Part shown: piece after piece, positions 1 through 51,127 of the stretch | How the letters are laid out: every line of letters begins with the position of its first letter | Position numbering within the stretch: position 1 is the first letter of the stretch | From: Acidimicrobiaceae bacterium | GTDB taxonomy: Bacteria > Actinomycetota > Acidimicrobiia > Acidimicrobiales > RAAP-2 | NCBI GenBank assembly: GCA_003169675.1 | Contig: PNAT01000085.1 | Coordinates: 1,038-52,164 of the forward strand | Length of the DNA stretch: 51,127 nt | Reading direction: 5' to 3' | The notes under the pieces: generated by a model | Told to the model about the DNA's origin: nothing | The model's input: only the letters and a program-made list of their open reading frames with translations | The model's database searches: none | Translations under genes and position numbers: made by a program

Positions 1-65
1 GCCTGCGACTGGCCTCGACTTGCAACCACAGACCCGCACGCAGCCCTGCGCCAGTCTAAGCCTCC

Positions 66-743
66 CTATTGCCCCGGCACCACGGAGCCAGCCGACCCCG
101 AGGCGCTGCCCGCACTGGTCGGGGTGGCCCCTTCCAGCACGGTGACGTCGGAGATCTTCCAGGACCCACCCACGGTCTGCAGGTTCACCAAGACCCGGAG
201 GACGTCGGTCTGAGGCGTGGCGATCTTGTTGTTGGCGTACACCTGATCGACCACCGCGTAGACCGAGGCTTGATTCCCGTTGTCGCTCTGCACGTATATG
301 GCACGCACCTGACCCCGCGATTCGGCCAGGGCCTTCTCCAGGTCCACCCGGATGGCCGAGTTGAAGAACTTATTGGCCTGGCCCGAGAAGGTGCCGGTGG
401 CCATGGAGGTGATGGCAGCGAAATCGGCGTCAATGGTCTTGGCGTTGAAGTTGGTCAGATCGTCCAGGAACGTCGTGGCCGCGCCGATCACCGCCGCATT
501 CTGGGTTCCCGAGCCGCTGCTGCCGGCCCAGAGGAGACCGAAGACCAGGGTGCCCACCAGGCCGGCCGCCGCCACCACGCTCACAGCGATAAAACGTCGC
601 CGGTCCGGTTGACCGAACGGATCCTCGCCGCGCCCGCCGGTTCTGGTGAGAGGCGCCCCTTTCGGGGGATCGCCACCAGCCGAAGCCGTATCCGGTTGCG
701 CCTGCGCGCCGACCACCTTCACGCCACTGTCCATTTCCTCCAT
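66..743 (-). CDS. Mce-associated single-pass membrane protein
   Basis: The 225-residue product has a charged, disordered N-terminus, one membrane segment at about residues 50-75 (FIAVSVVAAAGLVGTLVFGL) and a roughly 140-residue extracytoplasmic domain with the cystatin/NTF2-like look of Mce-associated proteins (DFAAITSMATGTF, then VYAVVDQVY and a final WKISDVTVL strand). In actinobacteria such proteins accompany Mce lipid importers and are thought to stabilise them. It follows the HNH gene by about 12 nt on the same strand and is not part of the mce operon 3 kb away. A second in-frame ATG nine bases downstream is an alternative start. The family call rests on architecture and neighbourhood rather than a catalytic motif. 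Confidence 0.7.
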   Translation of the reverse strand: MEEMDSGVKVVGAQAQPDTASAGGDPPKGAPLTRTGGRGEDPFGQPDRRRFIAVSVVAAAGLVGTLVFGLLWAGSSGSGTQNAAVIGAATTFLDDLTNFNAKTIDADFAAITSMATGTFSGQANKFFNSAIRVDLEKALAESRGQVRAIYVQSDNGNQASVYAVVDQVYANNKIATPQTDVLRVLVNLQTVGGSWKISDVTVLEGATPTSAGSASGSAGSVVPGQ

Positions 744-755
744 TGTCGCACGGCG

Positions 756-2018
756 TCAGGGCCCCGACCGCTGTGCCTTCCCCTTGATAGCGGCCAATCT
801 TCGGGCCCGGGCGATGTAGCCGGCGCTCTTTGGCCGAGCGGGTGCGACCCACTCCCACCTCCCGGGTCCGCCCTTGAGCTTCCAGCCGCCGTGGGTCTTG
901 AGGTCGTGGTGGGGCACGCATAGGCGGGCCAGGTTGTCCAGCTCGGTCGGTCCCCCTTTTCCATAGTCGACGTCGCAGTGATCGGCCTGGAGTCCAGTCA
1001 CTTCGCCGCAGCCGGGCACCGCGCAGACACGGTCACGCACGACGAGAGCCATGGCGACCCGCTGTGGGATGACCCGGGTGGTATTGGTGACGGTGCGGAT
1101 ATCCACTCCGTCGCGGACCAAGATCTGCAACGAGCCTTCGCCGATCAGCTCGGTGGCCGCCTCGACTGACACCGGACCGATCCCGTCAATGGCGCACCTC
1201 TCGCCCCGGCCGATCTCACCCCGGCGCAGTGACTCGGCGTCGATGACCAAGAGTGTGTGTGGCCGGGCCGTGCCCGAACCCTTACCCCCCAGGATCTCCA
1301 AGAACGCGTCGAGCCGGTGGGCGCCGAATGATTCGGCCGACCCGGCCCGCCGGGCCTGGCGCTGCAGCTGGGCCGCCCGCCGCTCGATTCCCGGTGCCAC
1401 CCTGGCCCACGCCACCTCGTCGCAGGAGAACTCGCCCTTCACCCCGCCGCTCGGATCCTGATGCCAGCTCAGATGGCGGAAGCGGTGCACCCGGGCCCTG
1501 CGGGCCCGCTCGTCCTCTTTGCTCCGGGCCGCGGCCCGCAGGCGGGCTGCCTCGTCGCTCAGCTCTCGCAGGCTGACCCGCCCGACAAGTGGCAACAACT
1601 CCTCGGCCGCCCCAGGAGCAGCTCCGGCCGCACTGGCCACGACCTCCAACTGAGCCAAGGACATCTCGCCCCTCCGGAGCGCCTTCCTCATCAACGGCGA
1701 TTCTCCGGCCGCGGTGGCCGTCTTCAGGCAACGACGGGCCGCCGATGGCGAAGTGCCCGCGATCGACCCCAGCCATTCGGCCGGCGTTCCGTGGCCGGAC
1801 TTGGCATAGCTTCCCGCGGCCACCACTCTGGGCGCCATGAGGGCCACCCCGCTCGCTCCCAGGCGCTCGAGATCGGCAAACAGCCCGGCGACACGCCGGG
1901 CCTCGTCGCCGCCCATAGATTCGAGGTGCTGTGACCCCAACAGCCGCCGCACGTCGGCCACGGCAGCCTCGAGTTCCTCTACGAACATGTGTTCGAAGGT
2001 ACAGAGCGGGTGTGACAT
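756..2018 (-). CDS. HNH endonuclease, DUF222/13E12-type
   Basis: The N-terminal two-thirds is an alpha-helical, Arg/Ala-rich DUF222-like region. The C-terminus carries an HNH nuclease core: CAVPGCG, then LQADHCDV, then LARLCVPHHDLKTHGGW, giving the zinc-binding cysteines and the catalytic histidines. Proteins of this design are multicopy in many actinobacteria and often mobile; their role is unsettled. The open frame reaches 2222, but that would overlap the divergent gene starting at 2106. The ATG at 2018 (MSHPLCTF) or 1988 is therefore preferred, with 2063 also possible. It lies just upstream of the Mce-associated gene on the same strand and may be cotranscribed with it. Confidence 0.85.
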   Translation of the reverse strand: MSHPLCTFEHMFVEELEAAVADVRRLLGSQHLESMGGDEARRVAGLFADLERLGASGVALMAPRVVAAGSYAKSGHGTPAEWLGSIAGTSPSAARRCLKTATAAGESPLMRKALRRGEMSLAQLEVVASAAGAAPGAAEELLPLVGRVSLRELSDEAARLRAAARSKEDERARRARVHRFRHLSWHQDPSGGVKGEFSCDEVAWARVAPGIERRAAQLQRQARRAGSAESFGAHRLDAFLEILGGKGSGTARPHTLLVIDAESLRRGEIGRGERCAIDGIGPVSVEAATELIGEGSLQILVRDGVDIRTVTNTTRVIPQRVAMALVVRDRVCAVPGCGEVTGLQADHCDVDYGKGGPTELDNLARLCVPHHDLKTHGGWKLKGGPGRWEWVAPARPKSAGYIARARRLAAIKGKAQRSGP

Positions 2019-2105
2019 GGCCGGCCTGACGGGCATTGACCACCAGTTTTCGCTCCTCGCCATGACGGAGCTCGGCTTCCGAACCGGGGAAAGTACCGTT
2101 TCTCC

Positions 2106-3443
2106 ATGGCTGGTGAATTTCGGGTCGACTATGCGAAGACCCCCGATGGACTCCACATCGCCTATGCCGTCCTGGGCGAGGGGCCGACCAGCCTGGTGTA
2201 CCTGGCCGGACCACCCACCCACCTGCAGCTGGACTACGAGGAGCCGCTGATCAGGCGCTACCTCGACCGGTTGGCAATCTTCGCCCGCGTCGTGCTGTTC
2301 GACGAGCGTGGCTCCGGGATGTCAGATCCGGTCGCCCTCTCCGATCTGCCCACCCTTGAAGCGCGCATGGACGACCTGGGCCGGGTCATGGATGCCGCTC
2401 AGGTGGAGCGCGGCAACCTCCTGGGCACCGGTGCCGGATGCCCGTTGGCGCTGCTCTTCGCCGCCACCTACCCCGAACGAGTCACCTCCCTGATCCTCTA
2501 TGCCGCTTACGCTGCGCTGGCCGGCGACAACGAGTACCGGATCGGCTTTCCACCTACACTCCTCGACCAGTTTGCGGCAGGAGTCGGAACGACCTGGGGA
2601 ACAGGGTCGATGCTGGAGCTGTCGGCGCCGAGCATCGACACCCCCTCATTCCGCGAGCGATGGGCGCACTACGAGCGGAGCGCCTCGAGCCCGGGCCAGG
2701 CCGAAGCCATCTTCCGGCGCAACTTTGTCAGCGATGTCCGCCCCGTCCTGCGATCGATCACCACCCCGACCCTTGTCCTCCATCGCAACGAGAATCTCAT
2801 GATTCCGATCGCCTTGGGGCGCTACGTGGCGGATCACATTGAGGGCGCGCGATTCGTCGAGTTGGAGGGTCATGACCTGCCCCCCTTCGTCGGCGACACC
2901 GACGCCGTCGTCGCAGAAATAGAGGAGTTCGTCACCGGGCAGCGGTCGGCCTACGACATCGACCGTGTGCTGGCCACGGTGCTCTTCACGGACATCGTCG
3001 ACTCCACCAAGACGGCCGCGGTCCTGGGCGATCGCCGTTGGAGCGAACTGCTCGACGAGCACGATGCCATCATTCATCGTCACCTGGACCGGTTCCGCGG
3101 TCGGGCGGTCAAGAGCACCGGCGACGGTTACTTGGCCACCTTTGATGGCCCGGTGAGGGCCATGCGTTGCGCCTGCGCCATTCGGGACAGCGCGCGGGGA
3201 CTCGGAATCGAGATTCGGGCTGGGCTCCACACGGGTGAGATCGAGGTGCGCTCGGACGATATCGCCGGCATTTCTGTGCACCTGGCCGCCCGGGTGGAGT
3301 CAAAAGCACAACCAGGCGAGGTTCTGGTTTCATCGGCCATTCCCCCTCTGGTCGCCGGATCCGGATTGACGTTCATCCACAGGGGCGAGCACACCCTGAA
3401 GGGTGTCCCGGGTACCTGGACGCTCTTCGCCGTGGAGGCGTAG
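2106..3443 (+). CDS. Alpha/beta-hydrolase fused to class III adenylate cyclase
   Basis: Residues 1 to about 280 form an alpha/beta-hydrolase fold (DERGSGMSDP, LLFAATYPERV). Residues about 285-445 are a class III nucleotide cyclase. The cyclase keeps both metal aspartates (LFTDIVDST and TGDGYLATF), the adenine-selecting Lys just before TGDG, an Asp in RSDDIAGIS, and the catalytic Arg in HLAARV; the usual transition-state Asn is His. This is the architecture of M. tuberculosis Rv1900c. The nucleophile elbow, normally GxSxG, reads GTGAG (residues 107-111), so the hydrolase Ser is replaced by Gly and the domain is probably a sensor rather than an enzyme. It is convergent with mceF, with a gap of only about 15 nt. 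The expected product is cAMP. Confidence 0.9.
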   Translation: MAGEFRVDYAKTPDGLHIAYAVLGEGPTSLVYLAGPPTHLQLDYEEPLIRRYLDRLAIFARVVLFDERGSGMSDPVALSDLPTLEARMDDLGRVMDAAQVERGNLLGTGAGCPLALLFAATYPERVTSLILYAAYAALAGDNEYRIGFPPTLLDQFAAGVGTTWGTGSMLELSAPSIDTPSFRERWAHYERSASSPGQAEAIFRRNFVSDVRPVLRSITTPTLVLHRNENLMIPIALGRYVADHIEGARFVELEGHDLPPFVGDTDAVVAEIEEFVTGQRSAYDIDRVLATVLFTDIVDSTKTAAVLGDRRWSELLDEHDAIIHRHLDRFRGRAVKSTGDGYLATFDGPVRAMRCACAIRDSARGLGIEIRAGLHTGEIEVRSDDIAGISVHLAARVESKAQPGEVLVSSAIPPLVAGSGLTFIHRGEHTLKGVPGTWTLFAVEA

Positions 3444-3458
3444 CGCCCCCGGCTGAAC

Positions 3459-4784
3459 TTAGGCCCGGCGCCGGGCCCGGCGCCGCGACGGGCGTGCACC
3501 CCAGGCCAGCAGGAGAGCCGGCATGAGGAGCCCACCGATCACCAACAGGGGCCACTGGCTCGTGGCGGGCGCCCGGAAGGCGGCATTGCCGGCCGGCGCC
3601 GTCTTGGCTGCGGGTACCTCGACGATGGCCTGTTGCGCGGTCGGGGCGATCACCTGGCCCCCGTCGGCCGGCACGAACCCAGCCTGGGTGGCCGGACCGA
3701 CCCCGTTCCCGTAGACCGTCACACAACCGGCCCCAGGCAGGATGTCGGGGATCGTGTTAGGTGTGGCGTAGGTGTTGGCCGCCGGCGTGCCGGGGGGGAG
3801 CAAAAGGAGCGTACGCAGGAACAACTGATTGGGATTGTCGGATCCGTTCGTGGTGGTCTTCTTGGCCAAACCGGGCACGGCCAGCTCGGTCACGCCGGCG
3901 AAGAAGTACTGGTTGTAGGTCAGGCCATCAGAGAGGGCGGCGAGGTTGGCCGGCTGCGCGATGTTGGACAGCACGTCTGCCGTGTCGTGCAGCAGGCAGC
4001 CCAGATTGGCCGACTGGGTGGTCACCAGTTGATCCACCTGGCTGAAGGCCACCGATCCCGACTTGAAGAGATTGTCGAGCCCCGTCTTCTGCGCGTTGAG
4101 CACGGCCAGGAGCGCCGTGGTGTTAATCAGATCCTGCTTCAATGCCGGTGCGATGGCGGTGACCGTGTTCAGGGCACCCGGGGCGTTGGCCAGGAGCTCG
4201 GTGAACTGCTGCTCGTAGGCCACGAACTCCTCGTTGAAGGTGGTGCCGGCCGAAATGATGGTGCGCATGTCCGCCGCACGCCCCTTCAGCGACACCGCCA
4301 GCTCGCCGATCAACTTGTTGAGGTTCCCGGCCGGAATCGCCTTGAGGAGCCGGGTGGCCGCTTCCACCACCCGCCCGATATTGGCCGGAATCTGGTCGGG
4401 CGCCGCCGGGACACTGTCACCCGAATGCAGGGGTGGCGCCGTGCCTCCGTGCGCCGGCACCAGGTCGATGACCTGCTCGCCGAGTCCGTTGGCGATCTGA
4501 ATGGACGAGCGCACGTCACCCGGCACGTCTGTCCCCGGGTGGATGTCCATGGTGATCTTGGTGCCGTTCGGTGTGAGCTCAATCCCGCCCACGGTGCCCA
4601 CGGGCACCCCGTTCAACTCAACGGTGAAGTTCTGATACAAACCCGAGGCATCGGGGAAGTCGGTGGTGAGCACGGTCGAGCTGCGCAGGGGATTGCCCAG
4701 CAGCGTGACGATGCCGTAACCCACCAGGAGCGCGCTCACCAAGAAGAAGGCGACCAGGTTGATGATGAGCCGCTTGGAGATCAC
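3459..4784 (-). CDS. mceF: Mce family protein, position F
   Basis: The 441-residue protein has an N-terminal membrane anchor (LIINLVAFFLVSALLVGYGI), then the MCE/MlaD domain (FTVELNGVPVGTVGGIEL) and a long helical region. As last gene of the operon it matches MceF, a subunit of the hexameric substrate tunnel that carries lipid across the envelope. Unusually, the C-terminus has a second hydrophobic segment (WPLLVIGGLLMPALLLAWGA) followed by an Arg-rich tail, so both ends may be membrane-bound. It starts about 10 nt after mceE, in keeping with one transcript. Individual letters are assigned by gene order, since Mce paralogues are hard to tell apart by sequence alone. Confidence 0.9.
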   Translation of the reverse strand: MISKRLIINLVAFFLVSALLVGYGIVTLLGNPLRSSTVLTTDFPDASGLYQNFTVELNGVPVGTVGGIELTPNGTKITMDIHPGTDVPGDVRSSIQIANGLGEQVIDLVPAHGGTAPPLHSGDSVPAAPDQIPANIGRVVEAATRLLKAIPAGNLNKLIGELAVSLKGRAADMRTIISAGTTFNEEFVAYEQQFTELLANAPGALNTVTAIAPALKQDLINTTALLAVLNAQKTGLDNLFKSGSVAFSQVDQLVTTQSANLGCLLHDTADVLSNIAQPANLAALSDGLTYNQYFFAGVTELAVPGLAKKTTTNGSDNPNQLFLRTLLLLPPGTPAANTYATPNTIPDILPGAGCVTVYGNGVGPATQAGFVPADGGQVIAPTAQQAIVEVPAAKTAPAGNAAFRAPATSQWPLLVIGGLLMPALLLAWGARPSRRRARRRA

Positions 4785-4793
4785 CGGGCGTCC

Positions 4794-5786
4794 TTAAGGC
4801 TTCCGGGCACAGGTGAAGGCCGCGGTGTTGTCGTTCTCGCCGCCGCCCGTGAGGCCGCACACGATGAGGTTCTCGAACACCTGGATGTAGCCGTTGCGCA
4901 CCGACGAGGGCAGGGCGGCATTGGTCAACGGCAACACGTTGAGGATGCCGACCAGGGAGACCTGGTTCTGGCTCAGTTGCGCGCTGACGGCTTGGAGGGT
5001 CTGGAGCTGGGCCACCATCTGGGGGTAGTACGTCTCGAGGATTCCCCGGCCCTGCACGGAGAGATTGTTGAGCGATTGCAACAGGGTCTCGAATTGCGTC
5101 GAGTTCCGGGCCAGGATGGCCACGGTCTTCGACAACGTGGTCAGCGCGTCGGCGTTGGCACCACTGTTGGGTGCCAGGCCCGCCGTGAGCTGGTTGAGGC
5201 CGGTGACGGCCGCAGTGATGTCGGCCGTGTGCTGCGCGTACCCGTTGGCCACCGTTGTGAAGTCGGTCAGCAGTGCCTTGAGGGAGGCCTCCTGGCCGGC
5301 GAAGCCCTGACCCCCAGCGGCAATGATCTGTTCGAGCTCGGTGGTGGAGACGGCACCGAACACTTGTGTCCCGGACCGCACCAACTGCTCGATACTGGGG
5401 ACGATCCTGGTGTGGCGGATGACGGCGCCGTTCGCCAATTGGGGCACCTGGGTGGCGGAGGCCATGACCTCGTTCTTGGGCACCTCGAGCTGGATGAACA
5501 GGTCACCGAGCAGGGTGGTGTGATCGATGGCCGCCGTGACGTCGGCAGGAATGCGCGCCGTCTCCGAAAGGCTCATGGTGACTTTCGCCTGGTTGCCCAC
5601 GAGGGTGATGGAGGTGACGTTCCCGACCGGGACGTCGGCCAACTGCACCTGGGCTCCGCCGCCCAGATCACCGACGTCGCTAAACATCGCGGTGGCGGTG
5701 CGCTGAGGGGACGAACCGAACCCCAGGCAGCCGGAGAATCCGGTGGCCACCACAAAGGCCAGAGGCACCATGGCCCAGCGGCCCAT
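4794..5786 (-). CDS. mceE: Mce family lipoprotein, position E (LprN/LprK-like)
   Basis: The frame is open to 6020, but the start at 5786 is chosen because its ATG shares one base with the mceD stop codon and yields a lipoprotein signal: MGRWAMVPLAFVVATGFSGC, with lipobox FSGC. The MCE domain follows (LADVPVGNVTSITLVGNQAKV). The fifth mce gene in mycobacterial operons is the lipoprotein subunit, which fits this position exactly. The 330-residue protein would be lipid-anchored on the outer face of the membrane as part of the lipid-import complex. Confidence 0.9.
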   Translation of the reverse strand: MGRWAMVPLAFVVATGFSGCLGFGSSPQRTATAMFSDVGDLGGGAQVQLADVPVGNVTSITLVGNQAKVTMSLSETARIPADVTAAIDHTTLLGDLFIQLEVPKNEVMASATQVPQLANGAVIRHTRIVPSIEQLVRSGTQVFGAVSTTELEQIIAAGGQGFAGQEASLKALLTDFTTVANGYAQHTADITAAVTGLNQLTAGLAPNSGANADALTTLSKTVAILARNSTQFETLLQSLNNLSVQGRGILETYYPQMVAQLQTLQAVSAQLSQNQVSLVGILNVLPLTNAALPSSVRNGYIQVFENLIVCGLTGGGENDNTAAFTCARKP

Positions 5787-7360
5787 CACAACCAACTCGT
5801 GACGTCGGAGGTCCACTGCGCCAGCCAGAACCTGTGGGCCGGGCGGGACCGTGGGTGGGTGGGCATGGAGGGCAGGAAGCGGGCCGCCGGTGCGGTCAAG
5901 CTCGGGACCGAACCGGTCTGCACCGCGAGCTGGACCGAGGCCGGCTGCCCCTGACCGGGAGTGACGTGCTGGGAGAGCAGCCCACCGGAACCACCGGTGG
6001 TGGTGGAACCGCCCGGGCACTTGAGGACGGCCCCAACCAACGTGCAGAGCGGGTTGGGCTTCGTGGTGGTCGTCGTGGGAGGAGTGGGGGCCACCGTGGT
6101 CGAACTGGCGGACTTGCCGTTGGTGGCATTGCCCTTCGGGGCGCCCGATGGGGTGCTGATGGAACCGATCTGAGTGAGACCCTGTTGGAAGAGGGAGGCG
6201 GGCGAGCTCTTCTGGGCACCGGCCAGCGTGGTGAGCAGGGTGGGGATCTGATTGATGATCGGATTGAAGAAGGGGGATTTAGGATTCCCGCAGGACGCCA
6301 GCGCGGTGAGCTGAGCCGAGGTCAGCCCGGCCGAGTGGTTGGCAACAATGCGGCGGCAGACCCCTGCGAGCGCGTCACGGACCAACCCGGCGAACACAGC
6401 GCCGGTCACGCCGGGGGGCGAGGCGGCATTGAGGTCGAGCCAGTTGTAGTGGGGGTCGATAGCGCGTTTGGCGCCCTGGAAGAGGTTGTCGGTCTGGACG
6501 ACGAGCTCGTCCACGCTGGCGATGTTACGATCGAGCGTCCGGCTGACGGTGGTCACCGTCCCCACATCCGCCTCCAGCGGCAACAGGTTCGGCGTCAACA
6601 CCTGCACCAACGCGGTGGAAGCCCCGGTTAGCTGAGTCAGGGCGTCGTTCAACTGGCCCGAGTGCTGGGCGATCACGGTGGAGACGGTGTCGTACTCCTG
6701 CACCAGCTGCTCAATCTGCGACGTTTCCGAGTCAAGGGTCCCGGTCAGCTGGGCCAGGGAACCGTTGAGCTTGCCCAGGTCGTTGCCCTTGTTGGCCAGC
6801 AGCTGCAGGGTGCCGGCGGCCGACGCGATCAGGTGGTTCAGCCCCGCTCCCTGGCCGTCGAGATCCTGGGCCAGGTTGGTGATGACGTCACTGACCGCAT
6901 GGGGATTCAGCTGGTTCAGCGTGCGCTGCAGCTCCTTGAGGAACTGGTCGGTGGAGATGGGGACGGACGTGCGCGATTCGGGAATGGTGGCGCCCGGCGC
7001 CAGATACGGTCCACCGGTGTAACCCGGATTGAGCGCGACGTCCGGTTGACCGAGGACTTGGGGCGCCACCAGGGCGGCCACCACGGACGACGGGATGTGG
7101 GTGGTCGAGTGCACGGCCATGCCGACCTCGACCCGGTCGCCGACGTTTACCACCGATGTCACCGTGCCCACGGGGACGCCCAGCACATCCACCGCCGCTC
7201 CGGGGAAGAGCCCGGGGGCGCTGGCGTAGACGGCATTGATCCGGTAGGTGGAGGGGCCTCGGGTGAAATCGACTGCCGCCACCGCGCCGGCCACCAGGAC
7301 CACACCGGCCAGGGCCAGGCGCAGCACCTTGGAGTGCCAGATGTCGAGCAGCCGGTCCAC
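5786..7360 (-). CDS. mceD: Mce family protein, position D
   Basis: The ORF track extends to 7645, but the upstream part lacks Mce character. A GTG at 7360 overlaps the mceC TAG stop by one base and begins a normal Mce N-terminus: VDRLLDIWHSKVLRLALAG with a membrane anchor. The 524-residue product has the MCE domain (AAVDVLGVPVGTVTSVV), a long helical stretch rich in Gln/Leu/Thr, and a Thr/Pro-rich tail (TTVAPTPPTTTTTKPNP) that is probably an exposed flexible extension. It is the longest Mce protein of the operon. Confidence 0.9.
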   Translation of the reverse strand: MDRLLDIWHSKVLRLALAGVVLVAGAVAAVDFTRGPSTYRINAVYASAPGLFPGAAVDVLGVPVGTVTSVVNVGDRVEVGMAVHSTTHIPSSVVAALVAPQVLGQPDVALNPGYTGGPYLAPGATIPESRTSVPISTDQFLKELQRTLNQLNPHAVSDVITNLAQDLDGQGAGLNHLIASAAGTLQLLANKGNDLGKLNGSLAQLTGTLDSETSQIEQLVQEYDTVSTVIAQHSGQLNDALTQLTGASTALVQVLTPNLLPLEADVGTVTTVSRTLDRNIASVDELVVQTDNLFQGAKRAIDPHYNWLDLNAASPPGVTGAVFAGLVRDALAGVCRRIVANHSAGLTSAQLTALASCGNPKSPFFNPIINQIPTLLTTLAGAQKSSPASLFQQGLTQIGSISTPSGAPKGNATNGKSASSTTVAPTPPTTTTTKPNPLCTLVGAVLKCPGGSTTTGGSGGLLSQHVTPGQGQPASVQLAVQTGSVPSLTAPAARFLPSMPTHPRSRPAHRFWLAQWTSDVTSWL

Positions 7361-8622
7361 TATTTCGTCCCCCCGAGCAACGGAGCGATGAGCTGAGAGA
7401 GCCCACCCAACCCCGAGTTGGGGCCACTGGGCAGGCCGCCGACCGCCGTCCCAGAAGTCCCTGTGGACCCCGAGCCTGTGCTGCCCGGTGCCGGCAGACT
7501 GCTGCCGGCGGCCGGCGTGCCGGCGGCCGAGGACGCCGAACCGGTGCGGTCGGCGGGAGTGGGCCCCGTCTGGGCCGTGCAGTTCCCCGCCAAGGGGTCC
7601 GGCCCGAGGGCTTCGGTGAGCGCCACGTCGAACGCTCCGCCGCACCCGAGCACCCCGTAGGTGCCGGTGATGCCGGACGGGTTGGTGAAGATGTTGCCCC
7701 AGTTGACCTGTTGCGTACCGGCGTAGGCGATGGAGGCGAACCCCTTGATGGCCCCGCCCAGATAGCTCACACCCTGGGCCAGGTCGACCTGGTGTGCCGC
7801 CACGACGCCGAGGTCGGAGTGCAGGCTGGCCAGCAAGGCATTCAGGGCGGGGGCATCACCGGCAACCAACGAATTCGTCTGGGTGGCCATCTGATCCAAG
7901 TTGGCGATCAGGCTGGCCAGATCGGCGCTGTGCCCGGCCAGGCCGGTGGAGACCGTGTTGAGGTTGTTGACGATGGAGACCAATTGCTGGTCCTTGGCCG
8001 CCAGGGTGGACGACAAGACGTTGGCCGAATCAATCAACTGGGAGACCTGGCCGCTGCGCTGATCGACCGTCGTGGTGAGGGCGCCCAACCCCTTGATGAT
8101 CTGCGCCACCTGTGTCTGCTTGCCCTTGGTGATGGTGGCCACCGACTGGACCAAGGAATTCAGTGCCTTGGTGTTGCTCTCCGACAACAGCTTCTGCCCC
8201 GCATTCTGCAACTGGTAGAGCTCGGTCGGCACCGAGGTGTCGGTGATCAGAGCCCCGCTGCGAAGTGGGTCCCCCCACCCGCTCACCGGGACCAGCGTCA
8301 CGTCGACCACACCGAGCAACGTCTCGACTTGAATCGCCGCCTGCGTGTGGTGGGGAAGTTGGACCGAATGATTCACCGAAAGCCTGGCATCGACCGCGTT
8401 GCCGTGCACCGAGACCCCGGTGACGGTGCCGACCTTCACCCCGGCCACCATGACGTCGGATCCCTTGGTGATGCCGGCCGCATTGGGGAAACGAGCCGTC
8501 ACGTCATAGCCCGACGTGAAGAAGCTCCGGTTGAAGAACAAGATGGCCAGGACCCCGACGAGGATGACCGTCACGCCGATCATGCCGATCATCTTGGGGC
8601 GCCGTTCGGTGAATGCCTTCAT
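7360..8622 (-). CDS. mceC: Mce family protein, position C
   Basis: The start at 8622 (MKAFTERRPKMIGMIGVTVI) is chosen over the longer frame because its ATG overlaps the mceB TGA as ATGA and is followed directly by the membrane anchor. The MCE domain (GSDVMVAGVKVGTVTGVSV) precedes a helical barrel-forming region. The C-terminal 60 residues are a Gly/Ser/Pro/Thr-rich linker. It is 420 residues and acts as a subunit of the Mce tunnel. Confidence 0.9.
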   Translation of the reverse strand: MKAFTERRPKMIGMIGVTVILVGVLAILFFNRSFFTSGYDVTARFPNAAGITKGSDVMVAGVKVGTVTGVSVHGNAVDARLSVNHSVQLPHHTQAAIQVETLLGVVDVTLVPVSGWGDPLRSGALITDTSVPTELYQLQNAGQKLLSESNTKALNSLVQSVATITKGKQTQVAQIIKGLGALTTTVDQRSGQVSQLIDSANVLSSTLAAKDQQLVSIVNNLNTVSTGLAGHSADLASLIANLDQMATQTNSLVAGDAPALNALLASLHSDLGVVAAHQVDLAQGVSYLGGAIKGFASIAYAGTQQVNWGNIFTNPSGITGTYGVLGCGGAFDVALTEALGPDPLAGNCTAQTGPTPADRTGSASSAAGTPAAGSSLPAPGSTGSGSTGTSGTAVGGLPSGPNSGLGGLSQLIAPLLGGTK

Positions 8623-9809
8623 GACCGCGCACCTGCTGCAGAGAGGCCGGGAGACGGGGCCTGGCCGCTGACGGCTTGGAGGACGCTGCCGATGCCCGAC
8701 GCGGCCACCGGCGTCGTGCCCACCTTTTTGGCGGCCGAGTTCAGGGCCGACGACTTGGCCGCCTGGGAACGAGCGGCGGGCAGGCTGCCCCCGGGTCCCG
8801 AGCCCGCCGGAGGGCTGGCCGACTCGTAGTAGGTGCAACTCGTCTGGTTGCCCAGGCAGGTGTAGACGGCCTGGACGGCGAACCACTGGCCGACGGCCGA
8901 AATCTGGATGTACGGCGCCAGCCCGGCACCCAAGGTGGACAGGCTGCTGGCCAACTGCTGCTGGTTGCCCTGCACAGCACCGGCCACGACACGGAGGTTG
9001 TCGATGATGCTTGTGATGGTGGAGTGATTCGAACCGATCAACCCAGCCAGGTCGGTGGCCACCGCCGAGAGGTTGCCGATCACGGTATCGAGGAGGGTGT
9101 TCTTCGAGGCCAGCGAAGAAGCCACCGTCTGCAGATTGTCGACCAATGAGCTGAGATCACCGCTGCGCGAGGAAATGGCGGTGAGCACTAGGTCCAGATT
9201 GCCGATGACCTGGCCCACTTGGGAGTCCAGCGCGCCCACCGTGTTGGAGATGGTGGCGCCGCTGTTGATGAGCTGGTCTACCTGGGCCGTGTCACCTTCG
9301 AGCGCCCCCGAGACGTTCTCGACGAACTGGTTGGCTTGCTGCGGGTTGATGGACGACAGCAGCGGGCCCAAGGTGTTGAGGAAGGAATTGACGCTGGCGT
9401 CGGAGACATCGTGGCTGAGCGGAATGGTGCTCCCGGGCGTGATGAGCGGCCCCTGGGCGGACGGGAAGATCTGGATCTCCTTCTGGCCGATGACGTTCTT
9501 CCACCGCATGCCGAGGTCGCTGTCCTGGTGCAGGGTCACCGTGTTGTCGATGTTCATGCCGACCAGGGCATGCCCGTGCTGGACGGCGATGCTGGAGACC
9601 TGCCCGATCGGGACGCCGGCGATGTTGACCGAATCCCCGGTGGCCAGGCCGGTGACGTCGGCCAATTGCGCTTGAATGGAGTGGCGATGGCTGAAGAGGG
9701 AGATGTTGCCGATCTTCACGGCCAGACCAACCAGCAGGAGCAGGCAGACCAGGGCGAAGATCAGGAATTTGAAGGCCGAGGACGGCAGGCGGCGGAAGAA
9801 GTTCATCAA
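8619..9809 (-). CDS. mceB: Mce family protein, position B
   Basis: The 396-residue protein has a strong N-terminal anchor (FKFLIFALVCLLLLVGLAVKIG), then the MCE domain (GDSVNIAGVPIGQVSSIAVQHG) and a long Leu/Ser/Thr-rich helical region. Its ATG overlaps the mceA stop by four bases (ATGATGA context), and its own stop overlaps mceC, so translation of the operon looks coupled. Confidence 0.9.
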   Translation of the reverse strand: MMNFFRRLPSSAFKFLIFALVCLLLLVGLAVKIGNISLFSHRHSIQAQLADVTGLATGDSVNIAGVPIGQVSSIAVQHGHALVGMNIDNTVTLHQDSDLGMRWKNVIGQKEIQIFPSAQGPLITPGSTIPLSHDVSDASVNSFLNTLGPLLSSINPQQANQFVENVSGALEGDTAQVDQLINSGATISNTVGALDSQVGQVIGNLDLVLTAISSRSGDLSSLVDNLQTVASSLASKNTLLDTVIGNLSAVATDLAGLIGSNHSTITSIIDNLRVVAGAVQGNQQQLASSLSTLGAGLAPYIQISAVGQWFAVQAVYTCLGNQTSCTYYESASPPAGSGPGGSLPAARSQAAKSSALNSAAKKVGTTPVAASGIGSVLQAVSGQAPSPGLSAAGARS

Positions 9810-11071
9810 GACTTCCCGAGCAATCCGTTGATGAACCCGCCCAAGCCGGATCCCTTCGAGATGTCAGGGACGCCGGCGATGCCGTAGAGCTGCGTGGTGG
9901 CGGACTGTGCGGCGGCCGCAGCCGACTGGGCGGCCGCCGCGTTCGAAGAGGAAGTCGACCCACCGGTCGGTGCCGCCAGTACCGCTGCCGTCTTGGCCGC
10001 GCCCGTCTGGGCCGTGCAATTGAACGCCGATCCGGCGCTGGTCAACAGCGTGGCCAAACTCATCGAGGCCGGGGCCAGCAGGCTGCACACCAGCGCGTTC
10101 ACCTGGCTGAAGAGGATGAAGGTGTTGAAGTAGGCGTAGGTGGACCCGTCGGGCAGCTTGGTGGCGGACGCGCCCCCCACGGCAATGGTGTGGAAGTAGG
10201 TGTAGGCGCCCTGGACCACCTGCCCCAGCTCATTCTGCTGGGCCAACAGGACCCGTGAAATGTTGTCGCCCGACGTGAGGATGGTGTTGATGTCCGGACG
10301 GTAGGTGATCAGCAGTGACGTCAGATGGTTGGCGAAGGGCACCAGGGCGCCCAGGAGCTTCTTGTAGTCGGCCTCCTCGTTGTTGAAGGCGGGGAGGGCG
10401 GCGTTCGCCTCGTTATTGAGATTGTTGAGCGAGGTCGTGTCGGGTGCCAAAGCCTGGGTGAAGCGGGCGAAAGAGGCGAGGTTGATCAACTGCGCGTTGA
10501 GCGTGGCGTTGAGCAATCCGGCCAACTGGGTGCCGGTGTCGATCGACTTGGCAATTCTCGGACCTTCGCCCTGGCTGGCCTTCGCCAGTTCGGACAGCAG
10601 CGCCGCGAGATTGCCGGTGTCGATCTTGTTCAGGAGGGGTACGGCGGCGGCGAAGAGGTCGCCCAGCTCATCGGTATTCTCCGCGTGGGCAAAGAACCCC
10701 CCGGGCGCCAGGTAGGGAGCGGCATCGCTGTTGTGGTTGGGCGTAGTGAGGGAGATCTCCTCGGCCCCGAACAGGTTGATGGGCTGAATGGTGGCCGTGG
10801 TGTCGGTGGGCACCTTGAACGTGGGGTAGATCCACACGCTGACGCGGGCCATGTCGCCCTGCAGGGCAATGGTCGACACCCGCCCGATCTGGACGCCCCG
10901 GAAGACCACCTCCGAACCGGGCGGGAGCCCCTCGCCCGCCTTGGCGAAATCACCGCTGAGCTTGTAGGCGCCCGAGTAGTCCCCGTTCGAATTGCGGATG
11001 AGCGTGACCGTGGCCCCCACCAGCACGGCGAGTGCGATCAGGGCGACCAGCACCCGGCTCAGTCGCCTCAT
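9806..11071 (-). CDS. mceA: Mce family protein, position A
   Basis: The first Mce protein after the two permeases: N-terminal anchor (VLVALIALAVLVGATVTLI), MCE domain (PGSEVVFRGVQIGRVSTIAL) and a helical extension ending in an Ala/Ser-rich low-complexity tail. It is 421 residues long. The start codon overlaps the yrbEB stop by four bases. Together with MceB to MceF it should form the heteromeric periplasm-spanning channel fed by YrbE permeases. Confidence 0.9.
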   Translation of the reverse strand: MRRLSRVLVALIALAVLVGATVTLIRNSNGDYSGAYKLSGDFAKAGEGLPPGSEVVFRGVQIGRVSTIALQGDMARVSVWIYPTFKVPTDTTATIQPINLFGAEEISLTTPNHNSDAAPYLAPGGFFAHAENTDELGDLFAAAVPLLNKIDTGNLAALLSELAKASQGEGPRIAKSIDTGTQLAGLLNATLNAQLINLASFARFTQALAPDTTSLNNLNNEANAALPAFNNEEADYKKLLGALVPFANHLTSLLITYRPDINTILTSGDNISRVLLAQQNELGQVVQGAYTYFHTIAVGGASATKLPDGSTYAYFNTFILFSQVNALVCSLLAPASMSLATLLTSAGSAFNCTAQTGAAKTAAVLAAPTGGSTSSSNAAAAQSAAAAAQSATTQLYGIAGVPDISKGSGLGGFINGLLGKS

Positions 11072-11958
11072 CCAACCAACCTGGCTGACGCGTGGGCACC
11101 GCCGAAGAGCACCAAGGAGAGGATGAGGTTGACCACCACCACCAGGATGATGGAGAGCCGGATGGCCCGTCCGGCGGCCACGCCCACTCCGGCCGGTCCA
11201 CCACCGGCGTTGTAGCCGTAGTAGCAGTGCACGAACGTGACGAGCACGGCGAAGATCATCGCCTTCATGAACGAATAGAAGATGTCGATCGGGGGCAGGT
11301 AGAGCCGGAAGTAGTGCTGGTAGGTGCCCGAGGAAAGGCCGAAGAACTTGGTGACGATCAACTCGGAGGCCAAGTAGCTGGCGAAGAGCGCGGCCAGGTA
11401 GAGGGGGATCATGGTGATCAGGGCCGCCCAGACGCGGGTGGCCACCAGGTACACGACGCTGTTGACGCCCATGACCTCGAGGGCGTCGATCTCATCGGAA
11501 ATGCGCATGGCGCCGAGTTGGGCCGTGAAGCCGGCTCCCACCTGAGCGGCCAGGGCGACCCCCGCCACCAGCGGGGTGATTTCACGGGTGTTGGCCAGGG
11601 CCGTGATGACACCGGTGAAGGCCGCCGCCCCGATCTGGTTGAGCCCGCTGAAACCCTCCAGGCCAACCTCGGTCCCGGTGAAGAAGGCGATGGAGACCAC
11701 CACAAAGAACATGCCGCCACCGACCACCAGGGCGCCCGACCCCAGGGTGATGTCGGACATGAGGACGAGGATCTCCCGCGGGTAGCGCAGGGCCCGGGGC
11801 ATGGCCCGCAGGATGCGGAGGTAGAACCTGAGATGGGCGTGGAAATCATCGAAGACGCCGAGCAGGGCGTTCCCCGGGGCAAAGGCTTTCTTGGCCATGT
11901 TCTTTCCCGCGTTGGCGATCACGCCACTGGGCGGCCGGGATGGGGCGTCGATAGCCAC
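11068..11958 (-). CDS. yrbEB: YrbE/MlaE-type ABC permease, B copy
   Basis: The 296-residue integral membrane protein has the MlaE permease signature (LGAMRISDEIDALEVMGVN), including the cytoplasmic EID/E coupling segment that contacts the ATPase. About five hydrophobic segments are visible. Paired with YrbEA it should form the membrane core of the Mce importer. It starts one base after the yrbEA stop and overlaps mceA at its end. Confidence 0.93.
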   Translation of the reverse strand: MAIDAPSRPPSGVIANAGKNMAKKAFAPGNALLGVFDDFHAHLRFYLRILRAMPRALRYPREILVLMSDITLGSGALVVGGGMFFVVVSIAFFTGTEVGLEGFSGLNQIGAAAFTGVITALANTREITPLVAGVALAAQVGAGFTAQLGAMRISDEIDALEVMGVNSVVYLVATRVWAALITMIPLYLAALFASYLASELIVTKFFGLSSGTYQHYFRLYLPPIDIFYSFMKAMIFAVLVTFVHCYYGYNAGGGPAGVGVAAGRAIRLSIILVVVVNLILSLVLFGGAHASARLVG

Positions 11959-11959
11959 C

Positions 11960-12928
11960 TCAGATGCCCTTCTGCGGGATGAAGTTGAAGTAGAAGACGG
12001 TCAGGATGAAGTTGACGAAGAACGACAGGATGAACGTGACCACCACGGCCTGGTTCACGGCGTCGCCCACGCCCTTGGGGCCGCTCTTGCAATAGAGGCC
12101 CTTGTAACAGGCCACCATGGCCGCGATGAACCCGAAGAGGCCGGCCTTGAGGAGCGCCATGCCGAGGTCGGCCAGCTGGCTCAGCTCGCCGAAGGTGGCG
12201 AAGAAGCTGCTGGTCGTGATGTGGATGGCGTGGGTGCCGAACCACAGGCCGCCGAGGATGCCGGCCACGCTGACCACCGAATCGAGCAGGATGGCCACCA
12301 GGGTGGCGGCGAGGAGCCGCGGCAGGACGAGGCGGTGGAGCGGGTTGACGCCCATGACCTCCATGGCGGAGATCTCGTCCCGGATGCGCCGCGAGCCCAG
12401 GTCGGCACACATGGCCGAACCACCGGCGCCGGCGATCAGCAGCGCGGTGGCGAGCGGAGCCTGCTCCCGCACCACGGCGAGCACCATGGCCGCGCCCAGT
12501 TGGGACTGCGCACCGATCTGCTGGAGCAGCGAACCGACTTCCAGCGCGATGACCATGCCGAAGGGAATGGAGAGGAGGATGAGGGGCAGGGTGGTGACGC
12601 GGGCCAGGAACCAGCACTGGTCGAAGAACTCGGTGACGGGGACGCCCTTGATGAATCCCTGCCGGATTGCCTCGAGCGAGGTGGCGAACATGTTGCCCGT
12701 CTCACGGACGGCAGTGGCGATCTTCCCGTCGTCCCGCAGTGGTCGCAGGGGGACACCGACGGCGCCCACGGTGGCTGCCTTCCCACCGGGGGTTCCGAGG
12801 CGCAGCGCCATCTCGGCGCGACTTAGGGGGACGGCGGCCAGGCTCTCGGTGGGCGGCGGCGCCTCGCTGGTGGTGTCTCCCGCTTGCTCCACCAATTTCC
12901 CCCTTCCCGAGGCCTCCCACCGCTCCAC
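11960..12928 (-). CDS. yrbEA: YrbE/MlaE-type ABC permease, A copy
   Basis: The first gene of the mce operon. The MlaE signature is present (DLGSRRIRDEISAMEVMGVN), with hydrophobic segments throughout residues 90-320. The N-terminal 60 residues are polar and low-complexity, so the true start could be the GTG at 12928 or an internal ATG (MALRLG, 12811). The promoter must lie in the 370-bp gap shared with the divergent sigma-factor gene. Confidence 0.92.
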   Translation of the reverse strand: MERWEASGRGKLVEQAGDTTSEAPPPTESLAAVPLSRAEMALRLGTPGGKAATVGAVGVPLRPLRDDGKIATAVRETGNMFATSLEAIRQGFIKGVPVTEFFDQCWFLARVTTLPLILLSIPFGMVIALEVGSLLQQIGAQSQLGAAMVLAVVREQAPLATALLIAGAGGSAMCADLGSRRIRDEISAMEVMGVNPLHRLVLPRLLAATLVAILLDSVVSVAGILGGLWFGTHAIHITTSSFFATFGELSQLADLGMALLKAGLFGFIAAMVACYKGLYCKSGPKGVGDAVNQAVVVTFILSFFVNFILTVFYFNFIPQKGI

Positions 12929-13129
12929 TCCGGCAAGAACGTACCGCTCCCCTCGACCCTTTACCTTTCAGGAAATAAAACGCCAGGCCAGAACCAAGCT
13001 TGCGGTACCCCGAGCGGCGGGGCGCGGCGGGAGCCGCAACCGGATGGCTCCCCCGTTGCAACCTGGGCGCCTTACGGAGGAGGCACAATGGTCCCCTGAG
13101 GCCTCTGGCCCGGTGGGAAGGCGGTTGAA

Positions 13130-13163
13130 CTGGGAAAATAGCGGAAATTCCCAATTTTCCCAG
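13130..13163. promoter_or_regulatory. Inverted repeat in the mce/ECF-sigma divergent promoter region
   Basis: Ten-base perfect arms, CTGGGAAAAT and ATTTTCCCAG, are separated by 14 bases. The element is roughly 200 nt upstream of yrbEA and 137 nt upstream of the sigma-factor gene. Arm length and AT-rich centre suit an operator for a dimeric regulator serving one or both transcripts. The rest of the 12929-13299 gap holds no convincing gene. Confidence 0.5.
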
Positions 13164-13299
13164 AAGTTTCGTAAGATACCACCGAGTCAACCGTTTGCCT
13201 GGGTGGAGGAAGTATCCGTTCCCGGATCAGTTCGATCCTGGATCGGGTTCATACTGTTGGTGAGGCCCTCTGGCATCGTCGGGGGGGGAGGGACGGAAC

Positions 13300-14562
13300 G
13301 TGGCGTTACGCCAAGAAGAGTTCACAAGTCTTACAGACGATGTTGATCTCGACCGTGACCGCACCCTTGTCGAACGCTGCCAGGCCGGCGACTCGGCTGC
13401 CTTCGGCAATCTCTACGCCCGTTACTACGAACGGCTGCTCCGCTTCTGCCTCCGCCGCCTCAATGACCGCCATGAAGCCGAGGACGCGGCGCAAGAGGCC
13501 TTCGCCCGGGCGTGGAAGGCTCTCCCCAAATTTGCCGGCGAGCGCCGCTTCTACCCCTGGCTGACCGTCATCGCGGGCAACATCTGCACCGACGTCCTGC
13601 GCCGGCGGTCCCGCAGCACTCCGACCGACGACCTGGAGCTCGGCGCGCACCAGCCGGTCGGTGGCATAGGCGCCGAGACGTCAGAGGAGCTCATCCTGGC
13701 CGCCGTGGACGGGCAGCTCGTGAACCGGGCCCTCGACCGCCTCTCCACTCGGCATCGCCACGTGCTGGCCATGCGCGAGGGCGAGGGTTGGACCTACCAG
13801 CAGATGGCCGAGCATGAAGGCGTCGAGGTCGGGACGATCGAGACCCTCCTGTGGCGGGCCCGCCAGGCGCTCAAGCGCGAGTTCAACGTGCTCTCCGAAT
13901 CAAAGGCCGCGCTGGCCGGCTTCCTGGTCGGTGCCGGCGCGCTGATCCGTCGCGGTGTGCTGCGTGTGACCCACAAGGCCGCCCTGGTCCCACCCGGCGG
14001 TGGTTCTGGCGGCTTGCGCAATGCGCTCGCCGGCGCGGCCGTGACGGCGGCCGCCGTGGCGGCCGCCCTCATCACCCCGCACGCTCTGGCCACGTCGCAA
14101 CCGAACGCCCAGGTGTCCCCCTCCGATCGGGCTGCCTCGGCCTTGGCCAACCCCGCCCTCCCCATCACGCTGGCTCTCGTGCCGACCGCAGCGCCCTCCG
14201 CACTCGGCGTGGCGTCGCCGTCCGCCAACCCGCCCGCCGCGACCACCGCGACCCCGGCGGGCCAACTCACAACCGGTTCCGTCGTCCCTGCGGGTCCTGC
14301 GGTCCCGAGCGGCACCGGCGTGCCGAGCCTCCCGCTCCCCTCGGCCGTCAATCCCGTGGGCACCACCCTGGGGCAGGCCGCCTCCTCCCTCACCACCACC
14401 GTCAGCGGGCTGGCCAACACCCTCGGGTTGTCCACGGTGCTCACCCAGCTCGGGCTGGTCCCCGCTGCGGGTGCCACGACGACCTCGACCGTTTCCTCCG
14501 TCGGGAGCCAAGTCGTCAACAACACCACGTCGACCCTGAAAAACCTGCTCGGTCACAAGTAA
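13300..14562 (+). CDS. ECF-type RNA polymerase sigma factor with membrane-anchored-looking C-terminal extension
   Basis: Residues 20-100 form the sigma-2 region (LYARYYERLLRFCLRRL, DAAQEAFARAW) and residues 140-195 the sigma-4 helix-turn-helix (RHRHVLAMREGEGWTYQQMA). An ordinary ECF sigma ends near residue 200; this protein is 420. The extension holds an Ala-rich hydrophobic stretch at about 241-264 (NALAGAAVTAAAVAAALITP), then about 150 Pro/Ala/Thr/Ser-rich residues that would be extracytoplasmic if the stretch spans the membrane. A G-rich run with GGAGGG precedes the GTG start. It sits between the mce operon and its ATPase, so control of lipid import is plausible but not shown. Confidence 0.85.
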   Translation: MALRQEEFTSLTDDVDLDRDRTLVERCQAGDSAAFGNLYARYYERLLRFCLRRLNDRHEAEDAAQEAFARAWKALPKFAGERRFYPWLTVIAGNICTDVLRRRSRSTPTDDLELGAHQPVGGIGAETSEELILAAVDGQLVNRALDRLSTRHRHVLAMREGEGWTYQQMAEHEGVEVGTIETLLWRARQALKREFNVLSESKAALAGFLVGAGALIRRGVLRVTHKAALVPPGGGSGGLRNALAGAAVTAAAVAAALITPHALATSQPNAQVSPSDRAASALANPALPITLALVPTAAPSALGVASPSANPPAATTATPAGQLTTGSVVPAGPAVPSGTGVPSLPLPSAVNPVGTTLGQAASSLTTTVSGLANTLGLSTVLTQLGLVPAAGATTTSTVSSVGSQVVNNTTSTLKNLLGHK

Positions 14563-14572
14563 CGTCACCACC

Positions 14573-14592
14573 GGCGCCCCGATCGTGGCGCC
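14573..14592 (+). terminator. Weak hairpin after the sigma-factor gene
   Basis: GGCGCC arms flank an 8-base loop just after the stop codon. There is no T-run, so this is a weak candidate terminator or processing site in the 60-nt gap before the ATPase gene. Confidence 0.3.
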
Positions 14593-14622
14593 TGCCCACC
14601 GATAAGCGTAGGTTCTTCCTCC

Positions 14623-15555
14623 ATGGAGTCCGAGTCTCAGGTTGAAGCGCAGCCATGGATCGCCCCTGGCGAACCGATCATCTCCCTGCGCGGTGTCACC
14701 AAGTCGTTCGGCTCGCACACCGTGCTGGAGGACATCACTTTTGACGTCCCCAAGGGTCGGATCACGGCGATCCTTGGGCCGTCGGGCACCGGCAAGTCGG
14801 TCCTCCTCAAGAACATTCTCGGGCTGCTGGTGCCGGAGCGGGGCGAGATCTGGGTCGATGGAGACCAGATCGTGGGCCTCCGCGAGAAGCGCCTCTACGA
14901 GATCCGTCGCAAGTTCGGCGTCCTCTTCCAGGACGGCGCGCTGTTCGGTTCCATGAATCTCTACGACAACATCGCCTTCCCGCTGCGCGAACACACGCGC
15001 AAGAACGAGGCGGAGATCCGCGAGCTCGTGCACCGCAACGCGGAGCTGGTCGGACTTATGGACCACTTGAAGAAGCTGCCCGGCGAGGTCTCCGGCGGCA
15101 TGAAGAAGCGGGCCGGGCTGGCCCGGGCCATGGTGACCGAACCTGAGATCGTCCTCTTCGACGAGCCCGACTCGGGGCTCGACCCGGTCCGGGTGGCCTA
15201 CCTCGATGAGCTCGTCGTCACGGCCCAGAAGGAGACGGGTGCGACGTTCTTCATCATCACGCACAACATCCAGTCGGTGATGCGCACCGCCGACTACATG
15301 GGTGTCCTGTTCCGCTCGAACCTGGTCAAGTTCGCCAGCAAACCGGACATGCTGGCCACCGAGAACCCGATCATCCAGCAATTCCTGGCCGGCCGGCCCG
15401 AGGGACCGATCGGCATGGATGAGATGGCAGACAGCGATGGCCGGACGTTCCTCGAGGGAGACACGACGGCGCTCCAGGTGGGGCCGCTCGCCCGTCCCGG
15501 TGAGCCGGCCATGGCCGCCCACGCGCCGACAGATCAACCCGTACCCCCGGCCTAG
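14623..15555 (+). CDS. MlaF/Mkl-type ABC transporter ATPase (MceG-like)
   Basis: A complete ABC ATPase: Walker A GPSGTGKS (about residues 52-59), Q-loop VLFQDGALF, signature SGGMKKRAGLARA, Walker B IVLFDEPDSGLDP and switch His in IITHN. The DSGLDPVR motif is typical of the MlaF/Mkl group that energises YrbE permeases. In mycobacteria the MceG ATPase is unlinked to mce operons; here it lies about 1.7 kb from yrbEA, on the opposite strand behind the sigma factor. A C-terminal tail of about 40 residues follows the ATPase fold, as in Mkl. Cytoplasmic subunit. Confidence 0.92.
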   Translation: MESESQVEAQPWIAPGEPIISLRGVTKSFGSHTVLEDITFDVPKGRITAILGPSGTGKSVLLKNILGLLVPERGEIWVDGDQIVGLREKRLYEIRRKFGVLFQDGALFGSMNLYDNIAFPLREHTRKNEAEIRELVHRNAELVGLMDHLKKLPGEVSGGMKKRAGLARAMVTEPEIVLFDEPDSGLDPVRVAYLDELVVTAQKETGATFFIITHNIQSVMRTADYMGVLFRSNLVKFASKPDMLATENPIIQQFLAGRPEGPIGMDEMADSDGRTFLEGDTTALQVGPLARPGEPAMAAHAPTDQPVPPA

Positions 15556-15628
15556 ATCTCCCTGAGCCAGAGGTGCGCCGCCGGCTCCGGGTGGTGCACC
15601 CCGAAACCAGCGGCGCCCTCAGATCAGC

Positions 15629-16639
15629 TCAATTGCCGGCGGCCGCCCCGCACACGGTCTCCACCAGGAGTCCACTGACCACGTAGGGGTCCATGTTGGC
15701 GTTGGGCCGGCGGTCCTCCAACCAGCCCTTCTTGGCCTTGGCCGTTCCCCAGGGGATGCGGATGGAGGCGCCGCGGTCCGAGGCGCCGTAGGTGAACGTG
15801 GTGAAGTGCGCCGTCTCATGGGCTCCGGTCAGGCGCTGCTCGATACCCACGCCGTAGTTGGCCACGTGCTCCTCGACCCGCTTCCCGAGGGCCTCGCAGC
15901 CGGCGATGATGGCATCCCAGCCGCCATCTTCCCTCATCGCCTTGGTGGAGAAGTTGGTATGTGCACCGGCGCCGTTCCAGTCCCCCAGGACCGGCTTGGG
16001 CTCCAGCGTGGCGTACACGTCAAAGTCCTCGGCGATCCGGAAGAGCAGCCAGCGCGCCACCCACAGGTGGTCGCCGATCAGCGGTGGGGGCAGGACACCG
16101 ATCTGGAACTCCCATTGGCCCATCATCACTTCGGCGTTGGTCCCCTCAATGCCCAAGCCGGCCTTCATGCAGGCGAGGGTGTGACGCTCCACGATCTCGC
16201 GACCGGGCATTTTGTCACCACCGACGCCGCAGTAGTACGGCCCCTGAGGGGCGGGGAACCCGGCTTCGGGCCACCCCATGGGGCGCCCGTACTGGAAGAA
16301 GGTGTACTCCTGCTCAACGCCGAACACGGGTTCCTGGTCGGCATACTTCTCGGCCAGTTCCGCGCACTTGCGCCGGGTGTTCGAACTGTGGGGGGACATG
16401 TCGGTCAGGAGCACTTCGCACATGACCAGCTTGTCGCCCTCGGAACGCAGGGGGTCGGGACAGACGAACACGGGCTGAAGGACACAGTCGGAATCGTGTC
16501 CGGCGGCCTGGTTCGTGCTTGACCCGTCGAAGCCCCAGATGCCGGGATCCTTGCCGTCCTCCACGATCCGCGTCTTGCTCCGCAGCAGTGGTGAAGGCTC
16601 TGTCCCGTCGATCCAGATGTATTCGGCCTGGTAACTCAT
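15629..16639 (-). CDS. glnII: Glutamine synthetase type II
   Basis: At 336 residues this is the short eukaryote-like GSII, not the 470-residue GSI. It ligates ammonia to glutamate using ATP. Hallmarks are GFDGSSTNQA, EQEYTFFQ, NGAGAHTNFSTKAM, GAHET, RGASIRIP and EDRRPNANMDPY. The start at 16639 (MSYQAEYIW) is chosen over 16663 because AGGAG lies 7 nt upstream of it. It is convergent with the ATPase gene. Streptomyces and Frankia also carry glnII, regulated by GlnR there. Confidence 0.95.
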   Translation of the reverse strand: MSYQAEYIWIDGTEPSPLLRSKTRIVEDGKDPGIWGFDGSSTNQAAGHDSDCVLQPVFVCPDPLRSEGDKLVMCEVLLTDMSPHSSNTRRKCAELAEKYADQEPVFGVEQEYTFFQYGRPMGWPEAGFPAPQGPYYCGVGGDKMPGREIVERHTLACMKAGLGIEGTNAEVMMGQWEFQIGVLPPPLIGDHLWVARWLLFRIAEDFDVYATLEPKPVLGDWNGAGAHTNFSTKAMREDGGWDAIIAGCEALGKRVEEHVANYGVGIEQRLTGAHETAHFTTFTYGASDRGASIRIPWGTAKAKKGWLEDRRPNANMDPYVVSGLLVETVCGAAAGN

Positions 16640-16756
16640 GAATTCTCCTGTGCTCCCCTTCATTCAAATGGGCGTGTGCGTGCAGAGTGGCGCGAGGCCA
16701 ACCCGGCACCGTAGGGCACACGGCTGCCCCGTGCAGGAGCAGTCTGGTCTGAACCT

Positions 16757-16772
16757 ATTTCACCCTCGTCAC
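16757..16772 (-). promoter_or_regulatory. GlnR-box-like half site upstream of glnII
   Basis: On the minus strand the sequence reads GTGAC-N6-GAAAT, one base from the actinobacterial GlnR a/b half-site pair gTnAC-N6-GaAAC. It lies about 118 nt upstream of the glnII ATG. A second a/b pair is not evident, so the call is tentative. Confidence 0.35.
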
Positions 16773-16801
16773 AGAAATGTGAACCGACGATGAACTCGGG
16801 A

Positions 16802-17434
16802 CTAGGCAGGCTGATCCAGGTGGACCATGCCGGCGATCAACTCCAGGATGACGGTACGGAAGCGCTCCCGCTCGGCGGCCGGGTCATCGGCACGCGCCAT
16901 GCCCAGGACGCCGGCCGTCACGGCACCGAACAGGACGTGGGCCAGCATGTCCAGGTCCTTGACCTCGAGGGCCCCGGCCTCGGCCAGCCGGTCCAGCTGG
17001 CTCCGGATCACTTCGATCTCGTAGTGCTCGCCGCAGGCCCACCAGTCCTCGAACCCCAGGGCAGCCGGGCCCTCGACCCAACAAAGGCGCTGGTAGATGG
17101 GACACGAAAGGGTCTCGAGAAAGGCGTCGAGGGCCGCCACAATCCCGCTCCAGGCCGTGAGGGCCTGATCCCCGGCCTGGGTGATGGTGAGGGCGCTCTT
17201 GGCCTGCTGACGCTCCAAGACGGCCCGGAAGAGCTCGCGTTTCGAGGAGAAGTGGTGGTAGATGGCGCCCTTGGTGACGCGGGCCCGCTGGGCCACGTGA
17301 TCCAGTGAGGTGCCTGTGAATCCATCCTCGAAGAAACAGGCTGCCGCGCTGTCGAGCAGCGCCTCATGGGTGGCGTCGGCGTACTCTTCCCGCCGGGAGC
17401 GAACCGTTTCGATTGCCTGCATGTTTGACTGCAT
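16802..17434 (-). CDS. TetR-family transcriptional regulator
   Basis: The N-terminal HTH is classic: ADATHEALLDSAAACFFEDGF, then SLDHVAQRARVTKGAIYHHF. The C-terminal ligand domain follows (WVEGPAALGFEDWW). The frame is open to 17599, but MQSNMQAIETVR at 17434 is preferred because a GGAGGG ribosome-binding site lies just upstream; this gives 210 residues, normal for the family. It is divergent from the MMPL transporter, the usual arrangement for a repressor of an exporter. Confidence 0.92.
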   Translation of the reverse strand: MQSNMQAIETVRSRREEYADATHEALLDSAAACFFEDGFTGTSLDHVAQRARVTKGAIYHHFSSKRELFRAVLERQQAKSALTITQAGDQALTAWSGIVAALDAFLETLSCPIYQRLCWVEGPAALGFEDWWACGEHYEIEVIRSQLDRLAEAGALEVKDLDMLAHVLFGAVTAGVLGMARADDPAAERERFRTVILELIAGMVHLDQPA

Positions 17435-17439
17435 AGTTC

Positions 17440-17454
17440 CGACCCTCCGGGTCG
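17440..17454. promoter_or_regulatory. Palindrome between tetR and the MMPL gene
   Basis: CGACCC-TCC-GGGTCG is a perfect 15-bp inverted repeat in the short divergent region, overlapping the tetR ribosome-binding site. A nearby GTGG-TC-CCAC repeat is also present. Either could be the TetR operator; position alone supports this. Confidence 0.4.
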
Positions 17455-17461
17455 TGAGCCA

Positions 17462-19783
17462 GTGGTCCCACCGATCTTGACGAGAAGAGAAACCCTGAGG
17501 ATACTGCATACCTTGAGTACGTACCAGGAGGATGCCGGGCCGCCGGCCGACGTCATCGAGCGCGCGCTGCGGAGTCTCTCCCGGGTCACGACCACCCACC
17601 GCAAAGCAATCGTCGTCGCCGCCGGTGTGTTCGTCGTGGTGGCCGCCCTCTTCGGTGGCAACGCCGCCTCACACCTCTCCCAGGGTGGCTTCGACGCACC
17701 ATCCGAGGAGTCGGTCCACGCGGCGAACATCTTGGCCTCGGAATTCCACAACGGATCGGACAACTTCATCCTCCTGGTCCACGCCCGCACCGGATCCGTC
17801 GACAGTGCCGGCGTGGCCGCGGCCGGTCAGGCGCTAACCCGGGAGCTGGCCGCGCAGCCCAATGTGGCCAATGTCGAGTCCTACTGGAGCCTGGACTCGG
17901 TGCCCATCCTGCGCACCTCGGGGCGGACGGACGCACTCGTGGTTGGTCGCATCACCGGTGACCAGAATCAAGTCATGCAGCGCGAGGGCGTCCTCGCCGC
18001 CACCCTGAGCCAACCCCGGGGACCGATCACCGTGCGGGTGGGTGGCTTCGGCCCCGCCTTCCACGAGGTGAACACCGTCGTCGAGCATGACCTCTTGCGG
18101 GCCGAGTCATTTGCCGTTCCCCTCACGCTCCTCCTCCTCCTCGTCGTTTTCGGATCACTGGTCGCTGCCGCCATGCCGCTGACCATCGGTGGCGTGGCGG
18201 TCGTGGGCACGCTGCTCATTTTGCGCCTGCTCAACACCATCACACCGGTCTCCGTGTTCGCAGTGAATCTGACCACCGTGCTCGGGTTGGGCCTGGCCAT
18301 CGACTACAGCCTCTTCATTGTCAGCCGGTTCAGGGAGGAGCTCAACACAGGACGCGACGTGCCCTCAGCACTGGAGGAAACCTTGGCCCATGCCGGGCGC
18401 ACCGTGGCGGGCAGCGCTCTCACGGTGGCCGCCGCGATCAGTGCTCTGCTCGTCTTCCCGCTCATGTTCCTCCGGTCCTTCGCCTTCGCCGGGATCGCCG
18501 TCTCCGCACTAGCCGGGATCGCCGCGCTGGTGGTGCTCCCCGCCGCGCTGGCGCTGCTGGGCCACCGCATCAATTCCCTCACGGTTTGGCATCGGTCGGT
18601 GCGGCCACCAGCAGACGGGTGGTGGTCCAAGGTGGCACGAGGAGTCATGCGTCGCCCGGTGGTGGTCATCGTCGGTGTCCTCGCCCTGCTGGGCGTGTTG
18701 GCCGCTCCGTTTTTGCACATCCACTTGGGTTATCTGGACGACCGGGTTCTGGCCCCGACGAATCAGGTCAGGCAGGTGAACGACACCTTGCGCAGGGACT
18801 TCGGGCAGGGTCAGACCGACGCCCTGCAAGTCGTGGCCCCCCAAGCTGACCAGGTGCCGTTGGCGCAACGAGCGGCCTACGCCTCCCACCTGTCCAATCT
18901 CCCTGGGGTGCTCCGGGTGGATGCAGCGACCGGCGTCTACTTCCGCGGGGTCCGGCTCCCCTCGCCACCGGTCTACGCGGCCCAATTCAACGGTGGGAGC
19001 GGCACCTGGTACTCGGTCATCCCGCAGGGCAACGCGCTGTCCAACGCGGGCGAGCGGTTGGTCCATGTCATTCGGGACGGTCCGGCTCCCTTCGCCATCT
19101 TGGTGGGAGGCCTGCCGGCCGGGTTCGTAGACTCCACGGCGACCATCAGAGAATTCCTCCCCCTGGCCCTCCTGCTGGTGGCCGGGGTGACCTTCTTGCT
19201 TCTCCTTCTTCTCTTTCGGAGCGTGTTCATCCCGCTGAAGGCCCTGGCCCTCAATGTGGTGAGCTTGGCCGCCACCTTCGGGGCCATGGTGTGGGTCTTC
19301 CAGGAAGGCCACTTCTCCAAGTTCCTCGACTTCACTCCCACCGGCGCACTCATTGACACCATGCCGATCTTGATGCTGTGCGTCGCCTTCGGCCTCTCCA
19401 TGGACTACGAGGTCTTCCTGCTGTCGCGCATGAAGGAGCTGCGCGATCAGGGGATGACAAACGATGCAGTGGTGGCCGGCGGGTTGCAGTTGACGGGGCG
19501 GATCATCACGGCGGCAGCGCTGCTTATGAGCATCGTTTTCTTCAGTCTGGTGACGAGTGCCATCGCATTCATGAAGCTCTTCGCCGTCGGACTTACGCTG
19601 GCCGTGCTGCTGGACGCCTTCATCATCCGAGGCCTACTGGTGCCAACCGTCATGAAGGTAGCGGGCGACCGGATCTGGTGGGCGCCCTCGTTCATAAAGA
19701 AGCAGCCGCTGACATCACCATCGGGACAACGGTTCCCGGTCGATCCTTCCGCCACCTCCGAGGACCTCACCTCGGTTCACTGA
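17462..19783 (+). CDS. MMPL/RND-family membrane transporter
   Basis: A 773-residue duplicated RND-type transporter. Each half has one hydrophobic segment, a large extracytoplasmic loop and a block of five more (first block SFAVPLTLLLLLVVFGSLV and GLGLAIDYSLFIVSRFREE; second block FLPLALLLVAGVTFLLLLL and FGLSMDYEVFLLSRMKE). The paired DYS/DYE motifs in the fourth helix of each half are the proton-relay signature. Such proteins export lipids or drugs. The GTG at 17462 leaves only 27 bp to tetR; a TTG at 17513, about 11 nt after TGAGGA, may be the real start. Regulation by the divergent TetR is likely. Confidence 0.92.
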   Translation: MVPPILTRRETLRILHTLSTYQEDAGPPADVIERALRSLSRVTTTHRKAIVVAAGVFVVVAALFGGNAASHLSQGGFDAPSEESVHAANILASEFHNGSDNFILLVHARTGSVDSAGVAAAGQALTRELAAQPNVANVESYWSLDSVPILRTSGRTDALVVGRITGDQNQVMQREGVLAATLSQPRGPITVRVGGFGPAFHEVNTVVEHDLLRAESFAVPLTLLLLLVVFGSLVAAAMPLTIGGVAVVGTLLILRLLNTITPVSVFAVNLTTVLGLGLAIDYSLFIVSRFREELNTGRDVPSALEETLAHAGRTVAGSALTVAAAISALLVFPLMFLRSFAFAGIAVSALAGIAALVVLPAALALLGHRINSLTVWHRSVRPPADGWWSKVARGVMRRPVVVIVGVLALLGVLAAPFLHIHLGYLDDRVLAPTNQVRQVNDTLRRDFGQGQTDALQVVAPQADQVPLAQRAAYASHLSNLPGVLRVDAATGVYFRGVRLPSPPVYAAQFNGGSGTWYSVIPQGNALSNAGERLVHVIRDGPAPFAILVGGLPAGFVDSTATIREFLPLALLLVAGVTFLLLLLLFRSVFIPLKALALNVVSLAATFGAMVWVFQEGHFSKFLDFTPTGALIDTMPILMLCVAFGLSMDYEVFLLSRMKELRDQGMTNDAVVAGGLQLTGRIITAAALLMSIVFFSLVTSAIAFMKLFAVGLTLAVLLDAFIIRGLLVPTVMKVAGDRIWWAPSFIKKQPLTSPSGQRFPVDPSATSEDLTSVH

Positions 19784-19802
19784 GGCATCCTCGGACGTGA
19801 AA

Positions 19803-19835
19803 GAGGGCTGGACCTGAAGTTCCGGTCCAGCCCTC
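19803..19835. terminator. Bidirectional hairpin terminator between MMPL and pilin 1
   Basis: A perfect 12-bp stem, GAGGGCTGGACC with GGTCCAGCCCTC, and a 9-base loop. It lies between the convergent MMPL and pilin genes and can serve both. Its GGGCTGGA core recurs in the terminators of the other pilin genes. Confidence 0.8.
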
Positions 19836-19918
19836 GTCTCACCCATTGGGGTAACGGAGATAGTCCCTGAGGGACTGAAAGCAATCAGACTGCGGCGGCA
19901 ATCACTCGCCGCAGTCGT

Positions 19919-20146
19919 TCAGCAGGATGTGGTGGTCAGACTGCCCACGCACGTGTTGGCGTTGCTGAAGAGCTTCGAAATGCTGCTCCCGAGCAAGGAC
20001 ACCGCAACCACGGCGACGACGGCGATCAGGCCGACCAGGAGTGCGTACTCCACCATGGATGCGCCACGCTCCGTGCGAGCTCGCTCCAAAAGCGTGCCGT
20101 GCATGCCTCGAACCGCGAACAACGCGTTCAGAAAAATCTCGGTCAT
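19919..20146 (-). CDS. flp: Flp/type IVb pilin, copy 1
   Basis: A 75-residue prepilin. The leader ends in TERG; the mature protein begins ASMVEYALLVGLIAVVAVV, so cleavage falls after Gly with Glu at +5 and Tyr at +6, the Flp motif. The C-terminus NANTCVGSLTTTSC carries two cysteines that could form a disulfide loop. The start has GAGAGGGGAACA upstream. Mature protein is identical to copy 3 over nearly all of its length. It should be the structural subunit of the Tad pilus encoded downstream on the map. Confidence 0.95.
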   Translation of the reverse strand: MTEIFLNALFAVRGMHGTLLERARTERGASMVEYALLVGLIAVVAVVAVSLLGSSISKLFSNANTCVGSLTTTSC

Positions 20147-20171
20147 TGATGTTCCCCTCTCCTACCCTGTT

Positions 20172-20195
20172 CAAGAACCGATGATCGGCTTCTTG
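20172..20195 (-). promoter_or_regulatory. Conserved leader hairpin of pilin 1
   Basis: The minus strand folds CAAGAA-G-CCGAT ... ATCGG-TTCTTG, a stem with one bulge, ending 26 nt before the ATG and just before the ribosome-binding site. Pilin 2 has an equivalent hairpin at the same distance with changed bases that keep most pairs. Confidence 0.6.
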
Positions 20196-20231
20196 CTCTT
20201 CCACTACCAGCATCAATCAATTCGATTACTA

Positions 20232-20266
20232 GGTAAATAGGACTTTCGGACTTAATACATTTGCCA
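20232..20266 (-). promoter_or_regulatory. Conserved 35-nt block upstream of pilin 1
   Basis: On the minus strand the block contains TGGCAA, then GTATTAAGTCCGAAAG and a CCTAT..ACC end. It is about 90 percent identical to the block upstream of pilin 2, at the same 86-nt distance from the ATG, while the sequence between block and hairpin has diverged. It is probably the promoter plus a regulator site; it does not fit a standard -35/-10 pair. Confidence 0.6.
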
Positions 20267-20299
20267 AAAGACACTTTGAATTCCTTTATAAATGACAAT

Positions 20300-20329
20300 G
20301 GGCTGGATCGGCGAAAACCGATCCAGCCC
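20300..20329 (-). terminator. Terminator of pilin 2
   Basis: A perfect 12-bp stem, GGGCTGGATCGG with CCGATCCAGCCC, and a CGAAAA loop, downstream of pilin 2 and upstream of the pilin 1 promoter block. It would isolate the two pilin transcripts. Confidence 0.8.
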
Positions 20330-20411
20330 TATCGTCATCCCGAAGGGATGAGGGGGAAACCTCCCTCCGGGAAACCCTTGCTCTTACGTGGCGGTCATGC
20401 ACCGCCGGCGC

Positions 20412-20639
20412 TTAGCAAGAGGTGGTGGTCAGACTACCGACGCAGGTGTTGGCATTACTGAACAGATTCGAGATGCTGTTCCCCAACAGGGACACGGCAA
20501 CCACGGCGACCACGGCGATCAGGCCGACCAGGAGTGCGTACTCCACCATGGAGGCGCCGCGCTCGGTGCGGGCTCGCGTCGACAGCTTGGAGTGCACGCC
20601 GCGCACCGCCATGAACGCACCTATGAATACTCCGGTCAT
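20412..20639 (-). CDS. flp: Flp/type IVb pilin, copy 2
   Basis: The same 75-residue design as copy 1: prepilin site TERG before ASMVEYALLVGLIAVV and C-terminus NANTCVGSLTTTSC. It differs mainly in the leader (MTGVFIGAFMAVRGVHSKL) and a few mature residues (GNSISNLFSN). The leader difference could alter processing or export, while the pilus-forming part is held constant. It has its own upstream block, hairpin and terminator. Confidence 0.95.
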   Translation of the reverse strand: MTGVFIGAFMAVRGVHSKLSTRARTERGASMVEYALLVGLIAVVAVVAVSLLGNSISNLFSNANTCVGSLTTTSC

Positions 20640-20664
20640 TGTTGTTCCCCTCTCCTATCATGTA

Positions 20665-20688
20665 CAAGAACCGAAGATCGGACTCTTG
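20665..20688 (-). promoter_or_regulatory. Conserved leader hairpin of pilin 2
   Basis: The minus strand reads CAAGAGTCCGA-TCT-TCGGTTCTTG, a 24-nt imperfect hairpin exactly 26 nt before the ATG, matching the hairpin of pilin 1 in place and shape. Confidence 0.6.
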
Positions 20689-20724
20689 CTACTTTCTCCC
20701 CAGCTTCTGACATTGTTGGCCCTT

Positions 20725-20759
20725 GGTATATAGGCCTTTCGGACTTAATACTCTTGCCA
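20725..20759 (-). promoter_or_regulatory. Conserved 35-nt block upstream of pilin 2
   Basis: Shares TGGCAA, GTATTAAGTCCGAAAG and CCTAT..ACC with the pilin 1 block at an identical 86-nt distance from the start codon. Confidence 0.6.
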
Positions 20760-20794
20760 CAAGATGATGCGCTTGCCATGGCAAAGATGACATC

Positions 20795-20824
20795 GGGCTG
20801 GATTGGCTCTCACCAATCCAGCCC
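20795..20824 (-). terminator. Terminator of pilin 3
   Basis: A perfect 12-bp stem, GGGCTGGATTGG with CCAATCCAGCCC, and loop CTCTCA; GACAT/ATGTC flanks extend it. The same GGGCTGGA core as the other two pilin terminators points to duplication of the whole cassette. Confidence 0.8.
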
Positions 20825-20908
20825 TCATGTCAACCCCACGGGAAAGGGGGAATCGTTCCCACAGGAAAGTACGGCCCAGGTGTAGCGGCAATTACTCGAC
20901 GCGGACGT

Positions 20909-21136
20909 TCAGCAGGATGTGGTGGTCAGACTGCCCACGCACGTGTTGGCGTTGCTGAAGAGCTTCGAGATGCTGCTCCCGAGTAATGACACCGCAACCA
21001 CGGCGACGACGGCGATCAGGCCGACCAGGAGTGCGTACTCCACCATGGAGGCGCCGCGCTCGGTGCGAGCCCGCTCCAAAAGTGTGCCGTGAAGGCCCCG
21101 AACTGCAAACAGCGCGTGAAGAAACATCTCAGTCAT
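20909..21136 (-). CDS. flp: Flp/type IVb pilin, copy 3
   Basis: 75 residues with prepilin site TERG before ASMVEYALLVGLIAVV; from the mature N-terminus on it appears identical to copy 1, and the leader differs at only a few residues. Unlike copies 1 and 2, its upstream region lacks the 35-nt block and the 24-nt hairpin; only a CAACC/GGTTG stem is seen. The luxR gene ends about 120 nt upstream on the same strand, so read-through from it is possible. Confidence 0.95.
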   Translation of the reverse strand: MTEMFLHALFAVRGLHGTLLERARTERGASMVEYALLVGLIAVVAVVAVSLLGSSISKLFSNANTCVGSLTTTSC

Positions 21137-21257
21137 TGGTATTCCCCTCTCTCAACCAAAAGATGCGAACGGTTGTCCGACCTATTTGGCTTCCCCAATG
21201 GCAGTTTTACAGTCCCGGCCTAGCACTTCCATAGGCTTTAAAGACCATTCGGGTGAG

Positions 21258-21740
21258 CTACTCGATGCTGACAAGTCCCATGATCACGGCTCGCACCAGC
21301 GCATGGGTGCGGTTCGTCACGTCGAGCTTTTGGAAGATGGCAGCCAAGTGATTCTTCGTCGTCTTCGGGCTGATGAAGAGGCGACCGGAGATCTCGTTGT
21401 TGGTGGCACCCTCTGCCAGGAGTTGCAGGACTTCCAACTCGCGCTGGGTGAGCGACCATGGCCCCCATTGATTTTCGGCGCCCTTACCCTGTTCTTCCAC
21501 CGCCGCTCTCGGTGTCGTCGTGGCGTCCTGGCGCTCCGCCGCGACTTCGGGGTGAGTTTCGGCCAGGGCCATCGACCCCTGGACCACCTGCAGACTCTCA
21601 GGCTCTTGGTCGTCCATCATGACTCTCGGACTGGCCACCGACACCTGTGAGTAGTACGTCCATGCCGGCTCACGGCGGCGTTGCGTTGTGTGCGTGTACA
21701 GCGCGCTGTTCCACCTCACCGTCGACGCTGCGTTCCCCAT
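21258..21740 (-). CDS. LuxR-type HTH transcriptional regulator
   Basis: The C-terminal 60 residues are a GerE/LuxR helix-turn-helix: LTQRELEVLQLLAEGATNNE, then SPKTTKNHLAAIFQKLDVTN. The N-terminal 90 residues are low-complexity and match no receiver or autoinducer-binding domain, so the signal is unknown. The ATG at 21740 is preferred to 21824 because GGGGG lies 6 nt upstream, giving 160 residues. Its place between the pilins and the tad operon makes it the natural candidate regulator of pilus genes; this is inference from position. Confidence 0.85.
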   Translation of the reverse strand: MGNAASTVRWNSALYTHTTQRRREPAWTYYSQVSVASPRVMMDDQEPESLQVVQGSMALAETHPEVAAERQDATTTPRAAVEEQGKGAENQWGPWSLTQRELEVLQLLAEGATNNEISGRLFISPKTTKNHLAAIFQKLDVTNRTHALVRAVIMGLVSIE

Positions 21741-21940
21741 GCTTTCCCCCTCAACACGCACCGTCCCAATGTCCGGCGCGCCACTCCCAGCTCCGCAGCT
21801 GTCGAATGCGGCCGCTTCGACCATTGTACGCCCTCAGCAGGGGAGATCCGACGGGAACCTCGATTCCCGGCCATTTACCACCGTCTGGCAATCCTGCTGC
21901 CACCGTCCGTTGTGACCAAGGGGGATACCCCCGGTTCGGG

Positions 21941-22870
21941 CTAGTGCAGGGCGTGGGAGATGGGACCCACCAGGGGACCCAGGACGATGATCATGATGGC
22001 CGGCAGGAAGCAGAAGGCAAGGGGAAACAGGATCTTCACCGGCACCTTGGCGGCCCGCTCCCGGGCCCGCTGGCGCCGCTTGTCGCGCATTTCGTCGGCT
22101 TGAGCCTGGAGGACCCGTCCGATGGGGAGCCCCAGTGCATCTGCCTGCGACAGCACCACCGAGAACGTCACCAGATCATCAATGTCGGTGCGGAGCTTGA
22201 GATTTTCGAGCGCATCATGACGGGACAGCCCGAGTTCCATTTCTCGCAAGGTGAGTCGGAGCTCGTGGCAGACCGCCGACTCGAAGTGCGAGCAGGAGAC
22301 CTGGATGGCTTGCTCAAGCCCCAGGCCGGCCGCCACCGAGATCGTCATGAGGTCGAGCACGTCCGGTAGGGCGTTGGTGACTTCATCCCGGCGGTGCTTG
22401 ATGCGGCGGCGTAACCACATGCTCGGACCCAGGCCGCCCAGGATGGGCAGGAGGAAGAGCATCCCGATGGCAAGCTTCGTTCCCCCAACTCCCGTGGCCA
22501 CCAAGATGACGCCGATGGCGAACCCCATCAAGACGCTGCCCACCTGCAAGGACACGAACTCCTCGGCCCGGACCGAACCGGTGAGCCCTGCCTTGAGAAG
22601 GTCGGCGTGGACGCGGTCGATGTCCCGTGCCGGGTACAGACGGGACAAACCGTGGCGCAATGAGTTCGTTATGGGCCCGAAGAGCCGAGATATCAATGGA
22701 GCCTGTACCCGTTCGGGCACGATTACGGGCTCGGCACCAAATTCGGCGTCGCGGCCAAGGTATCGCATGAACTCGAGCTGGCGTGAGGAATGGTGCGACT
22801 TCCACGCCGCCAGGCCGACTCCGGCCACACCTCCCATCATGAGGACGATGCCCAACACCGGTGTGATCAC
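21941..22870 (-). CDS. tadC: Tad pilus inner-membrane platform protein TadC
   Basis: A 309-residue T2SSF-domain protein: N-terminal membrane segment, cytoplasmic helical domain (DVLDLMTISVAAGLGLEQAI, ETLRE-type LRLTLREMELGLSRHDAL) and two C-terminal membrane segments (VPVKILFPLAFCFLPAIMII). With TadB it forms the platform on which the CpaF ATPase drives pilin insertion. It is the last gene of the operon, about 20 nt after tadB, and starts with GTG. Confidence 0.92.
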   Translation of the reverse strand: MITPVLGIVLMMGGVAGVGLAAWKSHHSSRQLEFMRYLGRDAEFGAEPVIVPERVQAPLISRLFGPITNSLRHGLSRLYPARDIDRVHADLLKAGLTGSVRAEEFVSLQVGSVLMGFAIGVILVATGVGGTKLAIGMLFLLPILGGLGPSMWLRRRIKHRRDEVTNALPDVLDLMTISVAAGLGLEQAIQVSCSHFESAVCHELRLTLREMELGLSRHDALENLKLRTDIDDLVTFSVVLSQADALGLPIGRVLQAQADEMRDKRRQRARERAAKVPVKILFPLAFCFLPAIMIIVLGPLVGPISHALH

Positions 22871-22890
22871 CTCAATTCACCCCTTCCACA

Positions 22891-23888
22891 TCACACATCA
22901 ATGTTCACCATGCGGCGCACGATCCAGAATCCCAAGGCCATGAGTCCGGCGGTGAAGATCAGCACAATGAGCCCGAAGCCGTGGAGCATGGGCGTCAGGT
23001 AGGCGGGATCTTTCGCCTCGAGAGCAAAGAGGAGGAACAGGGGGATGGCAAACAGCACGTACCCTGAGATCCTTCCTTCGGCCGAGAGGGTCTGCACCTC
23101 GCGGCGTACCTCCTGGCGGGTACGCATGAATTCGGCCAAGGTGTGCAGGATCGGACCCAGCCGACCGCCGGTGGACTGTTGGATCCGAACCGCCTCCACG
23201 GCCCACTTGAGATCCTCGACGCCGCAACGGTCGGCCATGCTCTCGAGGGCCAACACCAGATCTGATCCCACCGCGACCTCGGCCATCACCCGGTCAAGCT
23301 CCGCCGACAGCGGCGGCCGCGCGTCGTGGCGGTACATGTCGATGGCCCGTTGAAACGTCTGCCCACCCTCGACCGAGGCCGCCATGAGCGACAGCGCGTC
23401 TGGGAGTTGGGCCTGCAGAAGCTTGGACCGTGCCACGCTTCGCCTCGTCGGCAGATGCCAGGCCACGCCCGCCACCAAGGCAAGGGCGGCAACCGAGCCG
23501 AATGGCGACCCCGTGACGATGCCGACGGTCACCGCCAGCATGATGGCGATACCTACCGTCGCCACCAGGTATTCGCCGGAGCGGAGCGGGATGTCCGCCC
23601 GTTCCAGACGCTTCTCCAGGAGGCCACGGGTGTCGACCCGGCCGAAGACACCAGCGAGGCGGACCGTCAGGGCGGACATCTCACCCCGCTCGGGGGACTC
23701 GCTGACCACCTCGACGGGCACCTTCACCGTTCCCATGGTGTCCTCGAGGATCGCGGCCAGCGAGCGCTGGCGGTTGCGGACCCGCAGGATGGCGGCCGTC
23801 ACGGCGAGGGAGAGCCCGCCGCCGATGAGGACGGCGGCAATGGCCGCATCGATCTGATAGGTGGCGACTCCCAACATCCCCATGGCGT

Positions 23889-23892
<4 letters not shown>
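22891..23892 (-). CDS. tadB: Tad pilus inner-membrane platform protein TadB
   Basis: 333 residues with membrane segments near both ends and a T2SSF domain (LPDALSLMAASVEGGQTFQRA, RIQQSTGGRLGPILHTLAEF). It partners TadC. The ATG overlaps the cpaF stop as ATGA, implying coupled translation. Confidence 0.92.
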
Positions 23893-25393
<1,501 letters not shown>

Positions 25394-25397
<4 letters not shown>

Positions 25398-26680
25398 TGC
25401 GATCCAGTCTTTTCAAGTTCGGGTACCCGGGGGCTGCGGTGCCGGTGCATGAGGCGGCGGAAGCCGCCGGTCTCCTTCGTGCTGCTCGCGCCCAGGGCCG
25501 GCGTCGCCTCACCACCCAAGAATTGGTGCATGCCATCGGACAGCTTCTTGCCGATGTCGGAATTGGCGGCCGACACCAGGGCGGGCTTCCCCTTGTTGAT
25601 GGAGCGGCTGACCTCCCTGGAGTAGGGAAGGATGGAAACGATCCGGTTGTCAAGGACATCCTGGACATCGCTGACATTGATGCCGACGTCGTCCTCGACC
25701 TTGTTGAGCACGACCCCGATGCTGTCGCTGTTGATGCGCAACTTCTCAAGCGTGCTCAAGAACACCCGCATGTTGCGGATGCTGGGGAGATCGAGCGTGA
25801 CCATGCAGAGCACCTTGGTGGAGTGATCAAAGGCCGCCAGCACGACTTCTGAGAGTTGTGACGGGGTGTCCACCACGATGTAGTCGAAGTGCTTGCGCAG
25901 CGCACCCATGACCTTGTAGACGTCTTTGGGTGCGATCATGTCGGCTTCCGCCGGGCTGAAAGGTGCTGCGAGCACCGAGAATCCGAGCTCGTGCTCCTCA
26001 AGGAAGTCCTCCAGATGCTCGTTCAGATCGTCCTCGTCGACGGGCTCTCGAGCGAGCAGGTCGGAGATGGTGAAGCGAGGCCGCAGATGGAGGGCGGTGG
26101 ACACCTCGCCGAATTGGAGGTCCAGGTCGACCAGGCACACCCGTTGCCCGGTCTGGGCGGCCAGGTAGCAGGCCAGGTTGGTGGCATAGAACGTCTTGCC
26201 GCAGCCACCACTCGATGAGGCCACGGTGAACACCTCGGCGAATTGAGGACGCTCCACCACCATCCCGTGAGCCACCACCGGCATCAGGCCGCCGTTGGCC
26301 GGCGCTGAAAGGTCTGAGATGTCGAAGGCACGCTGGAGAGCGGCCGAAAGTTGGCGCTTGCTGGTCGGGTACTCGACCAACTCGATGGCGCCGGTGCGCA
26401 CGATGTCATTCAGGCTGGCCTTAGGTCTGGGGCCGAGCGCCAAGACCGTCGCCGGCACCGGACCCGTGGACCGGAGTTGGGCCAGGCGAGCCATGCCGGC
26501 ATGGCTGTCGAACACCGGACCGGCGACGAGGACATCAAAGGGGCCCAACGCCTGGACCTCTTCCACCACGTCGATCACATTGGTGCTGGTCACTACCTGG
26601 TAGCCCGGCCCCAATGACGCTTGGATGGCCCGGCCCAGTGCGGGTGAGCGCGAGATGACAAGGATCCGGCGGGAGATCAT
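25394..26680 (-). CDS. cpaE: CpaE/TadZ-like P-loop ATPase of the Tad system
   Basis: The start at 26680 (MISRRILVIS) is used because its ATG overlaps the cpaB TGA; the longer frame to 26713 is unlikely. Residues 1-110 are receiver-like but lack a clear phospho-Asp (PFDVLVAGPVFDS). Residues 135-400 are a MinD/ParA-type ATPase. Its P-loop reads SSSGGCGKTFYATNLA, so the signature Lys of the deviant Walker A (KGGxGKT) is Ser here. Later motifs are VCLVDLDLQFGEVS and IVVDTPSQLSEVV. TadZ proteins place the pilus machine at a cell location; the missing Lys suggests altered dimerisation-dependent hydrolysis. Confidence 0.9.
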
Positions 26681-27450
26681 GGCGCTGACGTGGTCTGCGC
26701 CGTGCCGATGCACTGTCCGACGATGGGCGGCAGCGTCCCCTTCTGGGTCTGGACCACGGAAAGGGTCTCATTCTGGGTCAGGAATGTGATCGCTCGCGCC
26801 TGGCCCGGGTTGACGGCCAGAAGAAGCGTCAATGACCCCGGCACCGTTCGGCCGACCGAGCTCGGGTGGCTGCTCAGCGCAGGCACGGTGCTCGATACGT
26901 CGAGCACCTCAATGTTGGACATGGCCAACTCGGTACACGGAAGGGTCACATTGGCCTGAGCCGTACTGGCACCCGTACCAACCGAGAGTTTGGTGATGTT
27001 GGCGTAGACGTCGACTCGGCTGCCGGGCTGCAAGTAGCCGGCGAGACCCTCAACGCCACCCATGGTGACGGTGACTCCATTCATGCCCTGCGGCAGCGAT
27101 ATCGCACTCGTGCTGGGAATGACCTGCGTGGACTGGATGGCATCTCCCTTATGCACTGAAGTCGTCAGGACTTCATCGGTGAGTCCCTGCAGTGACGTGA
27201 GGTCATTGGCCGAATAATTCTTCTGAGATATGAGCTGTATAGAAACCAGACCTTGCGACACCATGGCCTGGCCGGTGGTGCCGATGGGGATGTTGGACGT
27301 GGCCACCAACACCGGCGTGTTGACTGGCGCTGACGAGTTGCCTCCCGATTGGTGCTTGGCCCCCGTCACCACAGTGCCAAAGGCAATGGCTCCTCCCGCA
27401 ACGAACAGGACCACTGCGATCACGACCAGTATGAGCGTCTGCCTCTTCAC
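26677..27450 (-). CDS. cpaB: CpaB/RcpC-type pilus assembly protein
   Basis: 257 residues from the GTG at 27450, which follows GAGGGGG by 8 nt; the frame is open to 27498. One N-terminal membrane segment (LILVVIAVVLFVAGGAIAFG) is followed by an SAF domain (PVLVATSNIPIGTTGQAMV, VHKGDAIQSTQVIP) and an RcpC-like domain (GVTVTMGGVEGLAGYLQPGS, then VDVYANI). It is first in the operon. In diderms CpaB gates the secretin; no secretin is present here, so it probably acts at the cell wall. Confidence 0.9.
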   Translation of the reverse strand: MKRQTLILVVIAVVLFVAGGAIAFGTVVTGAKHQSGGNSSAPVNTPVLVATSNIPIGTTGQAMVSQGLVSIQLISQKNYSANDLTSLQGLTDEVLTTSVHKGDAIQSTQVIPSTSAISLPQGMNGVTVTMGGVEGLAGYLQPGSRVDVYANITKLSVGTGASTAQANVTLPCTELAMSNIEVLDVSSTVPALSSHPSSVGRTVPGSLTLLLAVNPGQARAITFLTQNETLSVVQTQKGTLPPIVGQCIGTAQTTSAP

Positions 27451-27788
27451 AGATCCATCCCCCTCTTGACGCATTGACACGGCATTGATGCAGCACACCT
27501 GCCGGATCTACATTGCGCCCTCGTGGCCGGTTGTCCCCGGGTTCGCTCCATGCGAACGCACCCCGATTTCTCCGGCCTCTTCCCTCTCGGTGGACACTAC
27601 GACGCCAAGGTCCATTGGTACATAGGGCTAATGGATCATTCACCTCACGAGCGCACCTGGTGGGTGGAGCAAATGAGCCGTAATGCCTATGTACGGTCGC
27701 CACGCGCCAGAACACAATCTCCTTGGGAAGAGCCGCAGCGTGTGAAGTAGTCATCATTCCGCCAGCGGCGTCGAGGAGGGAGTCCACA
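27451..27788. promoter_or_regulatory. Divergent promoter region between cpaB and tadE
   Basis: 338 bp without a convincing gene. Both halves of the Tad locus start here, so it must hold two promoters. A GGAGGGAG ribosome-binding site for tadE is at its right end. I see no copy of the 35-nt pilin block and no clear operator. Confidence 0.5.
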
Positions 27789-28325
27789 TTGGGACCACGC
27801 ACACGTGGAGTGCGAGAGCGTCGACGCAAGGCCGATGAATCTGGCGCGGAGACGGTCGAGTTCGCCATCGTCGTGGTCCTGCTCGTCATGCTTGTCTACG
27901 GCATCATCTCATTTGGCCTGATCCTGGGCGGCAAGGTCACGATCACCCAGGCCACCGCCGACGGTGCACGGGCGGGGATCGTGCTCACGACACAATCAGC
28001 TGCGGAGACGGCAGCCGTGACCCAGGCGGCCAACGATCTGGGCTGGCTCGGACTCGGATCTTGCACCTCTGGCACAAAGATGTCCTGCCTGACCAACGGC
28101 ACCACGTGCCCATCGGCATATCAATCCGACGGGGTGTACATGTGCGTCAGCGCGACCGAGGCCGCCTGCGCGTCCAATGCCTCGAACACCTGCCTCAATG
28201 TGGGGCTCACCTACTACTACGCCAACGATCCGCTCTTCCCGGAAGCCCCAGGCCTGAACGTCATCACACCGTCCACCCTGGCGTCCACCTCGACACTGCA
28301 AGTGTCGACCCCCACGTCGTCATGA
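27789..28325 (+). CDS. TadE-like pseudopilin
   Basis: 178 residues from a TTG start that follows GGAGGGAG by about 8 nt; the track start at 27723 lacks such a site. The N-terminus has a pseudopilin cleavage site, ESG before AETVEFAIVVVLLVMLVYGI, with Glu at +5 and Phe at +6. The rest is a secreted domain with six cysteines (for example SCTSGTKMSC). It is a minor pilin of the Tad pilus and overlaps the next gene as ATGA. Confidence 0.88.
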   Translation: MGPRTRGVRERRRKADESGAETVEFAIVVVLLVMLVYGIISFGLILGGKVTITQATADGARAGIVLTTQSAAETAAVTQAANDLGWLGLGSCTSGTKMSCLTNGTTCPSAYQSDGVYMCVSATEAACASNASNTCLNVGLTYYYANDPLFPEAPGLNVITPSTLASTSTLQVSTPTSS

Positions 28326-29911
28326 GATTCGCTTCCTCTCTGCGCCGGTCAAGCCAACGTCGGAGTGACGACGAGCGCGGGGCCACCCTCATCATCGTCG
28401 GCGTCTGCTCGGTTCTCTTCATCTGGGCCGGCGCCTTCGCCGTCGATCTCGGCATCCAAACCGTGGGCAACCGCCAGCTGCAGACAGTTGCCGATGCGGG
28501 TGCACTCGATGCCGCCCGCTACATCTACGTGTCCGGAGCCAATCTCCAGACAGAAGCACAGCGTGGGGCGACCGACAACGGTTCAACTGCCAACATCGCG
28601 GCGGCGCTGGGCTACTGGACGGGGACCCAGTTCCAGCCGCAAGCGGGTCATTGCTCGCTCACCACCCCCTCGGCCTATCCCCCTTGCAATGCGGTGTCGG
28701 TAACCGCAGGGGAACCCGTCCCTGAACTCTTCCATGGCGGGAGTGCCCCGCTCAGCCGTTCCGCCATTGGCGCCATCAACGGACCGCCCTGTCCAGGTGG
28801 TAGCGGAGGTGGTGGTGGAGGTGGTGGTGGAGGTAGTTGGACAGGAGGAGGCATCGCCACGTTCTCCATCGGGACGTATCTGGCCTCGTTCAACACCCAG
28901 CAATCGGCCGTCCTCAACGTGCTCCTGGGAGCACTCGGGACCTCGGCCAACGTCACGGCGGTGGGCTATGCCGGACTGGCCAGCTCCAATGTGACGTTGC
29001 TCCAACTCATCAACGCCTCGGCGGGTGTGCTCACTCCCACCAATATCCTCACCACGTCACTAACTGCGAAACAGTGGGTCGTCCTCTTCGCCACCGTGAC
29101 CGGCAACCCGTACCTCTCTTCCTCCTTCCTGGGCGGAACGGTCAGCGCAGCGACATCGGCGTCCTTGTCGCAAATGGCGTCCATCGATGGATCGACCTGC
29201 TCGAGCGGGTCCCTCTCCTCATCGGCGCTGGCAACCAGCATCAACGTCTTGCAGACGCTCACCACCGAAGCCGAGGTCGCCAACGGAAACAACGTGCTCG
29301 ATGTCACGGCAGCCCTGAGTCTGCCCAACGTGTCGTCCGCCGCACTCGCCCTCAGCCTGATCCAGATTCCACAAGTTGGCTACGGTGCCGTCGGCACCAC
29401 GGTCTCAACGAGCCAGATCAATGCCGACCTGCAACTGACGCTGGGTCTCGGGCTTGGCGTGCTGGACGTTCCGGTCAACGCCGCCCTGGGCACGGCCACC
29501 CTGAAAACAGTCACCTGCGTCAACAACGCCATGACGTCGACCAAGATCAATGCCAGCACGACTGCGGCGTCGGGCACCGTCACCGTTCTCGGCAGCACTC
29601 TGGCCAGCCTGGCCGTCTCGGGGGCCGGACCGAGCCTGCTGGGCTACGGCGCCGCCGTCGTTCCACCGACGGCGTCTACGGCCTCCGCCGACACCAACCC
29701 GATCACCATCGGCACCACCACACCCACGATCTCCTTCAATAACGTCAATAATGGGCTTCTGAACCTGTCCCAACAAGCCGTGGTGGATCCGCTCCTCACC
29801 ACCCTGAGTTCCGCCCTCGGGCCGGTCCTCCAGGCGGCCGGTGTGAATGTGGCGGGCGCCGAGGTGACCGATCTCCATACTCAGTGCGCCGACGTCACCC
29901 TGGTGAATTGA
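28322..29911 (+). CDS. TadG-like pilus-associated protein
   Basis: 529 residues from the ATG overlapping the tadE stop; the track's longer frame is spurious. The N-terminus DERGATLIIVGVCSVLFIWA with AFAVDLG and ADAGALDAARYI is the Flp-pilus-assembly TadE/G-like hallmark. A poly-Gly linker at about residues 158-170 (GSGGGGGGGGGGSW) separates it from a long Ser/Thr/Ala-rich secreted region. It has no Glu at +5 of the RG site, so processing like a pilin is uncertain. Confidence 0.85.
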   Translation: MRFASSLRRSSQRRSDDERGATLIIVGVCSVLFIWAGAFAVDLGIQTVGNRQLQTVADAGALDAARYIYVSGANLQTEAQRGATDNGSTANIAAALGYWTGTQFQPQAGHCSLTTPSAYPPCNAVSVTAGEPVPELFHGGSAPLSRSAIGAINGPPCPGGSGGGGGGGGGGSWTGGGIATFSIGTYLASFNTQQSAVLNVLLGALGTSANVTAVGYAGLASSNVTLLQLINASAGVLTPTNILTTSLTAKQWVVLFATVTGNPYLSSSFLGGTVSAATSASLSQMASIDGSTCSSGSLSSSALATSINVLQTLTTEAEVANGNNVLDVTAALSLPNVSSAALALSLIQIPQVGYGAVGTTVSTSQINADLQLTLGLGLGVLDVPVNAALGTATLKTVTCVNNAMTSTKINASTTAASGTVTVLGSTLASLAVSGAGPSLLGYGAAVVPPTASTASADTNPITIGTTTPTISFNNVNNGLLNLSQQAVVDPLLTTLSSALGPVLQAAGVNVAGAEVTDLHTQCADVTLVN

Positions 29912-30582
29912 GCGCGCATCTGGCCCTCCTCGGAGGCGCCGCCATCGGCATGGCGACCGGAGCCCTCCTGATCCCCTTGACCCGGCGCGAGCTGGCCACC
30001 GCCGTTGCCCGATCGTCGCCAGACACCGCCCCAGCGACGCAGAAGGTGGCCCACTGGCATCGGATCACCCTGGTTGCCGTTTCGGGGCTGCTCCCCGGAA
30101 TCGTCCTCTTCAATGTGGGTTGGTCGATCATTGCCGTGACGCCATTGCTGCTCCTGCTGGGGTTGATCCAGTTGGCCTACTGCGACGTCACTCGGCGCCT
30201 CCTGCCCAAGACCATGGTCTACGCCATCAGTCTGGCTGTGGTGGTCAGCGGCATCGTGATCGCCGGCGTTACCCACGAATGGAAGCGCCTTCTGATGGCG
30301 TCGCTGGGTGCGCTGGGCTTCTTCGTCGTGCTCTTCGTGATGAACCTGGTCAATCCCAAATGGATGGCCTTCGGTGACGTGCGCTTGTCGGCCGCGGTCG
30401 GATTCGGCCTGGCCTGGGTCAGCCCCATGGCCCTGCTGGAAGGATTCTTCCTGGCCAACTTGCTGGCGGCCGTCGTCGGGTTGACCCTCATCGCCGTCCA
30501 CCGGGCGGATCGCCGGTCGGCGCTGCCCTTCGGCTTCTACCTGGCCCTGGGGGCCGGCGTCACCATCCTCGCCTGGAGTTAG
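29884..30582 (+). CDS. Type IV prepilin peptidase (A24 family)
   Basis: A multi-pass membrane aspartyl protease with both catalytic aspartates: CDVTRRLLPK and FGDVRLSAAVG. It lacks the N-terminal methyltransferase/zinc domain of PilD, as is usual for CpaA/TadV-type enzymes. It should cleave the three Flp prepilins and TadE after Gly. The start is uncertain: GTG at 29884 or TTG at 29908, which overlaps the tadG stop. It is convergent with the L,D-transpeptidase gene; their stop codons overlap. Confidence 0.9.
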   Translation: MRRRHPGELSAHLALLGGAAIGMATGALLIPLTRRELATAVARSSPDTAPATQKVAHWHRITLVAVSGLLPGIVLFNVGWSIIAVTPLLLLLGLIQLAYCDVTRRLLPKTMVYAISLAVVVSGIVIAGVTHEWKRLLMASLGALGFFVVLFVMNLVNPKWMAFGDVRLSAAVGFGLAWVSPMALLEGFFLANLLAAVVGLTLIAVHRADRRSALPFGFYLALGAGVTILAWS

Positions 30583-32096
30583 ACGACGGTGACGACCGTC
30601 CCGATCTGGGTGTACTGCCAAACCACAGCGGCCGCATCCAAGGGCAGCTCAATGCATCCGAGGCTCTGGGGAATCCCGTAGGCCGATCGGGGGATGTAGT
30701 GCAGCGCATCGCCTCCGTTGAAATAGGACACGTACTGCACCGGATCGGCATAGGCCGTCCCGCTGGGATTGGTACCTCGCATGACCTGGTTGCGGTAGCG
30801 CTGGTAGACCGGGTATGAGCCCAACGCCGTCGGTGTGCCGGCCCCACCCGTACTGACCGGGGTCTGCTCGACCTCCACCCCGTTCTCCCACACCGTCAGC
30901 GATTCGGGAGACTGCTCAGTGGCCAGCGCGTAGGCGAACCCGTTCGGGTTGGCACCTGGGCCGGTCGGATTTCCGGCCGCGGTCTGCAGCGCGCTGATCT
31001 CGGCACTCGAGATAGTACCGTCAATGGACAGTCCGATCTCGGCCTCAAAGGCCATGATCTCCCCTCGGGCAATGGCCCCGTTCTGGCCGGGCGACCAGAT
31101 GGCCGCCAGGGTGGGTTGCGGGGTCCAGCGCCAGGCGAACCCCAGCGGGGACCAGCTCAGGGGACCGTACCCCAGACCGGCCAGCACTTCCTCCTGACCC
31201 GAGACGGTGGTCAAGGGATCGGTGGCGCCGTAGGCGATCCAATACCCCTGCGGCCGCGCCGCCATGCCGACGACCGGCGCCGTCAGCGGCGCACCGGTCC
31301 CCGAACCGTAGAAATTGGCATTGCCGAAATCGAAGATCCCACCGTCGGAAGCAACCATGCGGTAGCCGCCGCCGTCGGAGGTGGCCGTCATCCCCACCAC
31401 TGGCTCGACCAGGTGGGTGCCGCCCATGCTGCCGTGGAATCCGGCGTCACCAAAACTGAAGATGCCGCCATCGGAGGCGACCAGCCAGTACCCGTTCCCG
31501 CTGGGTGTTGCGGCCATGCCGTCGACGGGTTCATTGAGCCGCGTGCCACCCATGCTGCCGAGGAAGGCGGCGTCGCCAAAACTGAAGATGCCGCCATCGG
31601 AGGCGACCAGCCAGTACCCGTTCCCGCTCGGCGTGGGCGCCATACCGACGATGGGCTTGTTCAAGACCAACGCTCCCGTCGACCCATAGAACTGCGCTCC
31701 CCCGAACGTGAAGATCCCGCCGTCACCACCCACGAGCCAGTAGCCGTTGCCCGAAGGCGTGGCGGCGAGGCCGATGATGGGTGAGTTCAAAGAGGATGTA
31801 ATGGACCCGAAACCCTGGGCATCGCCTTCTGTCGACACCTGGCCGGCCGCATTGGCAACCCAGTAACCGTTGCCCGAAGGAGTGGCGGCGATGCCGGTGA
31901 GGGGACCCGGCAGCCCGGATTGGTTGCCCACCACCCCAGAGGCCGAGCCAAAGGCCAGGACGGTATTGGACGCGCTGGCGCCGTCGGCAAATGCCGTCTG
32001 GTTCAGGCCGCCCGCCAGCACGGTGAGGCCGGGCAAGAAGAGTGCGGCGACCAGAACCGTGCGGATACGGGTCAATCCTCTGCGGTGATGTGCCAT
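30579..32096 (-). CDS. Secreted L,D-transpeptidase with 42-residue propeller repeats
   Basis: 505 residues from the ATG at 32096, giving a clear signal peptide (TVLVAALFLPGLTVLAGG). Residues about 45-310 are tandem 42-residue repeats of the type [19 protein letters not shown], probably blades of a beta-propeller. A peptidoglycan-binding-like segment (GEIMAFEAEIGLSIDGTISS) precedes the YkuD domain: LHYIPRSAYGIPQSLGCIEL. Catalytic His and Cys are present; the Arg usual after GCI/V is Glu. It should cross-link peptidoglycan outside the membrane. Its place next to the pilus genes may reflect wall remodelling for pilus passage. Confidence 0.88.
   Translation of the reverse strand: MAHHRRGLTRIRTVLVAALFLPGLTVLAGGLNQTAFADGASASNTVLAFGSASGVVGNQSGLPGPLTGIAATPSGNGYWVANAAGQVSTEGDAQGFGSITSSLNSPIIGLAATPSGNGYWLVGGDGGIFTFGGAQFYGSTGALVLNKPIVGMAPTPSGNGYWLVASDGGIFSFGDAAFLGSMGGTRLNEPVDGMAATPSGNGYWLVASDGGIFSFGDAGFHGSMGGTHLVEPVVGMTATSDGGGYRMVASDGGIFDFGNANFYGSGTGAPLTAPVVGMAARPQGYWIAYGATDPLTTVSGQEEVLAGLGYGPLSWSPLGFAWRWTPQPTLAAIWSPGQNGAIARGEIMAFEAEIGLSIDGTISSAEISALQTAAGNPTGPGANPNGFAYALATEQSPESLTVWENGVEVEQTPVSTGGAGTPTALGSYPVYQRYRNQVMRGTNPSGTAYADPVQYVSYFNGGDALHYIPRSAYGIPQSLGCIELPLDAAAVVWQYTQIGTVVTVV
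31450..31628. repeat. 53-bp identical direct repeat within the propeller region
   Basis: Positions 31450-31502 and 31576-31628 are identical over 53 bp with a 126-bp period, equal to one 42-residue blade. Exact DNA identity implies recent duplication or gene conversion of blades. Confidence 0.85.
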
Positions 32097-32207
32097 GGTG
32101 CTCTCGATTTCCAAGGGATCGGCCAGAGGGTGGCCTGGTGGCCCGGGACGATACGTGTCCCCTAGGCGCCCGGGCACGCGGCGGGGATCAGGGTGGTGCC
32201 TGAAGAC

Positions 32208-33569
32208 CTAAATGACCTTGACGTTCTGCGCTTCCTCGCCCTTGCGCCCCGGAGCGATGGTGAACTCCACGCTGTCACCCTCGGCCAGGCCCTGACGCTC
32301 CGTGCCTTCGATCTGTGAGTGGTGCACGAACAGGTCCTCCCCGCCCTCGCGGGCCAAGAAGCCGTAGCCGCGGGCGCCGTTGAAGAACTTCACCGTCCCG
32401 GTCATCATGGAGGGGTTGGCCTTGACCTTGGACGGCTGCACTGCCTGGGTGGGCATGGGTGTCGAGAACGGGGCGAAGAGGCGCTGCTCAAGGCCGAGGG
32501 CCCGTTGGACGCCAAGCATGTCCTTCTTCTGTTCATCGGTGACCAGCGTCACCACGGTGCCGGTGCGCCCGGCCCGGCCGGTCCGGCCTGAGCGGTGCAC
32601 GTAGTCGGTGTGGTCCGCCGGTGGGTCGAAGTGGACCACGCAGGGCAGGTCGTCGACGTGAATGCCGCGGGCCACCACATCGGTGGCCACCAGCGCGTCG
32701 GCCCGGCCCCGGGCAAAGGAGTCCAGGGCCCGCTCCCGCTGGCCTTGCGTGCGGTCGCCATGCATGGGCACCGCTCGCACCCCTTGCGCCTGAAGTTGGC
32801 GCACCACGCGATCGGCACCCCTCTTGGTGCGGCAGAAGACGAACGCCTGCCCGTGGTTGGAGATCAACTTGGCAGTGATGGCCACCCGCTCGGCCCGGTC
32901 CACCTTCCAGAAGTGGTGGGTCACATCGGCCTTCTCGTCCTCGTCGGCCTCGATGTTGACCCGGACCGGGTCGTGTTGGTAATTGCGGATGATCGATTCG
33001 ACCTCGCGACCGATGGTGGCCGAGAACAAGAGGACCTGGCGGTCAGGTGATGTCTGGTCCAGCAATCTCTTCACGGACGGCAGGAATCCCATGTCCGACA
33101 TCCGGTCGGCCTCGTCGAGGACCACTGTGGTCACATCGTCGAGGAGGACGTCACCACGCTCAATGAGGTCTTCCAGGCGCCCGGGGCAGGCCACGACGAC
33201 ATTGACTCCCTTGTGCAGGGCGCGGACCTGGTCGCGGTAGCCCGTGCCGCCGAAGATGGACACGACCCGATTGCTGTCGCGACCGAGGAGGGTGCCCAGG
33301 ACGGCATGGACCTGAGAGGCCAGCTCGCGGGTGGGCACGAGTATGAGTGCCTTGGGCCGCCGTGGGCGCGACTGTTCCATTTTGGCCACGATCGGCATGC
33401 CGAAGGCCAGGGTCTTGCCCGAGCCGGTGGGAGCCTTGCCACAGATGTCGCGGCCGGCCAGTGCGGGTGGAATGGTGGCCGTCTGGATGGGAAGGGGGCA
33501 ATTGATGCCCAGCTTCTCCAGGCGCGCATTGACAGCCGCGGAAACACCAAGATCAGTAAAGGAAGAAAT
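32208..33569 (-). CDS. DEAD-box RNA helicase with C-terminal cold-shock domain
   Basis: Helicase motifs in order: PTGSGKT, PTRELA, PGRLEDL, VLDEADRM, FSATIG, FCRTKRGAD, VATDVVARGI and HRSGRTGRAGRTG. The last 65 residues are a complete cold-shock domain (GTVKFFNGARGYGFL, DLFVHHSQIEG) with both RNA-binding motifs. The conserved N-terminus (SSFTDLGVSAAV) begins with no ATG, GTG or TTG nearby; an ATT at 33569 sits 7 nt after CTGGAG and is the best start. A TTG at 33653 is the alternative. It would unwind structured RNA, likely in the cold. Confidence 0.9.
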   Translation of the reverse strand: MSSFTDLGVSAAVNARLEKLGINCPLPIQTATIPPALAGRDICGKAPTGSGKTLAFGMPIVAKMEQSRPRRPKALILVPTRELASQVHAVLGTLLGRDSNRVVSIFGGTGYRDQVRALHKGVNVVVACPGRLEDLIERGDVLLDDVTTVVLDEADRMSDMGFLPSVKRLLDQTSPDRQVLLFSATIGREVESIIRNYQHDPVRVNIEADEDEKADVTHHFWKVDRAERVAITAKLISNHGQAFVFCRTKRGADRVVRQLQAQGVRAVPMHGDRTQGQRERALDSFARGRADALVATDVVARGIHVDDLPCVVHFDPPADHTDYVHRSGRTGRAGRTGTVVTLVTDEQKKDMLGVQRALGLEQRLFAPFSTPMPTQAVQPSKVKANPSMMTGTVKFFNGARGYGFLAREGGEDLFVHHSQIEGTERQGLAEGDSVEFTIAPGRKGEEAQNVKVI

Positions 33570-33703
33570 GACGAAACTCCAGTCGAGTGATGAACGGCCT
33601 ACTCGAACAGGATTTTCGAACGGGCCCCGCGAAACGATTCCTCGCGGCGCCAAACATGTTAGCAGAGCCGACAGCCATGGCCGGCGCGAGGTGGAATTGC
33701 AAA

Positions 33704-35125
33704 TTAACGAGGCGAGGCGTGGGGGGAGCCGGGCGCCACCCTGGGCCACGGCAGTTCCCGCTCAGCCACCACGGCCAGGTCCAGCAACAGCTGCTCGCGG
33801 TGATGGCCCGCCAACACTTGCAAGCCGACAGGAAGTCCATCGACCTGCCCGCCCGGGATACTCGTGGCAGGGCTTCCATTGAGGTTCGAGGGTGCGGTAA
33901 GCGCGGCCTGGTTCATGATGGCCCGGGTGAAACCGAGTTCGTCAATGAGGTCGGCCCCCTTGATGGTCGAAGGAGGGGGGCCCTCGGCCACGAATGCCAC
34001 GTCGGGATTGGTTGAGCACATGATGAAGTCGGCCTGGTCGAACAGGTCGGCCATGGCTTCGTTGAGCTGCCGGCGGTACGACTCGATGGAGGCCGCCTTC
34101 TCAAGCGTGTAGCGCTTCATGGCACCTTCCAGGCCCTTCCGCATCATCGCCGACATCTCATCGGCCCGGTCCGGGTAGGCACTGCCCAAGTCGGCCAGGA
34201 AGGCCGGCTGGTTCGCCATGGCCCACTGGCCGCGCAGCGGCGGGAGGACGGGGCTTACCGTGACAACCTTCAACCCAGCTACGTCAGCCAGATGCTCCGC
34301 CGTCGCCATCACCAGATCGGCCACCTCGGACCGGACCCGGGCGATGCCCAATTCGGGGAGGATGGCCACGGTCATACCCGCCAGGTCATGGCTACCGAGT
34401 CCGGCCTCCCAGCCACCCACGGCGGGAAGGCTCAGTGGATCACGTTGGTCGAAGCCGTTGCACGCATCGAAATACCGCGCCGTATCCCGCACCGATCTGG
34501 TCAGGCAACCGAGAGCCGTCGTTCTCGGCGTGTTGCTGGCCTGGGGACCTTTTGGTATTCGGCCGTAGGTTGCCTTCAGCCCGAAGAGCCCGGTGAACCC
34601 CGCCGGGATCCTGATCGACCCTCCACCGTCACTGCCGGTAGCGATGGGCAGGAGGCCACCGGCCACGGCGGCTGCCGTGCCGCCTGACGATCCACCCGGT
34701 GTGCACTCCTGGTTCCATGGGTTACGCGTCGTCCCGTGTAATTCGGTCGACGTGCAATTGATGCCGCCGAATTCACTGGCTGTCGTCTGCGCCGCCAGGA
34801 TGGCGCCGGTGGCACGGAGTCGCCGTAGTGAGGTGTCGTCGTGATCGGCGAGGCGATCCTTAAAGAGCATGGACGCCTGGGTGTAGGGCCAGCCCTCGAC
34901 CTTCTCCAACTCCTTGACGCCGAAGGGGACTCCACCGAAGGGCAGCGACACGTCGGCGCTCCTGGCCGCCTCCCGGGCCCGGCCGAAATCGGTGTGACTG
35001 AAGGCATTCAACGGTGATGCCTCAATGGCGTCTATGCAGGCCTCGAGCGCCTCGAGGGGGGAGAGGTCCTTGGCCCGGAAGGCATCGACCAGGCTGCAGG
35101 CATCGTCCAACCATGGTGTCGTCAT
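33704..35125 (-). CDS. Amidase signature family hydrolase
   Basis: 473 residues with the amidase signature GGSSGGTAAAVAGGLLP, catalytic Lys in GVKELEK, and the Ser-cisSer-Lys partners in TPGGSSGG and GSDGGGSIRIPA. The last residues include GGQVDGLPVGLQVLAG, typical of the family. The substrate cannot be told from sequence; the lack of linked gatB/gatC argues against the tRNA amidotransferase. It is divergent from the D-threonine-aldolase-like gene (95 bp apart). Confidence 0.9.
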   Translation of the reverse strand: MTTPWLDDACSLVDAFRAKDLSPLEALEACIDAIEASPLNAFSHTDFGRAREAARSADVSLPFGGVPFGVKELEKVEGWPYTQASMLFKDRLADHDDTSLRRLRATGAILAAQTTASEFGGINCTSTELHGTTRNPWNQECTPGGSSGGTAAAVAGGLLPIATGSDGGGSIRIPAGFTGLFGLKATYGRIPKGPQASNTPRTTALGCLTRSVRDTARYFDACNGFDQRDPLSLPAVGGWEAGLGSHDLAGMTVAILPELGIARVRSEVADLVMATAEHLADVAGLKVVTVSPVLPPLRGQWAMANQPAFLADLGSAYPDRADEMSAMMRKGLEGAMKRYTLEKAASIESYRRQLNEAMADLFDQADFIMCSTNPDVAFVAEGPPPSTIKGADLIDELGFTRAIMNQAALTAPSNLNGSPATSIPGGQVDGLPVGLQVLAGHHREQLLLDLAVVAERELPWPRVAPGSPHASPR

Positions 35126-35219
35126 GAGCGCTGACGGTACTCCGTCCGTCCCCGCGGTGCCCGGTTGATCGCCTCTTCACCCGAGCCGGCCCCTCGTGCA
35201 GTCGGTACGCTGCCACCGC

Positions 35220-36212
35220 ATGGAGACCGGAGAGCTGACCACTCCTGCCCTGCTGGTGGATCGTGACCGGCTGGAGGGCAATCTGGCCACCATGGCTGAG
35301 GCACTTCCGGGCGATCGACTACGCCCTCACGTGAAGGCGCACAAGTGCACGGCCCTGGCCGCTCTTCAGGGCGAGCAGGGGCAGGTGGGATTCACGTGCG
35401 CCACCGTCGCCGAAATGGAGGGCATGGCTCGCGCCGGTCTGGGACAGGACCTCCTCCTGGCCAACGAGGTGGTTGACGCCACGCGACTGGGGACGCTCGT
35501 ACGCGCCGGCTCCCGGGTGACCCTCGCCGTGGACTCAGAGGAGACGATTGCCACCGCCGTAAGGTCCGGCGTGTCCGAGGTGGTCATCGATGTGAATGTC
35601 GGACTCCCCCGGTGTGGCTGCCGGCCCGAGGATGCCGGCCGTCTGGCCGAGTCGGCACGTGCCGGAGGCCTCACGGTGCGGGGCGTGATGGGCTACGAGG
35701 GCCACATTGTCGGTTTGGAGGATCGTTCCCAACGGACCGAGATGCTGAAGGACTCCATGGAGCTCCTCATGTCGGCCCACCAACACGTTGGGGGTGGCAT
35801 GATCTCAGCCGGCGGTACCGGGACCTATGACCTCAACCACTGGGCCACCGAGATCCAAGCCGGTTCGTACGCCCTGATGGACACCGCGTACGCCAAGTTG
35901 AACCTGCCCTTCGGCCAGGCACTTTCAGTGCTTTCCACCGTGATCTCTGTCTCCAAAGAGTGGGCGGTGGCTGACTGTGGGCTCAAGGCGTTAGGCATGG
36001 ACCACGGAGATCCCTCGGTCGAGGGTGCCGCCGTCTGGTTCTGTTCGGATGAGCACCTCACCTTCGCTCCTGAGGTCCCGCTGAAGGTGGGCGACCGAAT
36101 CCACGTCATCCCGGCTCACGTCGATCCCACCGTGGCCTATCACGAGCACCTACATCTGGTCGATGGACCTGACGTGATCGAGAGTTGGCCGGTGGACCTA
36201 CGCGGCTGGTGA
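35220..36212 (+). CDS. D-threonine aldolase/D-serine dehydratase-like PLP enzyme
   Basis: 330 residues from the ATG at 35220 (METGELTTPALLVDRDRL). An alanine-racemase-type barrel carries the PLP lysine in RPHVKAHKC, followed by a C-terminal domain with probable metal ligands in VIPAHVDPTVAYHEHLHLV. Such enzymes cleave D-threonine or related D-3-hydroxyamino acids, or dehydrate D-serine. The divergent amidase could supply or process related amides, but no pathway is evident. Confidence 0.85.
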   Translation: METGELTTPALLVDRDRLEGNLATMAEALPGDRLRPHVKAHKCTALAALQGEQGQVGFTCATVAEMEGMARAGLGQDLLLANEVVDATRLGTLVRAGSRVTLAVDSEETIATAVRSGVSEVVIDVNVGLPRCGCRPEDAGRLAESARAGGLTVRGVMGYEGHIVGLEDRSQRTEMLKDSMELLMSAHQHVGGGMISAGGTGTYDLNHWATEIQAGSYALMDTAYAKLNLPFGQALSVLSTVISVSKEWAVADCGLKALGMDHGDPSVEGAAVWFCSDEHLTFAPEVPLKVGDRIHVIPAHVDPTVAYHEHLHLVDGPDVIESWPVDLRGW

Positions 36213-36259
36213 ACCGCCGATCTTTGGGTCCAGCATGCTGACGCCTCTCTTGACGTCCC

Positions 36260-37057
36260 TCAGAGCTCGAGCGTTATGCTCACCGGGCAATGGTCACTTC
36301 CCATGATGTCGGGATGAACGTCCGCGGCGACAACGCTTGAACGCAGGCTCTCGGAGACCAAGAAGTAGTCGATGCGCCATCCGATATTGCGTGATCTGGC
36401 ATTGGCAAAGTTCGACCACCATGTGTAGAAGCCATTGCCCTCGTGAAAGAGACGGAAGGTATCAACGAAACCGGCATCGATGAAGTTCTGGAAGCCCAGG
36501 CGCTCCTCGTGGGTGAATCCTTTCTTCCCCATGTTGGCCTTGGGGTTGGCCAGGTCGTCGGGTGTGTGGGCCACGTTGAGATCCCCACAGAAGACAACCG
36601 GTTTCTTCTTCTCTAATTCCTTGGCGTACGCCAAGAATGCCGGGTCCCATTGTTGATGGCGCAGTTCCAGGCGACCCAAGTCCTCCTTGGCGTTCGGGGT
36701 GTACACGGTGACCAGACAGAAATCGTCATACTCGGCGGTGAGCACCCGTCCCTCGATATTCGGATCACCAAATCGATCGCCGACCACCCCATGCTGGTTG
36801 ATGACGTCAGCGGAGAGTCCATGGAACACCTCAAGGGGGGTGGTCTTGGAGAAGATCGCCGTGCCCGAATAACCCTTCTTCTCCGCAGAATTCCAATGCT
36901 CTTCATAACCGGTGAGGTCAATGACCGCCTGGGACTGTTGTGCCTTCGTCTCCTGCAGGCAGATCACGTCTGGCTGAAGTTCCTCCACAAACGGAGCGAA
37001 CAGCTCCTTGCGAACTACCGCTCGGATGCCATTGACATTCCATGAAACCAGCCGCAT
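36260..37057 (-). CDS. xth: Exodeoxyribonuclease III
   Basis: 265 residues of the exonuclease/endonuclease/phosphatase fold: WNVNGIRA, QETKAQQ, GYSGTAIFSK, GDLNVAHTPDDL, WRIDYFLVS and GSDHCPV. It acts in base-excision repair at abasic sites and 3' ends. The start at 37057 or the adjacent ATG at 37060 follows GAGG; the track frame to 37084 is too long. It is convergent with the preceding PLP enzyme. Confidence 0.93.
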   Translation of the reverse strand: MRLVSWNVNGIRAVVRKELFAPFVEELQPDVICLQETKAQQSQAVIDLTGYEEHWNSAEKKGYSGTAIFSKTTPLEVFHGLSADVINQHGVVGDRFGDPNIEGRVLTAEYDDFCLVTVYTPNAKEDLGRLELRHQQWDPAFLAYAKELEKKKPVVFCGDLNVAHTPDDLANPKANMGKKGFTHEERLGFQNFIDAGFVDTFRLFHEGNGFYTWWSNFANARSRNIGWRIDYFLVSESLRSSVVAADVHPDIMGSDHCPVSITLEL

Positions 37058-37128
37058 CATCACCTCACTTGAGCCACCGCCCACCTAAGGGTCGCAAGCT
37101 ACCAGCCCGGTCTCCGTACGTGAGCTGC

Positions 37129-38970
37129 TCAGGGGTCGAACGGAGCGTCCGGATTTGCCGCAGCCTCTTTTCGGTGGGCCAACCCCGTGGCCAGGGATCC
37201 GAGTGCGATCATTGCCGCCGCCGCCGTGAGTGTGTCCTCCACGTCGGCACCGCTGTTGGCCAGGGCTCCACTCTGGCTGCTGGCGCCGGTCGCTGCCGCT
37301 CCGGCGAGCGCCCCACTGGTCGAGCTTGTGCCTTGATTGGCGGCGGCCAGCGTGGTTGAGGTCGAGGTCCGGGCGGCGGCCGCGCAGACAATCCCGCTCG
37401 GCTGCCGCCGCGTGCCCGATTCCTGGTGCTGTACGGAATTGGGGGGGATGGGGTAGGGAATTTTGCTGGTGCCGAGTGAGCCAAACAGCCCGTTGTCGAG
37501 GCCTTGTTGTACTACCAGAGTGTCGGCCAGTGTCGTCGCCGGCAGCGCTGGAACGGTCGGCTGGGGAGGTCGGGCAAAGTCGAAGGCGCCCGTGAGATCG
37601 CCCACGACCTGGCGGCGCCAGGCCGAGAGGTTCGGGGTCGGCACACCGAATCGGCTCTCAAGCAGTCGGAGCTGCGACGTGTGGTCAGAGAGACCCGAGT
37701 ACACCAGCCCACCCCGGCTGTAGGGCGAGATCATCAGGCACGGCACCCGGAAGCCGAGGCCGATCGGCCCGGCGATCCCGGCGGCATCTGGTATCGGCCC
37801 CAAGGGGGCAGTGATGTACTCCCCGGGCGTGCCAGCCGGGGGTGTCGGGGGCTCGACGTGGTCGAAGAACCCGCCGTTCTCGTCGTAGCTGAGGATCAGT
37901 GCCGTCTTCTCCCACACCGCGGGGTTGGAGATCAAAGTCTGGAGGATGTCCGCAATTGCAACGGAACCCCAATCCGGTGGGGCCGCCGGGTGTTCGCTCT
38001 CCAAGAACTGCGTGATCACCCATGACACCTGAGGCAACTGGCCGCTCGCCACGTCAAGGGCGAATGTCCCGGGATAGGTCGGCACGAACGCATTTTGCGC
38101 CAGGGTTGTAGCCGGGTTGGTATACGCCTTGAAATAGCGCAGAACATTGTCGATCAGAAGAGGCGTCGAGGCTCCATAAAGGGTGTCCGGACTCTGGTAC
38201 ACCTTCCAACTGATCCCGGCCTGCTCGAGAACCTCGGGCATAGTGGTCCAACCAAACTTTCCGTAGTACTGAACGTCAGCCACCGGCGCCAACGTCTCGA
38301 GCAGCGGGCCACCAGCAGCGCCCGCAGGATCAATGGTGCCCGACATCCAGTAGAGCCGGTTCGGGTATGTGGGTCCGATTACCGAGCAGTGATAGGCGTC
38401 GCACACGGTGAAGGCGTCTGCCAGCGCGTAGTAGAACGGCAAAGACAATCGGTTGTAGTGGCTCATGACGATGGGACCGTTGGCCGGTCCTTCACTGGCC
38501 ACGTGGACACGGACGAAGGAGTCCATTGCCCCTCCGTTCCAGCATTGGTGCTGGGGACCCCAGTTGTGGGTCGGGTCGTTGAGCCACTGCCCGTCGTGAT
38601 TTGAATCCTGAGCTAACTCGAAGGGGAGTGTGTATCCCGTGGGGGTGGCGGTCTGGGTGGCAGGGTCGTAACCAAACTGATTCCACACCGGGTAGTTCTG
38701 GCCGCCGACCTGTTGGGAGATGACGGTCGGATCGTCGAACCCCCTGACCCCTGACAGCGTCCCGAAGTAGTGGTCGAAGCTGCGGTTCTCCTGCATGACA
38801 AAAACAAAGTGCTCAATGTCGGACAGACTCCCGCACCCGGCCGGGTCGGCCGCGGCGTAGGCACTGTCCACCAGCCACGACAGTGAAGACGCCATACTCG
38901 CCGCCCCCACCCCTGCGGCGGCCCCACCGAGGAACTGCCGGCGGCTCAGCCGCCTTGGTCTTGCTGCCAT
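37129..38970 (-). CDS. Tat-exported phosphoesterase (phospholipase C/acid phosphatase type)
   Basis: 613 residues from 38970 with a twin-arginine signal (RRLSRRQFLGGAAAG). The phosphoesterase domain shows QENRSFDHYFGTLSGVRGF, SYDENGGFFDHVEPP and VPCLMISPYSRGG, the metal and active-site segments of the phospholipase C/AcpA family. A Ser/Thr/Ala-rich linker leads to LANSG, a hydrophobic stretch (AAAMIALGSLATGLA) and charged residues, resembling a cell-wall sorting signal. It probably releases phosphate or head groups outside the cell. It is divergent from the second phosphoesterase gene. Confidence 0.88.
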   Translation of the reverse strand: MAARPRRLSRRQFLGGAAAGVGAASMASSLSWLVDSAYAAADPAGCGSLSDIEHFVFVMQENRSFDHYFGTLSGVRGFDDPTVISQQVGGQNYPVWNQFGYDPATQTATPTGYTLPFELAQDSNHDGQWLNDPTHNWGPQHQCWNGGAMDSFVRVHVASEGPANGPIVMSHYNRLSLPFYYALADAFTVCDAYHCSVIGPTYPNRLYWMSGTIDPAGAAGGPLLETLAPVADVQYYGKFGWTTMPEVLEQAGISWKVYQSPDTLYGASTPLLIDNVLRYFKAYTNPATTLAQNAFVPTYPGTFALDVASGQLPQVSWVITQFLESEHPAAPPDWGSVAIADILQTLISNPAVWEKTALILSYDENGGFFDHVEPPTPPAGTPGEYITAPLGPIPDAAGIAGPIGLGFRVPCLMISPYSRGGLVYSGLSDHTSQLRLLESRFGVPTPNLSAWRRQVVGDLTGAFDFARPPQPTVPALPATTLADTLVVQQGLDNGLFGSLGTSKIPYPIPPNSVQHQESGTRRQPSGIVCAAAARTSTSTTLAAANQGTSSTSGALAGAAATGASSQSGALANSGADVEDTLTAAAAMIALGSLATGLAHRKEAAANPDAPFDP

Positions 38971-39506
38971 GTTCCGGTGCCCCCTTGGACCCATGAGTAG
39001 GTGCCAATTTTCCGAAGTACCACCATCGTACGGCGCTTCTCAAGTTCGCGCTGTGGTCACTGGGGCAATGGAGATTGGCACCGGAGAGCCACCCGAATGG
39101 ATGAGGAAATCAGGGGGCGGACCTGCGCAAGCTTCCGAGAACCATCCATTGCTGACGTGTTCGTCTGCTTCGTGATTCGGCGCCAAGCCCTTTGCGGGAT
39201 CCCCGCGGCGTCCCCGGTCTGGCGCTTTCATGGCATGCATCCTCAATGCACGAAGCCCCGGGCCAATCAACGCGCAAGACAGGCCTCGCTCTGTCGTTAC
39301 CGGACCATGGGGATGGGATCTCCAGTCGGGGCTTGACACTCATGCATCGGTTATCACGAAGTCCCTGTGACCGACATCAAGGCGGTTGGCAGACTCTTCG
39401 TCGGATTAGACGAGAGGGCTTGCCGGGGGGTGAGGGATCAACTCGCCTGGTTTGGTTTGTTCGTTTGTCGTCGCGCCTGCGGCACTGAGGAATAGAGGGA
39501 CAAGGC
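38971..39506. other. Long divergent intergenic region with a possible structured leader
   Basis: 536 bp without a credible gene. On the plus strand AAGCCCCG (39253-39260) can pair with CGGGGCTT (39327-39334), enclosing a GACAG/CTGTC hairpin. This is upstream of the 1102-residue gene and could be a leader structure. No known riboswitch motif was recognised. Confidence 0.4.
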
Positions 39507-42500
39507 ATGTTGCACCGAGTCGGATTCGGACGCTGGATACGAGAGACTGGCCGTCGAGTCGCCAACGGCGCCGGCCGGAGGGCGCAGGCAGCCCCTTTGG
39601 GTGTGTCGTATCCGCCAGCAGCGAGACCGACTTCGCGCTCGCTCTTTCTTGTCGTGTCGATGACCGTAGGTCTTGTGGCCGTGCCCCTTAGCTTGGTTGC
39701 CGGCCGGGCGATCACAGCATCTGCCGCCACGACCACCCCCAGTGCGACTTCGCCCGCGTCGGCGGCATCTGCAGGCTGCTCGGTTCTGTCCGGAGTAACC
39801 GGCTCACCACCGAACGCCGTGGGCGGATCGAATCGCATGCCCAACGGATGGGCCCTGTGCCCGGCGGGCACGCAAGTAAACACTGAGCGAGCCACCACCG
39901 GAGTGGCGGTCACCCCTGATGGCCAAGGTGTCTATGCCGTCACGAGCGGCATCTTCGACGAAGCCGTCGAGAGCATCAACGCCAACACCCTGGTTGCCAG
40001 CCCGACGCTCGTAAGCGCTGGTTATCAAGGAGTGGCCGCCGACAACAGCGGTCACGTGTGGGCATCGAGCGGACCAGGGAACGAAGTCTTCGAATACTTG
40101 GCAGCCTCACCCGGTGCTCCCCTTGTGGATGCTCGCCAGGCAGGCCCCGCACCTCAGGAACCAAACAGAGGCATACCTGTGACCGGTTATCCCGGGACGA
40201 TCCTTCCGGCGGGAGGTCCCGCAAGTCCCAACTATTCGCGATTGTTCGTGGCGGGCACCCTGAGCGTGCCCCAATCCGTTGTCAGCTCTGCTCATGGTGG
40301 TAGTTGCCCGGCAAGTGACAATCCGTCTGGCGATACCGACCCCATTTGCGCCGTGGTCAACGTCATCGACAACGCAGCCGACCCCACGGCCACACCTACT
40401 GTGCACGCCATCCCTGTCGGGCGTGACGCCTACGGGCTCGCTTTCCTGCCGTCCCAGGCAAGTTCCACGAGTGGCACGTTGTACGTCTCCAACTGGGCCG
40501 ACCAGACCAATCCCTTCCGCACCGGCGCAACTTCGTTGCAGCATGCCACGGGCACCGTATCGATCGTCACCGTCAACCCCGATGGAAGCGGAAACGAGCG
40601 CCAGGCAGTAAATGTCGGCAAAGCGCCCGCCGGCATAGCGCTTTCGCCCGGTGGCAAACTCCTCGTAGTCGCCAACAGCAACGACGACACCCTCAGTGCC
40701 ATACCGATCAACCCAGTGAGCGGCGACCCCAACGGCGCCATCCAAACCGTCTCCGTAGGGCTCGGCGGACCGGTCGGCACCCAGCCCATGGCAGTGCGGT
40801 TCTCCGCCGACGGCCGTTACGTCTTTGTGGCTTTGGCAGGCCTCAACGCCATTGAGGTGCTGGCCGTCAATGGCAAGAGAATTGCTCCTATCAGCCAGTC
40901 GAACTTGTCTATCTCCTACCAAGGCACGAACCAGACCGTGACTTCACCGGCGACCTACATCCCCACAGGTTGGTGGCCCGACATGCTTGCCACTGGGCCC
41001 GAAGCCTCGCTCTCTTCTGTGACGGGGTATCGCCTGTATGTCTCCAATCTCAAGGGCAACGGTGCCGGGCCCAGCTACTACGGGCAGCTGCAGCCGACGG
41101 CCGGAACTGGAACTGAAGGAACCGTATCGGCCATCGACATCCCTTCTGAACCGACCGCCTTTGCCACTGCAATGTCGCAGTGGACAACCGACGTTGTCCA
41201 AGGTGACGAGCTGGCACCGGTGTTCTCGTCCGGGTTGGCATCGTCAGACCCGGCGCAGAACCCGTGCGTCGACCAAACAAGCCCGTCGCAACCGGCGGTT
41301 GCGGTGCCCAATGCCCTGCTCTGCCGGGCATCGCTGTACAACGCCGGCAAGGGTTCCGTGCCGGTCGGCGCTCAGGGTCAGACGCTGACTCCGCAAACGA
41401 CACACGTGGTCTTCATACTGGCGGAGAACAAGACCTTCGACTCCTATTTCGGTGACACCGGCGCCACCCTCAACAGCAACGCGGATCCCAGCTTCAACGA
41501 ATACCCGCTGCCGGTGACGACAAACCAGCACCACCTGGCCCAGGACTTCACGTTGTTCGACAACTTCTGGAACGAGGGCGCTGAGTCCTCAGTCGTGGGA
41601 CACAGTTGGTGGTCGGCCGGCGTCACAACGCCTGACCGCGAACTCTCGTGGGGCCAGGAATACGACCAGGGCCTGCGCGGCGGTCGAGGCGGTGGCGAGT
41701 ACGCCATCGGATCGAGCCCCAATCTTCAGGCGGCATCGCTTTCGGGTGTTCATGACAATGCTGTGGCAGCGCAGGAGAGCCTGATGGAGAACCCGTACTT
41801 GACTCTTGCCGACAACGCTGCCTCATCTGGTCTCTCCACGCGGGTCTATGCCACCGACGTGAGCCCGGTGTCCGGTTCGGCCTCGCAGGCCAACCAGGTC
41901 TGCATGCCGGCATGGGGCGAGAACGGCAGCACGAAAAACTGCTCGACAGATGGCCCGGCACCGGTGAACCCGACACCGGGAAGCGACCTCGCCTTCCCCG
42001 ACAGCGACCGTGCCGACATCTTCCTGCATGGACAAACACCGGTATCGCACGCCTGGGACCTGACCCAGGGAGCACCGCCCAAGTCATTCGGTCAAAAGTT
42101 CCCGTCCACACCGCTGCCGCCGAGCTACACCCTCGACGGTTGGACCACCGACTACCACAACTGCATTAGCGGCGGTGGTAGCGACGCCACCTGCCAAGCG
42201 CATTCCATGCCCAACGACATCTACATGACATTGCCGGAGAACCACACCTACGACGTCTCCAATGTCTTCAACCCGCTCAACCCCACGCCACAGTCGATGG
42301 TGGCCGACAACGACTACGGAATCGGCAAGATCATCGCCGGGCTTTCACGCAGTCCGTTCTGGAAGAACACGATCGTCTTCCTCTCAGAGGACGACAACCA
42401 ATTCACCGGCGACCACGTGGACATCCACAGGACATTTCTGCTGAGCATGGGTGGGTTGGCCAACCAGCTTGGGCCGACAGGCCACGTCTCTGACGAGCTG

Positions 42501-42815
42501 GGTTCGTTCCCGTCGGCTTTGAAGACGGCCGAGGGCTTGCTGGGGCTATCCCCGCTGACTCTCTTCGACTGGCGGGCAGCTCCCTTGCAGGATGCCGTCG
42601 CCAGTGTCTATGGCACCAACGACACCATCTACAACGCTGTCGTGCCGGCCACACCCTTTTTAGGGGGGTATCCCCAGACATCACAACCAGGTGGGGTGGT
42701 GGCAGGAGCAGGCAACTCGGTGCCGCCACCTGCCGGGCCAGTATCTTCTCCCGCGCCCGTGCCGTCGCTGCCCGTGCCGGATCCCTCCACATTGGCGGGC
42801 ATCTTCGGCTATTGA
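39507..42815 (+). CDS. Large secreted YVTN beta-propeller/phosphoesterase protein
   Basis: 1102 residues; AGGGA lies 7 nt before the ATG. A polar 45-residue N-terminus precedes one membrane/signal segment (LFLVVSMTVGLVAVPLSLVAG). Residues about 120-500 are beta-propeller-like with YVTN-type repeats (GVAVTPDGQGVYAVTSG, GIALSPGGKLLVVANSNDDTL). Residues about 630-1050 are a phosphoesterase domain (VVFILAENKTFDSYFGD, FLSEDDNQFTGDHVDIHR). The C-terminus is a Pro-rich tail. It should act outside the cell on phosphate esters; the substrate is unknown. It shares its fold with the divergent Tat phosphoesterase. Confidence 0.88.
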   Translation: MLHRVGFGRWIRETGRRVANGAGRRAQAAPLGVSYPPAARPTSRSLFLVVSMTVGLVAVPLSLVAGRAITASAATTTPSATSPASAASAGCSVLSGVTGSPPNAVGGSNRMPNGWALCPAGTQVNTERATTGVAVTPDGQGVYAVTSGIFDEAVESINANTLVASPTLVSAGYQGVAADNSGHVWASSGPGNEVFEYLAASPGAPLVDARQAGPAPQEPNRGIPVTGYPGTILPAGGPASPNYSRLFVAGTLSVPQSVVSSAHGGSCPASDNPSGDTDPICAVVNVIDNAADPTATPTVHAIPVGRDAYGLAFLPSQASSTSGTLYVSNWADQTNPFRTGATSLQHATGTVSIVTVNPDGSGNERQAVNVGKAPAGIALSPGGKLLVVANSNDDTLSAIPINPVSGDPNGAIQTVSVGLGGPVGTQPMAVRFSADGRYVFVALAGLNAIEVLAVNGKRIAPISQSNLSISYQGTNQTVTSPATYIPTGWWPDMLATGPEASLSSVTGYRLYVSNLKGNGAGPSYYGQLQPTAGTGTEGTVSAIDIPSEPTAFATAMSQWTTDVVQGDELAPVFSSGLASSDPAQNPCVDQTSPSQPAVAVPNALLCRASLYNAGKGSVPVGAQGQTLTPQTTHVVFILAENKTFDSYFGDTGATLNSNADPSFNEYPLPVTTNQHHLAQDFTLFDNFWNEGAESSVVGHSWWSAGVTTPDRELSWGQEYDQGLRGGRGGGEYAIGSSPNLQAASLSGVHDNAVAAQESLMENPYLTLADNAASSGLSTRVYATDVSPVSGSASQANQVCMPAWGENGSTKNCSTDGPAPVNPTPGSDLAFPDSDRADIFLHGQTPVSHAWDLTQGAPPKSFGQKFPSTPLPPSYTLDGWTTDYHNCISGGGSDATCQAHSMPNDIYMTLPENHTYDVSNVFNPLNPTPQSMVADNDYGIGKIIAGLSRSPFWKNTIVFLSEDDNQFTGDHVDIHRTFLLSMGGLANQLGPTGHVSDELGSFPSALKTAEGLLGLSPLTLFDWRAAPLQDAVASVYGTNDTIYNAVVPATPFLGGYPQTSQPGGVVAGAGNSVPPPAGPVSSPAPVPSLPVPDPSTLAGIFGY

Positions 42816-42859
42816 ATGCCCGCTCCGTGTGGCGGCCCGGCTAATTAATCCCACCATGT

Positions 42860-43530
42860 AATTCGGAGGCCTCAGCGCTGGTGCCGCGTCTGGAGCATCG
42901 GTCACTTGGCGCCAGCGCACGTCCGGACTCTTCCTCACTGCCGCGGGATCCGCGCGAACCTCCGGCGCGATGTACTCGCCTCCCAGCTCGCCGCGAAAGA
43001 GTTCGGTAAAGCCGAAACCCGCATCTGGTAACCGTGCATCGTCGAAGTCAGTAAGGACGACACGTCCGTCTCTCAGGACGTGGGCGCAGCGCGGGTTCAG
43101 GTTCCGATGGATTAGGCCGGCGCGGTGAACCGAGGCCAGCGCCCGGGACAGGGCGAGCAAGAGTGCCGCCGCGTCTTCGGGATCGAGGTGACGAACAACG
43201 AGGCCGTCGCGTTCGGCTCGCCGGAGTGTGTCGGTCTTGACCAGCGTTCGTCTTTGGTGACCCGATAGCGCGTACTAAGTCGGCTCGATATCCATTATGG
43301 CGAGCCAGCCACACGCCATTCAGCACGATCCCGAGGTCACCGATACGGACACCGACGTTGCGGTGCGGGCGTTCTCCACCAGGAGGAGCTCACTTCCGGG
43401 CTTGGAGATGACTCTCGCCCCGAAAGCCCGGGCACAGTACCCGTTCGGGTAGGCCTCAAGTCGATCGATGACAAGTGTCTTGGCAGAAGGTGCCGGACGG
43501 TGACTGAAATGGTGCTGCATCGAGATTATC
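42860..43530 (-). pseudogene. Decayed serine/threonine-kinase-like gene
   Basis: Kinase-like sequence is spread over three frames. One frame gives LVKTDTLRRAERDGLVVRHL, then HRAGLIHRNLNPRCAHVL (a catalytic-loop-like HRNLNP), VVLTDFDDARLPD (DFG position) and GELGGEYIAPEV (APE-like). Neighbouring frames give SKPGSELLLVENAR, then VGVRIGDLGIVLNGVWLAR. At least two frameshifts join them and the C-lobe ends abruptly after AVRKSPDV. HRD and DFG are degenerate, so the intact ancestor may itself have been an atypical kinase. The 43531-43806 stretch holds nothing further I can support. Confidence 0.6.
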
Positions 43531-43806
43531 CACCGAAGCCGTGTCGCAGGCCGGAGGTGCGTCCCCTAGCTTCCACATGTGGATGGCGGCCGAGACAGAA
43601 GGCGGTTCCATCAATTCTCGGACCCTCGTGAAAAGGTTGCTTGATCGGATCACCCCTGCCGGGAAATCAAGTGAACGAATGATTTCGGTTGGTGCTCTCC
43701 GGTGAGTACCTGGCGGAATGCCAACAAGAGCACTTTAGCCAACGCAGCTGTTCGAGTTCTGAGAGAGATCCCCCGCTCAATGTCTCAGGCTCAGTACGGT
43801 AGCTAG

Positions 43807-44496
43807 ATGGCTGATGTGCCGCCACGCAATCGTGATGACCATGTCGCTTGGGGCATCAAATCAACCAGGGAACCTCGTTGGCCGGCTCAATTGGCAGTGC
43901 TGGTGGCCATCGCACTTCAACTCCTCCTCCCTGACAGTGTTATCCGGGGCCTTGGAAACCGCGCCCTGATTCCAGCATTAGAGGGAGCACTGCTATTGGT
44001 GCTCCTCATCGTCAATCCCGGTCATGTCTCCCGGCAAGAATCACGGTTTCGCGTCTTGGGTTTGGCACTGATAGCGCTCATCACCATCGCCAATTTTGTA
44101 TCACTCACCGAGCTCATCCATGCGTTGCTGTACGGAAGCAAGGCAGGAGGACGCCCCCTTGTCTACGCATCGGTGCCAATTTGGCTCACAAATGTCATCG
44201 TGTTCGGCCTCTGGTATTGGGAGCTCGACCGTGGCGGCCCCGCCATTCGCCACCAGCCCGAACACCGCCGCCCTGACTTCCTCTTCCCGCAAATGTCGAC
44301 ACCAGGATCATCACCTGGATGGGTACCGAACTTCCTTGACTATTTCTATACGTCCTTTACGAACGCGACCGCATTCAGCCCAACAGACACAATGCCGCTC
44401 ACCCCCTGGGCGAAGGTATTGATGATGCTGCAATCCCTCGCCTCGCTGGTGACCGTCGCCGTGGTCGTCTCACGCGCCGTAAATATTCTGAATTGA
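43807..44496 (+). CDS. Multi-pass membrane protein with ion-channel-like C-terminus
   Basis: 229 residues with about five hydrophobic segments. The C-terminal unit (YFYTSFTNATAFSPTDTMPL, then a helix LMMLQSLASLVTVAVVV ending SRAVNIL) has the pore-loop/inner-helix layout of two-TM potassium channels, but the selectivity filter TVGYGD is not present; FSPTDTMPL occupies its place. A TACGGT -10-like hexamer six bases before the ATG would allow a leaderless transcript. Function unknown. Confidence 0.75.
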   Translation: MADVPPRNRDDHVAWGIKSTREPRWPAQLAVLVAIALQLLLPDSVIRGLGNRALIPALEGALLLVLLIVNPGHVSRQESRFRVLGLALIALITIANFVSLTELIHALLYGSKAGGRPLVYASVPIWLTNVIVFGLWYWELDRGGPAIRHQPEHRRPDFLFPQMSTPGSSPGWVPNFLDYFYTSFTNATAFSPTDTMPLTPWAKVLMMLQSLASLVTVAVVVSRAVNILN

Positions 44497-45470
44497 GAAT
44501 GATCACTCAAGAAGCAGCCACCAATTCGACTCGGAGGGCATCGGCTTCCGCCGTCAATCCCGAAACGCTGACGAGGCCATTTGGGGAATCCCCCAGGTTG
44601 GAGTGACCAGGCATCCGCGGACTCATTGACGCTCGCATCAAAGCCCGGCCAGCCCAGAGGATCATCAATAGCGAGGACTGTTGTGCGCACCATGAAAAGG
44701 TCGATGCCACCGGCTAATCCACGCTGCGCTCTCACAGCCGCAAGCACCACATTGGAGTGGGGAGAACCTGAGGAGGCGGCCTGGTCGTTTTGCTGTTGGC
44801 CGGATGAAACGTCCGGGTGCGCTATGACGAGAGGCCGCTGATCCGCCGACTCACTGTCAATCGGATCCCGCCAACCTTGCCGAGGTCGTGGAGATAACTG
44901 CAGTGGTAAGCGGAACTCACCCCGGATTTAGCCACCACAGATCGTCACACACTTCCTCGCCCTTGCCGACTATCTCTGGCCTCGGTTGTTCGCCTTGCGA
45001 CCACTCATGTCCCGGGCTCATTGCGGTGGTGAAAAGCCGGCTATTTGTGATGAAGCAGCCTTGTCGTGGTCTCACTCATGTCGTCGCCAGGTCTGTTGTT
45101 GGCACACTTCACCAACCTCCGGAGATCACCCCCCAGTGGAATCGATATCCCCGTTCCGCTGCGTTCGAAAGTTTGGGCTTCAATTCCGAGAGTGACGAAA
45201 ACTTGTCGTTGTGTGTCTGTTCGGCGTCTGCGACCAATCCGAGCAGCGAAACGACGGCATGCCAGTCGAGGTTATGCCTGACCTGACTAGCGAAAAGCGC
45301 GATTCCGATTCACTGTGTTATCCGGAAGACTTCACTGGCGCAGACTTCAATGACACCGGCAGTCCTCTCGTGTGCCGATCGCCAGTGAGCCGAAGGACGC
45401 ATGAGGTGACCGAGATTCCGGCTGGGGGCCCCAGCAGTCTGTGGAAAATGTCGATGCTTGTCCGCTGAGA
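44497..45470. other. Region without a supportable gene
   Basis: About 970 bp. Track ORFs here have no recognisable domain and atypical composition. A minus-strand fragment ending in GLTAEADALRVELVAAS at 44507 may be the tail of a dead gene. Lower GC than the neighbouring operons suggests decayed or acquired DNA. Confidence 0.5.
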
Positions 45471-45650
45471 TCAGCTTCCCTTGACGGCATCCTTGACGTG
45501 TTCGACCGCGTCCTTCAACCCGGCCTTGGTCTGGTCAACCGTGCCCTCTTGTTCCATGTCTTTGTTGCCAACAATGGCTCCGATCTCCACTTTTCCCTTG
45601 CCCTTGAGGTCCTGAAGCTTGTTCCGCAACTTGTCTATAATGGCAACCAC
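45471..45650 (-). CDS. CsbD-family general stress protein (short ORF absent from the track)
   Basis: A 59-residue frame from a GTG at 45650 to TGA at 45471. The sequence has the CsbD pattern: DKLRNKLQDLKGKGKVEIG, then GNKDMEQEGTVDQTKAGLKD and a Lys/Ala amphipathic end. The family is small, soluble, helical and stress-induced; its biochemical role is unknown. No strong ribosome-binding site precedes the GTG. It lies 90 nt downstream of the glycosyltransferase gene on the same strand and could be cotranscribed. Confidence 0.8.
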   Translation of the reverse strand: MVAIIDKLRNKLQDLKGKGKVEIGAIVGNKDMEQEGTVDQTKAGLKDAVEHVKDAVKGS

Positions 45651-45739
45651 ACTGGGGGCAAGTCAGGACCAGTTCTTCGAGTCTCGATGGGGCTTTTGGT
45701 GCCCACCGTTCGGCCGCGCGTCAACACTGGAGTCACGGC

Positions 45740-47926
45740 TTACGTGGGTTCGTCGTTGTGGTGGCTGCATGTCGGGTTCGTTGTCGTGGTGGCCGCATTC
45801 GGGTTCGTCGTTGTGGTGGTACTTCCACCGCCATCGTTCGCTCCGGATGTACCACTTCCGGGTACCGTCGTAGTTGGTGAGGGACTGAGAGGTGATCCCT
45901 GCGTGTGCGGGAGGACCCCGAGGTTGCCCAGTGGTCCGGCGTCGCCCGGTGCGCGGTGGGGGGTGACAAAGAGGCCGGGTCGACCGGAACCAGCCCCGAG
46001 AGTAACGGCGAGCAGCACTGCAGTGGCCGACGTGGCGACCACGCCGGCGCTGACCCTCGCCACGGGGTGTGCCCGCAGGGAAGCAAGCCGATACCGACGT
46101 TCGTCGGCCCGCCGACGCCGTTCAAGCTGCGCCGAGAGATGGCTGCGCTGGTTGAGCCAGGCCATAGTCGGGGACGCGGCGTAAACGGCACCCTGCCACA
46201 CAAAGAGCAGGCCGAGTACCGGCCCCGCCCTTCCTCTGGCCAGGATGGCGGCGGCGAGTCCCCACGCACCGAGAGCCAGGACGGCCTCCACCCGGGCGGC
46301 TCGCAATGCTTCGCGCAAGCGACCGTGTTCCCCCGATTTCGGCGTGCGCAGGAATACGCTCTCGGAACGAACCAGTCCCTGTAGACATGCCAGTCCGATC
46401 GTCCATGACAAGGAAAGCCAGATTATGAAGGCAAAAACGGCCCGGAGATAACTGATTCGTGCCCGATGGCGCAACGCCCAGATGGCTCGGACCAGTCCTG
46501 AGACGAGGATCGTGACCGGGAGCAGGACAGCGGCACCGAGTACTGGGGTGAAATTGACCGTACCCCGGGTAAGCAGCATCGCCGCCACCACTATGAGCAC
46601 CAGGGTGAACCCAAGGCTCACAAAGTTGCCGAACCATTGGAGACCGCCAAAGAGATAGTCGGTGCGCTGCGCCAGACTCAGGTGGTTCTTCGGGTCGCGA
46701 TCCCAAGGAAGAAGTGAATGGCCGTGCTGACGCAAGATCTGGATCCCACCGAAACACCAGCGAAACATCTGCCGTTTGAGGGCTCCGAAGGTAAGGGGCA
46801 TGACTCCCTGGCCGAAGGATTCATTGACGTAGACCCCCGAATAGCCGGCTCGCAGGATGCGCAGCGACGCCTCGGCGTCCTCGGTGATGCACACCTCGTC
46901 CCATCCGCCGATCTCTTCGAGGACCGAGCGACGGATAAGTCCCATCGTTCCGCCAAATATGATCGAATTGCGCTCATTGCGCGAAGGCATAGCAGTCTCG
47001 AAGAAGTACCGGTAAGAGTCGTAGCAGCTCGTTAGATATCGATCTCCCTCCCACTCCCGATAGTCCTGGGGCGTCTGAACAAAGGCAAGCTCTGGATCTG
47101 CGAAGAGACCGACGAGTCGGTCAAGATATTCAGGTCGCACAAGGTAGTCGGCGTCGACAATGCCGATGATTTCTGCCGCGGGGTCGGTGTATGTCCGCAA
47201 CACCAGGTTGAGCGCGCCAGACTTGTAACCAGGCCAAGGGTGAACGTGGACGAAGTGGACACGGTCGCGTCCTTGGCAATAAAGCTCGACGGGTCTCCAT
47301 AGGTCCTCATCGGGGGTGTTGTTGTCTATGACCACGATCTCAAGATCGGGGTACTCGATGGCCTCCAATGATTCGATCGTCTCGATCAACATGTCGGGAG
47401 GTTCCGCAAACGCCGGGACGTGGAGGGATACCTTGGGGCGATAGAAAGGATCGGGTGGCGCCACAACCCTGGTCCAGCGGGTACGGCAGACAACATCGCA
47501 GCTCTCAAACGCGAAGGAGACGGCGATCACAAAGGCAACGGTCTCGAGCACCCACAAGAAGGCCGAGGCGAAGGTGCCAAGGATGGAGAGACCTCCGGCC
47601 ACGGTCACCCAACCAGCCAGGGTGAGATATGCCAGAGCGGCGGCCACTGTGGAGGAGAAGAACAGGTGCCCCGGCGGATTCCATAGCGGGCGGACAAGCA
47701 CGACCACCAATGTCACAGTGAAGAGATAGACCTCGCCCACTACGACGTAGCCGGAAGGCAGAAGCCAGAACCTTGCTCCAAGCTCACCGACAATAAGGAC
47801 GAATGGAGCGGTCACCATCACTGACATCACCCGCGAGGAAACCCGGAATCGATGCCCGAGAGCCAGCAGCAGCACGCTTGAGGTCACTAGTGCCGTGAGG
47901 CAGACAAGTAGGACACTCAGCAACAT
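45740..47926 (-). CDS. Membrane GT2 glycosyltransferase (cellulose-synthase-like)
   Basis: 728 residues; GAGGGG lies 7 nt before the ATG. Several N-terminal membrane segments precede a GT2 domain with VVIDNNTPDEDLW, the DxD in GIVDADYLVRPEY, the TED in CITEDAEASLRIL and QxxRW in KRQMFRWCFGG, the processive-synthase motif set. More membrane segments follow. No PilZ domain is seen. The C-terminal 80 residues are Pro/Thr-rich, ending in a frameshifted copy of a TTTTNP repeat. It probably makes an extracellular polysaccharide. Confidence 0.9.
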   Translation of the reverse strand: MLLSVLLVCLTALVTSSVLLLALGHRFRVSSRVMSVMVTAPFVLIVGELGARFWLLPSGYVVVGEVYLFTVTLVVVLVRPLWNPPGHLFFSSTVAAALAYLTLAGWVTVAGGLSILGTFASAFLWVLETVAFVIAVSFAFESCDVVCRTRWTRVVAPPDPFYRPKVSLHVPAFAEPPDMLIETIESLEAIEYPDLEIVVIDNNTPDEDLWRPVELYCQGRDRVHFVHVHPWPGYKSGALNLVLRTYTDPAAEIIGIVDADYLVRPEYLDRLVGLFADPELAFVQTPQDYREWEGDRYLTSCYDSYRYFFETAMPSRNERNSIIFGGTMGLIRRSVLEEIGGWDEVCITEDAEASLRILRAGYSGVYVNESFGQGVMPLTFGALKRQMFRWCFGGIQILRQHGHSLLPWDRDPKNHLSLAQRTDYLFGGLQWFGNFVSLGFTLVLIVVAAMLLTRGTVNFTPVLGAAVLLPVTILVSGLVRAIWALRHRARISYLRAVFAFIIWLSLSWTIGLACLQGLVRSESVFLRTPKSGEHGRLREALRAARVEAVLALGAWGLAAAILARGRAGPVLGLLFVWQGAVYAASPTMAWLNQRSHLSAQLERRRRADERRYRLASLRAHPVARVSAGVVATSATAVLLAVTLGAGSGRPGLFVTPHRAPGDAGPLGNLGVLPHTQGSPLSPSPTTTVPGSGTSGANDGGGSTTTTTNPNAATTTTNPTCSHHNDEPT
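45746..45819 (-). repeat. Tandem repeat at the glycosyltransferase C-terminus
   Basis: Three copies of CCACCACAACGACGAACCC (one with two changes) lie at 45801-45819, 45774-45792 and 45746-45764. Steps are 27 and 28 nt. The extra base changes the frame of the last copy from TTTTNP to HHNDEP. Confidence 0.8.
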
Positions 47927-47983
47927 GTCGAGTCCCCTCAGTCCGGTCCAAAAACTTCTTCGACCTTTCTCATCCTATTGTTG

Positions 47984-48029
47984 GTCGAGGGGTCGACGGG
48001 TCTGCGCAGACTTCGGTCGACCCCTTGAC
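47984..48029. terminator. Long hairpin upstream of the glycosyltransferase gene
   Basis: Fourteen-base arms (GTCGAGGGGTCGAC and GTCGACCCCTTGAC) pair with a single G-T wobble and enclose the palindrome TCTGCGCAGA. It could terminate transcription from the PIN pseudogene on the minus strand, although no T-run follows. An operator or DNA-structure role is also possible. Confidence 0.5.
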
Positions 48030-48080
48030 GTGCCCCCTCGCCTCTGACCGACCCTCCTTCACATCGACCAATTCATCTGG

Positions 48081-48520
48081 CTACGCAATCGGTGACTCCA
48101 CCGTCAAGGCAATTCCGCATGCCTGGAATGCGCGGTCCAATGGAGGTGACTTAGAGCCCACTCGAATGCTGCCCCCGCTAAAAAGTGCCACAGCAACTGC
48201 TTCGGCGGTGATGAGGTTGGGGCGGGGTCCAGGCGCAGGGCGCCCATGATAGGAACGGTCAGCCGCGGACCGGGGATCGTGATCTCGGGCGGAGGGTCGT
48301 TCAGTGAGTCGATGAGCTCCGACCTCTTCTCCGAGGAGAGCGCTGCGACGATTCGGGAGAATATCCCTGTCGACTTCGGATCATTGATTGCCCTATGAAG
48401 CCGTTAGTACCAAGACCCTGTGGTCAAGACTTCACCCGACTCCACCGCTGCCAGCAATGACCCACCAGCGTCACGACTCAGAATTGCAAGCAGGGTCAGA
48501 TCGACAACGACTTGGGGCAT
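48081..48520 (-). pseudogene. PIN-domain toxin pseudogene (VapC-like)
   Basis: From ATG at 48520 the frame reads MPQVVVDLTLLAILSRDAGG, then ESGEVLTTGSWY, where a TAA interrupts at about 48405. It continues as RLHRAINDPKSTGIFSRIVA, then LNDPPPEITIPGPRL. A frameshift near 48225 is needed to reach the natural end (SPPLDRAFQACGIALTVE, TAG at 48081). The layout (acidic first strand, about 145 residues) resembles PIN toxins. The stop and the frameshift mark it as dead. The stretch upstream may contain a decayed antitoxin. Confidence 0.65.
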
Positions 48521-48753
48521 CTTGATCGGGCCGTAGCTCTCCTCGAAGCACACGTGTCCAACATCGTGAACTGGACTTTCATGTTGAGAAATCCGGTTCG
48601 CATCCACGACCTCTTCAAACCCCATATAGCGCTCAATCGACCTTTTTGGACCCGCCGGAATTCTCTCGCATAACGCTTGGGCATGGACTTCCTCCAGGTA
48701 GCTCACGACCAAACTCTCATAACGGTGGCCTCCCAAACGGGGTCTAGGCCATT

Positions 48754-48803
48754 TGGTGGTGGTGATGGGATTCGAACCCACGGCCCCTACATTGCGAATG
48801 TAT
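48754..48803 (-). other. tRNA 3'-end fragment, probable attachment-site remnant
   Basis: On the minus strand the DNA reads an anticodon-loop-like TTCGCAA, a 5-nt variable loop, a T-arm GTGGGTTCGAATCCCAT, acceptor strand CACCACC and encoded ACCA. The 5' half (an expected GGTGGTG and D-arm) is absent. Integrases commonly recombine at tRNA 3' ends and leave such fragments, so this may be the far att site of an integrated element. The ORF 48404-48880 passes through it and is not a real gene there. Confidence 0.6.
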
Positions 48804-48953
48804 CTTTTTGACCCCTCTGACCTGGTCGTCTTCGAGAGAGTTACTGGTAGACGCGACATTGCTTCCTCATGCACCATCACGATCCCTCCCCTTCCCTCTC
48901 CATTTAGTCACTTGTAGTCACTGCATTCAACAACACCGCCGGAGCAGTTTCGT

Positions 48954-49379
48954 TCAACTGCCTGGCATGCCGTAGGCGATGATCGGGCAGCGGGGACCCG
49001 GTGCGTTGACGAGCTTGGTATCGAGTGTGATCACTGAGGTGTCGAGAAGTTCGGCAAGAGCGACATAGGTGCCGTCGTAGATGGTGAGGTTGCCGCGTAG
49101 CTCCCACGCACGTTCCGCGAGTGGTGCGTATGGCCAGAGGTCGAGTAACAGGTCAACGAGGTCTTGGTGGGCCAGTGTGGCTTGTGTCGTATCGAGTGCT
49201 CCAGCAAGCATCTGGCGCCGAAAGATGTTGGCCGCCTCGAAAAGCGCCAGTTCCGGCGCCGCGATGAGTGCTCCAGACAGAGAAGCGGCCACCCAATTGC
49301 CCGCTTGGCCCGCATCGGCCAACAGCGCGACGATTGCGGATGCGTCGAGCACCACCTGCTGGTCGGTCCGAACTGTCAC
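48954..49379 (-). CDS. vapC: VapC-type PIN-domain toxin
   Basis: 141 residues with the PIN acidic residues: Asp in VVLDASAIVALL, Glu in APELALFEAAN, Asp in YDGTYVALAEL and Asp in VITLDTKL. Such toxins are magnesium-dependent RNases that cut tRNA or rRNA. Its start overlaps the vapB stop by four bases, the standard antitoxin-first operon. The protein appears intact, unlike the PIN pseudogene 430 bp away. Confidence 0.92.
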   Translation of the reverse strand: MTVRTDQQVVLDASAIVALLADAGQAGNWVAASLSGALIAAPELALFEAANIFRRQMLAGALDTTQATLAHQDLVDLLLDLWPYAPLAERAWELRGNLTIYDGTYVALAELLDTSVITLDTKLVNAPGPRCPIIAYGMPGS

Positions 49380-49612
49380 CGCCGCTCAGCGTTGCGATCC
49401 GAGAGGATGGAAGCGACATTCATGCCGGAACCAGTGAGCCGTGCCCGTTCACGAGCGCGCCCGACGACCTCTTCGACGCTAGGTCGAGAAGCCACCTCGG
49501 TGAGGTGATTCAAGAGGAATTCCTGCAGGGATCTCCCGGAGCGCGAGGCCCGGGCTGCAAGTTCATCCCGCACGTCCTCAGGGACATTGCGCACCGTGAT
49601 TGCTGTGGTCAT
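49376..49612 (-). CDS. vapB: VapB/FitA-type ribbon-helix-helix antitoxin
   Basis: 78 residues from ATG at 49612 (MTTAITVRNVPEDVRDEL). The N-terminal 40 residues are a FitA-like ribbon-helix-helix DNA-binding unit (ELAARASRSGRSLQEFLLNHL); the rest would bind and block VapC. The track's longer frame to 49786 is rejected because a TATAAT promoter element lies inside it. The complex usually represses its own promoter. Confidence 0.9.
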   Translation of the reverse strand: MTTAITVRNVPEDVRDELAARASRSGRSLQEFLLNHLTEVASRPSVEEVVGRARERARLTGSGMNVASILSDRNAERR

Positions 49613-49618
49613 GACGCC

Positions 49619-49648
49619 ATTATAGCTGCATTGCCGCCAAGTTGTCAC
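49619..49648 (-). promoter_or_regulatory. Promoter of vapBC, probably leaderless
   Basis: GTGACA (-35) and a perfect TATAAT (-10) are spaced 18 bp. Only 6 nt separate the -10 box from the vapB ATG, so transcription should begin at the start codon. No Shine-Dalgarno sequence is present, consistent with a leaderless mRNA. Confidence 0.65.
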
Positions 49649-49865
49649 CTTCCCGATAGTTCTCGGGTTCGGTGGACCGCCTACTTCCAACCGCTCGCGG
49701 CGAGCAAGCAGTCGGCCGTCCAGGCTCCGTAAAGTGTGTCCGTGACCCGGCCCATTGGGACACTCCGGGATCGACGAAAGGTGCACCCCAAGCCGGCGTT
49801 ATACAGGTGATCCGTATCGCCTCCGCACCTAGGATCGGTGTTGCACTCGATCGAAGGAAGATGCA

Positions 49866-50390
49866 ATGCACGGAGGTTCCCCGCGTCTGAAGTGGTTTAT
49901 TGCCGGAATCCTCGGTGTCATACCGCTGACGTTGGCAGCATGTGGCGCCTCTTCGGACCAGACGCCGGCAACCGGGTCGGCCTCGGGCGCGGCCAAGTGC
50001 CCGTACCTGACCAGCGGCGACTTCATGGCAATTGGAAAAGCTTTGCACGGCCAGCCGATCGCCAACCATCAGACTGACGTCCAAGTGCGCGATTGCTACT
50101 ACGACCTGGGAACCGAGAACGATCTCGCCTACCTGGACTTTTTCGACTCGCCCACTGTCGGGCAGCAGAACTATACGAACGCAACGCTTCCGGGCGCGGG
50201 AGGAGGAAACCCCGTACCTGTCAGCGGAGTCGGGAACAGTGCCTACTGGCTACCGAACGGCAATACCCTCTTCGTGAAGGAAGGCTCGACCGTGTTCCAG
50301 CTCAAATTAAACGAGTCGGGCAAGTCAAACGAGCAGATCCGAGCTGATGCGACACAGCTTGCCTCCAGAATCGCTGACCGGATTTCCTAG
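49866..50390 (+). CDS. Small secreted lipoprotein of unknown function
   Basis: 174 residues with a lipoprotein signal (LKWFIAGILGVIPLTLAACG, lipobox LAAC), a short Ser/Thr/Ala linker and a compact domain containing two cysteines (AAKCPYLTSGDF, VRDCYYDLGTEND). GAAGGAAG lies 5 nt before the ATG. The layout resembles DUF3558-like actinobacterial lipoproteins, but this is not certain. It stands alone. Confidence 0.75.
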   Translation: MHGGSPRLKWFIAGILGVIPLTLAACGASSDQTPATGSASGAAKCPYLTSGDFMAIGKALHGQPIANHQTDVQVRDCYYDLGTENDLAYLDFFDSPTVGQQNYTNATLPGAGGGNPVPVSGVGNSAYWLPNGNTLFVKEGSTVFQLKLNESGKSNEQIRADATQLASRIADRIS

Positions 50391-50398
50391 GATCCGAC

Positions 50399-50644
50399 TT
50401 ACTTCAGGATCTCTGACCCGGCGAACTGGGTCACCCTCGCGCCACGCTTGATGTGCGCCGTCCCGTGACTTTTGAGTTCGGCAATCTCCAAGTAGGTCAC
50501 AGTGGGTGATACTCCGTATAACTCAGTCACTTTCTCTCGAAGTTCGTCGGTGAAGAAAGCCTCCGCCGCCTCCTGCGAGTCCCCCGTCGCATAGGTCCAT
50601 AAGCGCTTGGCGGAGCTCCGGAGCGAGCGCCCGAAGCGTGGCAT
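50399..50644 (-). CDS. Hypothetical protein, possibly a 3' gene remnant
   Basis: 81 residues, no recognised domain. The open frame extends upstream of the ATG (SPEFFESQTDWFM) to a stop near 50700, suggesting the N-terminus of a longer gene has been lost. Its stop lies only a few bases from the lipoprotein stop, in convergent orientation. Confidence 0.4.
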   Translation of the reverse strand: MPRFGRSLRSSAKRLWTYATGDSQEAAEAFFTDELREKVTELYGVSPTVTYLEIAELKSHGTAHIKRGARVTQFAGSEILK

Positions 50645-50706
50645 GAACCAGTCGGTCTGAGATTCGAAGAACTCGGGGCTCAGCGTGGGTGCCGTAAAAC
50701 GTTAGT

Positions 50707-50736
50707 TGAGGTGGGTCACGGGGTCGATTCCCGTGC
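50707..50736. terminator. Hairpin between the hypothetical gene and the propeller gene
   Basis: GGGTCACGGG pairs with CCCGTGCGGTCACC around a short loop, with a three-base bulge. It follows the minus-strand propeller gene and may terminate it. The GGGGTCGATTCCC core also resembles a tRNA T-arm lacking one T. Confidence 0.45.
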
Positions 50737-50738
50737 GG

Positions 50739-51127
50739 TCACCCCGCCGGTTGGGTGAACGTCGCCATGCCCACCATCGGCTGGTTGAGGGTCTTGCCAC
50801 CCATGGAGCCGAAGAAGGTGGCATTTCCGAAGGAGAAGATGCCGCCGTCGGAGGCGTCCATCCAGTAGCCGCCGCCGTCCGGGGTGCTGGCCATCCCCAC
50901 CATCGGCTTGTTGAGGGTCGTACCACCCATGGAGCCGTGGAACTGGGCATTGCCGAAGGAGAAGATGCCGCCGTCAGAGGCGTCGGTCCAGTATCCGGCA
51001 CCATCGCCGGTCGGAGCAATCCCCACCATTGGCTTATTGAGGGTCTTGTTACCCATGGAGCCGTAGAACTTGGCACTGCCGAAGGCGAAGATGCCGCCGT
51101 CGGTAGCCACCAACCAGTAGCCCAGGC
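50739..51127 (-). CDS. Partial propeller-repeat protein (runs off the right edge)
   Basis: The visible 129 codons are the 3' end of a longer gene; the frame is open through the right edge (upstream residues read [11 protein letters not shown]). It consists of 42-residue repeats such as [19 protein letters not shown] with [10 protein letters not shown] spacing, the same family as in the L,D-transpeptidase at 30.6 kb. The protein ends with a blade, so any enzymatic or anchor domain must be N-terminal and outside the window. Confidence 0.85.

Follow-up and report, generated by a model that had tools for sequence, protein, structure and literature searches.

A conserved dyad at pilin and tad promoters of Acidimicrobiales as the predicted operator of a LuxR/NarL-type regulator

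Introduction

In Pseudomonas aeruginosa, the flp-rcp-tad locus is controlled by the PprA-PprB two-component system, and PprB directly and positively controls pilus genes (PMC3510237, PMC6821963). In Rubrobacter, pilus genes are served by promoters of the flagellar/WhiG consensus, with TAAA at -35 and GCCGATAA at -10 (PMC8325347). We found no paper in the open-access literature on such control of Tad/Flp pili in the order Acidimicrobiales.

Here we analysed a stretch of 51,127 nucleotides from an Acidimicrobiaceae bacterium (the window), in which a sequence-only reading had pointed out repeated elements upstream of pilin genes. As with PprB, a LuxR/NarL-type gene lies inside the tad locus (21258-21824, between tadC and flp). 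Our comparisons suggest that this is a real, conserved regulatory architecture of a known kind with variant features, in which a LuxR/NarL-type regulator would control a tad locus.

Results

The tad (Flp pilus) locus runs along the minus strand in the order cpaB, cpaE, tadA, tadB, tadC, LuxR/GerE-type regulator and pilins A, B and C, and along the plus strand, divergently from cpaB, as tadE, a Tad/TadG-like gene and a prepilin peptidase. The machinery operon (tadC, tadB, tadA, cpaE and cpaB; 21941-27498, minus) matches T2SSF, T2SSF, T2SSE, CbiA/AAA_31 and RcpC, respectively, the divergent arm (27789-30582, plus) matches PF07811, PF13400 and PF01478, and each pilin (A at 20909-21136, B at 20412-20639 and C at 19919-20146, all minus) matches PF04964 (Flp_Fap). 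The nearest related loci are contigs of two Acidimicrobiaceae bacterium MAGs. Another contig of the window's genome encodes a second, distant TadA-like ATPase (33% identity; C164:48880-50100). Flp pilins are common elsewhere in the order, and the other searched genera of the window's family (genomes G005-G036) gave no pilin match, which could reflect either loss in the family or gain by the window's genus.

When the upstream regions of pilins B and C were aligned gap-free from the ATG, a 35-nt block (TGGCAA...TACC) at -120 to -86 was identical at 31 of 35 positions (89%), with the core GTATTAAGTCCGAAAG at -112 to -97 before both genes. The 36 nt that separate this block from a leader hairpin have diverged to 15 of 36 identical positions (42%) and the 60 nt above it to 28%. 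In a repeat search the block emerges as a repeat of 43 nt with 86% identity, and the exact core occurs just twice in the 3.56-Mb assembly. The sequence-only reading had described a common block and hairpin at equal distances from the two start codons with diverged sequence between them, and all of its coordinates and distances hold for B and C.

The block belongs to a much wider family of sites. We compared 42 sequences, of which 40 were gaps that separate flp from a linked LuxR-type gene (nearly all from Acidimicrobiales, and including that of pilin A) and two were the upstream regions of B and C. Iterative alignment gave a two-fold symmetric dyad, AATGGGCCGAACGGCCTATTCAG, in 39 of the 42 sequences and 37 of the 40 gaps, each call scoring above 99% of the maxima from dinucleotide shuffles; the B/C block is one form of this dyad. 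As a guard against circularity, a held-out profile was rebuilt from 34 sites outside the window's genus. With this profile, the predicted operators in the core of the block score 17.9 at pilin B (20725-20748, minus) and 17.3 at pilin C (20232-20255, minus), values reached by none of 2,000 shuffles in either case. A diverged predicted operator precedes pilin A (21226-21249, minus; held-out score 11.7, p = 0.0015), and the orthologous pilin A sites in the congeners score 18.5 and 18.3. Thus the earlier view that two of the three cassettes share the element was right for B and C but overlooked a diverged copy at A, and the search for conservation in relatives that had been proposed with it finds the dyad across the order.

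The same site, in places that the sequence-only reading had not taken up, also heads both tad operons. The two best profile matches in the window (51 kb) form a divergent pair between cpaB and tadE, with one predicted operator (27672-27695, plus; score 22.8, the best) heading the tadE arm and the other (27617-27640, minus; score 20.3, the second best) heading the cpaB-cpaE-tadA-tadB-tadC-luxR operon. This divergent pair is also present in the congener locus L191. Across 11 tad regions (235 kb, both strands), all scores above 14 fell at tad/flp promoter regions, some of them being the opposite strand of one dyad, and the reversed control gave none. In the tad regions examined outside the window's genus the dyad occurs at flp only, and the wider regulon therefore appears to be genus-specific. 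A genome-wide search of 23 genomes with a strict exact pattern returned 7 matches, 4 of them at flp promoters, compared with 3 in a reversed control; the dyad is not an abundant global site, though the search pattern was strict. Collectively, these comparisons make the block a strong candidate for the operator/promoter of a tad regulon.

Two further dyad-like sites were seen in other genomes. One (L189 in congener G002, 6021-6044, minus; score 25.4) is followed by GCCGACA and lies upstream of the gene for an OmpR-type response regulator, with a WhiG/FliA-type sigma gene in the vicinity; it is a possible extra regulon member in that congener. The other (L200 in G160, 5828-5851, plus) shares its upstream region with the flp dyad, within about 30 nt of it, and is possibly a tandem operator.

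A LuxR/NarL-type gene lies directly before flp in about 40 genomes, a link to the adjacent gene that was likewise absent from the sequence-only reading. The regulator of the window (21258-21824, minus), whose homologues are directly upstream of flp across the order, has a GerE/LuxR helix-turn-helix domain (PF00196, E 2e-20). The recognition helix is near-invariant among these proteins, reading QKTVKNHLASIYQKL in most members and PKTTKNHLAAIFQKL in the window's genus. The receiver domain is absent from this protein and from that of one congener, and present in two homologues tested elsewhere in the order. No partner histidine kinase gene was noticed in the window's tad locus. Among flp loci from a pilin search, 13 had both dyad and regulator, 1 the regulator only, 6 the dyad only (the regulator being absent within the stretch examined) and 28 neither, a co-occurrence with Fisher p = 2e-6, uncorrected for ancestry. 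Outside the order, Nocardioides jejuensis has in a row a kinase-like gene (a call read from sequence), a NarL-type regulator gene, the dyad, CCCGATAG and flp. The protein encoded at 21258-21824 is therefore the likely, though predicted, reader of the dyad.

Downstream of the 24-mer, CGAT (within GCCGATA) occurs at an offset of 15-17 in 28 of 38 sites, compared with 1.3% of shuffles at offsets 13-17. The conserved spacing, as these alignments indicate, is that from the dyad to a -10-like element, not that from the dyad to the ATG, which ranges from 27 to 133 nt in other flp genes. A fixed distance to the ATG was ruled out as a selected feature by this wide variation in relatives, and the equal distances at B and C are explained by their being paralogues. 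The earlier proposal that promoter position is under selection thus survives in altered form: order-wide conservation and fixed placement relative to GCCGATA strongly support the block as a putative promoter element under selection, but its distance to the ATG varies among relatives. The observation that the block fits no standard promoter pair was borne out; a sigma-70-type pair was sought at the block and ruled out, with no match found.

GCCGATA resembles a WhiG/sigma28 -10, whereas the -35 columns are TTCA-like and part of the dyad rather than the TAAA of WhiG/sigma28 promoters. Members of the window's genus have a diverged -10, and pilins B and C have no CGAT at that place. A WhiG/FliA gene scored over the cut-off in 29 of 43 genomes, including congeners G002 and G003; a search of the window's assembly (90.7% complete) gave no WhiG-class gene, and one genome (G202) has CGAT without a WhiG-class match. 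WhiG as a firm sigma assignment for the window was accordingly ruled out, given a genus without GCCGATA and no WhiG-class gene in the 90.7% complete assembly; for the order WhiG is a candidate.

Some stem-loops in the 5' leader stabilise abundant bacterial mRNAs, for example that of ompA. At the window's pilins, a 24-nt hairpin occupies -49 to -26 of B (20665-20688, minus; dG -12.4, local-structure p = 0.06) and C (20172-20195, minus; dG -10.4, p = 0.08), with 21 of 24 positions identical, and pilin A has a leader hairpin of sequence unrelated to these (21154-21191, minus; dG -16.8 for the -60 to -1 fold, p = 0.07). In A, B, C and both congeners a stem-loop lies just upstream of the Shine-Dalgarno region, and apart from B versus C their sequences are unrelated. 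Over 37 leaders, local hairpin energy compared with shuffles gave a mean z of -1.29, with p < 0.2 in 26, whereas control ORF starts had a mean z of -0.18 and 22% below p = 0.2. All 20 family averages were more structured than shuffles (z negative at trims 0 and 18), with means over four trims between -1.23 and -1.52. Folding of whole leaders with unlimited pairing distance gave a mean z of -0.69 and, for the window's leaders, z of -0.3 to -0.7 (not significant); the local-hairpin measure was used because this first measure was weak for the window, and, having been picked after it, calls for caution and was checked with four trims. These folding statistics support the suggested leader structure as a feature that recurs in 20 families.

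Evidence for a particular fold is slighter. Between B and C, 2 of 22 paired and 12 of 25 unpaired leader positions are substituted, and within the hairpin one A-U pair has become G-U, the other changes lying in the bulge, the loop and a marginal outer pair. Hairpin changes do keep most pairs, as had been noted, but one A-U to G-U change with no two-sided change is a weak sign. The covariation check that had been proposed, run on the leader hairpins of close relatives, did not bear out covariation: neither B versus C nor the other close pairs of leaders have two-sided compensatory changes. No Rfam family reaches its gathering score in 19700-21900. Around the start codon, the predicted pairing falls below that of shuffles. 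The evidence supports a recurring leader structure, not a specific regulatory fold. Translational control stays a conjecture, because leader sequence is unconserved and two-sided compensatory changes are lacking; the low pairing at the start codon favours a protective or spacing role over masking of the ribosome site, and mRNA protection is at least as likely a role as translational control.

Each pilin is followed by a near-identical GGGCTGG...CCAGCCC hairpin, a pattern found three times in the window against 0.01 expected: after A at 20795-20824, after B at 20300-20329 and after C at 19805-19833, the last common to a convergent MMPL gene. Read directly, the stems differ by compensated changes, with a C-G pair in B where A has T-A, and these hairpins are probably terminators. 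A like stem follows flp in both congeners. The cassettes repeat at 493-497 nt, and since each has an operator, a leader and a terminator, the three pilins look like independent transcription units. Coding identity is 210/228 for A-C, 184 for B-C and 180 for A-B; cassette C is thus closest to A in its coding sequence and closest to B in its promoter and leader. This suggests a mosaic, which may have arisen by recombination or gene conversion between pilin copies.

Discussion

We think it probable that the block is the operator/promoter core of a tad regulon, read by a dimer of the LuxR/NarL-type regulator. The regulator, whose gene is the last of the tad operon, would bind the 18-24-bp dyad AATGGGCCGAACGGCCTATTCAG, and because the dyad overlaps the -35 region, we propose that it recruits RNA polymerase, activating rather than repressing transcription, to a -10 that follows the 24-mer at a distance of about 14 nt. 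Across most of the order that -10 would be the WhiG/sigma28-type GCCGATA, and in the window's genus a diverged form. Each pilin would have its own cassette, with an operator, a leader hairpin and a ribosome site before flp and a terminator after it. Three promoters would feed pilin and one each the two machinery arms, a ratio from which we infer coordinated control with pilin in excess. Judged from the position of the -10, the mRNA would start near -58. This would place the whole hairpin within the leader, immediately before the Shine-Dalgarno region, where its most likely role is to protect the 5' end while the ribosome site stays accessible.

There is a minor chance that some other regulator, activator or repressor, reads the dyad and that the adjacent LuxR-type gene is linked to it for other reasons. 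Six flp loci have the dyad with no LuxR-type gene nearby, and the recognition helix in the window (PKTTKNHLAAIFQKL) differs from that of the order, as such a regulator would allow; it would have to be squared, however, with linkage in about 40 genomes, the co-occurrence of dyad and regulator, a two-fold symmetry that fits a LuxR-type dimer and the return of the pairing in Nocardioides. Hardly credible is the idea that the similarity of B and C is a mere residue of recent cassette duplication, with block and hairpin functionless. B and C are indeed paralogues with their elements at equal distances and cassettes spaced at 493-497 nt, but flanking and intervening sequence has fallen to 28-42% identity with the block still at 89%, and for the block this explanation is contradicted by the match of its core to a profile from other genera.

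The hairpin invites two other interpretations. A translational switch that governs how ribosomes reach the pilin start, possibly together with a protein or small RNA, could account for a hairpin immediately before the Shine-Dalgarno region at each of the three pilins and for leader structure that recurs across families; we judge it unlikely, as hairpin sequence is unconserved between families, no Rfam family reaches gathering and pairing at the start codon lies below that of shuffles, unlike a mask over the start. That the hairpin is instead a DNA palindrome serving as a second operator seems very unlikely: the near-perfect inverted repeat is kept between B and C, but pilin A and relatives have hairpins of unrelated sequence at a similar place, which is not how a binding site would behave. 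A regulator-read dyad followed by a protective leader stem-loop is the arrangement we prefer.

The analysis offers a predicted operator and regulator, with a predicted promoter architecture, for the Tad/Flp pili of an order that is largely uncultured. It opens the control of surface attachment in these bacteria to testing, supplies a sequence signature by which metagenomes can be searched for the regulon, and adds a comparative example in which the shape of a leader structure recurs and its sequence does not. A bolder reading, which we offer tentatively, is that these sites may represent an undescribed class of pilus promoter, spread throughout Acidimicrobiales, that is of WhiG type but has a LuxR/NarL-type dyad in place of its -35 and could join two-component input to a sigma factor that is c-di-GMP-controlled in other actinobacteria. 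The window's lineage might then have lost the receiver domain while carrying the operator at each of its three pilin cassettes and on both tad arms, and leader hairpins that have retained their shape but not their sequence might set the lifetime of pilin mRNA.

Set beside described systems, the locus combines familiar parts in its own way. Like ompA-type leaders, those of the pilins have a short stem-loop near the predicted 5' end and a free ribosome site downstream in the mRNA of an abundant surface protein; unlike them, they have no common hairpin sequence and are known from folding statistics alone. The WhiG/FliA (sigma28-type) promoters of Rubrobacter and Actinoplanes (PMC8325347) are likewise actinobacterial pilus promoters, with GCCGATAA at -10 there and GCCGATA in the order-wide flp promoters here. 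They differ in having TAAA at -35, where the flp promoters have a TTCA-like dyad end, and the pili here are Tad/Flp pili, the window's genus is without GCCGATA and WhiG dependence is putative. PprB of P. aeruginosa (PMC3510237, PMC6821963) is similarly a NarL/LuxR-family regulator encoded within a tad locus with several promoters. It belongs to another phylum and acts at another promoter type, its reported 9-nt site is shorter than the dyad, the window's regulator is without a receiver domain and activation is a prediction here; we regard PprB as a functional parallel of the candidate regulator.
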